From: a virus
DNA length: 49,374 nucleotides
Strand: one strand, 5' to 3'
Virus record (IMG/VR): IMGVR_UViG_3300046520_000116
Location: 1-49,374 of that record
Shown: positions 1 through 49,374 of the stretch, piece after piece
How positions within the stretch are numbered: position 1 is the first letter of the stretch
Layout: each line of letters begins with the position of its first letter
Made by a program: the position numbers and the translations under genes
Notes under the pieces: model-generated
What the model was told of the DNA's origin: nothing
The model's input: only the letters and a program-made list of their open reading frames with translations
The model's database searches: none

Positions 1-127
1 CGCCAGGCAGCAATTCCTGCAAGCGACTGCAAATCCAATGGACATGCAGATCCTGGGCCTTGAGGGCCGTGCTCGCCTGCTTCGCTCTGTTGGTGAAAGC
101 ATCGACATGCCTGATTTGATCCCAAAT
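1..127. repeat. Terminal repeat showing circularity
   Basis: Bases 1-127 are identical to 49248-49374. The portal reading frame continues unbroken across the join. An exact 127-bp overlap is what a de Bruijn assembler leaves at the ends of a circular contig with k=127, so the unique molecule is about 49,247 bp. It should not be read as a physical terminal repeat of the virion DNA. Confidence 0.93.
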
Positions 128-595
128 GACGAGGCCCTGAAAGCCAAGATCGCCAAGGATGCGGAAGGCCAGGCACAGCAGGGCCAGGCGCAGGCGCAGT
201 CCATGCAGGCTCAGCAGGAAATGATGCAGCAGAAAATGCAGATCGATGCTGGTAAGATACAGGCAGAAACTCAGCAGAAGCTGGCCGACGCTGAGAAAAC
301 GCAGGTTGAGACCCAGAAGCTGCTTCTGGAACTTAAAGCGATCATGGCCCAGATGGCCCAAGCAGGTATCAATGTCGGACAAATGCCACCACCAGTGCAG
401 CAGCCTGAGATGCAGGGGCAACCTCAAGGAATGCCTGGAAACCCTGGAGAGCCAGGTGGAATGGACATCCCAGTGGAAAGTGAAATGCAAAACGCCGACG
501 TCCCAATGGATGGGATGCCCGTGCAACACATGCAGCAAGGATCGCTTGGAGAAGTTGCGCAGCAGCCTGAGCCACAAGGGCAACCAGGCTTCTGA
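2..595 (+). CDS. Portal protein, C-terminal part
   Basis: This is the 3' end of the portal gene whose start is at 47347; the frame enters at base 2 and stops at 593-595. Across the join the protein is 831 residues. The part here begins after the clip/crown region and ends in a long Gln- and Met-rich helical tail (QAQAQSMQAQQEMMQQKMQ and similar), followed by a Pro/Gly-rich end. Such tails are common at the C-terminus of podovirus portals, where they form the barrel or point into the capsid. It lies directly upstream of two small genes and the scaffold gene, the usual order of a head module. Confidence 0.88.
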   Translation, partial: ARQQFLQATANPMDMQILGLEGRARLLRSVGESIDMPDLIPNDEALKAKIAKDAEGQAQQGQAQAQSMQAQQEMMQQKMQIDAGKIQAETQQKLADAEKTQVETQKLLLELKAIMAQMAQAGINVGQMPPPVQQPEMQGQPQGMPGNPGEPGGMDIPVESEMQNADVPMDGMPVQHMQQGSLGEVAQQPEPQGQPGF

Positions 596-617
596 TGTCA
601 ATTAATGCCTAATCCTA

Positions 618-664
618 CGTGAAATCTTCAGTGCCAAGGCACACAAAGTGCTGAAGATTTCACG
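618..664 (+). terminator. Perfect 14-bp inverted repeat after portal
   Basis: Arms CGTGAAATCTTCAG (618-631) and its exact reverse complement (651-664) are separated by 19 bases. There is no T-tract, so it is either a weak factor-dependent terminator or an RNA processing or stability hairpin between the portal gene and the gene at 698. Confidence 0.5.
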
Positions 665-697
665 CAGCGTCACCGAATATATCTGAGATATTGACAT

Positions 698-1132
698 ATG
701 CGAGACATTGTTCAGCAGCTTGAAGATTTCCACATGGCTGACATCAGGGATTTGAAGGTAGTCGGCGTTATGTGTTCTGCGCCGGATAGCAAGGATGCCG
801 CATTCATCAAGTTTGTTTTTGAGAATGGGTTGTCAGTCTCGATCACCAATACCGATCAGGTATTGCCAGGTGATGACGTATATCTGAACACGCACGGCTC
901 GAACCTTGCGCTGATTAATGGCTTGGACATCTCAGAGATGTATCTCAAAGACGTATTGGTCAGGGATCTTGGTGAAACCCATATTTCCATGCGATCACTT
1001 CACATTCTTGCCGATGGTCAGGTGTTTCAATGCAGATTCCAGTGCGATGGTGCACCGAATCCTTTCGGTCAACTTGAGCTGAAAACAGTGTCTCCTCGCC
1101 TTCAAACAACGACCATGGTTGATCGCGCATGA
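698..1132 (+). CDS. Hypothetical protein in head module
   Basis: A 144-residue protein of no family I recognise. It is soluble, with no membrane segment or signal peptide, and its middle looks beta-rich. The start at 698 follows only a weak purine stretch; a second ATG at 734 is an alternative start. Its stop overlaps the start of the next gene (ATGA at 1129), so the two are translationally coupled. Its position between portal and scaffold suggests a role in head assembly or a small virion component, which is inference only. Confidence 0.7.
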   Translation: MRDIVQQLEDFHMADIRDLKVVGVMCSAPDSKDAAFIKFVFENGLSVSITNTDQVLPGDDVYLNTHGSNLALINGLDISEMYLKDVLVRDLGETHISMRSLHILADGQVFQCRFQCDGAPNPFGQLELKTVSPRLQTTTMVDRA

Positions 1133-1371
1133 ATCCGACCCCCGAGCAGTACAAGGCCATTGCTCGCCTCGAGTCCAACAACAATCCGGATTGGAAGAGC
1201 TTTAAGGACGTATTGAGGTCGGCCAAGGAGGAAATGAACAAGACTCTCGAGTCAGTGACCCCTATGGAGGGCGTTTACCGAGCCCAGGGCAAATCCCTTA
1301 TCCTGTCCGACCTCATCGATTTCATTGAGCGTAGTCGCGAAATTGCGAAGGCGCACAGCGAGCGTTCGTAA
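1129..1371 (+). CDS. Small hypothetical head-module protein
   Basis: An 80-residue, highly charged and mainly helical protein. It starts in a 4-base overlap with the preceding gene. Small helical proteins are common between portal and scaffold genes in podoviruses, but no specific function can be given. It is the last gene before the promoter-like site at 1411. Confidence 0.72.
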   Translation: MNPTPEQYKAIARLESNNNPDWKSFKDVLRSAKEEMNKTLESVTPMEGVYRAQGKSLILSDLIDFIERSREIAKAHSERS

Positions 1372-1394
1372 CGGCAATATATATTTGATAACAA

Positions 1395-1432
1395 AGCTAT
1401 TGTTTATTGCCGAACCACTGATTTATCTTTAA
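1395..1432 (+). promoter_or_regulatory. Candidate late promoter P1 (capsid)
   Basis: The segment 1411-1422 reads CGAACCACTGAT and is identical to 43019-43030 upstream of the lysis genes. Both are followed by a T/A-rich stretch (TTATCT here). Both sit in non-coding leaders that later carry an AACGTCG-type hairpin. A phage-specific late promoter or activator site is the simplest reading. No start point can be fixed from sequence alone. Confidence 0.5.
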
Positions 1433-1509
1433 ATCTGCTCACAAGATCAACGGCCACGAACTTGTGAATCCAACCCAAAACAGCGAACCCAGGCATTCCC
1501 TGCTCGCAT

Positions 1510-1530
1510 AACGTCGTGAGACGTCAAGGA
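1510..1530 (+). promoter_or_regulatory. 5' leader hairpin of scaffold gene
   Basis: ACGTC and GACGT (1511-1515, 1520-1524) form a 5-bp stem closed by a GTGA (GNRA-type) loop, 13 bases before the scaffold start codon. Near-identical hairpins precede the capsid gene (2491) and the holin gene (43234). Confidence 0.55.
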
Positions 1531-1537
1531 TATACAA

Positions 1538-2473
1538 ATGCTTCCACGTGCAGTCCAAGCGCAAGTTGACGCAGCTGAAAAGCTGTATGAACAGATGAAC
1601 ACTCAATCTGCTGAAGGCAATCCTGGGGAACTCCCAGCTGCTGTAAATGCTGATTCGCAACCCGCTGCTGAACCCAAGCCACAAGTGCAAGCCGAGTTCC
1701 AGGAGTCGAAAGACGCCGGGTATTGGAAACATCGCTTTGATGTCCTCCAAGGCAAGTACAACGCTGAAGTACCAGCGCTGCGTCGAGAGAATTCGGAACT
1801 TACTTCCAAAGTCGAACGGCTGGAAAAACAGATCGAAAGCGCCGCTGGTGCTGGATCTGCTGTTGACCGCGCACAGAGCGCCGTTAATAACCTTACGCCG
1901 CAAGAGATCGAAGAGTTCGGCCCGGATCTGGTTAATTTGATCCAACGTGTTGCTGGTAATGGCGCTGGTGAGCAAGAGAGCCTGAAGAACATTCAGGGCA
2001 AGCTCGACATGCTTGAAAAAGAGCGTGAGCAAGAGCGCCAGAGTGCGCACGAGCAATCGCGAAAACAAGCGGAAGAGTCTTTCCTGACTGGCCTGGCAAA
2101 ACAAGTGCCTAACTGGCAAGAGATCAACGCTGACCAGAACTTCCTGACATGGCTCGATGGTACTGAGCCCGTGACCGGCGAGAGATGGCAGTCGTTGTTG
2201 GACAAAGCGAGTGGTGATTTTGATTACTACCGTGTAGCCCACATCTTTACTTCGTTTGCTGGCAAACAGGCTCCAAAGTCCAGAATTCCGGACGACATCG
2301 TTCAGCCAAGCCAATCACGTGCCGGCAATGCTGAACCTGTACCTGGCCGCATCTGGACTAATGCCGATATCGGCAAGTTCTTCAAAGAAATCGGTAAGTA
2401 TTCTCGTGAAGAGGCTGCCGCAATCGAGAAGGACATCTTTGCTGCAAGTTCTGAAGGTCGAGTGCGCGGCTAA
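1538..2473 (+). CDS. Scaffolding protein
   Basis: A 311-residue acidic protein directly upstream of the major capsid gene, where podovirus scaffolds lie. The N-terminal half is rich in Ala, Glu, Gln and Pro. A coiled-coil region follows (about residues 65-105, LRRENSELTSKVERLEKQ). A second charged helix runs from about 145 to 185 (KLDMLEKEREQERQ). The C-terminal end is charged and helical, the part that binds coat protein in known scaffolds. It probably directs procapsid assembly and leaves or is cleaved before packaging. Start chosen at the first ATG after the leader hairpin. Confidence 0.82.
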   Translation: MLPRAVQAQVDAAEKLYEQMNTQSAEGNPGELPAAVNADSQPAAEPKPQVQAEFQESKDAGYWKHRFDVLQGKYNAEVPALRRENSELTSKVERLEKQIESAAGAGSAVDRAQSAVNNLTPQEIEEFGPDLVNLIQRVAGNGAGEQESLKNIQGKLDMLEKEREQERQSAHEQSRKQAEESFLTGLAKQVPNWQEINADQNFLTWLDGTEPVTGERWQSLLDKASGDFDYYRVAHIFTSFAGKQAPKSRIPDDIVQPSQSRAGNAEPVPGRIWTNADIGKFFKEIGKYSREEAAAIEKDIFAASSEGRVRG

Positions 2474-2490
2474 TTGCGCCTCACCAAATT

Positions 2491-2510
2491 AACGTCGTGA
2501 TGACGTAAAC
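2491..2510 (+). promoter_or_regulatory. 5' leader hairpin of capsid gene
   Basis: AACGTCGTGATGACGTAAAC gives a 5-bp ACGTC/GACGT stem with a 5-base loop, 22 bases before the capsid start. It shares ten leading bases with the scaffold-leader element at 1510, and resembles that at 43234. Confidence 0.55.
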
Positions 2511-2532
2511 CCATTGTTTTGGAGATTCACAA

Positions 2533-3474
2533 ATGACTGGCCTCGCTCGCGCTGTTGGCACCCCTAACCTGGGTTCCGCTGGCACCACTGGTTTTACCCC
2601 GATCCTGTGGAGTTCCAAACTGCAGCAAAAGTTGTACGGTGCCACCGTGTACGGTGACATCGCTAACACCGACTACGAAGGTGAGATCTCGGCCAAGGGT
2701 GACAAAGTTGTCATCCGTACCGTGCCGACCCTGACCATCCGCGACTACGTTGTTGGTGGTGGTCTGACCTACGAAAAGCCGACCTCCGACTCCATCGAGC
2801 TGGTTGTCGACAAAGCGAAGTATTTCGCGTTCGAAGTGAACAACATCGAAGCGTACCAGAGCGACCTGAAGCTCATGGACGAGTTCTCCACCGATGGTGG
2901 CGAGCAAATGAAGATGCACATCGATACCGACCTGCTGGGCAGTCACTACGCTCAGTGCGCGGATGCCAACGCCGGTGACGCCGCTGGTGTGAAATCGGGC
3001 GCCTTCAACATGGGCAAGGCCGGTGCTCCAGTCCTGATCAACAAAGCCAACATCGTCGACTACATCGTCGACTGCGGCTCGATCCTGGACGAGCAGAACG
3101 TGCCGGTCGAAGGCCGTTACATCGTGTTGCCCGCGTGGATGAACGGGATGCTGAAGAAGTCCGATCTGCGTGACGCGTCCGTAATGGGCGATGCCACCTC
3201 GGTCATCCGTAACGGCCTGATCGGCATGGTCGACCGCTTTAAGGTCTACTCCAGCAACCATCTGTCGACTGTCGACGACGTTGCTGCTGGCAAGCAGGCC
3301 ACAAACGTTCTGTTTGGTCACAAAAAAGGCATCACCTTCGCCTCGCAAATGACCAGCATGGAAACGCTGTCGAACCCAACTGACTTCGGTAAGTTGATTC
3401 GCGGCCTGAACGTTTACGGTTCGTCCGTGATCGATCCAAACGCAATCGGCCATCTGTACGCCGCTCGCGGTTAA
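2533..3474 (+). CDS. Major capsid protein
   Basis: A 313-residue HK97-fold-type coat protein, recognised from its place after the scaffold, its size and its sequence style. The N-terminus gives FTPILWSSKLQQKLY, then a beta-rich middle (KVVIRTVPTLTIRDY; YFAFEVNNIEAYQSD) and a C-terminal part with RYIVLPAWMNGML. It carries no extra Ig-like domain. Codon choice is strongly optimised (GTC, CTG, GGT, AAC dominant), as expected for the most abundant virion protein. The start follows GGAGATTCACAA, a good Shine-Dalgarno site. Confidence 0.9.
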   Translation: MTGLARAVGTPNLGSAGTTGFTPILWSSKLQQKLYGATVYGDIANTDYEGEISAKGDKVVIRTVPTLTIRDYVVGGGLTYEKPTSDSIELVVDKAKYFAFEVNNIEAYQSDLKLMDEFSTDGGEQMKMHIDTDLLGSHYAQCADANAGDAAGVKSGAFNMGKAGAPVLINKANIVDYIVDCGSILDEQNVPVEGRYIVLPAWMNGMLKKSDLRDASVMGDATSVIRNGLIGMVDRFKVYSSNHLSTVDDVAAGKQATNVLFGHKKGITFASQMTSMETLSNPTDFGKLIRGLNVYGSSVIDPNAIGHLYAARG

Positions 3475-3495
3475 CACCCCCGCAACACCTGGGAA

Positions 3496-3520
3496 GCCGC
3501 CCGAAAGGGCGGCAACCTTT
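3496..3520 (+). terminator. Hairpin terminator after capsid gene
   Basis: GCCGCCC (3496-3502), loop GAAA, GGGCGGC (3507-3513), followed by AACCTTT. A strong stem with a poor T-run, so it is probably a partial terminator that lowers expression of the genes beyond the coat gene. Confidence 0.65.
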
Positions 3521-3543
3521 GCCTACAAAAGATGGAGTATCAA

Positions 3544-3894
3544 ATGACTGCATCCGAGCTCATCGACGCCATCAACCTGGCTGCCGATAAGAATTCCCTT
3601 GAATCTCTGCTTGCCGAAGCCAAGCCTGAGATCCAGATCGACAAGCGCAAAGGCTTGGCGACAATCAAAACCGACGTAATCAATCAACTCCAGGGTCAAA
3701 CAGACAATATCCGTCAATTGCCACAATCCGGCGATGACAAGATTGTTTTGCCTGAAATTGACGATGGCGAGGTTTTTCAGGAAGAAAAGGTTGTTGAACA
3801 GCGCAACCGAATCGTCGTTAACACCGTAAACGGTCGCCTGCTCATGTGGACGCCGATCCTGGCCAAAACCGCTGGTTTCAAAGAGGTCGAGTAA
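3544..3894 (+). CDS. Hypothetical head protein with LEM/HeH-like start
   Basis: A 116-residue protein just after the coat gene. GGAG at 3535-3538 sets the start at 3544 rather than the ATG at 3532. The first 45 residues (helices around ELIDAINLAADKNSLESLL) resemble small HeH/LEM-type helical modules seen in phage head genes, a tentative match. The C-terminus (NRIVVNTVNGRLLMWTPILA) looks beta-rich. It may be a minor head, decoration or completion protein. Its stop overlaps the next start (TAATG). Confidence 0.68.
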   Translation: MTASELIDAINLAADKNSLESLLAEAKPEIQIDKRKGLATIKTDVINQLQGQTDNIRQLPQSGDDKIVLPEIDDGEVFQEEKVVEQRNRIVVNTVNGRLLMWTPILAKTAGFKEVE

Positions 3895-4565
3895 TGCTGA
3901 CAGTTGGAGATCTCCTTGTGCGTGCTCGCCGGATTCTGCAGGAGATCTCGGCAGATGGCACGCGCTGGACAAACATTGAGCTGGTCGACTGGCTGAACGA
4001 AGCCTACGCAACCATTGTCGATATCTGCCCGAGTGCCTACAGCATTACGTCGGAAATGACCTGCGTGGCCGGCACTCGCCAGACGATCCCTGAAGAGGCC
4101 GAGCGCCTGATCGACGTCATCCGCAACACGTCGACTGATGCCGGTGGAGCGATCATCACCAGGACGTCCAGAGAGGCCATGAACGCCTCTCGCCGTCGTT
4201 GGCATGGTGAGCCGCAGACCAACTCGCTGGAAAACTACATGATCGATGTCATGGATCAGCGGCATTTTTACGTGTACCCGCCTGCGACCGACACGGCCAC
4301 CTTGGAGATCCTGTACTCCCGAGTTCCGGAAAATCACCTGCCTGCAGAAGCCATGGTCACATCGACTGAACGCCTGCGCCTAAGCGATACGTATGCTCCC
4401 ATCCTGCTCGACCTGGTCTTGGCTCGCGCCTTTTCCAAGGACGCGGAAACGGCAGCAAACGCTCAACGGGCACAGATGCACTCGCAGTCGGCTACCGCTG
4501 CCCTGGGCCTCAAGATCCAGTCCATTTCGCCTTCGCCTAGTCCTGCTGGAGCGCCGCAGCAATGA
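3894..4565 (+). CDS. Head-tail adaptor protein (DUF6682-like)
   Basis: A 223-residue protein with a helical N-terminus (LLVRARRILQEISADGTRWTNIELVDWLNEA) typical of podovirus head-completion or adaptor proteins that bind under the portal. The middle is beta-rich, and the C-terminal helix (YAPILLDLVLARAFSKDAETAANAQR) is also characteristic. The start at 3894 overlaps the previous stop, so coupled translation is likely; an in-frame upstream ATG at 3846 lies inside the previous gene. It probably forms the ring joining portal and tail. Confidence 0.75.
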   Translation: MLTVGDLLVRARRILQEISADGTRWTNIELVDWLNEAYATIVDICPSAYSITSEMTCVAGTRQTIPEEAERLIDVIRNTSTDAGGAIITRTSREAMNASRRRWHGEPQTNSLENYMIDVMDQRHFYVYPPATDTATLEILYSRVPENHLPAEAMVTSTERLRLSDTYAPILLDLVLARAFSKDAETAANAQRAQMHSQSATAALGLKIQSISPSPSPAGAPQQ

Positions 4566-5128
4566 CGATTACTACCGCCGAAATGGCCGAAACCCTGTCC
4601 ATCGAATTGCCTTCGTGCCCGCTTGCAACCATCCGGGACATGATTCGTTGGGCTCAAAGAGAGCTTTGCTCAGAAGGCAACGCCTGGATCAGTCGTGGCG
4701 AGCCTGTGGTTGCGGCTGCCGATACCGACTACGCCGAGCTTGAGATCCCGGTTGGTGCCGAGGCCATCAGGATCATCAGCCTTAACTCTGATGGCAGAGT
4801 CCTGCGCCCTGGCATTGATTACACGCAAACCGGGCCGAACTCGATTGTGTTCCTGTCGCGCCCGACATCCGCGATGGTCTACGGCGAGCTGGCATGCCGG
4901 CCAAGTGCTGGTCTTGATATGCCGCCAGAGATCCTGACGCGCTGGAGCGAGGCTTTGATGGACGGTGCCAGATACCGCCTGTTCATGCTTCCACAGTCGT
5001 GGCGTGAGCCAAACCTGGCTGAGTTCTTCCGCAGGAAGTTCATGGATTCGCAGGCGGATTGTCGTTCTATTTCGCGAAGCGGCTACCAGGCCGGATCAGT
5101 AAAAATGCAATTCCCGAGGTTCATCTAA
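4562..5128 (+). CDS. Second adaptor or tail protein
   Basis: A 188-residue protein overlapping the previous gene by 4 bases. It has the same overall plan as the adaptor before it: a helical N-terminus, a beta-rich centre with FLSRPTSAMVYGELACRPS, and a helical end (ILTRWSEALMDGARYRLFM). The likely role is a further ring component of the portal-tail junction, where the fibre or nozzle docks. Family assignment rests on architecture and position, not on a diagnostic motif. Confidence 0.65.
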   Translation: MTITTAEMAETLSIELPSCPLATIRDMIRWAQRELCSEGNAWISRGEPVVAAADTDYAELEIPVGAEAIRIISLNSDGRVLRPGIDYTQTGPNSIVFLSRPTSAMVYGELACRPSAGLDMPPEILTRWSEALMDGARYRLFMLPQSWREPNLAEFFRRKFMDSQADCRSISRSGYQAGSVKMQFPRFI

Positions 5129-8100
5129 ATGCTTAAAACGACCACAGTCAAAGTCCGCGTTACGACCCCAACCGGTGAGCTGGTTGTCGGTGCAGCGGTA
5201 CAGGCACGCCTCCAGAACTTCGGCATCGACCACATCGAGGGCTTGCTTGACCGCAGCCGCATCAACGCAACCACCGGCATCGATGGCATCGCGACCCTGC
5301 ATTTGTGGCCAAACATGGAGGGCACGACCGACGTCCAGTACAGGATCACGGCCCGTAACGCCGATGGTTCCAAGCTGGTAGACGAGCAGGTCAGCGTACC
5401 TGAGACAGACTCCGTCGTCTGGTTTCATGACATCCTGATGCTGCCTCCGCCGAGCGCCAAGCCATACGACGAAGCGGCCATCGAGATCATCATCCAGAAC
5501 CGTGTGGAGTCTGCCGCCTCAGCTGCTGCTGCCAAGGTGTCGGAGACCAATGCGAAGGAAAGTGAGACCAACGCCAAATCTTCGGAGCTAATCTCGGTCG
5601 GTATCGCTGAGGATATGGAAGCGCTGTACGGTGATGCCAACGACATTCACCAAGCTGCCGATGAATCAAAGGCGGCTGCGGCTGCTGCTTTGGTCAGCGA
5701 AACGAATGCGAAGGAAAGCGAAGTAAATGCTGCCGAAAGCGAAGTAAATGCGAAGGCGAGCGAAGTTGCTTCCGGCCTGAGCGAGACGAATTCCAAGGCT
5801 TCTGAAGTCGCTACCATCGCTGCAGCCCAGGAAATCCTTAGCCTGTACGACGACGTGGCCGGTATTCATGCCGACGCAATTGCATCTGCAGCATCTGCCG
5901 CAGAAGCTTCGCAATCCGAAGTAAATGCGAAGGCGAGCGAACTCAATGCGAAGGACAGCGAAGATGCTGCCCTGGCCGCTAGTTTGGCTGCAAAGGATTC
6001 CGAGGTGAAGGCCAAGGCATCCGAGACCGCTGCCGGACTGAGCGAAACCGCCGCTGCCGGAAGTGCTACCGACGCAGAAGCCTCGGCTGATGCCGCTGCT
6101 GTATCGGCTGCCGCTGCACTGGTTTCCGAGCAGAATGCCAAAGCTTCTGAGTTGGCCACAAAAGATATCTACGACCAGGTTGGTGAGGAAAGCGCAGGGG
6201 TTATCGACGCAATCAGCGCCGCAACCGCTGCTGCCAACGCTGCCAACGCTGCCGCTGGTGTAGCCAACTCCGGGGCCATTGCCGCATACAATGCAGCCGA
6301 TGAAGCCACTGCCGCTTTGATAGCAAACCAAGCTGCTTTGGACACAGCGACTGCTCGGAGTATTGCTGCTTCGAACGACGCGGCCTCGGCTCAGACAACC
6401 GCAAACGACGCTCACGGTGTTGCGGACGCAGCGACTACCCAAGCTGCCCAGGCAAGGGCTGACGTGCAGGTTATGCAGGGTAAGATTGATGCTCTGCCTA
6501 CGGACTTTGCGAGCCCAGAAGAAGTGGCCGACATGAAGTTGGATGTCGCTGACCTTAAGGCCACAGTGCAGGAAGCGAACCTCACTGATCTGACGTTCTC
6601 TACATTCGGCAAAAGTGTCGTAGCCGGCGCAAATGCCGCCGCAGTTGTCGATCTGCTCGAACTTGGCACGGCTGCACTCGCTGACATCCAGTCCGGCGCG
6701 TACGACGTTGCCCTGCAAAAACTGATGGCCACTGGCGCGTTTGGCCTGGGTGGATACCTTGGCACCTATGGCGCAATGGATTCGGCGATGACCGGGTTCT
6801 ACACCGTCTCGGCCACTGACGCCCCGGCATCCGGCACGCACGATTACCACGTCATCAATCTGGCCGGCACCGACTCTGTGACTCAGCTGTGGTTCAGCAC
6901 CGGAGCCAACGTAAAGTTGTATGCCCGTCACGGCGCAAGAGTGTCCGATTCCACTTCCTGGTCAACCTTCGTTCCTATGTCGGGAGGAGGCGGCAGCAGC
7001 GCTGATATCGAAGTTCTGGAAACAGCGGTAGCGGCTCTGGAGTCAGCAATGACCTCGGTAACCAACACTGCTAACAATGCAGCAACAGACATCCAGGCAC
7101 TCAAGACCTCCGTTGGCACCGTCAACGTTGTCGCCCTGAAAGCAACTGCCGACGCAACCAAAGTGACTGCTGACGAGGCCGCTGCCGACATCGCCGAGAT
7201 GCGCGACTCTGGTGGTTTGAGCCAGGATGTCCGGGTAAACGACATCACTCCGTTTGGGTGGAGTGTTGCTAAGGCCGTCGATGCAGATGCTGCCAAGGTT
7301 CTTCTGGAAATCGCGGAGCAGACCGGGGAGTTCGCCCTGAAGGCTGACTTTGACCAGGTCGCAATCCGTGTTGGTGCGACTGAAAACGCGGTTAGCAATG
7401 CACAGACCAGCGCAACCAACGCCGGCACCGCAGCCGCAAATGCTCAGGCAAGTGCCGATGATGCCCAGGCTACAGCTGACGCGACTGCGGCCTTGTTTGC
7501 CGACTCAAACGTCAACGCCTTGCGCACCCAGGTCAACAGTTTGGACACAAACGTCGATACGCTGACGATTCGTGTAAATCACCTGGACGGCGATGGTGCT
7601 ATCGACGTTGCTGATCTTGATGCCAAGGTCGACTCGATCACTGAGCTTGGTTGGAGCATTGTCCAGGCGCTGACGGCTGGTGACATCAAAACTGCCTTGG
7701 CCCTTGGTACTGCCGCAAGTGCCGCAGTCCAAACATCTGCGACTGACAAGACTGCCGGCGCACTGTTGAAAGTCGGAGCTTTTGGTCTTGGCGGTGGGGC
7801 TATTCCAGTAACAGATCTTGGCTCACTGACGCTTGAGAACGGTATCTACAGCATCAGCAACGTAACAGCTACCACTCCGGCCAAGTTGCCAATGGGTGCG
7901 ACTGCGGCTGAATACGTTGTCCTGCACATGGGCCGGACGAACAACATTTTCGTCCAGGTTGCGATCACTGTCAGCCTGGCAACGCCGAAGCTGTTTTTCC
8001 GCAAAGTCAGCGGCATCTCTGCGGGTGACGCTAGCGATTGGATCGAGCCTGGCTCTGCCGGTAACTCCGAGCTGGCTCAAATGCAGGCCGACATCATTTC

Positions 8101-9490
8101 TGCGGCAACTTTGGCTGGTACTGCAAAGACCAAGGCAGAAACTGCGCAGGCAGGCGTTGATGGCCTAGTCACTGCGCTCGCAAATACAAACTCTGAAGTA
8201 TCGTCAGTCAACACCAAGGCCGAAAACGCCCAGGCTACTGCAAGCGAAGCATACGACAAGGCGGTGGCTCTAGAAGCTGGTGGCGGCGGTGGTGGATCTG
8301 GCGGTGGCCTGTCCTTGGGCGACGTGATTGCCAAGGTATCTGGCTCGTACACCGACTTTATCGAGTGCAATGGCGCGTACCTGCCGAACTCGGATGCTCC
8401 GGCTCTGGCTTCGCTGATCAACGCTGTTGCGCCGATGACGTACACCGGCTACCTGGCGAGCTCTGTGCCACGCAAAACGCTTGGCGCAGGCGAGATCTAC
8501 GACGCTCAGTACCACAAAGGATATCTCTTTGTCCTGAGCTCTTTGGCAAACCAGCTGACTGTTTACGACTCGTCGTACACGCTCGTTTACTCCTACGCCT
8601 TCAACGTCGGCCACAAGCACTTGACCGTCTCGGATAACGCGGTATACATCGCTAACTCCAACCGTGACGTGTACGTGATCTCCGTTGCTGCAGGCGTCTT
8701 TAAAAACAACTACGCAGGCTTTGCTACACAGTCGTCCAACGGTGGTATGTCTGTTGTGTCGATCAGCGCAACCGAAGACTACATCGCGACCGTTTCGATT
8801 CGTCGGATCATCAACCCGGTGACGAATGCCAACCGTTTTGCTGGTGACCAGTTCATCACATCTTACGGCAACTTCGTGACGGACGACTGTGGATCATCGG
8901 TAGTCAAAACCGAAGATGGCCGATTCTTTGGCTCAACCACCATCAACGGCAACACGGCCACGAGCGGTATTTATGAGTTGTTCTTCAACGTTTCTGGTGC
9001 GCTGACTTCCTACAAGCTGATTTGTTTGTCCCCAACGGTCTTCGACGTAATTCGCGTGGCCGGCAAGAACATTTACTTCGGCGGCGCCGGCATCCAGTAC
9101 CGCTACAACGTGGAATCGAAGACACTTTACGATATCAAAGCGCCTGCTTTTTACTACCAGTCGGCTGTGAAGACGTTCACTGCGTGCTACAAAAACGTCA
9201 TCTACATCAACGGTTTGTCCCAGACCGCTGCTAACTTTGGCGCGATTTCGTTTGACTACGGCGAGACGTTCACTTACTTGCCGACGTTCAACACGAAGAT
9301 GAACACTGTAGCTATCAACTCAGTGAACAATACTCTGCTGTTCCTTGGCGACATCGGAACTGTTGGATCTGCAGATGCGTCGAGCGGCAACACTGAAATC
9401 CATCAGCTGACGCTGGTTGACGGCGCTCACTTTAAGGCCCCAAGACTCACTGGTGCACCGGACGGATATCGCTACTATGTCAAAAAATAA
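5129..9490 (+). CDS. Large tail fibre with knob repeats and collar
   Basis: A 1,453-residue receptor-binding fibre. Residues 1-110 form a beta domain with the virion-attachment look. Residues about 130-345 are an Ala-rich trimeric coiled coil built from SETNAKESE/ASEVNAK-type repeats. Two similar modules follow at about 525-620 and 880-975 (both contain GAFGLGG and a W at the end), resembling pyocin-knob modules. A Gly/Ser linker lies near residue 1050. A collar-like motif (ECNGAYLP, about 1078) precedes a repeated beta region that could be a propeller, and the protein ends FKAPRLTG as collar domains do. The start follows GAGG. It overlaps the chaperone gene after it. Confidence 0.85.
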   Translation: MLKTTTVKVRVTTPTGELVVGAAVQARLQNFGIDHIEGLLDRSRINATTGIDGIATLHLWPNMEGTTDVQYRITARNADGSKLVDEQVSVPETDSVVWFHDILMLPPPSAKPYDEAAIEIIIQNRVESAASAAAAKVSETNAKESETNAKSSELISVGIAEDMEALYGDANDIHQAADESKAAAAAALVSETNAKESEVNAAESEVNAKASEVASGLSETNSKASEVATIAAAQEILSLYDDVAGIHADAIASAASAAEASQSEVNAKASELNAKDSEDAALAASLAAKDSEVKAKASETAAGLSETAAAGSATDAEASADAAAVSAAAALVSEQNAKASELATKDIYDQVGEESAGVIDAISAATAAANAANAAAGVANSGAIAAYNAADEATAALIANQAALDTATARSIAASNDAASAQTTANDAHGVADAATTQAAQARADVQVMQGKIDALPTDFASPEEVADMKLDVADLKATVQEANLTDLTFSTFGKSVVAGANAAAVVDLLELGTAALADIQSGAYDVALQKLMATGAFGLGGYLGTYGAMDSAMTGFYTVSATDAPASGTHDYHVINLAGTDSVTQLWFSTGANVKLYARHGARVSDSTSWSTFVPMSGGGGSSADIEVLETAVAALESAMTSVTNTANNAATDIQALKTSVGTVNVVALKATADATKVTADEAAADIAEMRDSGGLSQDVRVNDITPFGWSVAKAVDADAAKVLLEIAEQTGEFALKADFDQVAIRVGATENAVSNAQTSATNAGTAAANAQASADDAQATADATAALFADSNVNALRTQVNSLDTNVDTLTIRVNHLDGDGAIDVADLDAKVDSITELGWSIVQALTAGDIKTALALGTAASAAVQTSATDKTAGALLKVGAFGLGGGAIPVTDLGSLTLENGIYSISNVTATTPAKLPMGATAAEYVVLHMGRTNNIFVQVAITVSLATPKLFFRKVSGISAGDASDWIEPGSAGNSELAQMQADIISAATLAGTAKTKAETAQAGVDGLVTALANTNSEVSSVNTKAENAQATASEAYDKAVALEAGGGGGGSGGGLSLGDVIAKVSGSYTDFIECNGAYLPNSDAPALASLINAVAPMTYTGYLASSVPRKTLGAGEIYDAQYHKGYLFVLSSLANQLTVYDSSYTLVYSYAFNVGHKHLTVSDNAVYIANSNRDVYVISVAAGVFKNNYAGFATQSSNGGMSVVSISATEDYIATVSIRRIINPVTNANRFAGDQFITSYGNFVTDDCGSSVVKTEDGRFFGSTTINGNTATSGIYELFFNVSGALTSYKLICLSPTVFDVIRVAGKNIYFGGAGIQYRYNVESKTLYDIKAPAFYYQSAVKTFTACYKNVIYINGLSQTAANFGAISFDYGETFTYLPTFNTKMNTVAINSVNNTLLFLGDIGTVGSADASSGNTEIHQLTLVDGAHFKAPRLTGAPDGYRYYVKK

Positions 9491-9869
9491 GCTGCATTTT
9501 AACGATCAGGGCTTCGTGTACGGCTTCGGAAATATCGAGGCCAGCACTAACTTTATTGAGATCGAGGACTACGAGTCGGCCCTGGCCGCTTTCAGCGAAG
9601 GTAAATGCTTGAAGGTCGTGGCCGGAGAGTTGGTCATAAGTGACTCTCGTGAGGAAAGGCTCAGGTCGATCAGGGAAGTGAGGGATATCCTTCTCCTCGA
9701 ATCCGACAAACTCCGCCTGAAACTCGCAGACTTTGAGCTTATCAGTGGTACACAATACGCTCAGGATCGCTTGAGACTCGCGCTTTACCGGCAGGGGCTG
9801 CGCGATATAACTCTACAGGATCCATTCACCGCAGAATGGCCTGTTCTGGAACCTGGCCCGGCCTGGTAA
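9477..9869 (+). CDS. Tail fibre assembly chaperone-like protein
   Basis: A 130-residue protein starting 14 bases inside the end of the fibre gene, the usual place for a fibre chaperone. The C-terminal pattern (helix RLRLALYRQGLRDI, then DPFTAEWPVLEPGP) is typical of Caudo_TAP/DUF4376-type assembly proteins, which help trimerise the fibre tip. An upstream in-frame start at 9417 lies deep in the fibre gene and is unlikely. A hairpin terminator at 9890 follows. Confidence 0.75.
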   Translation: MSKNKLHFNDQGFVYGFGNIEASTNFIEIEDYESALAAFSEGKCLKVVAGELVISDSREERLRSIREVRDILLLESDKLRLKLADFELISGTQYAQDRLRLALYRQGLRDITLQDPFTAEWPVLEPGPAW

Positions 9870-9889
9870 TAGCGATCAATTGACTGAAT

Positions 9890-9915
9890 TGCCCATGGAA
9901 ACATGGGCATTTAAA
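9890..9915 (+). terminator. Hairpin after fibre chaperone
   Basis: TGCCCATG, loop GAAA, CATGGGCA (9890-9909), then TTTAAA. A compact 8-bp stem between the chaperone gene and the next start. It makes an upstream start at 9880 for the next gene unlikely. Confidence 0.6.
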
Positions 9916-9936
9916 CGGTTTGAGGGCAAACATTTC

Positions 9937-11556
9937 ATGAAAATTGTATTCGCGGGCTTTAAAGGCGAATTGCCGATAATTGACTCACGCCTGCTGCCGG
10001 ATACCGCCGCTCAAGCTGCGAAAAACGTGTACCTGCGCCATGGCACTTTGAAGCCTGAACATGACACTGCGCCGATCCCAGGCACACCTGTAGTCAACGG
10101 CCCGTCCTCGATCTATCGCTACGCCAAAGGTAACTCTGGCCTTGGATACTGGATGGTCTGGTCTGGCGGAAAACGCGTGCACGCGGTCAAGTCGATCCTT
10201 GCAAATGACCAATGGGACAGGATCTACTGGACTGGCGATGGGGCTCCGAAAATGGGCAGCATCAGTCAGGTAACAGCCGGTGCAGGCCCGTACCCAAGCG
10301 CTTCATTCATGCTAGGTGTACCAGCTCCAGAAAGCGCCCCGGTCGTGATCACGCCAGGAGACCGCGTCGAGGAATTGTCGTGGCCGACGACCGCCTTGAT
10401 GGCCAGTTACGTCGTGACGTGCATCACTCGGTACGGTGAGGAAAGTGCGCCATCCATGCCGTCCTTGCCGATCATTCGCTGGGACATGGTCGGTGACGCA
10501 CCGCAGAACGGCGACGTTGAAGTCAACCTGCCTGGTGTTCCAAGCGGAAGCCACGACATCGTGGCAAAACGTATCTACAGGGCAGAGACATCCGGTATCT
10601 TTCAGATCGTCGGTGAAGTGCCTGTGGCCCAAGGCCTGTTTGTGGACAAAGTCCTCAGCGACTCTCTCGGCAGCTCGCTACCGTCATCCGAGTGGGATAT
10701 GCCAGATCCTCGTCTGTCCAACCTGACTGAGATGCCGGGTGGCTTCCTGGCTGGCTTTTTCGAGAACACGCTGTGTTTCAGCGAGGCCTATTACCCACAC
10801 GCCTGGCCGGTCTCGTATCAGCTGACTTTCTCCGACGACATCATCGGTATTGCTGCCGTGGCCAACGGTCTTGTTGTTGCAACCAAAGGCAGGCCTCACT
10901 TGATCACGGGCTCGTCGCCGGCTGCGATGGCGGACATGCTGCTCGAGGAAGATCAGCCATGCGTCTCCAGCAGGTCGGTTGTGGACATGGGTTCGTATGC
11001 CATCTATGCGTCACCTGAAGGCCTTGTGGCCATCGGCGGTGCAGAAGCACAGGTCATTACGGCAACGACGATATCGAAGGATCAATGGCAAGCGCTGAAG
11101 CCCGAGACAATTCACGCCTATCGTTATGAAAACCGCTACCTTGGCTTCTACGAGGGTGGGTCATTCTCATTCACCGCAGCCGATGGTTTCGAGTTCTACG
11201 ATGTTACGGCAAGTGGAGGCTACTTTGACTTCGACAGTCACCAGCTTTGCGTAATCCAGGGCAACCAGATCAACGCCTGGCAGAAGGGCCCGGTCATGCC
11301 GATGCGCTGGCGGTCAAAGATCCACGAGATTCCTGGTGCGAGCTTTACCTGTGGCAAGGTTATCGCCAAGGGGTATCCAGTCACGCTACGCTTGTTTGCA
11401 GATGGCGAAACAGCGCTTGAGATGGAAGTGCCGAGTCGCAACCTGTTCCGGTTGCCAGCAGGTTATGCAGGCGCAAGGGATTGGGAAGTCGAGGTGGCTG
11501 GCACTTACGAGATTCAGTCGATTCAGATCTCGTCGTCTCCGACAGAAATAGTTTGA
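9937..11556 (+). CDS. Tail nozzle-like structural protein
   Basis: A 539-residue beta-rich protein with no membrane segment. The N-terminus (KGELPIIDSRLLPDTAAQAAKNVYL) and the repeated strand-turn patterns (RIYWTGDGAPKMGS; TCITRYGEESAPS; RIYRAETSG; GYWMVWSGGKR) match podovirus nozzle or tail tubular B-type propeller proteins that extend the adaptor ring. The ATG at 9937 follows a GAGGG stretch and avoids the hairpin at 9890. It is probably a multimeric part of the short tail. The main alternative is another beta-propeller virion protein. Confidence 0.65.
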   Translation: MKIVFAGFKGELPIIDSRLLPDTAAQAAKNVYLRHGTLKPEHDTAPIPGTPVVNGPSSIYRYAKGNSGLGYWMVWSGGKRVHAVKSILANDQWDRIYWTGDGAPKMGSISQVTAGAGPYPSASFMLGVPAPESAPVVITPGDRVEELSWPTTALMASYVVTCITRYGEESAPSMPSLPIIRWDMVGDAPQNGDVEVNLPGVPSGSHDIVAKRIYRAETSGIFQIVGEVPVAQGLFVDKVLSDSLGSSLPSSEWDMPDPRLSNLTEMPGGFLAGFFENTLCFSEAYYPHAWPVSYQLTFSDDIIGIAAVANGLVVATKGRPHLITGSSPAAMADMLLEEDQPCVSSRSVVDMGSYAIYASPEGLVAIGGAEAQVITATTISKDQWQALKPETIHAYRYENRYLGFYEGGSFSFTAADGFEFYDVTASGGYFDFDSHQLCVIQGNQINAWQKGPVMPMRWRSKIHEIPGASFTCGKVIAKGYPVTLRLFADGETALEMEVPSRNLFRLPAGYAGARDWEVEVAGTYEIQSIQISSSPTEIV

Positions 11557-11584
11557 TGTAAATTGCCACCAGCCGGGAGGCTCA

Positions 11585-12664
11585 ATGGCCAACAGACGTA
11601 AGACATTGCCAGCAGCGGCAGCGAATGTTCCGCCATCGATGCGGCCATTGCTCGCAGCTATGACCGAAATCCTCGAAACCGGGGAGGGCGTGCGTGGCGA
11701 CAAGCTCGACCGCAAATTGACCCTGCGTGACATGGTCGATGGAGGGCTGGCCAGGTTCCGCATCCCAGGCAACCCAGAGTCAGGGCTGACGCCAAGCGAA
11801 GGCCCAAAGGACATGAGCTCGCCTCCTGGCCCTAAGGGTTTTTACGCTATCGGCGCATTCTACGGCACCGTGACGCTTGGCTGGGATTCGCCTTACGACA
11901 TGTACCGGAACCATGCCAACACGAACATCTATCGTTCGCTGGTGGACAACTTCGCCAATGCCGAAATCATCGGCAAAGACACCGGCATGGCGTACACCGA
12001 CAAAATCCGCAATGACGTGATCAACAGCGACGGCAACGTCGGCTACTACTACTGGATCACGTTCTCGTCTGCCAGTGGCATCGAGGGCCCTCCGAACTCG
12101 CTGAATGGCACGTATGCCAAGCCGATCCAGGACATCAAGTACATCATTGAAGAGCTGAGCAAGAACTTTGCTGACAGGCCTGCAACGATTGGCGCTCCTG
12201 GCGAAACGGTGATCATCAACGCAGAGCGATTTGCGGTCAAAGTCGGGGAGGGCAGTGAGGCTGTTTATCCGCTGATTATCGACGAGGTGAACGGCGTCCC
12301 TACGGTCGTCATGAACACGGTATTGATCCGTGAGGCGTCGATCCAGGAAGGCCAGCTAGGCCCGATTACCATCGGTAAGTTATTCGACTCCGAAGGTAAC
12401 CCGATCACAGCCATCAACGGACTGCTGCGGGCTGACATGATCGACGTCGACAACCTTCGGGTTGTTGATGCCAACATCAGCGGCACCATCAAGTCGACCG
12501 CTCTGGATGCCGCTGGACGGCCACGGTGGATCCTCGACAAGAACGGTGGTCTGTCGCTCAACGGCGCCGGCTCCGGTGGCTCAATGGTGGTGCAGGACAA
12601 CGTGATTAAGGTTTACGACGGCGCCGGTCGGCTGCGAGTGCAAATTGGAGATCTGAACGCATGA
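11585..12664 (+). CDS. Tail tip protein, gpJ C-terminal-like
   Basis: A 359-residue protein resembling the C-terminal third of lambda gpJ-type central fibre proteins: a strand segment ETVIINAERFAVKVGEG (as in DUF1983), then ADMIDVDNLRVVDANISGTIKST, then a closing beta domain. The N-terminal part contains an FN3-like stretch (YAIGAFYGTVTLGWDSP). gpJ itself is over 1,000 residues, so this is a much reduced form mounted on a podovirus-like tail. A good GGAGG precedes the start. The stop overlaps the next start. Confidence 0.68.
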   Translation: MANRRKTLPAAAANVPPSMRPLLAAMTEILETGEGVRGDKLDRKLTLRDMVDGGLARFRIPGNPESGLTPSEGPKDMSSPPGPKGFYAIGAFYGTVTLGWDSPYDMYRNHANTNIYRSLVDNFANAEIIGKDTGMAYTDKIRNDVINSDGNVGYYYWITFSSASGIEGPPNSLNGTYAKPIQDIKYIIEELSKNFADRPATIGAPGETVIINAERFAVKVGEGSEAVYPLIIDEVNGVPTVVMNTVLIREASIQEGQLGPITIGKLFDSEGNPITAINGLLRADMIDVDNLRVVDANISGTIKSTALDAAGRPRWILDKNGGLSLNGAGSGGSMVVQDNVIKVYDGAGRLRVQIGDLNA

Positions 12665-12957
12665 GCTGGGGAATGCGGATTTGGGACAGAAACGGGAAGA
12701 TCGTTTTTGATACGACTTCTCGAATTGGTCGCATCATCGGGTACGTCGATACCGGTGAAGTCAATGGTGAGATCACTGACCTTCGACTTACCCTTGGTGA
12801 GCCATTTTTCGTGGCCTCACCTATCGAATTCCTTGGCTTTGAGTATTACATGCCACGTATCGTAATCACCGGCAGTACGTTGTCCTGGGCATTCACCAAG
12901 GAGGTTTCGCCGTACAATCTACCGGTTCCTTCGCGCATCATGTACGGGACGTTTTAA
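12661..12957 (+). CDS. Small J-associated tail protein
   Basis: A 98-residue protein opening MSWGMRIWDRNGKIVFDT, a pattern recurrent in small proteins encoded right after gpJ-like genes in Pseudomonas and Burkholderia phages. It is beta-rich and probably sits at the tail tip or on a fibre. It overlaps the J-like gene by 4 bases and abuts the next gene, so the three form one translational unit. Confidence 0.66.
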   Translation: MSWGMRIWDRNGKIVFDTTSRIGRIIGYVDTGEVNGEITDLRLTLGEPFFVASPIEFLGFEYYMPRIVITGSTLSWAFTKEVSPYNLPVPSRIMYGTF

Positions 12958-13713
12958 ATGACATTTGGCGCCAAATTTTATCATGAAGACGGATATCTCC
13001 AGCTCGACGCAGACAGCGAGCCGGCAGAGTTGATTTCCTTCGGCTATGTAAACACGCAAGCTGAATACATCGGTAACGTGGATACAGGGTATCTTGGCTA
13101 TGTGGCACATAACCCAGAATACGCATGGGACATTCACCATCCTCTTTATATCCCTGACAACTTAACAGTCAGGGATGAGGCACCAATGGTCTTTTGCAGC
13201 TGCGATGTGCCAGTTGGGATTATCCAAGTCAAGGATGATGGAACCGGCATGAAAAAGATCGGGTTCATCACAAACACACCAACCAAAGTCAATTTCTGGA
13301 TTTTTGGCAAGAAAAAGCCGTCGTACGTTAAGCCCGACTGGGGAATGGTGATTTACCGGGAAGATGGAACGGTTGGCTGGACATCCGAGCAAAAGACGCT
13401 AAAGGTCGTATCATCCTCCGTGACGCAAAAAGACGAGCCAATCACCCTCACGCCAGGTCGGAAGTATGCGGTAGCAACATCGAATGCATCGGTTTTTATG
13501 AGTATTGGCCCGCGAATCCAGGATAGCGAGAAGCGTGCGGATTACATGTGGATCCCCGGAATGAAGGTGATCGACAATGTGGTAATTCCGACGCCGGTAA
13601 AATGGGCAGCACTCCAGGTTGGACGGAAAGACGAGTACGTTTTCCCAAAGGTGCTTGATTGGCCCAACACAGTTGCGACCATTATTGATGTGACCGAATT
13701 CGGCGGTTTCTGA
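12958..13713 (+). CDS. J-associated tail protein
   Basis: A 251-residue beta-rich protein beginning MTFGAKFYHEDGYLQLD, similar in style to the preceding small protein. It starts one base after the previous stop codon. There is no membrane segment and no enzymatic motif. It likely completes the tail-tip assembly with the two genes before it. No function beyond virion structure can be supported. Confidence 0.64.
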   Translation: MTFGAKFYHEDGYLQLDADSEPAELISFGYVNTQAEYIGNVDTGYLGYVAHNPEYAWDIHHPLYIPDNLTVRDEAPMVFCSCDVPVGIIQVKDDGTGMKKIGFITNTPTKVNFWIFGKKKPSYVKPDWGMVIYREDGTVGWTSEQKTLKVVSSSVTQKDEPITLTPGRKYAVATSNASVFMSIGPRIQDSEKRADYMWIPGMKVIDNVVIPTPVKWAALQVGRKDEYVFPKVLDWPNTVATIIDVTEFGGF

Positions 13714-13717
13714 TACT

Positions 13718-13740
13718 ATTGACATATATTGTCGGGAGAC
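13718..13740 (+). promoter_or_regulatory. TTGACATATATTGTC element before internal-protein genes
   Basis: GACATATATTGTC (13721-13733) has GACA/TGTC inverted ends and starts with a consensus -35 hexamer (TTGACA at 13719). It sits just before the RBS (GGGAG) of the gene at 13748. A 13-base match (TTGACATATATTG) occurs at 30928. No good -10 fits before the gene, so an operator role is as likely as a promoter. Confidence 0.3.
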
Positions 13741-13747
13741 AACATAG

Positions 13748-14206
13748 ATGCCACAGCCAGACGAAAGGGCGTTCCTTCAACACGTCCTGCGGAACAATGC
13801 ACCTGCAATCCTTTTTTGCGAGCTGCTGTTCCAAATCTCACAGACCCTGGATGACCTGATTGACAAAGACCGCGAGGTCTCTGACAACGAAATCTATCGG
13901 GCATTTTTCCAGTCGCTCATCGATCTTCCGGCCAACGGATTCTATCGAGCCAACGAGCTGTTTTTGCGACCAATGATGGCCTCCGCGCTTCAGGATTGGC
14001 GTGACGCCACGACCCTTGAAAAGCAGGACTATCACGGCAAAACCATTGCATTCGTCTTGCGCGATCAGCTCACAAGCCTGGTTGTCCAGGTGGCAGGGCT
14101 GGTGGGTGGATTTGACTGGATGCAGTCCGTATCGGCTGACATTCGCCGGCATTTCCACGAAGACCAACTGAACGATTACGTACGTGACCTAGGGGTGGCG
14201 CAATGA
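13748..14206 (+). CDS. Virion-associated protein, first of ejection block
   Basis: A 152-residue helical protein with no membrane segment. The end (SADIRRHFHEDQLNDYVRDLG) and its place before a run of Ala/Gln-rich internal proteins suggest a small core or ejection-complex component. The start has GGGAG at 13734. It overlaps the next gene by 4 bases. Function is inferred from position. Confidence 0.62.
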   Translation: MPQPDERAFLQHVLRNNAPAILFCELLFQISQTLDDLIDKDREVSDNEIYRAFFQSLIDLPANGFYRANELFLRPMMASALQDWRDATTLEKQDYHGKTIAFVLRDQLTSLVVQVAGLVGGFDWMQSVSADIRRHFHEDQLNDYVRDLGVAQ

Positions 14207-14892
14207 GCGGCGGTGGCGGCGATGCAGAAGTAAAAGACACTCCAGAGCAACGGTATGCTGCGCAGGTAGCTGCCGAAAAGTGGAACTACGCCCAGCAGGC
14301 ATTGGCGCCGCTGGAAAACAAGTACATGGAGGACGTCGACAAGATCGACTCCGCAGAAAACTCTGCGTACTTGCGTGGCGTTACTAACCAGGCGTCTCAG
14401 CAGAACCTGAGCAAGGGCCTATCCCAAGTTGACGGACAGCTCGCCCAGGGCGGCATTAATCCGAACTCTGGACGATTTGTTGCGACCCAAGGCGACTTCA
14501 CTGAGCAGCAAGCTGCGCAGGGCGGCGAGACCATGGGTCGGGCAGCGTTTCAGCAGGAAGCGGAGAAGATCAAAGGTCTGCAGAACGTTGTAGCAATCGG
14601 TTCCGGCCAGTCGACCAGTGCCCAGAATGGACTGAACGACATTGCGTCCGCGTCCGCTGCTGATGCCAGGGCTGATGAGACCAGCAACTACAACCGCAGG
14701 TCTGCCAACCTCCAGTTGCTTGGGTCTATTGCGGGTGCTGCGACAAGTGTCGGCATGAATGCCTACCAGAGCGGCGCCTTCAACGCAGCTCCAGCAGCCG
14801 CAGCAACTCCAGTCACCAATGGCCTGTCGAGCTTCAGTAACGGCTACGGGATCAACAACGGCAGCACCAACGGCCTGAAATACGGAGCATAA
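14203..14892 (+). CDS. Internal virion (ejection) protein
   Basis: A 229-residue Ala/Gln/Asn-rich helical protein with a hydrophobic segment near residues 168-185 (LLGSIAGAATSVGMNAY). This composition and size match T7 gp14/P22 gp7-type proteins that leave the virion and help form a channel across the envelope. It overlaps the previous gene (ATGA) and lies 3 bases before the next. The exact homologue is not recognised. Confidence 0.65.
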   Translation: MSGGGGDAEVKDTPEQRYAAQVAAEKWNYAQQALAPLENKYMEDVDKIDSAENSAYLRGVTNQASQQNLSKGLSQVDGQLAQGGINPNSGRFVATQGDFTEQQAAQGGETMGRAAFQQEAEKIKGLQNVVAIGSGQSTSAQNGLNDIASASAADARADETSNYNRRSANLQLLGSIAGAATSVGMNAYQSGAFNAAPAAAATPVTNGLSSFSNGYGINNGSTNGLKYGA

Positions 14893-14895
14893 AAC

Positions 14896-15318
14896 ATGGC
14901 ATTTTACGTTGATCCGGGCGCTGCATTTGCTGGCGACCAAGGCGCATCCACCGTTAACGGTCAGTTGCAGCGCTCTCAGTGGGAAGACTGGAAAGCCCGC
15001 TTCCAGCCCAAGATTTCTGAGCTGGCCAGGATCGCCGAAAACCCTACGTTTACGACTGAGCAGGGCACCGATGCGGCTGCCGCTGTGAATACCTCGTATC
15101 AGAACAGCCAAGCCAACCTGGCCACCCAGCGTAAGGGTATGGGTCTGCAGCTGACGCCTGCCCAGCAAGCGGCTGAGCAAAGAAAAATGGCGATTGGTAA
15201 TGCTGCCGATGGCGTCACGGCATACAACTCAGCGAAGATTGCAGCTAAGGATCTTCAAAGCCAGATCATGGCTGGCAGCGGCGGACTCACAACCATGCCA
15301 GGAACAGGAGCGCAATAA
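14896..15318 (+). CDS. Internal virion protein candidate
   Basis: A 140-residue protein rich in Ala, Gln and Asn, with helices in its C-terminal half (QLTPAQQAAEQRKMA). It has no membrane segment. Coupled to the next gene through TAATG at 15316-15320. It sits inside the ejection-protein block and is likely packaged in the virion. Confidence 0.6.
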   Translation: MAFYVDPGAAFAGDQGASTVNGQLQRSQWEDWKARFQPKISELARIAENPTFTTEQGTDAAAAVNTSYQNSQANLATQRKGMGLQLTPAQQAAEQRKMAIGNAADGVTAYNSAKIAAKDLQSQIMAGSGGLTTMPGTGAQ

Positions 15319-15569
15319 TGGGTTACGGACTGATTGGTCTCAAAAATCAAATGCAAGGCGAAGCCGCAGCTGGCATCCAAAGCCTGGCGAATCAGCAGCA
15401 GCAAAACAAGCTGCTCGTGGATCAGCAAAACGAAGCGGCCAAGTCGCAGAAAAAGCAATCCCAGGTCGGCATGGCCACGTCGGGTGCAATGATGGGGTTC
15501 ATGGTCGGTGGCCCTGTAGGTGCTGCCGTAGGCGGTGTCGCAGGCTTGCTCGCTGGCTCATTCATGTAA
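15318..15569 (+). CDS. Small glycine-zipper membrane protein
   Basis: An 83-residue protein with a Gln/Asn-rich helical first half and a C-terminal glycine zipper (residues about 50-80: ATSGAMMGFMVGGPVGAAVGG). Such G-x-x-x-G segments insert in membranes and self-associate. Among ejection proteins this points to a pore or channel component used during DNA entry. The start overlaps the stop of the gene before it. Confidence 0.65.
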   Translation: MGYGLIGLKNQMQGEAAAGIQSLANQQQQNKLLVDQQNEAAKSQKKQSQVGMATSGAMMGFMVGGPVGAAVGGVAGLLAGSFM

Positions 15570-15581
15570 TTTGGAGGCAAA

Positions 15582-17231
15582 ATGGCAGGCGCATTTGAAG
15601 GGTTCCAGCAAGGCTTTGGCATGGCCAATAGCTTTATCCAGCAGCAGAATCAGAACAAGCGGGCTGATGCCGCCGACGCTCGCCAACAGCAAATGGCTGA
15701 CCGTCAGGAAACTGAGTACAACGAGGCCGTAAAAGAGCGCACCCTGGCTAAAGATAAGCAGGATATTGCCACTTTTTACTCTGCCTGGGGCAACGGTATC
15801 GAAGCGGAAGTCACTCCTGAGCTGGATGAAGCGTTTAAGCGAAACCCGATGGCCGACCCGCGCCACTTGCTCAGCCCCAAGGTTGAGAAGGCAGTCGACT
15901 ACTTCGACACCCTCGCGAAGGGTGACGGCGATTTGTATTCTGAAAAATCTGTAGAGCACGTCAACGACTTCTTTGCTCCTCGCATCAACCGTGGCGACGG
16001 CGGCGAGAAGCGCGTTGCTGGCATCTTTCCAGGGCAGAAACCTGGGACATTTTCGTTTGAGCTGGAAGTAGATCAAGACGGCCAGAAGCGCATGGCGCCG
16101 ATGACCGTGAACCGTGGTCTTGATGGGCACGACGACGAAGTTGCGCAGTACACCGCCGAGCAGGCGATTGCTCCAGTCATGGGCGCGAAATCGATCTACA
16201 CCGCGCTGAATCAAAATAAAGACAAGATGAAGCAGTATCTGCAGGCAACCGGCTACATGGCCAAGGGCGCTGACAGCTACTCCCTGGAAGAACGCAACGG
16301 TTTGCTCCTGCAGAAAAACAACGCAACTGGTGAGTACAAGGCTCTCGACAAGGGTCGAGCAGGCTCCTCTGCTGATAAAGGCACTTGGGAGACGTTTACT
16401 CGTGAAGACGGATCTCGTTATCAGGTCAACTCTCTGACAGGTAAGGAAGAGACCACGTATCAGCCTAAGGTTGGTACGAATGGCGTTGGCGGCTCAGGCA
16501 AAAAGGCTGGTCTGTCGAACTCTGCGCAATCAGCAGAAGACAAGGATATCGAAGCTATTGGTAACGTATTTACCATGAATTCACAGCTAGATAACTTATA
16601 TGGTCAGATAGATAACGGAAAGCTTAAGCTTGGTATATACGAAAACACATCAAGCAAAGTAAAAAACTTCTTTGGCGGTTCAGACGAGGTTAGCCGTAAC
16701 TTTGCATCATTCAAGGCCACAATGGAGAAGCTGAGAAATGACTCCTTGCGACTTAATGCCGGCGTCCAGACCGACGGTGACGCAAAACGGGCCTGGGGTG
16801 AGCTGATCGATAACATCAATGACCCAGAAGTTGTTAAGCAGCGACTCAAAGAGATCAAGGCTCTGAATGAGGAGGCTTACAAAATCCGTCAGGCGAAAGT
16901 TAATCAGCGCAGGAAGAACTCCGGTGCAGATCCTCTTGACGTTCGCTCGATCATTGATCCTGAAATTGATTCCGAGACATCTCAGCAGAACGGCTTGAAA
17001 GTTGGTGGGCAAGCTCCAACCCTTACCGAACTTCGGTCTCAGGGTATGCCGGCATTGTCGAGCCTTGAGGCAACCAACGGGCTTTATCCTCCAGGCTCTC
17101 CAGCACCGGCTCTCGGCAACCAGCCAAAAGCTCCAGCAGCTCCAGTATTTGAGCGGTCGGAAGGCGGTATTGATTACTACAGCTGGAATGGCAAAACCCT
17201 CCAGAAACCAAGCCCGAAAAAGGGAGCATAA
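15582..17231 (+). CDS. Large internal virion protein
   Basis: A 549-residue, mostly helical protein. The N-terminus (FQQGFGMANSFIQQQNQNKRADA) resembles those of its smaller neighbours. Helical regions run through residues 40-75 and 370-460, and the C-terminus is Pro-rich. No lytic transglycosylase or peptidase motif was seen. Its size and place between the zipper protein and the 782-residue protein match the core/ejection set of podoviruses. It starts after GGAGG. Confidence 0.66.
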   Translation: MAGAFEGFQQGFGMANSFIQQQNQNKRADAADARQQQMADRQETEYNEAVKERTLAKDKQDIATFYSAWGNGIEAEVTPELDEAFKRNPMADPRHLLSPKVEKAVDYFDTLAKGDGDLYSEKSVEHVNDFFAPRINRGDGGEKRVAGIFPGQKPGTFSFELEVDQDGQKRMAPMTVNRGLDGHDDEVAQYTAEQAIAPVMGAKSIYTALNQNKDKMKQYLQATGYMAKGADSYSLEERNGLLLQKNNATGEYKALDKGRAGSSADKGTWETFTREDGSRYQVNSLTGKEETTYQPKVGTNGVGGSGKKAGLSNSAQSAEDKDIEAIGNVFTMNSQLDNLYGQIDNGKLKLGIYENTSSKVKNFFGGSDEVSRNFASFKATMEKLRNDSLRLNAGVQTDGDAKRAWGELIDNINDPEVVKQRLKEIKALNEEAYKIRQAKVNQRRKNSGADPLDVRSIIDPEIDSETSQQNGLKVGGQAPTLTELRSQGMPALSSLEATNGLYPPGSPAPALGNQPKAPAAPVFERSEGGIDYYSWNGKTLQKPSPKKGA

Positions 17232-17233
17232 AG

Positions 17234-19582
17234 ATGTCTGATCAAGTGCCTGCGGGCTTTGAGGAAGTACCTGCAGGCTTCGAGCTGGCTCCTGCAGCAA
17301 AGACGGCCAATGCACCGGGGCCTTCTCGCCAGTCGGAGATTCCTGCTGGTTTCGAGGAGGTTCCTGCCGGCTTCGAGCTCGCCCCGGAACCAAAGTCGTC
17401 TGGGCTCAATGTGTCGAAGGACTCATCCTCTGGCCAACCTCAAGAGCCTGAGAAGAAAGGCCTTTGGCAGCAAACAAAGGACATGATCACTGGAAATGAC
17501 CGTGAAACCAAGGCCACCCAGGAACTACCTGAGCTTCAAAACTCAGGGCTCCTTGACGGCATCGAAATGTCCGACACGAAGAGAGCGGCTGTAACTTCAG
17601 CGATTGCCTTGACTCCAGATCCAAGCGAGGTAGCCAGGATCCTCCAGGCGGTCTCTCCGGATATCGGAATTCAGCAAGATGAGAAGGGCAACTGGCTTGC
17701 TGCGAACAACAAGACTGGCGTCCGCACTGTCATCAACAAGCCTGGCCTGTCTGCGCTCGATGGCTACCAAACGGCTGCCCAGGGCGCTGCATATGCCGCT
17801 GCGGCGATTGGAACTCGCGGTCGCTCGCTGGGCGCAACTGCCGCGATCACTGCTGGCAAAAGTGCTGCGACCGAAGCCCTGATCCAGGCTCTCCAAAAGA
17901 GCCAGGGCGGTGACTTCGACCTGACGGATGTTGGGGCCAGTGCTGTTGGTGGCGCTCTCGGTGAGGCTGGAGCTAAGGGCTTGTCGCTAGTTGGGCATGG
18001 CGCCAGAAACGTCCTGACCGGTCGTGCAGCACGCGCAGCCGCAGAGTCTTTGCCAGCGGACACAGAGGATGTCACTTCGGCAATCATCAAGGCTTCTCGC
18101 AATGGCAGCGATAAGAACATCGATAAGGTTGTTGAGGCTATCGCTCCCAAAAAAGAGGTTATTGAGGCTGCAGACCGGCTCGGAATAACTGACGATCTTT
18201 TGGCATCACACGTGTCTGGAAATCAGCGCTTTGTTGCGAACGCTCAGGTTGCTGCATCTGTTCCCGGCAGCAAGCTGAGGGAGCAGGAACTCCAGGCCGT
18301 AAAAAGTGTTGGTGACCAGGCCGAAAAGTTGATCACGGACTTCGGTGGAAAGATCGATAAGTCAGAAGTCTCTGACCGAGTGATAACTCGAACGCACGAA
18401 ATCATCAAGGATATGAAAGACCAGGCCAGCCAACTCTATGGTCAGGTCGATGCTGCAATTCCCGGCAATACCAAAGTTGATGTTTCGAGCTCCATCGCGT
18501 TCCTGCAAAACAAGGCTGCCACTGTTGGCAACAAACTCCTGACGCAACAGGAAAAGCAAACTCTCAGCATTTTGAAAGACAAGCCCACCTACGCCGGACT
18601 TGACTTGATCCGTCGCCAAGTTGGTGAAGCTGAGCGCAAGAATACTGGCCCATTTGCAAATACAGACTCTGCAACATTGGGAGCACTGAAAAGGGTTCTG
18701 GCAGCTGACCAGGATGCTGCCGTTGTTAATGCGGGCCTTGGAACTGAGCTTCGTGATGCTCAGAAGTTGGTTGCTCAACGCAAACAACTTGAAGCCTCAT
18801 TCATGAAGGTCAGCGGCAAGTCGCTCCAGGGTGCTGTTGTACCAAAGGTAGGAACTGCGCTTAAGAACTTGGGCAAGGGTGACTTCAAGGCATTTGATGA
18901 AACGATGGGTGCAATCCACCCAGAAATGCGCGAAGAAGTCATGATGACCGCACTCAACGACGCATTTACTCAAGGCAGTCGAGACTCTAAGTCGATCAGT
19001 GTGCCTGGCTTCGTTAAATGGTATGACGGCCTGAATCGCAACCCAGAGGCCATGAAACGTATGGCTCAATACATGCCGGCAGGCGCAAAGGAACGCATGG
19101 ACGACATTCACACCGTCGCCCGTGGCATTTGGGAGGCCGACAAGAGCAACATCCAGACTGGCCGTCTCGGCGAGGCTACCAAAGCCTTTGACAAAAAGGA
19201 CGGGTTTCTTAGTCGGCTGTATGGATTTGGTAGCAAAGTTGCGATGGCCGAAGGCGTAGCGACCCCAAGTGGCTTGCCTGGGTTTGGCGCGACTTCCGTT
19301 ATTGCCTCGACTCTTGTGAAGGGAAGATCTGGTGAGCCTGTCATGCAAGCTGCCGATGGCATGTTGTCGAGTGCCAAGCTCCGCAATGCTGCATTTGCTT
19401 ACGCCAGAGATGGCAAGAGCAAGGCTGCGGCAGACGCAGAGCAGGCTCTGAAGAAGAGTTCGGTGTACATCAAGTGGCTCTCGCATATTGGTAGCGGTGA
19501 GCGAGCCAAAGTGGCAGCAATGGGGCCAATGCAGTACCTGTTCAAAGGCGGCGAGTCCGACAACACGAATTCCGAGGAGTAA
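17234..19582 (+). CDS. Largest internal virion protein with PAGFE repeats
   Basis: A 782-residue protein beginning with two copies of a VPAGFEEVPAGFELAP-type repeat (residues about 5-20 and 36-52). A Gly/Ala-rich hydrophobic stretch follows near residues 180-235 (GAAYAAAAIGTRGRSLGATA). The rest is a long helical body. No muralytic catalytic motif is evident. It begins 2 bases after the previous stop. By size and order it corresponds to the big ejection protein of podoviruses that threads through the tail. The N-terminal repeats could be a docking or sorting tag. Confidence 0.68.
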   Translation: MSDQVPAGFEEVPAGFELAPAAKTANAPGPSRQSEIPAGFEEVPAGFELAPEPKSSGLNVSKDSSSGQPQEPEKKGLWQQTKDMITGNDRETKATQELPELQNSGLLDGIEMSDTKRAAVTSAIALTPDPSEVARILQAVSPDIGIQQDEKGNWLAANNKTGVRTVINKPGLSALDGYQTAAQGAAYAAAAIGTRGRSLGATAAITAGKSAATEALIQALQKSQGGDFDLTDVGASAVGGALGEAGAKGLSLVGHGARNVLTGRAARAAAESLPADTEDVTSAIIKASRNGSDKNIDKVVEAIAPKKEVIEAADRLGITDDLLASHVSGNQRFVANAQVAASVPGSKLREQELQAVKSVGDQAEKLITDFGGKIDKSEVSDRVITRTHEIIKDMKDQASQLYGQVDAAIPGNTKVDVSSSIAFLQNKAATVGNKLLTQQEKQTLSILKDKPTYAGLDLIRRQVGEAERKNTGPFANTDSATLGALKRVLAADQDAAVVNAGLGTELRDAQKLVAQRKQLEASFMKVSGKSLQGAVVPKVGTALKNLGKGDFKAFDETMGAIHPEMREEVMMTALNDAFTQGSRDSKSISVPGFVKWYDGLNRNPEAMKRMAQYMPAGAKERMDDIHTVARGIWEADKSNIQTGRLGEATKAFDKKDGFLSRLYGFGSKVAMAEGVATPSGLPGFGATSVIASTLVKGRSGEPVMQAADGMLSSAKLRNAAFAYARDGKSKAAADAEQALKKSSVYIKWLSHIGSGERAKVAAMGPMQYLFKGGESDNTNSEE

Positions 19583-19585
19583 CGC

Positions 19586-20497
19586 ATGAGCATGTTCGAA
19601 GAGTTTGATCAGGAAAATCCGGACGATGAGGCCCCAGCGGGGGCCGGCGCCCAGACCGTTGGCCCGGCTTTTCAGGCCAAGGGCGCGGCTCGTGCAAGCA
19701 AGGCATTCCGCGATGCCGCCAAAGATGGTAAAGCGCCGTCCGTTGTACAGGCCAAGGATGGCTACCGCATTCAGATCGAGGCCGCCGCTGAAGCGAAATC
19801 CAGCGATTCTCCATCAATTGCCAAGCCGCAGATCAAGTCGACGGTAGATTCCCTGGCGCACGAAGCCGCAACATCGCCGCACAATGACAGGAAAGAGCCC
19901 TCTCAGGCCCAGAAGGAAGCCGGGAACTATAAGAAAGGCCGGGTGAACGTCCAGGGTCTGGACATTGCGATTGAGAACCCACGTGGATCTGATCGTTCTG
20001 GCGTTGACCCGGATGGCAACGAGTGGACTCACACCATGTCCGATCACTACGGCTACATCCGCAAAACCATGGGCGCTGACGGCGATCAGCTGGACGTCTA
20101 CGTCGGGCCGAAGCCTGATAGCGACAAAGTTTTCGTCATCGACCAGGCTGATCAAAAGGCTGGTCACTTTGACGAGCACAAGATCATGATCGGCTTTGCT
20201 AATCAGCGTGCAGCCATCAAGGCCTATGAGGCGAATTTTGATGAGGGCTGGACTGTTGGGCCAGTCACCGAGATGAGCATGCCGGACTTCAAGGCCTGGG
20301 TTCGTGAGGGTGAAACGTCCCAGCCGATGAGCAAGGAAATCAAGGTCGCAGAGGCAAAGCCTGATGACGAAAAGCCGGACAAGAAGCAGGAGCCAGAGGT
20401 TGTTGCTGTTGTAGAGCCGGAGCCTGAGAAGCCTCCAGTAACAGCAGCTTCCAAGGCACGCACCCAAGCCATGGGCCTGGCAAAGAAAGTGGCGTAA
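19586..20497 (+). CDS. Polyvalent protein with pyrophosphatase-like domain
   Basis: A 303-residue protein. Residues about 115-240 carry the 'InPase' polyvalent-protein pattern: GNYKKGRVNVQGLDIAIENP, then SDHYGYIRKTMGADGDQLDVY, FVIDQADQKAGHFDEHKIMIGF and a closing W. The acidic GADGDQLDVYVG stretch matches the metal-binding part of this domain. The N-terminus is charged and disordered, the C-terminus Pro/Glu/Lys-rich. In the literature such domains occur in proteins injected with phage or conjugative DNA; here it closes the virion block, consistent with injection. Activity is not proven by sequence. Confidence 0.75.
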   Translation: MSMFEEFDQENPDDEAPAGAGAQTVGPAFQAKGAARASKAFRDAAKDGKAPSVVQAKDGYRIQIEAAAEAKSSDSPSIAKPQIKSTVDSLAHEAATSPHNDRKEPSQAQKEAGNYKKGRVNVQGLDIAIENPRGSDRSGVDPDGNEWTHTMSDHYGYIRKTMGADGDQLDVYVGPKPDSDKVFVIDQADQKAGHFDEHKIMIGFANQRAAIKAYEANFDEGWTVGPVTEMSMPDFKAWVREGETSQPMSKEIKVAEAKPDDEKPDKKQEPEVVAVVEPEPEKPPVTAASKARTQAMGLAKKVA

Positions 20498-20504
20498 CGC
20501 AAAA

Positions 20505-20524
20505 GGGCGCCCCTCCCGGCGCCC
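20505..20524. terminator. Bidirectional terminator at end of late block
   Basis: GGGCGCC (20505-20511) pairs with GGCGCCC (20518-20524). AAAA at 20501-20504 gives a T-run on the - strand. The + strand late block and the - strand gene at 20532-20786 both end here. Confidence 0.65.
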
Positions 20525-20531
20525 CACTTCT

Positions 20532-20786
20532 TCACGGCCTTTGGTTTGCGTCCAAAAGGTCGTGGAGATCCCCAATAGCGTCTAGCGTCACGCATGTTCC
20601 GTGCTTAAGACACATAAAGCGCCACGCGTTACCGTCGTTCAAAACGTCCCTCATTCCTACAGTTAGAGCGGTGGAAGTCTTCTTCATGATCATCGAATCT
20701 ACGAACTCGACAACGCCGTGAACCCTGGTGGCTGCATCCATATTGATGCTCAAACCGACCGGGGCGGCGCTGAAGTTGATGTACAT
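20532..20786 (-). CDS. Hypothetical small protein
   Basis: An 84-residue protein beginning MYINFSAAPVGLSINMD. The start at 20786 is chosen because AAGGA lies 9-10 bases upstream on the - strand. A TATAAT hexamer about 35 bases further upstream (near 20822) fits a -10 box. An in-frame upstream start at 20855 would run through that promoter. No family recognised. It ends at the terminator shared with the late block. Confidence 0.6.
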   Translation of the reverse strand: MYINFSAAPVGLSINMDAATRVHGVVEFVDSMIMKKTSTALTVGMRDVLNDGNAWRFMCLKHGTCVTLDAIGDLHDLLDANQRP

Positions 20787-20894
20787 GCTTGTTTTCCTTG
20801 GAGTTATATTGCCCAGTCCATTATAGACAGCCAAGGCCAGGCACCCTCTTACCACTCATCCAAGACCATCTTAGACTTTAGTCGTACTTTCCCC

Positions 20895-21000
20895 TTTCGG
20901 ATTTCCGATATGCGAATTGATCTTTCCGATGTAGGAATTCCCCTTTCGGTTGTCTGAAGTAATATATCTGAAAGGAGATATCGGAATTCATACATCCGAT
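20895..21000. promoter_or_regulatory. Partition-site-like repeat cluster 1
   Basis: This non-coding stretch contains TTTCGGATTTCCGATAT (20896-20911), TTTCCGATGTA (20924-20934, exact reverse complement of TACATCGGAAA near parAB), GATATCGGAATTC (20978-20990) and ATACATCCGATC. The same CCGATATCGG-type motif flanks the ParA/ParB pair at 32.6 and 33.7 kb. It may be a secondary ParB-binding cluster or an operator. Confidence 0.5.
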
Positions 21001-21004
21001 CTAT

Positions 21005-21493
21005 TCATTTGAAGTCTTCTGTGTTTGGTTGCTTGCCCGTCCGGCGCATGACTTCTCGCTTTTTCATGATGCGCAGGCGGTAGCAGTCTTCACAGCAGTC
21101 ACGCTCACTGTGCTCCGAAGCCATGATGGCCGGCTTCCTGATCGAGTAGTTGCCGCAGACGCACCTGACAACCAATTTCCCCTTGTGATCTTTTGCGTAA
21201 CCGATGACTGTTTGGGTGCCGAACCGCCTGCCGGCAAAATCCTCTTTACCTGCTTTGCATGGCTCTGTTTCGATTGGCAGGCTCTCACAGACAACCCCAG
21301 GCGCACGTTGATGCTCATGGTGCACGCCATTTGATACGACCCTGGCTGCGACAGAGTTTACAGGCTGGAGCGACAAGACTGATTTCAACGGAGAGCTCCT
21401 TGGACTCATTACCCTGTCCAACCTCGATTGTGCGGGGATTTGTGGCCAAACGGCCACCGAAAGTAGACAACGATCTAGATGGCGATTTGACAT
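21005..21493 (-). CDS. Zinc-finger-like small protein
   Basis: The conserved part is the last 80 residues: GRRFGTQTVIGYAKDHKGKLVVRCVCGNYSIRK followed by CCEDCYRLR, giving a CxC...CxxC set that can hold one zinc ion. The reading frame allows 162 residues, but the first 50-60 look unstructured. ATG at 21409 (AGGG upstream) is a possible internal start. The likely role is nucleic-acid or protein binding. It lies in the - strand gene group downstream of the plasmid initiator. Confidence 0.55.
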   Translation of the reverse strand: MSNRHLDRCLLSVAVWPQIPAQSRLDRVMSPRSSPLKSVLSLQPVNSVAARVVSNGVHHEHQRAPGVVCESLPIETEPCKAGKEDFAGRRFGTQTVIGYAKDHKGKLVVRCVCGNYSIRKPAIMASEHSERDCCEDCYRLRIMKKREVMRRTGKQPNTEDFK

Positions 21494-21635
21494 AAAGGCG
21501 CTGTGATGGCCTTGATGATGTGGGAGAGGGCTGGTAGTGCCTTGACCTTGGGAGAGTCCCTTAACTCTCCTGGATCGCTACCTCAGGGTTTATGCTCCCT
21601 GACATCCATGCGCCCTCGGTCGCAATTCTAGCGCA

Positions 21636-22619
21636 TCAAACGATGGTTGATGGCTCGACTTTTTGACCGATCATCGCGTCAGAAACAAAGACGTACCGAG
21701 ACCCTGGCGGAGTGTTAGCGTGCTCGCCTTTGTAAAAACGGGCATCACGCAACTGCCGGAAGTGCCACGACCGGTAGTGCGCGTCTGGTGACGCCTTAGC
21801 TGCCGCTGTAGCAACGCTCTGGAGCGTGCTGAGGCGCATTCCGCCAGATCCGTCGTGTCCCATAAGCCTTGGCATAACCGAGCCAGGGAAGCCATCCAGG
21901 AGTCGTTTGCCGCCCGTTGCCAGGCAGTAGATGCCCATCGAGGCCACGAGTTTGAGTGCAAAGAACTGGATCTCTGCGTCGGCAGAATTGGTCTCGACAG
22001 TCGAAACCCCGACCATGGGCCAGCCGCCATCCATCTCGAGTTTGTATTCGTCCAGGTTCCTGCACTTCAAGATACGAGGAAGATCCTTTTCACGAATGCT
22101 GACCATTGCATGTGCGCCGTCAGATGGGTTTTTGTACTGGACGACAAGCGATTTGACAGAGTCAGGCACGCTTGAAAAGTCGAGGGTATGAAGCGGCATT
22201 TTTATGTAATCGATGAACGGCATGGCCTTGATTTCTGGTAAGTCGTCCCTCGAAAACGATGCCATGAAACCTGGCATCTTGAAGCCATTGCGGGTGTAGC
22301 CGCTGGGCATTGCGACAACGAACGACGTGAAGGGGAGGCTGAATCCTTCAGGGCTCTCGATTTCGTACCTGGCCCTCATCAAGTTGTCGATCACGTCTGT
22401 GCTTTCCGGGAAGATCACGTGACGTCCATTTCGCGACCAGAAGTGGTCTTCGATGCAGATCCTGGTGGCCAGGGTGTTGAATTTCGAGTTGTGCTCGTAA
22501 AGCCATTGGCCAAGCGCAAGATGCGGAGCCAGGCCCTTGTGAAATTTCGACACGGCCTTCAGCGTTTCTGTCAGAAGGGAAGGGTACATGTCGTATGCTG
22601 GCTTTTTGGTCTGCTTCAT
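21636..22619 (-). CDS. Replication-linked hypothetical protein
   Basis: A 327-residue protein translationally coupled to rep (4-base overlap at 22616-22619). It has no recognised domain. The sequence is mixed alpha/beta. The C-terminus contains HYRSWHFRQLRDARFY, then GSRYVFVSDAMIG, a basic-aromatic ending that recurs in phage and plasmid proteins of unknown role. Its position in the rep operon suggests an accessory function in plasmid replication or copy control. Confidence 0.68.
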   Translation of the reverse strand: MKQTKKPAYDMYPSLLTETLKAVSKFHKGLAPHLALGQWLYEHNSKFNTLATRICIEDHFWSRNGRHVIFPESTDVIDNLMRARYEIESPEGFSLPFTSFVVAMPSGYTRNGFKMPGFMASFSRDDLPEIKAMPFIDYIKMPLHTLDFSSVPDSVKSLVVQYKNPSDGAHAMVSIREKDLPRILKCRNLDEYKLEMDGGWPMVGVSTVETNSADAEIQFFALKLVASMGIYCLATGGKRLLDGFPGSVMPRLMGHDGSGGMRLSTLQSVATAAAKASPDAHYRSWHFRQLRDARFYKGEHANTPPGSRYVFVSDAMIGQKVEPSTIV

Positions 22620-23521
22620 ACGTCTAGCTCGCTTTGTTTGCGCTGAATCCTGGCCAGTGCTTCCTGGTATGACTCGCCAGGTCTCGCCAGTTTCGATAAC
22701 TCGTAGTCACTGAATGTCTTTGGGCTGCCCGTCTTAGACATGACCTTTTTAGGGTCAATCGCCTTCCTTGGCGCCTTCGGCTTCTGCTCTTTGGTTTGCT
22801 CTGTTGGCTCTATAGGCAACTGGCTTTGGACTGGCTTCGGCCCGAACGCGAAGCGTATGTGGGTCGTCTTCCGACCGGTCTTCTGGAACTCGTAGGAAAC
22901 GTTCAGGTGCGAATGCTCGTTGATCTGCTCAATCGAAGGCTCAATCACTTTTCGCCTCAGATCCGCCAAGAGCTTGTACTTGTCACCCAGTACGAATGCA
23001 TCACGGAGGAAATCGATCTCGATGATCCTGTGTCCAATCGACTTCCATTGCGCGATCATCTCGAACATCCGGATGGCATATGAGCTTGTCATCGCCGCCA
23101 CGTCGCGGAGGGCGTACCTGGTGAACTGCTCAGTCAAATCGTTGAGGTATGGAACCATGTCGGTGTTGAACCGCAGAGTTACACGCCCCTCGTCTTTGAG
23201 GTAGTTGATCGTCTGAACCCACCTGGTTCCTTTTTGGTGATCGAACGACCCCTCGCCATTGGGTTTCTCGTTGATCCATATCTCTCGCCGCCAGAGCCTC
23301 GCAGACGCCTTCTCCAGCTCTTTGTACATCGCATTGCTGGCTGTGCCGGTCAGATCGACCAGATCGCTCACAGAGACGCTGTACTCAATCTGATCCGTGA
23401 GCTTTTCGCCAATCTTGACCTGAGAGATGCAGATCAGCATGATCCTTTGCTCAAGCACCGAGAGCTTGTACGATGCCTCGATTAGGGCATTGGACTTTGT
23501 GACATTGCCCTCTTGCTTCAT
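22616..23521 (-). CDS. repB: Rep_3-family plasmid replication initiator
   Basis: A 301-residue initiator with the Rep_3 (RepB) signature: KSNALIEASYKLSVLEQRIMLICISQ at the N-terminus, then YSVSVSDLV, and a second winged-helix domain with RYALRDVAAMTSSYAIRMFEMIAQWKS and FLRDAF. Its length suits the family, with an extra basic C-terminal tail (about residues 235-301). GGAG lies 8 bases before the start. The iterons at 23567-23840 lie directly upstream, the usual arrangement in which the initiator binds the origin and represses its own promoter. This is the main evidence that the phage can live as a plasmid. Confidence 0.9.
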   Translation of the reverse strand: MKQEGNVTKSNALIEASYKLSVLEQRIMLICISQVKIGEKLTDQIEYSVSVSDLVDLTGTASNAMYKELEKASARLWRREIWINEKPNGEGSFDHQKGTRWVQTINYLKDEGRVTLRFNTDMVPYLNDLTEQFTRYALRDVAAMTSSYAIRMFEMIAQWKSIGHRIIEIDFLRDAFVLGDKYKLLADLRRKVIEPSIEQINEHSHLNVSYEFQKTGRKTTHIRFAFGPKPVQSQLPIEPTEQTKEQKPKAPRKAIDPKKVMSKTGSPKTFSDYELSKLARPGESYQEALARIQRKQSELDV

Positions 23522-23566
23522 CAGTTTGGCTCCAAATATGACTTTCGAAAACGTGAGTCATAGTTC

Positions 23567-23840
23567 ACCCTAAAAAAGACCACATTTCAACCTAAATTTG
23601 ACCACATTGAGCCCTAATTTTGACCACACCCCACCCTAAAAAAGACCACATTTGGACGCTGGAGGTCGCGTGGGCCGTGGGCTGCAGACGACCTAAAAGC
23701 TTTTAAAAAGAAAAATATATAAAACAATCTTATGGACTGGGGTGAAAAAGGCTGTTGATAACCATGATTCTTCGGCAGTTGACCCTAAATCTGACCACAT
23801 TCATGACCGCTGCAGATCCAACCCTAAATTTGTCCACATT
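23567..23840. other. Iteron replication origin (oriV)
   Basis: Six 20-bp direct iterons of consensus ACCCTAAATTTGACCACATT lie at 23567, 23589, 23611, 23633, 23782 and 23821. The first four repeat every 22 bases, two helical turns. Between the groups is an AT-rich stretch (23693-23735) with AAAAGCTTTT that can melt easily. TTATCAACA (reverse of 23752-23760) matches the DnaA box with one mismatch. The whole lies upstream of rep in the arrangement typical of Rep_3 origins. Confidence 0.88.
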
Positions 23841-23862
23841 TAGAATTTGCCATGATAGGATC

Positions 23863-24030
23863 GTATTGCACGCTGGTTCGAGTCCAGATCGGTGATTGAG
23901 AGCGGGGCGAATGGGTGGTTCGAATCCACACAGTCCGAAAGGACGTAGTACGGGCCCTGTACTGGTAGGTAGGGCGATCTGACAGCTGGAACAGACAGCA
24001 AAAAGCCCCGATCTTCGGGGCTTTTTTATT
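23863..24030 (+). ncRNA. Candidate structured RNA beside origin
   Basis: No gene fits this stretch. TGCCATGAT (23848-23856) is an extended -10 with TTGTCC 15 bases upstream. Downstream come hairpins CTGG/CCAG with a TTCGAGT loop (23873-23887), GTGG/CCAC with a TTCGAAT loop (23915-23929), GTCC-GAAA-GGAC (23933-23944) and AGTAC/GTACT (23947-23963), then the terminator at 24004. The first two look like tRNA T-arms, but no full tRNA can be drawn. Confidence 0.45.
24004..24028. terminator. Strong bidirectional terminator
   Basis: AGCCCCGA (24004-24011), loop TCT, TCGGGGCT (24015-24022), with TTTTTT on the + side and TTTTT on the - side. It ends the - strand operon that finishes at 24042 and any + strand RNA from the origin region. 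Confidence 0.85.
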
Positions 24031-24041
24031 TCAGCTGAATC

Positions 24042-24242
24042 TTATTGGCAGGACTCGCAAGCGCCATTTTCCAGCATGCAAGCCGATGGCAGGGCGTCTG
24101 CTGAGGTGCCGGCCAGGAAATCATCCTCTTCCTGATCGACCTCGAATGCATCCGGGTAGACAATGCGATTATTCATTGGAACAGGCTGAGCGTCGAGAAT
24201 GGCGCCTGCAGCGATAAGTACATCACGGGTGTTTTCGTTCAT
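24042..24242 (-). CDS. Small acidic protein with Cys-rich end
   Basis: A 66-residue acidic protein (DQEEDDFLAG) ending MLENGACESCQ. The start overlaps the preceding gene's stop (ATGA, 24239-24242), so it is the last gene of the - strand early operon before the terminator. No family recognised. Small acidic phage early proteins sometimes mimic DNA, but nothing here proves that. Confidence 0.62.
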   Translation of the reverse strand: MNENTRDVLIAAGAILDAQPVPMNNRIVYPDAFEVDQEEDDFLAGTSADALPSACMLENGACESCQ

Positions 24243-24772
24243 TTCAAATCTCCGGATTGTCCAATATACCCTTCGTAATCAGGGTTCATCACAAACGTTT
24301 TGAGCGGCTTCTCGAAAAGCTCCTTAAGCTGCTTGGCCACTTTGTCGCCAATAATTTTGGCCTCAGGTGCAACCACAAGATCTTCAGACGCCTCGATTTT
24401 TACAAACCCACCACCGGCGTCAGAAATCTTTAGCATCGACAGAATTTCACGATCAATTGCATCAGCCATGCCATCGGCTGCTTTGCTGACGGCCACTTCC
24501 ATGTCAAAAGGCTCAGGCGTGTTGGCCTCAAAGGCTTTGAGGACGGCCTCGTCGGGGTGTGAGGCGTGAACTTCTGCGAGGGCTTTTTCGAGCTTGCTTA
24601 GCCGGGCTGTATCACGATCAAAAACGCGCCGACCGACAAAAGACCTGACTGGCATTGAATCTTTAATGTCCTCCCGCAAGGTGGCAACGGTTTTTTCGAG
24701 ATAAGCAATCTCGTCAACGGTGGTTCCAGCCGCTTTGGCTCGGCGGCGATCACAATGAATGCACATAAACAT
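24239..24772 (-). CDS. Hypothetical early protein, Cys-motif start
   Basis: A 177-residue protein opening MFMCIHCDRRRAKAA: one CxxC pair near the N-terminus, then a charged helical region (residues about 20-75) and a mixed C-terminus. The second ATG (24766) has a better-spaced GGA and may be the real start. It follows the metallophosphoesterase gene by 13 bases and overlaps the next gene. Function unknown. Confidence 0.65.
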   Translation of the reverse strand: MFMCIHCDRRRAKAAGTTVDEIAYLEKTVATLREDIKDSMPVRSFVGRRVFDRDTARLSKLEKALAEVHASHPDEAVLKAFEANTPEPFDMEVAVSKAADGMADAIDREILSMLKISDAGGGFVKIEASEDLVVAPEAKIIGDKVAKQLKELFEKPLKTFVMNPDYEGYIGQSGDLK

Positions 24773-24785
24773 TATCCGTAAATTG

Positions 24786-25919
24786 TCAGGCGGCGGACTT
24801 TAGCATATCGGGATTAACGGTGTAACGCCCGACTTCTCCGTATTCTGTGTGAAGGATGAGGCATTTCATGTTCTGCTGAGCCCTGTATCCGCCCCAGGCT
24901 GCATAGGCGTCCTTGGCCGCCAAGGTATTGAAGCTTTCGACGGTCACGCCGGCATACTCTTTGACCGACTGGTGATGGACGTGACCCAAGTACCAATAGC
25001 GATACTTCGTCCGGCCCCAAGCCGGTGCCTGGTCAGCTGCCATTACGCCAGGCAGGCGCTCGCCCTTGCAACTGTGGCCGTGGTGAGTACCGATCAGAAC
25101 CTTGCCATGCTCGAAGTAATGGAAAGGTGCAGGGGACGTCTCGATGATCACACGCGGTTCGTTTTCGTAGGTGTGCGAAAGCGCGACAGCCAACCAGCAG
25201 GCAGACATGTCGTCATGGTTTCCGGTGACGTTAAACACGCGCACGGTCTCGTGCTTTTGCAGAGCCGACTCGATGCACTGACGCATCACTTTTACGGCGA
25301 CGTGGATCATCTCAAAGTAGCGGCCCGACATGTCCAGGCTGTGGTGGCTTCGGCTTGTAACTCCAAGGGTATTGTCTGCATGGAGCCAATCGCCGAGATT
25401 GATGATCAGGGCCTGCTTTGCCGGTGGAGCTGACTCGACCAGGCTGGCCATCGCGCTGCACTGGATCTCTTCGATGGCCTTCAGATCCCAGTCCTGTCCC
25501 GATTCAGCGCGGTTTGCGTACATGCCGATGTGAGCGTCACCGATTGGATACACGGCCAGCAGGTTCGAATCGGTGGCTTTGTAAAACTCACGAGGCGAAA
25601 TCTTTGGCAGCTCAGAAGCCATGGCCTTCAGGCCCTCAGCGATCAGTTCCTGCTGACGCTCGTGATCGATACTGGTTTTCACCCACTGCAGCTTAGCGTT
25701 GCCGTTTTCGTCGTAAAGCGTCGACGTGCCCTTCAGGTGAAAACCGTCTGGAACTTCCTTGGTCATGTCATGCTCAGGCGACCAGCCCTGGCGGGCCATC
25801 TTGGCTTTGCGAGCAAACAAAGTCCTTTTGTTGATGCCCAGGTGCTTTGCTGCTTTCGCAGCAGACATCGTGGCCAAGGCCTCTTTGATTTGAGCATCAC
25901 TTGCTTTGCGCTGAACCAT
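24786..25919 (-). CDS. Metallophosphoesterase with N-terminal HTH
   Basis: A 377-residue calcineurin-like phosphoesterase. All metal-binding motifs are present in order: GDAHIG (about residue 127), GDWLH (175), GNHDD (231), GTHHGH (277) and GHVHH (312). The first 60 residues form a helix-turn-helix (ATMSAAKAAKHLGINKRTLFARKAK). Such fusions are frequent in Pseudomonas phages, next to replication genes, and are presumed to act on nucleic acid or nucleotides. The start at 25919 is the ATG of MVQRKAS and overlaps the nuclease gene by 23 bases; an upstream frame extension to 26003 lies wholly inside that gene and is rejected. Confidence 0.85.
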   Translation of the reverse strand: MVQRKASDAQIKEALATMSAAKAAKHLGINKRTLFARKAKMARQGWSPEHDMTKEVPDGFHLKGTSTLYDENGNAKLQWVKTSIDHERQQELIAEGLKAMASELPKISPREFYKATDSNLLAVYPIGDAHIGMYANRAESGQDWDLKAIEEIQCSAMASLVESAPPAKQALIINLGDWLHADNTLGVTSRSHHSLDMSGRYFEMIHVAVKVMRQCIESALQKHETVRVFNVTGNHDDMSACWLAVALSHTYENEPRVIIETSPAPFHYFEHGKVLIGTHHGHSCKGERLPGVMAADQAPAWGRTKYRYWYLGHVHHQSVKEYAGVTVESFNTLAAKDAYAAWGGYRAQQNMKCLILHTEYGEVGRYTVNPDMLKSAA

Positions 25920-26289
25920 TGTGTCGACTCCCGTCGAGAAGTTGCATGATTGTCTTGATAGCCTGGCCGGAAGTGACCATCCCAGGCGAACAACGGTAAA
26001 CATTCCAGCCGAGGCGCATGGCCGCGTCGTACTTGATCAGGTCGGCCTCAAAGCCCGCCCCGGTCGTGTGTCGTCCTCCTGTCCAACCTCCGCCTTCGAT
26101 CTCAATCAAAAGCGAGTGATCAAGGATTGCGAAGTCAGCACGCCAATCTTTGAGCCCGGCAGCCTTGAGGCGCTCTCTGAGGCCTCTCCCAGGGCCGCCA
26201 CAGGCTTCAGCGCCAAAACGGTACTCACGGATGGCTGGAACGTCCCTGAGGCGCAGTGAGACCTCCAGATCGTGCTCAGCGGCACTCAT
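25897..26289 (-). CDS. PD-(D/E)XK-like endonuclease
   Basis: A 130-residue protein with the layout of small Vsr/DUF559-like nucleases: a helical start, then DWRADFAILDHSLLIEIEGGGW (core D...ExE strand pair), GRHTTGAGFEADLIKYDAAMRLGWNVYRCSPGMV. Asp of RADF and Glu of IEIEGG are the likely metal ligands. It probably takes part in phage DNA recombination, repair or host DNA processing. It overlaps genes on both sides, so it is translated as part of the operon. Confidence 0.75.
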   Translation of the reverse strand: MSAAEHDLEVSLRLRDVPAIREYRFGAEACGGPGRGLRERLKAAGLKDWRADFAILDHSLLIEIEGGGWTGGRHTTGAGFEADLIKYDAAMRLGWNVYRCSPGMVTSGQAIKTIMQLLDGSRHNGSAQSK

Positions 26290-26650
26290 GGGGCTTCATC
26301 TTGTCGAGGACTTCATAGATCTCGGCCAACTCACCGTTCTGTTCGATAAGTTGCTGACGCGGAGAGTCGTCGGTGTCTGGCCAGATCACGCGCTTGCCTG
26401 GAATGGAGACCATGACGGCTGATACCTTGGCGGCGTCTTCGGCGATCATTTCCAGGGCCCGGACGATGGAATCCTTGGCCTCGCCATAGTCCTTTTCAAG
26501 ACCTTTGGCGCCACGAATGCCAGCGCAAAGCAGCTTTTTGACAGCGTGCTGGATGCAAGGATTGGTGACCTCGAAGAGCTCGAGAACCCGGTAAACGTCA
26601 ATAGATTCGAGATGTTTGATATCTTTGTGATAATGACTATGCTTTTTCAC
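26276..26650 (-). CDS. Conserved small phage early protein
   Basis: A 124-residue protein with HYHKDIKHLESIDVYRVLELFEVTNPCIQHAVKKLLCAGIRGAKG. This segment resembles a module found in many phage early operons, sometimes beside nucleotide-metabolism genes. The biochemical role is unknown to me. It overlaps neighbours on both sides (26276-26289 and 26637-26650). Confidence 0.7.
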   Translation of the reverse strand: MKKHSHYHKDIKHLESIDVYRVLELFEVTNPCIQHAVKKLLCAGIRGAKGLEKDYGEAKDSIVRALEMIAEDAAKVSAVMVSIPGKRVIWPDTDDSPRQQLIEQNGELAEIYEVLDKMKPHECR

Positions 26651-26822
26651 TAAGCTTTCTTCCTTGCCGATGATGTCCCATCAATGGCGGTTGGTTTGCG
26701 TCAAGAACCCATGGAAACTCGGCCTTGCAGCCAGTGGCACAGATGCGAACGAACTGGGATGCAAGGCTGACGAGAGGCTCGCCGCACGCTGGGCAAGGTT
26801 TACCACGAGCTGTTGTGTCCAA
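26637..26822 (-). CDS. Small zinc-ribbon protein
   Basis: A 61-residue protein with CPACG and CATGC pairs about 18 residues apart, enough for one zinc ribbon. The only start able to include the first pair is TTG at 26822; no in-frame ATG precedes the motif. It is the first gene after the dnaB terminator, downstream of the GACAATT operator cluster, and overlaps the next gene by 14 bases. Confidence 0.6.
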   Translation of the reverse strand: MDTTARGKPCPACGEPLVSLASQFVRICATGCKAEFPWVLDANQPPLMGHHRQGRKLSEKA

Positions 26823-26836
26823 ATGGTCTTTTTCCG

Positions 26837-26921
26837 GTCAATTGTCACTATATGTTGTGCAAACGATATTGCGACAATTGCGGTATTGCCAAGCTCTTCT
26901 TTTATGAATGTATTGACAATT
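26837..26921 (-). promoter_or_regulatory. Operator-promoter region of second early operon
   Basis: Three copies of GACAATT or its complement lie at 26840-26846, 26873-26879 and 26915-26921. On the - strand TTGTCG (in the middle copy), a 17-base spacer and CATATA make a plausible promoter for the zinc-ribbon/nuclease/phosphoesterase operon. The sites would let one regulator cover the promoter. Confidence 0.45.
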
Positions 26922-26931
26922 ATGTTCAGGC

Positions 26932-26957
26932 AATAAAAAGGCCGACTTGCGCCGGCC
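26932..26957 (-). terminator. Terminator of dnaB
   Basis: On the - strand GGCCG, an 8-base loop and CGGCC are followed by TTTTTATT. It lies 23 bases after the dnaB stop. Confidence 0.7.
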
Positions 26958-26979
26958 ATGATATTGCTGATTTATATGG

Positions 26980-28362
26980 TTATGCTGCAGCCATTGCCCG
27001 TGCTGATTTGCGCTCTCTTGCCACCGGGCGATCTTCGAACTTCTCTTTGCTGTTTTCAAAGCGGGCAATCTCGCCACGGAACTGCAGCAGGCAGTTGCCA
27101 GGCTGTGCGTGACGGACTTTAACCACGAAAATCTCGGTGATTCCGCGCTTGCCACGCTCAGAATTCATATCCCTATGGGCCATTATGATAACGTCAGCAT
27201 CTTGCTCAATCTCGCCAGAATCGCGAAGATCGGCCATTTTTGGCGTAGGATCAGGACGAGATTCGATGTCGCGGTTGAGCTGGCAGAGCACGACGACCGG
27301 GATGCCCAGTTCTTTCGCAAGTTGCTTGAAGCCCCTGGTGTACGAACCCAGTTCCTGGTTGCGGTTTTGGAAGCGCGACTCAGGGTCTGAAGAGATTAGG
27401 CCAAGATAATCGACGACGATAATGTTCAGTGGACGAATACGGTGCTGGAATCGCGCAATCGAACAAATACGGTTAAATGTCAGGCCGGGTTTTTCGCAGA
27501 TCCTCATATCGGCATCGGTCATGCTCGCAACAGAGCGATCCAGGAGCATCGAGGCGTGGTCATCGTCGATTGCCAGGCCGGTATCGATCCAGTTCTGCGA
27601 AACGCCTGAGACAGATGCCAGGGAGCGTTTTGCAAGCTCGTCAGATGGCATCTCAAGAGAGAAGACCAATGACGAACCACCGCGCTTGATCGCGACTGTC
27701 TCAGCCAGGCCCATGCCTAGAACTGTTTTACCGGTGCCTGGGCGACCAGCGATAATACCGAGGTTACCGCCGCGCAAGTCCTGCACGATTCCATCAAGAT
27801 CATCGAGGCCAAAGGAGATACCTGTGGTGACTTCGCCAGCGTGACGGCGCTTCATCTTGTCGATGACATTGCCTACGGCCTGGCCAATCGTCATCACGTC
27901 GGATGTATCGTCTGCTGAGGTCAGATCCATGGCCAGCGTCTGAGCCATTGCTACCTGGTCGAGTACGTCGCCTTTTTCTTGTGACATTGCGATCAGGCGC
28001 TGACCAAGCTCGTACATCTTGCGAGCCTTTGAGCGATCTTTAAGAATTTGGGCATAACTGCGAGGGTTTTCGATACCAAGGCACTTAACCTCCAGCTCCA
28101 TAACAACACCCATGGTTCTTTTCCCGCTTGGCAGGAACTCCATCATGTCGCTGAGTGTTACGTAATCAGGAGTGATCTGCTTGCGGTGGCATGCAAGGAC
28201 GAGGTTGAACAGTGACGAAAGGTCTTTGTCTGCGAAATCTTGAGCGGTGAGCTGAGCCCCAAGCTCAACACAGAGGGTCTCGTTGTAGATCATGCTGTAG
28301 ATGATGCCCTGCTCGGCATCAATGGCGTCAAGCGGTCTGGAGGTTGCTGGTGCGTTTCTCAT
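26980..28362 (-). CDS. dnaB: Replicative DNA helicase, DnaB-like
   Basis: A 460-residue helicase. The N-terminal domain begins DAIDAEQGIIYSMIYNETL as in DnaB. The RecA-like core has Walker A GRPGTGKT (about residue 205), SLEMPSDEL, Walker B NIIVVDYLGLI (about 313) and the PKMADLRDSGEIEQDADVI arginine-finger segment. ATG at 28362 (AAGG about 10 bases upstream) starts just before the DnaB N-domain; the frame extends to 28473 but that stretch lies over the promoter. It would unwind the phage or plasmid replication fork, loaded by the neighbouring primosome protein or by Rep. It ends at its own terminator. Confidence 0.92.
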   Translation of the reverse strand: MRNAPATSRPLDAIDAEQGIIYSMIYNETLCVELGAQLTAQDFADKDLSSLFNLVLACHRKQITPDYVTLSDMMEFLPSGKRTMGVVMELEVKCLGIENPRSYAQILKDRSKARKMYELGQRLIAMSQEKGDVLDQVAMAQTLAMDLTSADDTSDVMTIGQAVGNVIDKMKRRHAGEVTTGISFGLDDLDGIVQDLRGGNLGIIAGRPGTGKTVLGMGLAETVAIKRGGSSLVFSLEMPSDELAKRSLASVSGVSQNWIDTGLAIDDDHASMLLDRSVASMTDADMRICEKPGLTFNRICSIARFQHRIRPLNIIVVDYLGLISSDPESRFQNRNQELGSYTRGFKQLAKELGIPVVVLCQLNRDIESRPDPTPKMADLRDSGEIEQDADVIIMAHRDMNSERGKRGITEIFVVKVRHAQPGNCLLQFRGEIARFENSKEKFEDRPVARERKSARAMAAA

Positions 28363-28413
28363 GGTCGATGGCCTTATGGATTTGGAGCACTGCTGCTCTC
28401 TTCTATTTACATA

Positions 28414-28442
28414 ATAATACGGAGCGTCATATGAGTAAACAA
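28414..28442 (-). promoter_or_regulatory. Promoter of dnaB
   Basis: On the - strand TTGTTT (28437-28442), a 17-base spacer and TATTAT (28414-28419) form a good sigma-70 promoter about 50 bases before the dnaB start. Confidence 0.6.
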
Positions 28443-28553
28443 CTTTATCGAAATAAATTTGATAAATTGACAAGGTGTGCTACGTGGAGGGATTTGGCCG
28501 TGTGCTGCTTAGGAGAAGATCGTTTATTCGAGCGCAGCTCGGCTGGCTTTTGA
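28431..28553 (+). CDS. Small possible protein overlapping dnaB promoter
   Basis: A 40-residue frame, MSKQLYRNKFDKLTRCATWR..., has GGAG 6 bases before its ATG. It is basic and Cys-containing (CCLG). It runs opposite to the genes on both sides and overlaps the dnaB promoter. The RBS is the main support. It could be a short leader-type peptide or a chance frame. Confidence 0.35.
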   Translation: MSKQLYRNKFDKLTRCATWRDLAVCCLGEDRLFERSSAGF

Positions 28554-28611
28554 TGCGGCCCGTCCCTGGGCCTGAGCCGCCCTATCGGGCGAAGGGGCGA
28601 TGCCCTATGAA

Positions 28612-29841
28612 TCACTTGTCGTAAGCACCTTCCAAGAAGGCTTGGATCTTTTCAGGTTTGATCAGGAAGGAAAAGTTGGCCTTCCAGTTGCGGTCATTCT
28701 TGCCTGAGGTCAGGAACTCGCACTCCAGAGCGTCGCAGAAGAGACCTTCCCAGAAATCCAGACCGCCAGTGCGGGCCAGGTACTTTCCATTGATGCGGAG
28801 GTTGTACGAGGAAAGGATCAGTTTCTTGTGAGCTGCGTTCACACCCATGCAGTCACCAAGGGTTTCACCCAAGATCTCGTTGTACAGATCCTTGATCGCT
28901 TCAAATGGCACAGACTTAGGATCAAACTCGTTGTCACTCGCTTGCTCCTGCTGTGCTTCACCCAGAGATTTTCCTTCTTGTTCAACCTCAAGGGGGGCTA
29001 GCTGCGCAGCAGCGTATTGCCCTCCTGATTTTTTATCTGATTCTCTAACTGATTCTCTATGTTCCGGTTTTTTGGAATGGGTGTCCTGAAATCTGGAATG
29101 GCTCTCCGGAAATTTGCAATGGTTGTCCTGTTTTTTGGAACCCCCCTTTGACCCTTCCATTTTTCCGGACAACTCAATCGAAGACTCTAGATTCTTGATG
29201 AAAACACGGCGCTCCACAGTGCGTAGACCGTCACGAACCTGGTACACAGAAACGAATCCAGACTTAGCCAGGAGGCTGATAACGTCGGATACATGCTTTT
29301 TGGTCATATCGAATCGGCTGGCGAAGAATTCATTGCCGGCGTAGCAGCCGCGCTCTTTGGTTTGAAGCGCTCTGATCTCCGATAGCATGGCTTTCTGGGT
29401 CAAGTTGAGCGAGTCATTGAGCCAGATCGACTTAGGAATCCAGATGCCAAGGAATGGGCGAGCCGATGGGTCTGCGTCAGTTGCAGGCGTTGCCAAAGGG
29501 CCTTCAGGGCAGTCGTCGAGTTGGTTGACCACAAAAAGGCGCCTCTCCGTAATCCGACCGATCAGAACGTTGTCAATTCTTACTAATCCTTTCTCGGAAA
29601 GGCTGGACAAGGCTGAAGATACCCTGGTTTTAGAGAGTTGAAGGTGCTTGGCCAGGTATCCGTTGGTAGCGAAGCAGTAACCACGTTCTTCGTCGGTGTA
29701 GCTATCGACTTCGAGCAGGAGAAACTTTTCGGTCAGCGAGAGTTCGTCGGTGAGCCACAGATCGCTAGGGATCCAAACACCCTTAAAACGACGTGACAAA
29801 TTGCCACTAAGGGTATTGATGTTGTTGGTATTGTGCGTCAT
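28612..29841 (-). CDS. Primosome/replication initiation protein with two winged helices
   Basis: A 409-residue protein. Two similar winged-helix domains occur in tandem (residues about 20-105 and 130-220): each has VWIP/IWIP...LWL/IWL then LSLTEKFLLLEVDSY/LNLTQKAMLSEIRAL and a recognition helix (LQLSKTRVSSALSSL; FDMTKKHVSDVISLL). A disordered linker follows. The end (NWKANFSFLIKPEKIQAFLEG) is the C-terminal motif of phage replisome organisers and helicase loaders. With dnaB next door this is probably the O/P-type protein for lytic replication. The stop lies near hairpins at 28558-28600. Confidence 0.8.
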   Translation of the reverse strand: MTHNTNNINTLSGNLSRRFKGVWIPSDLWLTDELSLTEKFLLLEVDSYTDEERGYCFATNGYLAKHLQLSKTRVSSALSSLSEKGLVRIDNVLIGRITERRLFVVNQLDDCPEGPLATPATDADPSARPFLGIWIPKSIWLNDSLNLTQKAMLSEIRALQTKERGCYAGNEFFASRFDMTKKHVSDVISLLAKSGFVSVYQVRDGLRTVERRVFIKNLESSIELSGKMEGSKGGSKKQDNHCKFPESHSRFQDTHSKKPEHRESVRESDKKSGGQYAAAQLAPLEVEQEGKSLGEAQQEQASDNEFDPKSVPFEAIKDLYNEILGETLGDCMGVNAAHKKLILSSYNLRINGKYLARTGGLDFWEGLFCDALECEFLTSGKNDRNWKANFSFLIKPEKIQAFLEGAYDK

Positions 29842-29844
29842 AAT
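29816..29844 (+). promoter_or_regulatory. Antisense promoter over primosome gene start
   Basis: TTGATG (29816-29821), a 17-base spacer and CATAAT (29839-29844) read to the right, opposite to the primosome gene whose start codon is 29839-29841. Confidence 0.5.
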
Positions 29845-29850
29845 GTATTT

Positions 29851-29932
29851 ACCTTATTGACTTGGTAGGTTGATTTAGGTGTCTCTTGGTCGAGACCTGT
29901 TGAATGCCTGTGCAGAGCGTTCAACTCTTTTT
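29851..29932 (+). ncRNA. Candidate antisense RNA to primosome mRNA leader
   Basis: From the promoter at 29816 a transcript would start near 29851, right over the complement of the primosome gene's ribosome binding site (AAGGT on the - strand). It would fold GTCTC/GAGAC (29881-29896) and end at GTTGAATGC/GCGTTCAAC (29899-29925) plus TCTTTTT. A second terminator stem follows at 29934. No + strand gene ends here, so these terminators need a + strand RNA to explain them. The arrangement resembles antisense copy-control RNAs. Confidence 0.45.
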
Positions 29933-29933
29933 G

Positions 29934-29962
29934 AAAGCCCGGTTAGCGCCGGGCTTTCTTTT
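29934..29962. terminator. Bidirectional terminator after Cro-like gene
   Basis: AAAGCCCGG (29934-29942) pairs with CCGGGCTTT (29949-29957), a perfect 9-bp stem. CTTTT follows on the + side. It closes the Cro-like gene on the - strand and doubles the + strand terminator at 29926. Confidence 0.75.
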
Positions 29963-29971
29963 GCCTGCGAT

Positions 29972-30190
29972 TTAAGCTGCAAGCCACTCAGTCGCTGGGA
30001 AAAGCTCATCTAATGTGCAGTCTACGCCATGCGCCCTGATCACTTCCAGCATACGGTTGCAGATCGCGATGTCTGGAGTGCGGGTTCCCAGCTCGTAATG
30101 GCTGATTGCGCCCTGGGTCATGTCCATCTCTGCCGCCATCTCGGCCTGCAGCAAACCAGCCTTTTTGCGGTACTTTTGGATGCAATTCAT
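29972..30190 (-). CDS. Cro-like HTH regulator
   Basis: A 72-residue helix-turn-helix (XRE) protein: YRKKAGLLQAEMAAEMDMTQGAISHYELGTRTPD is the full HTH, with TQGAISHYE as recognition helix. AGGAG lies 7-8 bases before the start. It runs opposite to the CI-like gene across a 99-base operator region, the cro/cI layout of lambdoid phages. The likely role is to favour lytic growth by repressing the repressor gene. Confidence 0.85.
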   Translation of the reverse strand: MNCIQKYRKKAGLLQAEMAAEMDMTQGAISHYELGTRTPDIAICNRMLEVIRAHGVDCTLDELFPATEWLAA

Positions 30191-30289
30191 TGTGAATCTC
30201 CTTGACTCTCGTTGTTATATGTTCATAATACATGATGTGTTAAAAAGAAAACAACAGTCGCTTTAAAATAATTTCAGGGTGATGTCAAT
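30191..30289. promoter_or_regulatory. Operator region between Cro-like and CI-like genes
   Basis: This 99-base divergent region holds the AT-rich imperfect palindrome ATGTTCATAATACAT (30221-30235), a likely repressor site, next to ATGATGTG. The two divergent promoters must lie here, but exact -10/-35 assignment is uncertain. Confidence 0.55.
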
Positions 30290-30868
30290 ATGCGTGTAAT
30301 CCAATACAACTCTCGCCGTGCAAAGCCCTGGCAGATCGCGGCCCGTGAGAAGATGGTCGAGCTGAGAATCACCCAGGTCGAGATGGCTGAAAAGCTCGGC
30401 GTCACCCAGGGTTGCATAGGTCACTGGCTAAATGACACCAGGAAGCCAAATATCGATCAGATCAACGCAATCCTCAAGGAGTGCCACATCCCGCAGTTCC
30501 TGGTGTATCCAGTCGTTGATCTGGAGGTGGAGGTGGCTCAGCGGCTTCCCCTGATCTCCTGGAGCTCGATACCCAAGCCTGGCCAGCGAGTACGCCTGCA
30601 TTCGATCCAGGAATCGATCATAAGCCCCTTCCAGGCCTCAGATGCCTCGTTTTGCCTGCAGTCAGCCGGCGACGGCACCTACAGGGAAAAAGAGATCCTG
30701 CTTGTAGATCCAAATGCAGATCCAGCCCCTGGCGACGATGTAATCGTCGAAGGTCATGGCCTATGCCGTTTTGACGGAGGCTTCATGGAAACCGACAAAG
30801 GCGCCAAAGTGCCACTTGCCCATGGCATTATTGGTGTAATAGTCGGCACCTGGATGAAGCGCAGATAG
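30290..30868 (+). CDS. CI-like repressor with degenerate S24 domain
   Basis: A 192-residue repressor. Residues about 15-70 form an HTH (ELRITQVEMAEKLGVTQGCIGHWLNDTRKPN). The C-terminal part (about 110-190) follows the LexA/CI dimerisation fold: SDASFCLQSAGDG...ILLVDPNADPAPGDDVIVEG...GIIGVIVGTW. The catalytic Ser of the usual GDSM motif is replaced (GDGT), and the Lys region (usually near VKRL) reads LCRFDG, so RecA-stimulated self-cleavage is not expected. Induction would need another route. It is followed by a strong terminator. Confidence 0.82.
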   Translation: MRVIQYNSRRAKPWQIAAREKMVELRITQVEMAEKLGVTQGCIGHWLNDTRKPNIDQINAILKECHIPQFLVYPVVDLEVEVAQRLPLISWSSIPKPGQRVRLHSIQESIISPFQASDASFCLQSAGDGTYREKEILLVDPNADPAPGDDVIVEGHGLCRFDGGFMETDKGAKVPLAHGIIGVIVGTWMKRR

Positions 30869-30891
30869 TATCAAAAAGATATCAAACGAAG

Positions 30892-30915
30892 AGCCCGCCC
30901 TGTGCGGGCTTTTTT
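30892..30915 (+). terminator. Terminator of CI-like gene
   Basis: AGCCCGC (30892-30898), loop CCTGT, GCGGGCT (30904-30910), then TTTTTG. Confidence 0.85.
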
Positions 30916-30927
30916 GCGTCCAAACAT

Positions 30928-30966
30928 TTGACATATATTGACAGTCAGCTATACGCCCCGTATTCT
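30928..30966 (+). promoter_or_regulatory. Promoter of ssb leader RNA
   Basis: TTGACA (30938-30943), a 17-base spacer and TATTCT (30961-30966) form a near-consensus promoter. A second TTGACA 10 bases upstream with TATACG 16 bases on overlaps it. Transcription would begin near 30973. Confidence 0.65.
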
Positions 30967-30972
30967 CGACTT

Positions 30973-31187
30973 GCTGCTGTTGTTAGTGATGGAAAGCTGA
31001 GGAACCGCGTGCGTTCGGGAGAGCTTGCAGGGTCAGCGTTCGGAGCCAGCCTCCGTGAATGGCGTCCTTAGCCAGAGCGCCTGTGGAGTCAATAAGCGGC
31101 ACAGCCCCTCCCATTCGTGGCATTAGCTGGTGGGCTCGCCAGTGGGGCTTCAGAGAGCATGACGGCCCGGAAAGACGGGCAATCCAA
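30973..31187 (+). ncRNA. Structured leader/ncRNA 'A' upstream of ssb
   Basis: About 215 non-coding bases between the promoter and a small gene. Stems seen: AAGCT/AGCTT (31003-31025 region) enclosing CCG/CGG, CGGAG/CTCCG (31041-31055), AGCCCC/GGGGCT (31103-31149) enclosing TGGC/GCCA, and GCCCG/CGGGC (31165-31180). It shares GAGAGCTTGC (31019), CCGTGAATGG (31053) and ATTAGCTGGTGG (31122), in that order, with region B at 35.6-36.0 kb. It could be a regulatory leader, a free ncRNA or a DNA element active when single-stranded. Confidence 0.55.
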
Positions 31188-31205
31188 AACATTTATTAGA
31201 GGCGA

Positions 31206-31370
31206 ATGACAAAAATGCAGAATCGTTACCAGGCCCATCAGGCCTCCCCAGACTTTTTTCACATCGTCGACAGCGCCACTCTCAAGTGCGTCGGCTTCGC
31301 TGCCTCCGTGCGTTCTGCCCTGGACAAGATTCGTATCCTGGAGCGGACGTTAGAGCGCAAGCGCCGCTAG
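31206..31370 (+). CDS. Small gene upstream of ssb
   Basis: A 54-residue frame, MTKMQNRYQAHQASPDFFHIVD..., with a basic C-terminus (LERTLERKRR). AGAGG at 31198-31202 serves the ATG at 31206 or the one at 31215. It lies between the structured leader and ssb, in the same direction, and is probably co-transcribed with ssb. No family recognised. Confidence 0.55.
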   Translation: MTKMQNRYQAHQASPDFFHIVDSATLKCVGFAASVRSALDKIRILERTLERKRR

Positions 31371-31411
31371 GCGCACACTCCTGCTTTTATATCTATATTG
31401 AGTATCTACCT

Positions 31412-31834
31412 ATGCTTTCAAATCTTGGCCGCGTCGGTCGTGACGCGGAATTGCGCACTACCGCATCCGGTGTTTCTGTTTTTACTGTTCCTGTCGCGTA
31501 TGAATATGGGGTCAAACTGGAAGACGGCAAGCGCCCGACCCAATGGGTTGACTTGACGTTCTGGGCAAAACAAGCTGAAACCTTCGCTCCTCTGCTCAAG
31601 TCCGGGCAGCAAATCTTTTTCAGTGCTGACGACGTTCACGTCGAAACCTTCGTCGGCAAAGACCAATCCACGAAATATAAGCTCGCTGGCCGTGCTGCTA
31701 CCGTCAAATTGGCTGGTGGCAATGGCAAGGGTGAATCCACCCCAGAGCAGTCTCAGCAGGGCACCAGTGGCCCAGATCAGTCGCCGCTTCAAGACGACGA
31801 CATACCGTTCGCGCCGGTTCATTATCTGGCCTGA
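31412..31834 (+). CDS. ssb: Single-stranded DNA-binding protein
   Basis: A 140-residue OB-fold SSB: MLSNLGRVGRDAELRTTASGVSVFTVPVAYEY, then WVDLTFWAKQAETFAPLLKSGQQIFFSADDVHVETF. A Gln/Ser-rich linker leads to a DDDIPF near the end, the acidic tip that binds replication partners, but here followed by seven more residues (APVHYLA), an unusual extension. It starts at ATG 31412 with a weak RBS, so translation may depend on the upstream small gene or leader. It serves phage or plasmid replication and, if transferred by conjugation, entry as a single strand. Confidence 0.88.
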   Translation: MLSNLGRVGRDAELRTTASGVSVFTVPVAYEYGVKLEDGKRPTQWVDLTFWAKQAETFAPLLKSGQQIFFSADDVHVETFVGKDQSTKYKLAGRAATVKLAGGNGKGESTPEQSQQGTSGPDQSPLQDDDIPFAPVHYLA

Positions 31835-31900
31835 GAACAATCCCTGCTGATTCCGGTGGGGGCCGAGGCTCCCACCTTATATATGTGTGAGCCTATATTT

Positions 31901-32245
31901 ATGCTTGTGACGAACGAATGTTCTCTTAAAGATTCTGCTCGTGCTCAGATTGACTGCTCCATCCAAAACTTCCTCAGCTCCGGTGGCTCGATCAAAACCT
32001 TCGACTCCGGTGTCCTTGCTAGCCATCTTGCTGAGCCGCCGCCTGAAAAGAAAGTCGTCAAGCGCTCATCCGCTACACCCTACAACCCAACAGCTACAGC
32101 AAAGGCCGAGGCGACCATGCGCCTGGTGAAAAAGGGCGCTGCCGCAGGTCTGTCTAACGCAAAAATTGCTGAGATGGCCGGCGTGACGAAAAATTACGTC
32201 AGTTACCTGGTATCTAAAAACAAACTCCGTGAGCCGCAAGAATAA
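31901..32245 (+). CDS. HTH-containing hypothetical protein
   Basis: A 114-residue protein. The last 45 residues form a helix-turn-helix (GLSNAKIAEMAGVTKNYVSYLVSKNKL), so DNA binding is likely. The N-terminus (ARAQIDCSIQNFLSSGGSIKTF) resembles starts of small Pseudomonas phage proteins. I chose ATG 31901 (GAG about 9 bases upstream); GTG 31856 and ATG 31883 are alternatives. The stop overlaps the next start. Confidence 0.66.
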   Translation: MLVTNECSLKDSARAQIDCSIQNFLSSGGSIKTFDSGVLASHLAEPPPEKKVVKRSSATPYNPTATAKAEATMRLVKKGAAAGLSNAKIAEMAGVTKNYVSYLVSKNKLREPQE

Positions 32246-32532
32246 TGTCCTTTTCAATCTATGCCGTCCTGGGCGGCGAAAACCTCATTAAAGGCACGCG
32301 CCCAGCTAAGGCGTGCCATTGGGACGTATCGGTGCACTTCGTTATGCTCGATGGCACCAAGCACCTGCACAGCTTTTCCATCGATGAAGCGTGGTCTAAA
32401 GAGGTCTCGCCGCTGATCTGTGGCCGCGTCGAAGCATTGCGTGATGAGCACGGTTACGAAGTCCGCAAGGCCGGCTGGACAGCCCATGCCAGGGGCCCTA
32501 AGGCCGCTCAAAAGAAGAAGAGAAAAAAGTAA
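32245..32532 (+). CDS. Small basic hypothetical protein
   Basis: A 95-residue protein coupled to the previous gene by TAATG. It is mixed alpha/beta with a very basic end (GPKAAQKKKRKK). Possibly nucleic-acid-binding through that tail. No family recognised. It is the last gene before the partition promoter. Confidence 0.62.
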   Translation: MSFSIYAVLGGENLIKGTRPAKACHWDVSVHFVMLDGTKHLHSFSIDEAWSKEVSPLICGRVEALRDEHGYEVRKAGWTAHARGPKAAQKKKRKK

Positions 32533-32552
32533 TAAAATTATTACATAGAGTA

Positions 32553-32631
32553 TTGACAGGTAGTGGATCCGTGCTAATCTAATATTAATCGGATGTCAGA
32601 AGTCCGAAATAATAAATCCGATATCGGATAA
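32553..32631 (+). promoter_or_regulatory. par promoter and upstream partition site
   Basis: TTGACA (32553-32558), a 16-base spacer and TAATCT (32575-32580) form the parA promoter. Directly downstream lie ATCGGATGTC (32588), AGTCCGAAAT (32601) and the perfect 14-bp palindrome ATCCGATATCGGAT (32616-32629). These fit an operator bound by the small ParB, possibly also serving as centromere. Confidence 0.65.
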
Positions 32632-32649
32632 TCGACCAAGGTAGATAAG

Positions 32650-33321
32650 ATGAAAACGACTAAGAAACGCATGAAGGTCATCATTGTTGGTTGCAACAAA
32701 GGTGGCACCGCCAAGACCACTTCGGCCACTGGCCTGGCTGTTGTGCTGGCCCAGAAGGGTAACAAGGTGTACCTGCTCGACGCAGACAAGCAGAACTCTG
32801 CGAGCAACTGGGCCGCTGAGCGTGAACGCATCGAAGCTAAACCCGTCATCACCGTATCGTCTCGCCGTGGCGCAATCGCCGGGCACATCAAATCGATTTC
32901 TGATGACTACGACTACTGCATCGTCGACGTGTCGGGCAGCATCAGCCCTGAGCTTGTGAGCGCCCTGCCAGTCGCAGACCTTCTGGTGGCACCGTACAAA
33001 TGCTCTCAGTACGACTTGGATACGCTGACCGAGCTGGAAACCCAGGTGAACTTCATCAAGGACTCAACTGGTTACGCGCCGGACGTTCTTATCTATCACA
33101 CCATGGCATCAACGAACCATGTGATCCGTGGTCGTGAGCGGGCTAGCTTTGAAGCCTGCGCTTCTGAATTCCCAACGTTCAAACTGATGAAGTCGGTCAA
33201 CAGCCATCGCCAGGCTTTTATCGATACCGCCGAGAACGGATTAGCTGTAACTGAAATGACCAATGCCAAGGCCAAAAAAGAGCTCCTGGCGTTTGCTGAG
33301 GAGGTACTGACTCATGGTTAA
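32650..33321 (+). CDS. parA: ParA-type partition ATPase
   Basis: A 223-residue ParA without an N-terminal HTH, i.e. the short type Ib form. The deviant Walker A is KGGTAKTT (residues 17-24) with signature Lys17; YCIVDVSG (about residue 92) is Walker A' (D for catalysis) and the later strand LLVAPYKCSQYDL follows. AAGG lies 9 bases before the start. It would position plasmid copies along the nucleoid with the small ParB encoded next. It overlaps that gene by 8 bases. Confidence 0.9.
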   Translation: MKTTKKRMKVIIVGCNKGGTAKTTSATGLAVVLAQKGNKVYLLDADKQNSASNWAAERERIEAKPVITVSSRRGAIAGHIKSISDDYDYCIVDVSGSISPELVSALPVADLLVAPYKCSQYDLDTLTELETQVNFIKDSTGYAPDVLIYHTMASTNHVIRGRERASFEACASEFPTFKLMKSVNSHRQAFIDTAENGLAVTEMTNAKAKKELLAFAEEVLTHG

Positions 33322-33598
33322 GTCGCGTAGTGTTCGCAAGGCCGAGATGACTGAAGCTGAACAGGCGAAGCTGATCGCCGCAGTCACTGAGGATCGCCCT
33401 TATGGTGCGCCTATCAGTGACAAGCCCGAACCTGAGGCGCCGAAGGCAGACCCACTGACGAAGATCAGCGTCAGTCTCCGCGAAAGCGACTCTTGGAAGA
33501 TCCAGGACATCGTTGATAAGAACAAGCGCTCCAAGAAAGGGCCGAAGTCGATCAGCGCTGTGATCCTGGAGGCTCTGAGGGCCCAAGGCGTCATCTAA
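33314..33598 (+). CDS. parB: Small ParB-like centromere-binding protein
   Basis: A 94-residue protein directly after parA, as in type Ib partition systems. The N-terminus is flexible and charged, the place where the arginine finger that stimulates ParA is found in ParG-like proteins. The C-terminal half (LTKISVSLRESDSWKIQDIVDK...GPKSISAVILEALRA) reads as a ribbon-helix-helix DNA-binding fold. Likely targets are the ATCCGATATCGGAT palindromes on both sides of the operon. Naming it parB is by position and fold, not close homology. Confidence 0.75.
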   Translation: MVKSRSVRKAEMTEAEQAKLIAAVTEDRPYGAPISDKPEPEAPKADPLTKISVSLRESDSWKIQDIVDKNKRSKKGPKSISAVILEALRAQGVI

Positions 33599-33651
33599 CG
33601 CCGGCTTTGACACCAAACCCCTGTGCCTGGACGGACGGGGGTTGTTTCATT

Positions 33652-33761
33652 CTGATATCCGAACTCAGAACTCCTACATCGGAAAGATTAATCCCGAATA
33701 GGGAAGTATTACATCGGATATCTACATTCATCTTTCGTACATCGGAAATCCGATATCGGAT
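33652..33761. promoter_or_regulatory. Downstream partition-site cluster
   Basis: GATATCCGA (33654-33662), three TACATCGGA half-sites (near 33675, 33710 and 33739) and the perfect palindrome ATCCGATATCGGAT (33748-33761) fill the gap after parB. The palindrome is identical to that before parA. This is the best candidate for parS. Confidence 0.65.
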
Positions 33762-34105
33762 TAGACCTTTGCGTGATTGAGAAGCTCTGCGAAATCCATC
33801 TGCTCTATCTGATCCTCGGGGCCGTCATCGATCTCAGCGATGATCTGCGCAAGCAGTGCCTTAAGTGCTGCCCTCCCTTCCAGGCTTCCAGATCTATCGC
33901 GCAGAATCTTTGCCCTGACCATTTCCTGCAGCCATCCAACAAGGCATGGATCTACAGGGTTAACGCCGGTCGCCCAGCGGCTTATCGTCTCCGGCGCTGT
34001 CGATTTGCCATCATCCCTGAGCGCCGTAACCATTCTGGCCAGGTCTACGCCAGTAAGCCCCAGGTACTTCATAGCTCGTCTCATCTTGGCTGCGTTATCT
34101 GTCAT
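33761..34105 (-). CDS. HTH-type regulator-like protein
   Basis: A 114-residue protein. The first 60 residues (AMKYLGLTGVDLARMVTALRDDGKSTAPETISRWATGVNPVDP) look like an XRE-type helix-turn-helix with a long turn. The C-terminus is helical and acidic. It is convergent with the par operon, and its stop codon lies in the last partition palindrome. Possible transcription regulator of plasmid genes. RBS weak. Confidence 0.66.
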   Translation of the reverse strand: MTDNAAKMRRAMKYLGLTGVDLARMVTALRDDGKSTAPETISRWATGVNPVDPCLVGWLQEMVRAKILRDRSGSLEGRAALKALLAQIIAEIDDGPEDQIEQMDFAELLNHAKV

Positions 34106-34237
34106 GGTTGGCTCTAAGTCATGGTTTGTGATACTTACCTTAGCCGTGGATCAATCGGTTGTCCACTGGTCTGGATGCAGAGCAAGCTGAGCGCCACATC
34201 TCTATATTGCCCACCTTTTTCCTTGGGGGGAATTGGC

Positions 34238-34432
34238 GTGGTACAGAGACTTGAGATGATCAAGGATGGCGCGAGCCGGCTGCAAACGGACTACGAGTTC
34301 ACTGAAGGGGAGGCGATTGAGCTTGCCGCCATCGAAGCCGGCTATGAGTCCTTTGCGGAGGTCGTTGGCCTAGTCGAAGGCTCGAACAGCATGACTATTT
34401 TCCTTCCTGGCCAACCTCAAGCTGTTTTGTGA
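34238..34432 (+). CDS. Small hypothetical protein
   Basis: A 64-residue acidic protein with a GTG start (34238) placed 7 bases after GGGGGG. The sequence VVQRLEMIKDGASRLQTDYEFTEGEAIELAAIE is helical. The longer frame from 34121 has no RBS and reads through likely non-coding DNA. No family recognised. Confidence 0.5.
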   Translation: MVQRLEMIKDGASRLQTDYEFTEGEAIELAAIEAGYESFAEVVGLVEGSNSMTIFLPGQPQAVL

Positions 34433-34591
34433 TCAAAAATGCTTCCAGGGTGAAAACTGCCCAAATGTTGGCCTCGTGTGAGGCGTTTCCTCTGGTTCTT
34501 TGAGTCGATGGTAGGGTCTTGGGGTTGCGAGGCCTGTAGAGGCTCTCAGGAGCTCTGGGGAGGGGATGGCATCCGTGCCATGGTAAATCCG
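34433..34591. other. Non-coding gap with two hairpins
   Basis: No gene fits. GCCTC-GTGT-GAGGC (about 34480-34494) and TGGCA-TCCG-TGCCA (34569-34582) are compact stems between convergent genes. No T-runs follow, so terminator function is uncertain. Confidence 0.4.
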
Positions 34592-34882
34592 TTACGACGG
34601 CTCAAATCCCAGTTCAGTGAGCCGCTGGATTGATCGAATCCTTCGGCGTTCGAGGCTGTCGAGGATGGCCGGGCTGTCGAAGCAGGCCGCAATTGCAATT
34701 CTCTCCAGCAGGTCTCGAAATGCCATGATCTGCTTTCGCTCCGCTACGTCGACTTCGATGTGACCGTGTTGATCTCTCCTGGATTGAAGCTTTTGAATCC
34801 TAGCTTCGATCCAGTCGTCCATTTGTTTGACAGTGATCGATCCAATGTCAACACCACGGTTCTTTAGTTCGTCACGCACCAT
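34592..34882 (-). CDS. Hypothetical helical protein
   Basis: A 96-residue, strongly helical and charged protein (MDDWIEARIQKLQSRRDQ; ERRRIRSIQRLTELGF). ATG at 34882 has AAAGGG about 8 bases upstream. It is the third gene of a short - strand run (35442 to 34592). No family recognised. A coiled-coil role is plausible. Confidence 0.62.
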   Translation of the reverse strand: MVRDELKNRGVDIGSITVKQMDDWIEARIQKLQSRRDQHGHIEVDVAERKQIMAFRDLLERIAIAACFDSPAILDSLERRRIRSIQRLTELGFEPS

Positions 34883-34948
34883 TGCTTTAGCCCTTTGCGG
34901 TTGGTGTACATCCAGTCTGCATGTGGAGCAATGGTTGGATCCAATCTT

Positions 34949-35206
34949 TTAGGCCCTGCAAATTCTCTTCATGCTTTCGCTTTCGCGTTCGGTGACCAGT
35001 GAGTTGCATGGCAAGCTCATTGAGACCCAGATCCGATCCATGACCTTCTGGGCGACCTTGAGCTCCTCCAGCTCGATCTGGTTGCCGTCGAACTGTTCTC
35101 CGTAGGGTAGGGCCGCCTGGTACGACTCCAGCGCATTGATGCGGCTCTGAGTCCAGTCGATGGCGGTCTTGAGGTGGATCGGTTTGTGCAGTCGTGCAAT
35201 GGACAT
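34949..35206 (-). CDS. Hypothetical small protein
   Basis: An 85-residue helical protein starting MSIARLHKPIHLKTAIDW. ATG at 35206 has GGAG 6 bases upstream and overlaps the preceding gene's stop (TAATG), which rules out the longer frame to 35269. Its layout (paired helices around ALESYQAALPYGEQFDGNQIELEELKVAQKVMD) is similar in style to the next gene, suggesting a common small family. Function unknown. Confidence 0.64.
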   Translation of the reverse strand: MSIARLHKPIHLKTAIDWTQSRINALESYQAALPYGEQFDGNQIELEELKVAQKVMDRIWVSMSLPCNSLVTERESESMKRICRA

Positions 35207-35442
35207 TATTCGCTCCGGTTGGCTTTGAGCCACTTGTTGATGATTTCGAGCTCCCTGTCGCTGAGCCACATCGTGCGTGGGCGGATTCCCAGCTCAGCCT
35301 GGCGCTCTTTATAGGCTCGCTGCTTGGCGCTCCCTGAGAGCTTCTGAGGGCCTTTGGATGGGCGTCCCAGCTTTGGTTTGACAGTTTCAGGAAATTCGGT
35401 AGAGATTATGTCAAGGGTCAAGGTATCATGTGCGTCTTTCAT
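35206..35442 (-). CDS. Small basic, probably DNA-binding protein
   Basis: A 78-residue basic protein. GRPSKGPQKLSGSAKQRAYKERQAELGIRPRTMWLSDRELEIINKWLK resembles small plasmid and phage regulators with a K-x-R-A-Y-K-E-R motif. The LSDRELEIINKWL segment could be the helix of a ribbon-helix-helix unit. GGAGG stands 9 bases before the ATG. It is the first gene of a three-gene - strand operon. Confidence 0.64.
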   Translation of the reverse strand: MKDAHDTLTLDIISTEFPETVKPKLGRPSKGPQKLSGSAKQRAYKERQAELGIRPRTMWLSDRELEIINKWLKANRSE

Positions 35443-35611
35443 TCCGTGGCCTCCAGGGCATTTTGATCATTTTGGTTTATGCTGACCAATCATGTCAATA
35501 CTAGGCTTACGTCTATCACCTTATGCAAAACCCCAGTGTATCCAGCGGTTTCCGGCAATTCATTGAAATTGTTTTGGAAATCTGTTGCGTGTCTATCTGT
35601 ATTATTGATAA

Positions 35612-36030
35612 ATTGACACAGTGAGCGAGAGCTTGCCGGTGGATGCGTCGGTGGTAGGGTAAGTGACGACGGGGCGCATCAAACCGTGAATGGGGATACC
35701 GGGGAAGCAGACAAAAACTCCAAGATTGGGCCGTAATGAGTGGTCGGAAGGCAATGTACAGTGCAGTTATGTTGGGGAAACCCTCGACTGCGTGGGTGTC
35801 TTCTGGCGGCATGGAACGGCGTCTGGCGCTGCGGTGCGGCGTAATCCATGCAGTGGCGGGGGCACCTCCTGACGCCATCCGGGGAATCCCATCGACGGCT
35901 CGGGCCAGCGCATGAGATCACCGGTTACTCACTAAGAGCCAATAGACCGATTAGCTGGTGGTCTGGAGGTTCTTGGTGAGTAATGACCGAAGAAAACCCT
36001 CAACTCTCAAACCTGCGTAAGGGTTTTGAC
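35612..36030 (+). ncRNA. Structured ncRNA 'B'
   Basis: About 420 bases without a convincing gene. CCGGTG (35636-35641) pairs with CACCGG (35919-35924), closing a large domain that starts with GATGCG/CGCATC (35642-35680). Immediately after it comes a long hairpin: TTACTCAC (35925-35932), AAGAGCC (35934-35940), AGACC (35944-35948), loop, GGTCT (35960-35964), GGTTCTT (35968-35974), GTGAGTAA (35976-35983). It ends with AAAACCCT/AGGGTTTT (35993-36026). Three motifs are shared in order with region A (GAGAGCTTGC at 35627, CCGTGAATGG at 35684, ATTAGCTGGTGG at 35950). A possible extended -10 (TGTATTATT) lies at 35598. Confidence 0.6.
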
Positions 36031-36235
36031 AGTAGCAGGCAAGCTTTTAAATGATTTGTTTCTGCACCAAAGCGCTTCCGAGCTGACAGACTCAGATGGT
36101 TAAAGCTTAAAGGCATCAAGCAAAATCAAAAACAGAAACATTAAACTGTCAAGTAAAATGTGTGATAGCGACAGCTCCCTGGTAAAATGATTTTAGGTGG
36201 CCAAGATAGGCCATACAAAATAATAAGGGGGCGGT
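36031..36235. other. AT-rich non-coding leader
   Basis: No gene is visible. The stretch is AT-rich, unlike the GC-richer RNA B before it. TGGCC-AAGATA-GGCCA (36197-36212) is a small hairpin just before the RBS of the gene at 36236. AAGCTTTTAA and TTAAAGCTT occur as a loose inverted pair. Confidence 0.4.
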
Positions 36236-36643
36236 ATGAAAGATAGCGCAATGATGTCAGAGCTGCTAAGTGCTGCAGATGAAATGATCGCGCACTTCCG
36301 TAATCCAAGTTCAATTAACTCCCTGCCACCAGCAATCGCAAAACTTATGAGGTCTTCATTCGAGGAAAAGGCGAATAAAGTATCTTCGTCAAGAACTCTT
36401 GCTGAACACGCCATGCTTATCTATAAGAGTGCGAACTTGGTTCATGATGATGATGTTCATTATCATCGAGTTAGTGACTATATCTCCGGCGTGATAGTAA
36501 AACTTGAATGCGAGATGGTCGAGTCGAAGAATGGGTCGGCAAAGAAGAGGTTGATCAAGAGGATAACTTCAGTATCAGATCTGCTTGGCGGACTTAATGA
36601 GACATATGCGCTTTATATTGCTCATAAAACATACATTATCTGA
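36236..36643 (+). CDS. AT-rich hypothetical protein
   Basis: A 135-residue helical protein with a strong RBS (AAGGGGG). AT-rich codons set it apart from the virion genes and match the mobilization genes downstream, which suggests shared foreign origin. It contains ARHAMLIYKSANLVHDDDVHYHR-like His/Asp-rich text near its middle (HDDDVHYH), without a recognised metal-site pattern. Function unknown. Its 3' end overlaps the convergent small gene at 36636. Confidence 0.6.
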   Translation: MKDSAMMSELLSAADEMIAHFRNPSSINSLPPAIAKLMRSSFEEKANKVSSSRTLAEHAMLIYKSANLVHDDDVHYHRVSDYISGVIVKLECEMVESKNGSAKKRLIKRITSVSDLLGGLNETYALYIAHKTYII

Positions 36644-36839
36644 TTAATAAGTTGACAATCGTGAGTACCTGCGATGTAGAATCATCTTCATTGCAGGCAT
36701 TTACTACTTCGCACATGGCTTCGCGCATTATGTTCGCGTAGTTCGCTCCAGTCCCCCGTGCAAACATCAACACCATCAATAGTTCGTCACTTCGGCGCAG
36801 CATGCGCCGGCTAATTAGTGATGATTCAGCAACAATCAA
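36636..36839 (-). CDS. Small hypothetical protein next to mobilization genes
   Basis: A 67-residue frame read from TTG 36839 with GAGAGGG upstream, or 55 residues from ATG 36803. The segment VLMFARGTGANYANIMREAMCEVVNACN is helical and faintly MobC-like. It is convergent with the gene at 36236 and points away from oriT. The assignment as a real gene is moderate at best. Confidence 0.4.
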   Translation of the reverse strand: MIVAESSLISRRMLRRSDELLMVLMFARGTGANYANIMREAMCEVVNACNEDDSTSQVLTIVNLLIR

Positions 36840-37076
36840 AACCCTCTCAAAACTCCATCAGCCCCGACCCATTGTGATCAAAACATCATGAAAAGATCTC
36901 ATGGTATTAGGGCCTGGCAGGTGAGTGGTTCAGATCAAAACCCACCCAACTTCAGATATATCGTCAACAGGGTGGACTGCTGGCATTGAGGTGAATTTCG
37001 CAGTCAGTGTTTGTGATTTTCGCAATTACCTGATGTTGAAAATGACGTCAAAAATGGCACACATCGAGCCAGTAAT

Positions 37077-37122
37077 GACTCAGGTAGGGACGGTACTGGC
37101 TCAGGTAGGGACTGTACTGGCT
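37077..37122. repeat. Tandem 21-bp repeat near oriT
   Basis: TGACTCAGGTAGGGACGGTAC (37077-37097) in two near-identical copies (second at 37098-37118, TGGCTCAGG...), followed by a partial third (TGGCTC). The units encode QVGTVLA repeats in a 73-residue frame starting GTG 36925, whose coding status is doubtful. Period 21 equals two helical turns, which suits protein binding. Confidence 0.65.
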
Positions 37123-37159
37123 CTACGAATGACAGCTTTTTTCTAAACTCGCTTTTCCA

Positions 37160-37340
37160 TGGCGAGTGGTATACAAAATGATGTGAGGGGCGGTAAATCC
37201 AGTGCTATACAAGAAACAAGTTATGTCAGTGGTATACACTGACCTTGTTCAATCTGGCGATATTCTGTTGCTCACCCCCTTGTGGGGGTTGCGCTATGTT
37301 TTGCTCCGCAGGCAATCTGTTTATATGCAGTGAGGACTGC
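37160..37340. other. Candidate origin of transfer (oriT)
   Basis: Non-coding DNA just upstream of mobC and the relaxase gene. It holds three AGTGGTATACA-type sites (37165, 37201 with one change, 37228); the last is centred in a perfect inverted repeat GTCAGTG/CACTGAC (37225-37243). A second hairpin, ACCCCC-TTGT-GGGGGT, lies at 37274-37289. Inverted repeats next to mobC are the usual oriT layout. The nick site cannot be named from sequence alone. Some of the repeats may instead be MobC operators. Confidence 0.5.
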
Positions 37341-37365
37341 TGGAAAACAAGACAGAGAAAAAGCC

Positions 37366-37749
37366 ATGAACGACCAAGTGACCACCGAAGAAACCACCGA
37401 AGCAAAACCTAAGAAGAAGTCCAAGCGGGAAGACAAGAGCATCAACGTTCGCCTCGACGCCGCCGAGCGGGCCGCCATTGACGCCCTGGTCAAGTCCACA
37501 GGATACCCTTCTGCAGCCGCCCTGATCCGGGACGTGCTGTGCAAAAAGCAGTTCAAGACCAAGGTAATTCTTAACCCCGACATCAATGAAATCGGAACTT
37601 ACCTGGCCCAGCTTTTTGATTTGATCCCAACTAGCAAAAACTTCGTGCCACTTCAGCAGAAGATAGTGGAGACGATCAAGTATATATATAAGGATCTGGA
37701 TGATGTTAAGTTAGACGATAGCGAAGAAGGAGAAGGTTATGATTGGTAA
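37366..37749 (+). CDS. mobC: MobC-like accessory mobilization protein
   Basis: A 127-residue protein. A Lys-rich start leads to SINVRLDAAERAAIDALVKSTGYPSAAALIRDVLCKK, which reads as a ribbon-helix-helix DNA-binding fold. MobC-type proteins bind oriT and help the relaxase open it. The start is ATG 37366; the frame extending to 37282 runs into the oriT region. It overlaps the relaxase gene by 11 bases, so they are translated together. Confidence 0.72.
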   Translation: MNDQVTTEETTEAKPKKKSKREDKSINVRLDAAERAAIDALVKSTGYPSAAALIRDVLCKKQFKTKVILNPDINEIGTYLAQLFDLIPTSKNFVPLQQKIVETIKYIYKDLDDVKLDDSEEGEGYDW

Positions 37750-38998
37750 AAAGCTGAAAGCATCTAAGGGATCTGCCAGGAACCGCCTTCGTTATATCTA
37801 TGGCAGCAAGAAACATGATCACGACATTGTAAAGATCAGAACTGTTTACACTAACTGTGCAGGATTTAATCCAGAAGTTGGAATAAGTAATGGCAGTGAG
37901 GCCGATCTAGAGGCAATGATTAGGGATATGGATGTCCCAACTAAGCTGAAACTTGGCGCAGAAGGAAAAAGGAAAGGTGATTTGCGCCCAATTGCTCATT
38001 GGATTATCTCTCTAGCTGATGGTGAGAAACTTACAGATGAGCAATGGAACTTCGCTGTTAAGTTCTGGCTTAAAGAAATGGGATTCAAGCCAACTAATAA
38101 AGCAACAGCAGCAGTACATGAAGACACTGATAACGAACATGCTCACCTGGCCATCAACAGAATATGTAACGAGCCAGGGTTTGAAGTAATAAGTGACAAG
38201 GATGATTTCCAGAAAAACATGGAGGCCATCTGGAAGTTGGAAAAGCATTTTGGTCTCAAAATGGCTGCAAGGCCAGAAAATACATGGAACCCGACAGTTA
38301 ATGCACGAACTGTTCTCGGCGCTCAAAATGCTGGAACAATGCCCTACGAGACTCGTTTGGCTGCAAAAATTGGTGGCTGCGTTAAGAATACGAAGAAAAG
38401 AGATGGTGACATGCTCATGTTTGTGCGATCTCTTCGCCGCCAAGGTGTTTATGTGCACCTGAGATACGAACTTAACGGCGCCCCGAAAGGCATTACTTAT
38501 GAGTTCGAAGATCGTTTCATGTCTGGTAGCGAACTGAAGAAGGCCAGGTGCACATGGCAAAAACTGACAGGACAAGAAGGCATCCGTTATGACCAAAGCA
38601 TGCTTCCACAGCTTAAAATTGAGCTTTCAAAACGAAATAGAAAGGGTGACGAGCAGCCTGTCTTCGGAAAAAACGGAGCAAGATACTACTCAAACCGGGG
38701 CTGGATCTACATGTACTTCGTCCCGGAAAACACCTCCAGAGCCCCCTTTATCAAACTCAAGGTAAAGAATACAGGCAAAAGCGGTGACCAAGTCAGGGCG
38801 GAGATTGCTTACCGTCAGGCCATGGAGTTAGTTGAGATGATCATGAAACTTCTGGAGTTGATCTTTGGTGGCGTTCGTTATACCGCTAAACCAGGCAACG
38901 CCAAAGGCGACGGGTACACCGAATGGAATCCAGGTGAAGACTTTCCTATTTTCCATCCTGACGAACCTCAGCGTCAAAAGGCCCTGGAACTGGCCTAA
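37739..38998 (+). CDS. mobA: Relaxase, MOBP-type mobilization protein
   Basis: A 419-residue relaxase. Motif III, HEDTDNEHAHLAINRI (residues 127-142), supplies the HxD...HxH histidines. Tyr residues in RYIYGSKKH (about 18-26) are candidates for the nicking Tyr of motif I. A central HWIISLADGEKLTDEQW strand also fits MobA/VirD2-type enzymes. It is short and lacks a C-terminal helicase or primase domain. GAAGGAG precedes the start. It would nick oriT and lead the strand through another element's transfer apparatus, since no type IV secretion or coupling genes are visible. AT-rich codon use differs from the virion genes. Confidence 0.88.
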   Translation: MIGKKLKASKGSARNRLRYIYGSKKHDHDIVKIRTVYTNCAGFNPEVGISNGSEADLEAMIRDMDVPTKLKLGAEGKRKGDLRPIAHWIISLADGEKLTDEQWNFAVKFWLKEMGFKPTNKATAAVHEDTDNEHAHLAINRICNEPGFEVISDKDDFQKNMEAIWKLEKHFGLKMAARPENTWNPTVNARTVLGAQNAGTMPYETRLAAKIGGCVKNTKKRDGDMLMFVRSLRRQGVYVHLRYELNGAPKGITYEFEDRFMSGSELKKARCTWQKLTGQEGIRYDQSMLPQLKIELSKRNRKGDEQPVFGKNGARYYSNRGWIYMYFVPENTSRAPFIKLKVKNTGKSGDQVRAEIAYRQAMELVEMIMKLLELIFGGVRYTAKPGNAKGDGYTEWNPGEDFPIFHPDEPQRQKALELA

Positions 38999-39015
38999 AT
39001 CAACAGCAGAAACCC

Positions 39016-39037
39016 AGCCGGCGAAAGCCGGCTTTTT
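39016..39037 (+). terminator. Terminator of relaxase operon
   Basis: AGCCGGC (39016-39022), GAAA, GCCGGCT (39027-39033), then TTTT. A perfect intrinsic terminator. Confidence 0.88.
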
Positions 39038-39090
39038 GCCGTCAAACGCCTTCCATTATCCTATGTCAATTATCTTCAAATAATTCAGCA

Positions 39091-39134
39091 GAGGTATTGC
39101 TTCAGGCATAACACGCAATGTATTATATATCTAT
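39091..39134 (+). promoter_or_regulatory. Accessory-island promoter copy 1
   Basis: TTGCTT (39097-39102), an 18-base spacer and TATTAT (39121-39126). ATTGC and GCAAT inside it form an inverted repeat. It shares GAGGTATTGC and TAACACGCAATGTATTAT with copy 2 at 40367, and a related site lies at 41969. Confidence 0.7.
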
Positions 39135-39177
39135 CAGGTGAGGTCTATCCCTCACTCCAATGACCGGAGAGTCAACC

Positions 39178-39429
39178 ATGGCCAGCACAACGATCAAGAC
39201 TAGGGCTTTCGGCAATCTCACTTTCCACCTCAACGGTAGCTCTGGCTACGTTTACCTTGAGACCCATGAGGGCAAGGGCTGCCTGGGCCTTCAGATCTGC
39301 GAAGGTGGCAACATCAAGTATGGCAGCGCCGTCGAGGCTACCGAGGAGACCCTTGATGCCGTATGTCGCAAATGGCATGCGCAGCGCCTGAAGGTTATCA
39401 AATACCCAGAATCCGACTACGGCAACTAA
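39178..39429 (+). CDS. Accessory small protein 1
   Basis: An 83-residue protein (MASTTIKTRAFGNLTFHLNGSSGYVYLETHEGKG). Beta-rich, mildly basic. GGAG sits 7-8 bases before ATG 39178, ruling out the upstream ATG 39160. It follows promoter copy 1. Function unknown; the island as a whole looks like a place for host-interaction genes. Confidence 0.68.
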   Translation: MASTTIKTRAFGNLTFHLNGSSGYVYLETHEGKGCLGLQICEGGNIKYGSAVEATEETLDAVCRKWHAQRLKVIKYPESDYGN

Positions 39430-39456
39430 CAAACCAATCTTACCGAGGATAATGAA

Positions 39457-39780
39457 ATGACGATTTACAGATCTGACGCTTTCCCCGACCTTTTCAGCAT
39501 TATTGATTTCGCAGCCAGGAACCCTGGAGCCAAGTTCCTTAGCTTCAGCATCGAGCTTGGTGACTATGAATACGTGACTTATGATGTAAATCAGGAGAAT
39601 AACTCCTTCACCTGGCGCAGGGTTGGCCTGCCGGATCACTACATTCCACCACCTAAAGACATTCATCTGTCCTGGTTTAAGCCTAGGTTCACCAAGCCGG
39701 TTAAGCCGGTTGACCCTGCCGTCAAGGCTATCCTGAAGCGCAGGAAGGCTAAGAAGCTGCAGAGAAAGCAAAAGCGCTAA
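39457..39780 (+). CDS. Accessory small protein 2, basic tail
   Basis: A 107-residue protein with a mixed N-terminal domain (PDLFSIIDFAARNPGAKFLSFSIEL) and a strongly basic end (KAILKRRKAKKLQRKQKR), suggesting nucleic-acid contact. GAGGAT precedes the start. It is probably co-transcribed with the gene before it and ends at the terminator at 39823. Confidence 0.66.
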   Translation: MTIYRSDAFPDLFSIIDFAARNPGAKFLSFSIELGDYEYVTYDVNQENNSFTWRRVGLPDHYIPPPKDIHLSWFKPRFTKPVKPVDPAVKAILKRRKAKKLQRKQKR

Positions 39781-39821
39781 CACACACTGCGTACTAAAAT
39801 GCCTGGATTTCCAGGCCCAAG

Positions 39822-39844
39822 CCCGGCCAAGTGCCGGGTTTTTG
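39822..39844 (+). terminator. Terminator in accessory island
   Basis: CCCGG, loop CCAAGTG, CCGGG, then TTTTTG, after the gene ending at 39780. Confidence 0.75.
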
Positions 39845-39868
39845 CAACCAAACACAAAGGAAACGATC

Positions 39869-40312
39869 ATGGGTACTTGCATTGGTGGCGTAAAGCTTTC
39901 ACGAATCGCCTACTTCGAGGGGGCTGTGCTCTCCTTGGCTGACAAGGGGCACCTTATCTTCACGGGTGATACCACGAGGCCAAAGGCTCTGAGCAAGGAG
40001 TGGTATGCCGAGATGTCGAGGCTGGCGGCGCACTGCAAGGAGGTCACTAAGATCCTGGATGTCAGTGATCCGATTGAGTGCCTCCACTGGCACGCCATCA
40101 ATGGTAAGTCCATGCCGGCAGGTCGATGTGCAGACGTAGCTGATGCACTTGATGCGCTGCGTGACGGAATCAAGCGCCTGGACGATCAGGAGCTGGCAAT
40201 GTGGCATATCGAGCGACCTGAGTGCATGACCCTCGAGTACCACCTTGACGCCTATGTCAAAGAGCTGCGTGGATGCCATGAATCAAAGAGGTCTTTCAGG
40301 TACTCCGTGTAA
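39869..40312 (+). CDS. Accessory small protein 3
   Basis: A 147-residue helical protein starting MGTCIGGVKLSRIAYFEGAVLS. AAAGGAAAC sets ATG 39869; the in-frame ATG 39842 has no RBS. It has several His and Cys (HWHAINGK, MWHIERPECM) without a regular metal motif. No promoter copy is evident directly upstream; it may depend on read-through past the terminator. Function unknown. Confidence 0.66.
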   Translation: MGTCIGGVKLSRIAYFEGAVLSLADKGHLIFTGDTTRPKALSKEWYAEMSRLAAHCKEVTKILDVSDPIECLHWHAINGKSMPAGRCADVADALDALRDGIKRLDDQELAMWHIERPECMTLEYHLDAYVKELRGCHESKRSFRYSV

Positions 40313-40366
40313 TAAGTCAATTCATGATCATTAATTTGTTGACAATTTATTAAAAATAATTTGAGA

Positions 40367-40409
40367 GAGGTATTGCATCAGATTAACACGCAATGTATTA
40401 TGTAACTAT
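40367..40409 (+). promoter_or_regulatory. Accessory-island promoter copy 2
   Basis: TTGCAT (40373-40378), a 17-base spacer and TATTAT (40396-40401) with the same ATTGC/GCAAT inverted repeat. A second -35-like TTGACA lies upstream at 40339. It precedes the gene at 40450. Confidence 0.7.
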
Positions 40410-40449
40410 GAAGTGAGGGGAAGGCCTCAATAATAAGAGAGAAAAGACC

Positions 40450-40929
40450 ATGATTAATATCAAAACCCTGACCGCATATCAGAAGTCCGAGCTTGTTAAA
40501 CTAATCGTCTCCGACGCTGTTAACAAAGGCATGACTGTTGGCCACTTCTGCCAGCACCTCAATCATCTCTGCGGTAGCGGCTCGACGATTAGCGTCTACG
40601 AGGCCTGCGCTACCAGCCTGGCCTACACCGACAAGATCACTGCGATCTACGCGCTTTTCAGCTCCATGGATGCAAGCGTCCCGGTTGCAGATCACGTAAC
40701 AGAGCCTTTCGCAACAGCCAAGATTTGGCACGAGGGTAAGGTCTACTACAGATTTTCTGAGGATCCTGATTTTGGCGTTACCTGCAGTTTTGGTAGCCTG
40801 TTCGGGGATCTTGAGTGGTTCAAGCATGAATGCGTGTTGGCTGAAAACAAAGATGGGGTGTTCGAGCCGGTTAAAAGACCGAGGCTGAAGCTAGTAATAC
40901 AACACGATGGCCACACTCATTCCATTTGA
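40450..40929 (+). CDS. Accessory small protein 4
   Basis: A 159-residue protein starting MINIKTLTAYQKSELVKLIVSDAV. Helical first half, beta-rich second half. The leader AAGAGAGAAAAGACC before its start is nearly the same as that of the next gene. It follows promoter copy 2. No family recognised. Confidence 0.68.
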   Translation: MINIKTLTAYQKSELVKLIVSDAVNKGMTVGHFCQHLNHLCGSGSTISVYEACATSLAYTDKITAIYALFSSMDASVPVADHVTEPFATAKIWHEGKVYYRFSEDPDFGVTCSFGSLFGDLEWFKHECVLAENKDGVFEPVKRPRLKLVIQHDGHTHSI

Positions 40930-40981
40930 CCCAGAATCCACTAAGCTCCACCCAAAACATAAACCAAGAGAGAAAATGACC

Positions 40982-41383
40982 ATGATCGACGTAAACTCTG
41001 CTCGCTTCACCGCCACTACCTACGCCATCCAGTCTCAGGCTGATGCCGGCAAGACGCTCAATGAGGCGCTGCCAATCCTGGCCGCACTCGTCGGCACTGA
41101 CGGTGGCCGCTCAATCCTCCGAGGCACCGCTGGCGACCTGAACCACGTTAATGCCCTGGAAGATGTTAGTTTTGAACTGTACTGGTCTCTGACCAAGATC
41201 GCTGAAGACCGTGGCGCCGAGCTGCTCTCAGAGCTGATTGATGAGCAAAACCTGCTGAGCGTCACGGTATTGCACGACGATCAAGGAGCTCCATATTTCG
41301 ACATGCTCAGCGACGGCCTGCACTGCTCGATCCGCGATGTCTTCACCGTCGAACTTTGGATTGAGAACGCCCAGGCGGCGTAA
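40982..41383 (+). CDS. Accessory small protein 5
   Basis: A 133-residue acidic protein starting MIDVNSARFTATTYAIQSQADAGKTLNEALP. I chose ATG 40982 because the leader AGAGAGAAAATGACC matches that of the preceding gene, whose start is at the same offset; ATG 40976 is the alternative. It is mostly helical, with an acidic beta segment near the end. Ends at the terminator 41403-41425. Confidence 0.66.
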   Translation: MIDVNSARFTATTYAIQSQADAGKTLNEALPILAALVGTDGGRSILRGTAGDLNHVNALEDVSFELYWSLTKIAEDRGAELLSELIDEQNLLSVTVLHDDQGAPYFDMLSDGLHCSIRDVFTVELWIENAQAA

Positions 41384-41402
41384 CCAGCAAAGGTCAGATA
41401 GC

Positions 41403-41425
41403 CCAGCCAAGCGCTGGGCTTTTTG
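41403..41425. terminator. Terminator between convergent genes
   Basis: AGCCCAGC, loop CAAG, GCTGGGCT with TTTTTG after it, between the + strand gene ending at 41383 and the - strand gene ending at 41438. Confidence 0.8.
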
Positions 41426-41437
41426 TTGTCAAATCCA

Positions 41438-41821
41438 TCACGCCTGTTGCCGCCACGGTGGCCCGATCTCGCAGCACTTCAGCGCCTCCTCCAGAGTCCC
41501 AAAGACGCCCCAGACCGATGGCCTGTCCCATGCCCCACCGTCAAGGCAATCAACGGTGTGGCTGGTGCCTGATGGCCATGCAGCAAGCCAGTCCGCCCTG
41601 TGCTTGGCGACCAGGGCCTCGACATTCGGGTCTGCCAGGTCTGGGAACTCAGCCCTGAGCCTGGCCTGGTGCTGGCGTGTGAACGCCTCTTCGTCGTCGG
41701 CATCGAGCGTCACGATGTACGGCTTGTTCCACCACTCCAGGATCTCAGCCTGGCTGCGCTCATCGTTGGGCGTGATGTAAAAACGTGGCGGAAGTTTCGG
41801 GTTGATCGGGTACTTGCTCAT
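41438..41821 (-). CDS. Hypothetical protein, opposite strand in island
   Basis: A 127-residue protein with many Trp and Pro (MSKYPINPKLPPRFYITPNDERSQAEILEWWNKPYIVTLDADDEEAF). GGAGAG lies before the start. It is the only - strand gene within the accessory island and reads toward the terminator at 41403. No family recognised. Its opposite orientation suggests a separately gained cassette. Confidence 0.6.
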   Translation of the reverse strand: MSKYPINPKLPPRFYITPNDERSQAEILEWWNKPYIVTLDADDEEAFTRQHQARLRAEFPDLADPNVEALVAKHRADWLAAWPSGTSHTVDCLDGGAWDRPSVWGVFGTLEEALKCCEIGPPWRQQA

Positions 41822-41968
41822 TCATGCTCTCCGCTGGTCGATGATCTCATTTCCTGTCCGACCTCTAAGCGTAGCTCGTTGTCGGAAAGTTTGTGGCCAA
41901 ACAAAAGGCCTTTGCTTACAGGCTTTCTTGGCTAGTTGCAAAAATATTTACATTTATTTGAAGAAAGT

Positions 41969-42007
41969 GTTTGCAACGCAATAACACGCTATGTAATATT
42001 ACATATA
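41969..42007 (+). promoter_or_regulatory. Accessory-island promoter copy 3 (diverged)
   Basis: TTGCAA (41971-41976), a 17-base spacer and TAATAT (41994-41999). AATAACACGCTATGTAAT matches the TAACACGCAATGTATT core of the other two copies with few changes. Confidence 0.6.
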
Positions 42008-42050
42008 GAGGCTGCACACCTCGACCACAACAATAAAAAGGTACTCGACC

Positions 42051-42464
42051 ATGAACTACGCAATCACCAACTACAGCAACAGCGCCCCTGTTTCCTACAC
42101 CGTCCCAGCCGTCATCAAGGCCACCTGGGGCGAAGTCATCATCGGCGGCGAATACGAGCTCGGCGTAAGCGCCCAGGCGGCTCGCAAGGCTTTCGACGCT
42201 GCCGTGGTAGCCCTGGACATTGATGCCGGCGCCAAGGCCATGCTCGACTGCGCTGCAATCCTTAAGCGCTCCGACAGCGCTCGAGCCAAGCACAACGTCG
42301 ACGAGATGGCCGCCGCAGCTGACAAGAACGTCGCGATGATGGTTATCTTTGCCAAGGCTCAGCTCAGCGTCATTGGCATGAATGCTGATAAATCGCGCAA
42401 GGTGAAGGTCGATCTGCTCACCACTTTAGATCGTTATCTTTCTTCTCTTGAAGACCTGTTCTAA
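42051..42464 (+). CDS. Accessory small protein 6
   Basis: A 137-residue Ala-rich helical protein (MNYAITNYSNSAPVSYTVPAVIKATWGE; AARKAFDAAVVALDIDAGAKAM). AAGG precedes the start. It follows promoter copy 3 and is probably transcribed with the next gene. Function unknown. Confidence 0.68.
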   Translation: MNYAITNYSNSAPVSYTVPAVIKATWGEVIIGGEYELGVSAQAARKAFDAAVVALDIDAGAKAMLDCAAILKRSDSARAKHNVDEMAAAADKNVAMMVIFAKAQLSVIGMNADKSRKVKVDLLTTLDRYLSSLEDLF

Positions 42465-42490
42465 TCCTCCTTCTATATAGGTATTCAAGA

Positions 42491-42934
42491 ATGTCAGCCC
42501 TCAAAAACGTAATTCAAATGATGAGACCGCTTATCGCGGAAGATAACGACTTCATCGATCCCATGTACATCAACCGGCAGTTCTCTGCACGCTACGGCGG
42601 CAAGGCCCTTACCGGAAGCTCATTCGAGCGCAGCAGGCAAGCCGAGCAGATCCGCCGTGACTTCCTGGAAGGTTGCTCAGACCAGGAGCTAGCCAGGCAA
42701 CTGGCGGTTTTACTGGCCAAGACGCACATCTGGATCAAAGTCGGGCGCATGGGAAACGCCAGGTTTGAAGCCAAAGCTGCTGCCGTGCTGGCCGAGTCGG
42801 ACAGGCTGGATGAGCTTCTTGCGCTGGTAAAGGCGACTCCACGAACGCGTCCTGACGATGAGATCGAGTCGATATCAAAGGAAGCGACAGTAATGCTGAA
42901 TCGTCGAATTGATCTCATCTCTGGAGTCTTCTGA
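42491..42934 (+). CDS. Accessory small protein 7
   Basis: A 147-residue helical protein with basic and acidic patches (SFERSRQAEQIRRDFLEGCSDQELARQLAVLLAKTHIW). The spacing after the previous gene is 26 bases, so one operon is likely. It ends at the terminator at 42969, just before the late promoter P2. No family recognised. Confidence 0.68.
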   Translation: MSALKNVIQMMRPLIAEDNDFIDPMYINRQFSARYGGKALTGSSFERSRQAEQIRRDFLEGCSDQELARQLAVLLAKTHIWIKVGRMGNARFEAKAAAVLAESDRLDELLALVKATPRTRPDDEIESISKEATVMLNRRIDLISGVF

Positions 42935-42968
42935 TTTAATTGTTCAATCAATTCCCTGTATTTATTGA

Positions 42969-42994
42969 GCCTCGGTGAATCCGGGGCTTTTTTA
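42969..42994 (+). terminator. Terminator ending accessory island
   Basis: GCCTCGG pairs with CCGGGGC (one G-T pair), followed by TTTTTT. It insulates the late operon. Confidence 0.75.
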
Positions 42995-42997
42995 TGT

Positions 42998-43040
42998 AAA
43001 TTGTTGTTGGCTTTTTGGCGAACCACTGATCTACATTTCT
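42998..43040 (+). promoter_or_regulatory. Candidate late promoter P2 (lysis/terminase)
   Basis: CGAACCACTGAT (43019-43030) is identical to 1411-1422 in front of the capsid operon, and both are followed by YTA and an A/T-rich stretch. It is the first element after the terminator at 42969 and about 270 bases before the holin gene. Confidence 0.5.
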
Positions 43041-43302
43041 TGTATGGCAATTGATGGTGATTGTTGCAAGAGCTGCCTCGTCTCTCGGCTCCATGAGTCG
43101 AACAGGCGTGGCAAGCGTGCAGCGAGAGTCAGCAAGGAAGGTGATTGCATACACCCGGCACGCGCAGCGTTGAATCCGGTACTTGATGTGACATCTTCCA
43201 TGCCTTAGACGCAAGCCATGGCTCTGCGCACTTAACGTCGCGACGACGTCAACCCCCGCCAGGGCCTACGGGCCCCGGCACCTATTCCAAGGTGTGTGCT
43301 GC
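43041..43302 (+). other. Long late-operon leader
   Basis: About 260 bases without a convincing gene. Two hairpins stand out near the end: ACGTC/GACGT with a GCGAC loop (43235-43249), related to those at 1510 and 2491; and GCC-A-GGGCC with GGCCC-C-GGC (43258-43279) closed by a TACG (UNCG-type) loop, 23 bases before the holin start. The rest shows short reverse repeats only. Confidence 0.55.
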
Positions 43303-43545
43303 ATGTCGATTTCAAACGAACTCTCAAAGTCGGCACCACCTGTAGCTATAACTGCTGGCACTTACATCCCAGGCCTCTCCATCAATGAGTGGGCCTCCCT
43401 GACTGCCTCAGTGCTGACGGCGATCTACGTTCTGTATCAGATGTACGTCCTCTACACCAAGCAAAGGCGTGAACGTCAAAATGAAAGGGCCCTGGCTGAG
43501 AAGATCGCCAGAGCGGAGGGTGACGAAGATGTCAGTTCTTCATAG
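43303..43545 (+). CDS. Holin
   Basis: An 80-residue protein with one clear membrane segment (residues about 31-51, SLTASVLTAIYVLYQMYVLY) and a charged C-terminal tail (KQRRERQNERALAEKIARAEGDED). This layout and the place before the endolysin indicate a small holin or pinholin of the type paired with SAR endolysins. ATG 43303 has AAGGTG 8 bases upstream. It overlaps the endolysin gene by 17 bases. Confidence 0.8.
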   Translation: MSISNELSKSAPPVAITAGTYIPGLSINEWASLTASVLTAIYVLYQMYVLYTKQRRERQNERALAEKIARAEGDEDVSSS

Positions 43546-44065
43546 TCGCCTAATCCAAGCCGGCTTTGCCGTCTCACTCGGCCTCTCATTTGCGATAGTC
43601 GGCCATTTCGAAGGTCGCAAGAATACCACCTACACCGACATTGCAGGCACCCCAACTATTTGTGACGGTCACACCGGCGCCGACGTAAAGCTTGGTCAAG
43701 TCCTGACTGATGCTCAGTGCGACGAGTTGCGTGAAGAAGACGTGGCCATCGCTATGACCGCCGTGAACAGGTTGGTCAAGGTGCCAATGACCGATGAGCG
43801 CCGGGCTGCCCTCACGTCTTTTACCCTCAATCTTGGCCAAGGCACCCTGGCTAGATCAGATCTGCTCAAAAAGCTGAATGCCGGTGACACCTGGGGCGCC
43901 TGTACGGCCATGGCCGACTTCGACAAGGCAACCGTAACGGTCAAGGGCAAGCGGGTCAAAAAGGCTGTGAAGGGCCTGACTATCCGTCGTGCCAAGGAGC
44001 GTGAGCTCTGCGAGATCGGCCTTGAGAAGCCTTGGAAGAACGAGGGCTGGGACAATGGCCTTTAA
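43529..44065 (+). CDS. SAR endolysin, GH24 lysozyme
   Basis: A 178-residue muramidase of the T4/P21 lysozyme family. The catalytic triad is complete with family spacing: Glu28 (HFEG), Asp37 (YTD) and Thr43 (TPT). The N-terminal segment (residues 8-25, LIQAGFAVSLGLSFAIVG) is a weakly hydrophobic Gly/Ala/Ser-rich anchor as in SAR endolysins, which reach the periplasm by the Sec system and are released when the holin collapses the membrane potential. GGAGG precedes ATG 43529, inside the holin gene. Confidence 0.9.
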   Translation: MSVLHSRLIQAGFAVSLGLSFAIVGHFEGRKNTTYTDIAGTPTICDGHTGADVKLGQVLTDAQCDELREEDVAIAMTAVNRLVKVPMTDERRAALTSFTLNLGQGTLARSDLLKKLNAGDTWGACTAMADFDKATVTVKGKRVKKAVKGLTIRRAKERELCEIGLEKPWKNEGWDNGL

Positions 44066-44082
44066 ATCCGAACTGCGAAATC

Positions 44083-44104
44083 CTCTATCCGGAATCGGAT
44101 ATCC
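44083..44104. promoter_or_regulatory. Partition-site-like motif in lysis region
   Basis: TATCCGGAATCGGATATCCG (44083-44102) contains ATCGGATAT as in the sites beside parAB. It stands alone between endolysin and spanin genes. Confidence 0.4.
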
Positions 44105-44167
44105 GCACTCAAAGTGGTACGTAACACGTAGTACGTACCACAGTACGAAATGCTCGGAGGTCGGCCA

Positions 44168-44638
44168 GTGAAGGTCAGAATCATCGCTGGGATCGCCCTT
44201 GCCATTGCTCTGCTGTCAGGACTCCTTTTCCTGTCCAACCTTCGCTCTGAGCTTGTTGGTTTGAGAGCAAACCTTGCTGTTGCAAACCAGACGATTGCCG
44301 ATCTCCAAGCGGCAGGGGAGAGGTACGAGCAGGCCAACAAGGCCCGTGATGCCGTGGACGCCAAGTACACCAAGGAGTTAACCAATGCGCTTGCTGAAAA
44401 CGACAACCTTCGCACTGCTGTCTCTGATGGCCGTAAGCGGCTGCTCGTCAAAGCAACCTGCCCGTCAGTGCGAGCCGGAGCCGATGCCGGCCCCGCCGTC
44501 GTGGTTGATGGAGCCACAGCCGAGCTCTCTGCCGACGCTCGACAGGATTATCACCGTCTCCGAGACGACCTAATCACATCCGAAAAGAAACTCGCAGGCC
44601 TCCAGGCGTATGTCGCCACGGTCTGTCTTAACCGCTAA
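44168..44638 (+). CDS. Rz: Inner-membrane spanin (Rz)
   Basis: A 156-residue protein with an N-terminal membrane helix (about 4-22, RIIAGIALAIALLSGLLFL) and a long periplasmic coiled coil (NLRSELVGLRANLAVANQTIADLQ). GTG 44168 follows GGAGG at the right distance; the ATG at 44150 lies over that RBS. It pairs with the nested Rz1 to fuse the membranes at the last step of lysis. Confidence 0.88.
   Translation: MKVRIIAGIALAIALLSGLLFLSNLRSELVGLRANLAVANQTIADLQAAGERYEQANKARDAVDAKYTKELTNALAENDNLRTAVSDGRKRLLVKATCPSVRAGADAGPAVVVDGATAELSADARQDYHRLRDDLITSEKKLAGLQAYVATVCLNR
44385..44573 (+). CDS. Rz1: Outer-membrane spanin (Rz1), nested
   Basis: A 62-residue lipoprotein read in another frame wholly inside Rz. 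It has a signal peptide ending in the lipobox AVSGC (Cys20 after LSLMAVSG) and a short Pro-rich mature part (EPEPMPAPPSWLMEPQPSSLP). This is the fully nested Rz/Rz1 arrangement known from lambda. Confidence 0.88.
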   Translation: MRLLKTTTFALLSLMAVSGCSSKQPARQCEPEPMPAPPSWLMEPQPSSLPTLDRIITVSETT

Positions 44639-44655
44639 CCCCAGGAGGGTTTTTG

Positions 44656-45165
44656 ATGGCAAATGAAAAAGTCGACTGGGAAGAAATCGCAGCAGCATAT
44701 CGCGCTGGATCTCTTTCGATTCGGGCAATTGCTGAAAAGCACGGGATAAGCGACACCGCTATCCGGCTACACGCCAAGAAACACGGGCTGACTCGCGACC
44801 TGAGCTCCAGTGTGCGCCAGGCCACTCGAAGCAAGCTTGCCCTGGCAACGGTGAAGGACGCTGAAGGCAAGACCGACGACGAGATCGTCTCGGATGCCGC
44901 TGACGAGAACGCCCTGATCGTCCTTGACCATCGGGTCGGCCTGTCTAAGTGGCGGAAGATCGTCAACAAGTACAGCGACTCGCTGGAAAAGATGAAGATC
45001 ACCGAGGAAAACTACGAGAAATTCGCAAGGTCGATGAACACCGGTCTCGATGCTCAGCTCAAGGTCATCAAAGGCGAGCGCCAGGCGTACTCAATGGATG
45101 AAGAATCCGCTGTTAAAGATGGCCGCTCCCTGGCCGAGTTGATGGCCGAAGTGGCGGACGAATGA
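44656..45165 (+). CDS. terS: Terminase small subunit
   Basis: A 169-residue protein with an N-terminal helix-turn-helix (YRAGSLSIRAIAEKHGISDTAIRLHAKKHGLTRDL) that would bind the packaging site, a helical middle used for oligomerisation, and an acidic end (SLAELMAEVADE) next to the large subunit. AGGAGG stands 7 bases before ATG 44656. Its stop overlaps the large-subunit start. Confidence 0.87.
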   Translation: MANEKVDWEEIAAAYRAGSLSIRAIAEKHGISDTAIRLHAKKHGLTRDLSSSVRQATRSKLALATVKDAEGKTDDEIVSDAADENALIVLDHRVGLSKWRKIVNKYSDSLEKMKITEENYEKFARSMNTGLDAQLKVIKGERQAYSMDEESAVKDGRSLAELMAEVADE

Positions 45166-46841
45166 TGAACGAGATAAAGGATTTCACCGAGGTCGTTGTT
45201 GAGGGGGATAACTTCCTCAAGCTTCACCGCGCAGGCAAATTGACCGATAAGAAGTCCTTGATCAAGGCGCTTTCGAATAAGTGGTATCGTCTCAACAGCC
45301 TGTACAAAATCAAGGATAAATCAGGCAAAGTCCGTACGTTTAAGCCTAACAAGCAGCAGCGTCAGCGTTTGTCAGAGCGCCATTGTAGGGATATAATCCT
45401 TAAAGCGAGACAACTCGGCTTCACGACCTTTGAGATGATCGACTCGCTCGACGATTGCCTGTGGACAGAGAACTTTTCGGTCGGTTGCATCGCTCACAGC
45501 CTTGTTGACGCCCAGGACATTTTCCGCAATAAAATCAAATTCGCTTACGATCAGATCTCCCAGTCACCAGACTGGCGTAGCATCTTTAAGCTTATTGGCC
45601 TCAAATTGACAGGCACCAAGTCCGACAAGGGCGACAGCTACGTCTTCGATAACGGCTCGTCCATCCGTGTGGCCACCAGCTACCGGGGCGGCACCTTGCA
45701 GCGCCTCCACGTATCCGAGTTCGGCAAGATCTGCCGGAAGTACCCAGACAAGGCGCAGGAGATTGTTACAGGTGCTTTTGAAGCCGTTGGCATGGGTGGC
45801 CAGGTAACACTGGAGTCAACCGCCGAAGGCCGTGAGGGCTATTTCTTCGACTTCTGCACCATTGCCCAACGCCTCCGTGATGCCGGGAAGATCCCGTCTG
45901 AGATGGATTGGAAGTTCCACTTTTTTCCTTGGTGGGACGAGCCGGCCTACACCCTGGATGCAACTGGCGTCATAGTCCCAAGCTGGCTGCTTGAATACTT
46001 TGAAGGTTTGTCCGCAAAAGGCGTCAAGACCACAAAAGAGCAGCAGGCTTGGTACACCAAAAAGGCCGAAACTCTCAAAGACGACATGCAGCGTGAGTAT
46101 CCATCGACGCCTGAAGAAGCCTTTGCCCAGAACATTGACGGTGCCTACTTCGCTAAGCAAATGGCGAACATTCGCAGCAAGGGCATGATCACGACGCGTG
46201 TCAAATACAACAACGAGCTCCCTGTGATTACCGCATGGGATCTCGGGATGAGCGATGCCATGTCCATCGTTTTTGCCCAAGTTGTTGGCCGAGAAGTCCA
46301 CATTATCGATTATCTCGAGCACAGCGGAGAGGGCCTGGCTTACTACGCCGCCGAGCTCAAAAAGAAGGGCTACATATACGGCGCTCATTACGGCCCACAT
46401 GACCTTGCGGTTCGGGAACTTGGCAGTGGTAAATCACGCCGTGAAACTGCTGCCGGCTTTGGTATCAACTTCGAAGTCGTCAAGCGCATTGAAAACCACG
46501 CCGAGGGTATTGAAGCCTGCCGTCAATTCTTGCCAATTTGTTGGTTCGCGGAGTGTGCAAGCGAAGGTAACGGTGATGCTACAGTTGACGCTGAAGGAAA
46601 AGCCAAGAAGATCGTTGGCGTAGACCGCCTGATCGACTGTCTTGACTCATACCGCAAAGACTGGGATGACAAGCTTGGCGTATATAAAACTACCCCTCGC
46701 CACGATTGGGCGTCTCACGGAGCCAAGGCTTTTGAGACCCTAGCACGAGCAGGCGTATTCCAAATTCATACCGGCGCCGTTCAGCATCAGCCTGCAGCAA
46801 ACACTGATCGCGGACGCCGCAACTGGGGCGCACACACTTGA
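45162..46841 (+). CDS. terL: Terminase large subunit
   Basis: A 559-residue packaging motor. The ATPase part contains KARQLGFTT (about residues 81-89) as the Walker A-like P-loop variant seen in this terminase branch, and EFGKICRKYPDKAQEIVTGAF after a DNA-contact loop. The nuclease part begins ITAWDLGMSDAMSIVFAQ (about 355, first Asp), with HYGPHDLAV and GVDRLIDCLDSYRKDW supplying further acidic residues. It overlaps terS by 4 bases. It cuts and pumps DNA into the procapsid; whether by headful or site-specific cutting cannot be read from sequence here. Confidence 0.92.
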   Translation: MMNEIKDFTEVVVEGDNFLKLHRAGKLTDKKSLIKALSNKWYRLNSLYKIKDKSGKVRTFKPNKQQRQRLSERHCRDIILKARQLGFTTFEMIDSLDDCLWTENFSVGCIAHSLVDAQDIFRNKIKFAYDQISQSPDWRSIFKLIGLKLTGTKSDKGDSYVFDNGSSIRVATSYRGGTLQRLHVSEFGKICRKYPDKAQEIVTGAFEAVGMGGQVTLESTAEGREGYFFDFCTIAQRLRDAGKIPSEMDWKFHFFPWWDEPAYTLDATGVIVPSWLLEYFEGLSAKGVKTTKEQQAWYTKKAETLKDDMQREYPSTPEEAFAQNIDGAYFAKQMANIRSKGMITTRVKYNNELPVITAWDLGMSDAMSIVFAQVVGREVHIIDYLEHSGEGLAYYAAELKKKGYIYGAHYGPHDLAVRELGSGKSRRETAAGFGINFEVVKRIENHAEGIEACRQFLPICWFAECASEGNGDATVDAEGKAKKIVGVDRLIDCLDSYRKDWDDKLGVYKTTPRHDWASHGAKAFETLARAGVFQIHTGAVQHQPAANTDRGRRNWGAHT

Positions 46842-47209
46842 TTCAGAAGCCTAACTTTACCGAAGTTGACGTCACTCAGATCTCGGCCTTCATTGCCGAC
46901 AAGATCAGCCCGCTGGTTGTTCCGGACATGAAAATCCGCAACGACCGCAATGGCATCCAGATCGACATGGTGATTCTCACTGAGAATTACGAGAAGCACA
47001 TGTGCCTGCGCTTTGAGTTCATGCTCCAGGGTAACTTCGGCATGGACGTCATCGTTCGCCTCGACGACTTCAAAATGAACCCCACGACTTACATGCGTGA
47101 TCTCCTGCAGAACATCAATGGCATCAGGTTTGCCGGGATGCAACGCCGGAATGGCAAAGAGCGCGAGATCGCCAGCGTGATGAAGGTCATGAAAGGGCCT
47201 CAGCGTTGA
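46838..47209 (+). CDS. Hypothetical protein between terminase and portal
   Basis: A 123-residue alpha/beta protein starting at TTG 46838, which overlaps the terL stop (TTGA). This rare start is supported by the coupling and because no in-frame ATG precedes residue 31. It has a strand-rich centre (MVILTENYEKHMCLRFEFMLQGNFGMDVIVRLDDF). No family recognised. Similar positions in podoviruses hold small virion or packaging accessory proteins. Confidence 0.64.
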   Translation: MIQKPNFTEVDVTQISAFIADKISPLVVPDMKIRNDRNGIQIDMVILTENYEKHMCLRFEFMLQGNFGMDVIVRLDDFKMNPTTYMRDLLQNINGIRFAGMQRRNGKEREIASVMKVMKGPQR

Positions 47210-47331
47210 GCGAAGCCGAAGGTTTGACCCCAAAAGACCTTCCGGCCCCAGCGCCTGTGGAGTCCCAAGGTTTCGATGGCAAGCCGAAGCGTTACCGCTC
47301 GCCATTCAATTTCAAGCGTAAGCGCAGATAA
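47206..47331 (+). CDS. Small basic protein before portal
   Basis: A 41-residue frame starting TTG 47206, again in a TTGA overlap with the gene before it, and ending in a very basic segment (RYRSPFNFKRKRR). It is too short to be conserved by chance reading alone, but the repeated TTGA coupling and lack of another gene in the gap support it. Function unknown. Confidence 0.5.
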   Translation: MSEAEGLTPKDLPAPAPVESQGFDGKPKRYRSPFNFKRKRR

Positions 47332-47346
47332 TAGAGGTTAATTGAC

Positions 47347-49374
47347 ATGTCGACCGGTTTGCTGATGGTCAAGTCTGCTGCAACGATGCATGCGGAAGGT
47401 CTTGCTGAGGAACAGCGGGTTGCCCAGGCACGCCGTGACAACGCAATCATGAGTCCACTGGCCGGGCACATCAAGCGTGGTTTCGAGGACGCCAAGACTG
47501 CCAAGCGTCCCATCGAGGAGCGCCTGTTGGACTGCGCACGCCGCCAGAAGGGCAAGTATTCGCCTGAAAAGCAGCGTGCAATCCAGGAGCAGGGCGGGTC
47601 GATGTTTTACCCGATGGTCACCGCGACCAAATGCCGGGCCGCATCGTCATGGCTTCGTGACATCTTGATGCCAACGAATGGCCGTGCATGGGGCCTGCAG
47701 CCAACGCCGCTGTCTGATATCCCAAGGCCATTCCTGCTCAACTACGCCCAGCGTATGGCGCAGGAACAAATGGCCAAACGTGCCCAGATCCAGCCTTCGC
47801 CAGACGACATCCAGGGTGAGCTCGGTGATCCCCAACTTCCTTCACCTGACCAACCTCAAGGCCCGCAGGGTCAAGCTCCTCAGTCTGGTCAACCTGGTCA
47901 GGCTCCACGTCAGAACGGCTTGGCTTTGGGTGCAAACGCTCCACAGGAACCTACCCTTGAAGAGCTAGAAGCGGCCCGAAAAGAGATCCAGCAAAAGGTG
48001 CAGGAGAAGGCTGCCGAGGCGGCAAAACGCCATGAAGAGGTCATCGCCGACCAACTCACCGAGGGCGGTTATGATGAGGCCAGGCACGCCTGCTTGACCG
48101 ACTTCACCATCTTCCCGAACGCCTTTATGAAGGGGCCGTTCTTCCAAAAGGTGCGTGATTTCGGCTACGGCGAAGGCTTTGAGATTGTCGAAAAGGACAC
48201 GATCAAACCAATGTTCGCTCGGGTGTCGCCATACGATATCTACCCGTCCCCGGACTCCACGAACATCAACGATGGTGCGTTCATCATCGTCCGTGAGAAC
48301 TACACCCGCGCCGGCCTGAACAAGCTGAGGGGCGTGCCTGGCTACAAGACCGAAGAGATCGAGGCCGTCCTGCTGGACTATGGCCGTGGTGGCCTGCGCT
48401 CGTGGCTTGCTACTGACTCGGAGCGTGCGCGCCTTGAGGATCGCCAGAACGACTGGATGTCCAACAGCGCCGGCACTATCGAGGGTCTGCACTACTGGGG
48501 CTCGGCTCAGGGCCTCATGCTGCTTCAATGGGGCATGACACCAGAGCAGATTCCTGATGCACTGGAAGAGTACGAAATCGATGCGATCCTGATTGGCGAT
48601 CATGTAATCCGCTGTGTGATCAACCGAAATCCGATGGGCACCAGGCCGTATCACACCGCCTCGTTCCAGCAGGTTCCAGGCTCGTTCTGGGGTATCGGCA
48701 TCCCTGAGTTGATGTCAGACATCCAGGACATGTGCTGCGCTGCCAGCCGCGCCCAGGCTAACAACTTCGCCTTCTCGTCGATGCCTCAAGTAGAGATCGC
48801 CACGGATCGTCTTGATCCGAGTGAAAACCCGAACGAAATGTATCCTGGGAAGAGGTGGCTAACCCGCTCTGATCGCAACGCCACGACTGCCCAGCGCCCG
48901 GCCATCACGTTCTACCAGGCCCCAAGTATGGCCAACGAACTGATGCAGGTGTACCAGGCATGGGAGGCTCGGGCTGATGACGCGACTAACATTCCGCGTT
49001 ACACGTACGGTGGCGCATCTGCTGGCGGCGCCGGCAACACGGCTTCCGGGCTGTCGATGCTTCTGGAGTCTGCCAACAAGGGCATCAAGGACGCCGTTCG
49101 CTCCTGGGACAACGGCATCACTCGTCCCCTGATCGAGTCGCTGTGGATTCACAACATGCGCTACTCCGACGACAACTCCATCAAAGGTGACTGCCGCATC
49201 GTACCTCTTGGCGCCACCGCTCAGTTGCTGCGTGACCAGACCCAAAACGCCAGGCAGCAATTCCTGCAAGCGACTGCAAATCCAATGGACATGCAGATCC
49301 TGGGCCTTGAGGGCCGTGCTCGCCTGCTTCGCTCTGTTGGTGAAAGCATCGACATGCCTGATTTGATCCCAAAT
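47347..49374 (+). CDS. Portal protein, N-terminal part
   Basis: The first 676 codons of an 831-residue portal; the rest is at 2-595. Typical portal features: a helical start (HIKRGFEDAKTAKRPIEERLLD), MFYPMVTATKCRAASSWLRDILMP, and the wing/stem region with PNAFMKGPFFQKVRD, YDIYPSPDSTN and the long helix after GGAGNTASGLSML. A Pro/Gln/Gly-rich insertion (about residues 155-210) is odd and probably disordered. AGAGG precedes ATG 47347. It forms the dodecameric DNA gate at one capsid vertex. Confidence 0.92.
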   Translation, partial: MSTGLLMVKSAATMHAEGLAEEQRVAQARRDNAIMSPLAGHIKRGFEDAKTAKRPIEERLLDCARRQKGKYSPEKQRAIQEQGGSMFYPMVTATKCRAASSWLRDILMPTNGRAWGLQPTPLSDIPRPFLLNYAQRMAQEQMAKRAQIQPSPDDIQGELGDPQLPSPDQPQGPQGQAPQSGQPGQAPRQNGLALGANAPQEPTLEELEAARKEIQQKVQEKAAEAAKRHEEVIADQLTEGGYDEARHACLTDFTIFPNAFMKGPFFQKVRDFGYGEGFEIVEKDTIKPMFARVSPYDIYPSPDSTNINDGAFIIVRENYTRAGLNKLRGVPGYKTEEIEAVLLDYGRGGLRSWLATDSERARLEDRQNDWMSNSAGTIEGLHYWGSAQGLMLLQWGMTPEQIPDALEEYEIDAILIGDHVIRCVINRNPMGTRPYHTASFQQVPGSFWGIGIPELMSDIQDMCCAASRAQANNFAFSSMPQVEIATDRLDPSENPNEMYPGKRWLTRSDRNATTAQRPAITFYQAPSMANELMQVYQAWEARADDATNIPRYTYGGASAGGAGNTASGLSMLLESANKGIKDAVRSWDNGITRPLIESLWIHNMRYSDDNSIKGDCRIVPLGATAQLLRDQTQNARQQFLQATANPMDMQILGLEGRARLLRSVGESIDMPDLIPN

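Follow-up and report, generated by a model that had tools for sequence, protein, structure and literature searches.

A 22 nt hairpin near the 3' end of a phage leader RNA apparently represents a widespread, undescribed class of phage RNA hairpins, and comparison of its sequence settings leads us to propose, tentatively, that it would act as a punctuation signal on phage transcripts, in the processing or protection of 5' ends, with antitermination of the put or nut kind as the main rival. The window, by which we mean the whole 49,374 nt stretch of viral DNA that was analysed, contains two structured regions, A and B, which a preliminary description had taken for paralogous RNAs and which apparently are two different and unrelated phage RNAs.

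On the predicted gene order, region A is the untranslated leader of an early operon of the lambda PL type in a lambdoid phage-plasmid. The repressor lies on the + strand, a Cro-like ORF, an O-like initiator and DnaB lie on the - strand, and A directly follows a PL-like promoter whose consensus predicts a transcription start near 30973. The features of this part of the window, with their counterparts in the relative L003, are as follows.

30290 to 30868, + strand: gene of a CI/LexA-like phage repressor, upstream of A (PHROG transcriptional repressor; L003 homologue 55% identical)
30893 to 30915, + strand: GCCCGCCCTGTGCGGGC followed by TTTTTT, the repressor gene's intrinsic terminator, conserved in L003
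30938 to 30966, + strand: putative promoter TTGACA-17-TATTCT, PL-equivalent, from a consensus scan; L003 keeps the -35 region and the spacing
30973 to 31205, + strand: region A, predicted leader RNA at the 5' end of the SSB/ParA operon, lying after the promoter and before the start codon, with no conserved ORF and with synteny in L003
31127 to 31142, + strand: hairpin CUGGUG-GGCU-CGCCAG, read directly from the pair alignment and present in the folds; CGGACG-GGCC-CGUCCG in L003
31160 to 31181, + strand: the widespread hairpin, UGACG-GCCCG-GAAAGA-CGGGC-A, 22 nt, at the 3' end of A and 24 nt before the start codon
31206 to 31370, + strand: small ORF of 54 aa directly 3' of A, PHROG 6742 (the PHROG query began at the second codon)
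31412 to 31834, + strand: single-strand DNA-binding protein (SSB) gene, 85% identical in L003

The hairpin at 31127-31142 is enclosed by an outer stem, AGCCCC/GGGGCU, that pairs 31103-31108 with 31144-31149. Taken as a whole, A folds no better than its shuffles (z +1.09).

L003, which is syntenic with the window, was the sole relative found. Searches with the relaxase and with the core of B returned L003 only among viral contigs and nothing among genome contigs, and the ParA search returned L003 only. DNA similarity searches with A and B against phage and plasmid collections gave chance matches only, and scans of viral contigs with two-motif patterns gave one chance match inside a terminase gene and otherwise none. 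In agreement with the description of A and B as gene-free, no ORF of either region was convincingly conserved in L003, the best being a 14-residue match. Both regions look non-coding because their ORFs are unconserved in L003 while the adjacent small ORF and SSB are conserved, and a coding function for A or B was rejected. The view of them as structured RNAs outside the named families was also supported: Rfam 15 covariance models gave no match across the whole window at the gathering score and no meaningful match in the A and B regions when relaxed up to E 10, and the compensatory changes looked for in homologues are present.

The widespread hairpin and its class were discovered via the alignment with L003. 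The class was defined as UGAC-N5-GGAAAGAC at exact spacing with pairing flanks, for which the copy at 31160-31181 qualifies, and its consensus is UGACA-[5 bp]-GAAAGA-[5 bp]-A, the window copy having a UGACG flank. Against model R1 the window copy scores 37.6 bits (E 3.3e-10), being itself among the 56 rows of the model. At least about 110 distinct phage loci bear the hairpin, mostly on uncultured contigs and also in E. coli prophages, while it is rare in cultured phages. Among the matches listed 93.6% of stem cells are paired, with 55 double-change cells versus 16 in shuffles (0/500), and two outer pairs that the search pattern does not set are paired in 106 and 105 of 110. The spacing is equally regular, at least 166 of the listed occurrences falling at N5, while no other spacing has more than 5. 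The same loci hold at least 40 further GGAAAGAC stems outside the pattern's choice, 30 of the 40 with UGAC upstream, whereas six scrambled loops used as a control gave 1-3 matches each and none with UGAC. Pairing immediately upstream of the hairpin is only weakly general; six loci (L017, L018, L077, L100, L102 and L110) have in common a helix of 8 bp that ends in UG and bears GUGA on the 3' side. In two haloarchaeal virus loci (L006 and L133) the stem is 3-4 bp only, and it was the pattern that selected L006, so that archaeal membership is unproven. A match at the 3' end of an ssRNA phage (E 8, with a broken stem) was taken as chance.

The UGACA/GAAAGA hairpin was not found in Rfam or in the literature searched. 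Applied to the hairpin-bearing loci, Rfam 15 returned tRNAs, one twister-P5 and one sRNA-Xcc1 only, all away from the hairpin. The literature matches obtained with the hairpin sequence proved to be primers or random inserts, and the strings matching an entry in a P22 sRNA table belong to different RNAs. DicF-type RNA of the Qin prophage dicBF operon is by its description a trans-acting sRNA, and its paper describes no UGACA/GAAAGA hairpin.

Among the matches listed the hairpin favours the sense strand (68:22 and 71:21), and there is usually one copy per phage genome. It lies in a PL leader in Stenotrophomonas phage BUCT708 and two E. coli prophages, as it does in the window. Single copies would suit a site acting as DNA, for example one recognised in single-stranded form during replication, recombination or packaging, but we regard this as very improbable given the strong agreement with the coding strand, the adjoining ribosome-binding sites and tRNAs, and the G-T pairs tolerated in the stem. 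A Shine-Dalgarno sequence and ORF start follow within 120 nt in 40 of 112 listed loci, half of these 17-32 nt after the hairpin. This placement, together with the 24 nt in the window and the frequency of DNA-metabolism genes downstream (DNA polymerase, exonucleases, primosome), could mean that a phage protein or small ligand binds the hairpin beside the ribosome-binding site and so controls how the following gene is translated or how stable its mRNA is. The start-associated sequences of mycobacteriophages, not known outside one mycobacteriophage cluster, are likewise conserved phage elements just upstream of start codons, but differ in sequence. Control of this kind is unlikely, however, as the downstream genes are diverse and the hairpin also stands directly before tRNAs, which are untranslated. 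Among the listed matches 30 of the 31 tRNAs in 1.04 Mb share the strand of the motif, the distance to a hairpin being no more than 1 kb in nearly every case, and six begin 1-7 nt after it, although the association comes mostly from about 13 loci.

An alternative that we consider possible, with a lower probability than processing or protection, is that antitermination is signalled by the hairpin, or by the leader that ends in it, the signal loading on RNA polymerase alone, as HK022 put does, or with a phage protein, as lambda nut boxB does, for read-through of terminators in untranslated leaders and tRNA clusters. The regions concerned are untranslated, and the hairpin resembles boxB in size. 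In lambda-type nut sites, which lie in early leaders, boxB is a small hairpin of 5 bp whose purine-rich loop contains GA; the hairpin described here also has a 5-bp stem, but its loop is the hexaloop GAAAGA instead of a GNRA-like pentaloop, and it carries a UGACA flank and is invariant across phages of different hosts, where pairs of N and boxB would be expected to vary between phages. Nor was a boxA-like sequence found in A: GCTCTTWA is absent from the + strand at 30960-31200 even when one mismatch is allowed. A occupies the putL/nutL position, HK022 putL lying just downstream of PL (PMC9378689), and like A, HK022 put is a cis RNA of hairpins in the untranslated leader after a lambdoid PL (PMC9378689). 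HK022 put has two long bulged stems in about 70 nt, whereas the conserved unit here is 22 nt and also lies beside tRNAs and late genes, and a search of the HK022 record with R1 to E 10, which compares the hairpin and not the whole leader, gave no match. Strong terminators follow the first hairpin copies of the E. coli and BUCT708 leaders, for example. Strong intrinsic terminators on the motif strand number 15 and 8 in two downstream 250-nt bins versus 2-4 per upstream bin, but terminators near tRNA operons confound this enrichment, and antitermination has no need of a 1-7 nt spacing to tRNAs. In a few phages a U run follows the hairpin. Such mixed contexts, with terminators enriched up to 500 nt downstream and an occasional U run, would fit termination or antitermination no less than processing or protection.

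Under the processing or protection role that we tentatively prefer, a factor common to many hosts, likeliest an RNA-processing enzyme or an RNA-end protector, would read the UGACA flank and GAAAGA loop. The upstream RNA (leader, tRNA or sRNA) would thereby be separated from the cistron or tRNA that starts just downstream, leaving a hairpin-capped 5' end near the ribosome-binding site. A reader common to most hosts is implied by the invariant loop and flank, the constant geometry and the transcribed strand at more than 100 loci. The analysis shows the hairpin's conservation, covariation, constant geometry, strand bias and position; from these we infer both this role and the action of the hairpin as RNA.

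Region B is, on the evidence of folding and alignment, a genuine and separately conserved structured ncRNA near the mobilisation genes, in two genomes so far.

35615 to 36025, + strand: region B, a structured RNA in its own right, about 410 nt long, from fold z, L003 alignment and the same architecture in both genomes
35642 to 35680, + strand: 5' hairpin GAUGCGUC...GGGGCGCAUC with invariant GUCGGUGG and AGUGACGACGGGGC; L003 counterpart GAUUGUC...GGGGCAAUC
35922 to 35988, + strand: long 3' hairpin, stem kept in L003; its top, bearing ATTAGCTGGTGG, unconserved
36026 to 36055, + strand: promoter-like TTGACA-18-AATGAT just 3' of B, where conservation with L003 is high

B folds better than its shuffles (z -3.57), and its alignment with L003 contains 20 double compensatory changes, a number that 0 of 100 controls reach, with a fold energy z of -8.8. 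In being a large, heavily structured ncRNA of a phage or mobile element with no ORF it resembles GOLLD, ROOL and other ornate large RNAs, but it is shorter, lacks an Rfam match even at E 10 and is known from two genomes so far.

The paralogy proposed for A and B had been based on three motifs in the same order, and these are exact: GAGAGCTTGC at 31019-31028 and 35627-35636, CCGTGAATGG at 31053-31062 and 35684-35693, and ATTAGCTGGTGG at 31122-31133 and 35950-35961, each word occurring only twice in the window. Their claimed rarity by chance holds for the single pair, where 0 of 3000 shuffles gave three collinear matches of at least 10. The A-B pair had been chosen post hoc, hence a control that shuffled the whole window: there the claim fails, 15 of 120 dinucleotide-shuffled windows containing a triple that equals or betters the real one in spans and total length, 52 of 60 containing a comparable collinear triple at looser spans, and the unshuffled window itself holding four of such quality. 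None of the words occurs anywhere in the L003 locus, where the arms bearing them are rewritten in both RNAs and only CGTGAAT, inside CCGTGAATGG, is kept, in B only; in B the word-bearing arms are the non-conserved parts. Nor does ATTAGCTGGTGG open a loop in A as had been described, since it overlaps the 5' arm of the covarying hairpin at 31127-31142. R1, the model of the 31160-31181 hairpin, finds no match in B (35600-36040). With the words missing from the relative and a look-everywhere chance sufficient, descent of A and B from one RNA is most improbable in spite of the three exact collinear words. Exact repeats between two ncRNAs may thus be chance with the real signal beside them; the most telling feature of A, the hairpin at 31160-31181, was missing from the preliminary description.

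The leader and hairpin signals known in phages, such as nut, put and tRNA processing sites, come from few model phages. We give even weight for and against to the combined reading, in which the hairpin would be an undescribed signal of tailed phages across several bacterial phyla, perhaps also of haloarchaeal viruses, forming a universal mark before the next tRNA or cistron for a conserved host reader, and B would found a second, unrelated family of large phage-plasmid RNAs. B would add a large structured RNA in a phage-plasmid bearing a relaxase, and the hairpin, if the reading is true, would be a landmark by which phage genomes lacking expression data could be searched for transcript ends.

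The window is a complete IMG/VR virus record of 49,374 bases. Alongside terminase and phage structural genes it encodes a Rep3 replication initiator, ParA, SSB and a relaxase of the MobA/VirD2 type, a combination that identifies it as a phage-plasmid. The gene layout around region A, a gene-free leader (about 30973-31205), is lambdoid, and A lies directly 3' of the repressor gene at the lambda PL position.

30290-30868, + strand: CI/LexA-like repressor
Minus strand: small HTH (Cro-like) ORF, O-like replication initiator and DnaB
22616-23521, - strand: Rep3 initiator gene

Iteron-like repeats (CCTAAATTTGACCACATT; four at 22-nt spacing and two more) at 23568-23843, upstream of the Rep3 gene, are the probable plasmid origin. 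A MobC-like protein and the relaxase are encoded at 37282-38998 within this phage genome, which may also be mobilisable; the relaxase shows no more than about 29% identity to PLSDB plasmid relaxases and was found elsewhere only in L003, a related contig obtained by a ParA search (ParA 78% identical). L003 has the same gene order and contains counterparts of both A and the second gene-free region, B (about 35615-36025).

The preliminary description regarded A and B as paralogues on the basis of three exact words shared in the same order. The words are present at the positions described, each only twice in the window, and their collinearity is rare for a single A/B pair (0 of 3000 shuffles) but not window-wide. 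The pair was picked only after the whole window had been read, and a pair of sites that equals or betters it in spans and summed match length occurs in 15 of 120 dinucleotide-shuffled windows, the real window itself holding four such collinear triples; with looser spans 52 of 60 shuffled windows had a comparable triple. It is the one related contig that decides between readings of the shared words. None of the three occurs anywhere in L003, which argues against paralogy: its A carries GAGCGCTGC, CTGTGACGGT and ACAGTCGGACGG at the word positions, while its B has rewritten versions of the first hairpin and of the last hairpin's top, and retains only CGTGAAT, part of the second word. The same comparison, made with this one relative, agrees that A and B lack genes, as their ORFs are unconserved in L003, unlike SSB and the small ORF downstream of A.

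Region B is structured as had been proposed, folding better than shuffles (z -3.57), and its homologue shows compensatory changes. In the pair alignment (RNAalifold, window and L003) 86 pairs include 20 double changes with none broken, against a mean of 10.3 and a maximum of 16 in controls with columns shuffled within identity classes, and the alignment fold energy has a z of -8.8. Both sequences share one architecture, in which a 5' hairpin carrying GUCGGUGG and AGUGACGACGGGGC is followed by a multibranch domain in the middle and a long hairpin at the 3' end. No family in Rfam 15 covers B, which seems to be a new RNA represented by two members. The best-conserved stretch near B is 35994-36060 (GAAGAAAACCCTCA..CTCTCAAACCTGCGTAAGG..GCAGGCAAGCTTTTAAATG), where a possible H-type pseudoknot (AAAACCCT/AGGGTTTT with CCTGC/GCAGG) overlaps a promoter-like site at 36026.

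The claim of structure holds for A only in part. Taken whole, A shows no folding advantage over its shuffles (z +1.09) and its alignment with L003 is weaker overall (z -2.1; double changes matched by 4 of 100 controls), but two hairpins, judged by eye from the sequences, appear convincingly conserved. CUGGUG-GGCU-CGCCAG becomes CGGACG-GGCC-CGUCCG in L003, and GCCCG-GAAAGA-CGGGC becomes GUCCG-GAAAGA-CGGAC. The latter is the core of a 22-nt hairpin (UGACA-[5 bp]-GAAAGA-[5 bp]-A, 31160-31181) whose 3' A lies 24 nt upstream of the ATG.

The two-box pattern conserved in A matched L003 and one haloarchaeal-virus contig, and a minimal pattern (TGACNNNCCGGAAAGACGG) matched at least 120 stretches in viral contigs. 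Among the 110 distinct matches listed, the two outer stem pairs, left free by the pattern, are paired in 106 and 105, with GC, CG, AT and TA each occurring; the base 3' of UGAC is A in 97 and that 3' of the stem in 80. The same loci contain 40 additional GGAAAGAC hairpins that the pattern had not selected, 30 with UGAC upstream, whereas six scrambled loops gave 1-3 hairpins each and none with UGAC. The UGAC-N5-GGAAAGAC spacing is exact (166 occurrences versus at most 5 at every other spacing). Across 56 distinct sequences 93.6% of stem cells are paired, double changes number 55, where shuffles have 16 and 0 of 500 come up to the observed count, and the covariation score is 0.548, with slid partners giving no more than 0.082. 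The pattern fixed two inner pairs in most of these rows, so the support comes from the outer pairs and the unselected set. The resulting covariance model, R1, finds the window copy, itself one of its 56 rows, at E 3.3e-10 and has no match in B. Hairpin signals and structured leaders are established kinds of phage element. Neither A nor the hairpin has a covering Rfam 15 family, and literature full texts, which included few subscription papers, so that an earlier description is possible, held nothing relevant on the sequence or such a motif; the class appears to be new. Most genomes checked carry one copy and some Stenotrophomonas phages four; few cultured phages carry it, and the archaeal examples are doubtful.

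Six loci (L017, L018, L077, L100, L102, L110), and likely L023 and L107, have a shared 8-bp helix (CAGNNNNN) directly upstream of the hairpin and form a larger two-helix subfamily; GUGA (or AUGA) precedes the 3' strand of the helix, which ends in the UG of UGACA. PL leaders with several copies (L128 1480-2100, L137 3980-4300, L034, L040, L109) also contain GGAAAGACCAA-NGGGC-WUGACCA-GCCC modules, which resemble the same two sequence blocks in rearranged form. Further RNAs are an sRNA-Xcc1 (phage contig L040, 10882-10970), a type-P5 twister ribozyme (phage contig L048, 14235-14299) and, on the haloarchaeal-virus-like L006 (2050-2180), an RNA with a strong fold (z -3.1), enclosed by GUCA/UGAC and with 3' end CCGGAAAGACGG, 20 nt 5' of an HNH endonuclease ORF.

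Repressor-like ORFs are the commonest upstream family in the larger hairpin set. In BUCT708 and two E. coli prophages the hairpin lies in a 500-1000-nt gene-free stretch directly 3' of the repressor gene and, as in the window, co-directional with it; elsewhere it is 5' of DNA-metabolism or small-terminase genes, 3' of a Q-like antitermination gene (phiEt88) or adjoining tRNAs. Of the nearby long ORFs, 68 upstream agree with its strand and 22 do not, and downstream 71 agree against 21, with gene calling in uncultured contigs being heuristic. A Shine-Dalgarno sequence and ORF start follow within 120 nt in 40 of 112 loci, at 17-32 nt in half of those, and ARAGORN found 31 tRNAs in 1.04 Mb of hairpin loci. 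Of these, 30 share the strand of the motif; nearly all are no more than 1 kb from it, and several begin 1-7 nt 3' of it. Strand, covariation with G-U pairs and position make it very likely that the hairpin is an RNA signal.

The main rival explanation of that signal is antitermination, since A occupies the position of lambda nutL and of HK022 putL (PMC9378689) and terminators are enriched within 500 nt downstream, in part owing to those that close tRNA operons and related leaders; in a few phages U residues follow the hairpin itself. However, A differs from nut in containing no boxA, and R1 has no match in HK022. The common denominator of the hairpin is a boundary, with untranslated RNA on its 5' side and a tRNA or ribosome-binding site just 3', and we therefore favour a role as punctuation, in which a factor common to many hosts would process or protect the 5' end downstream of the hairpin.
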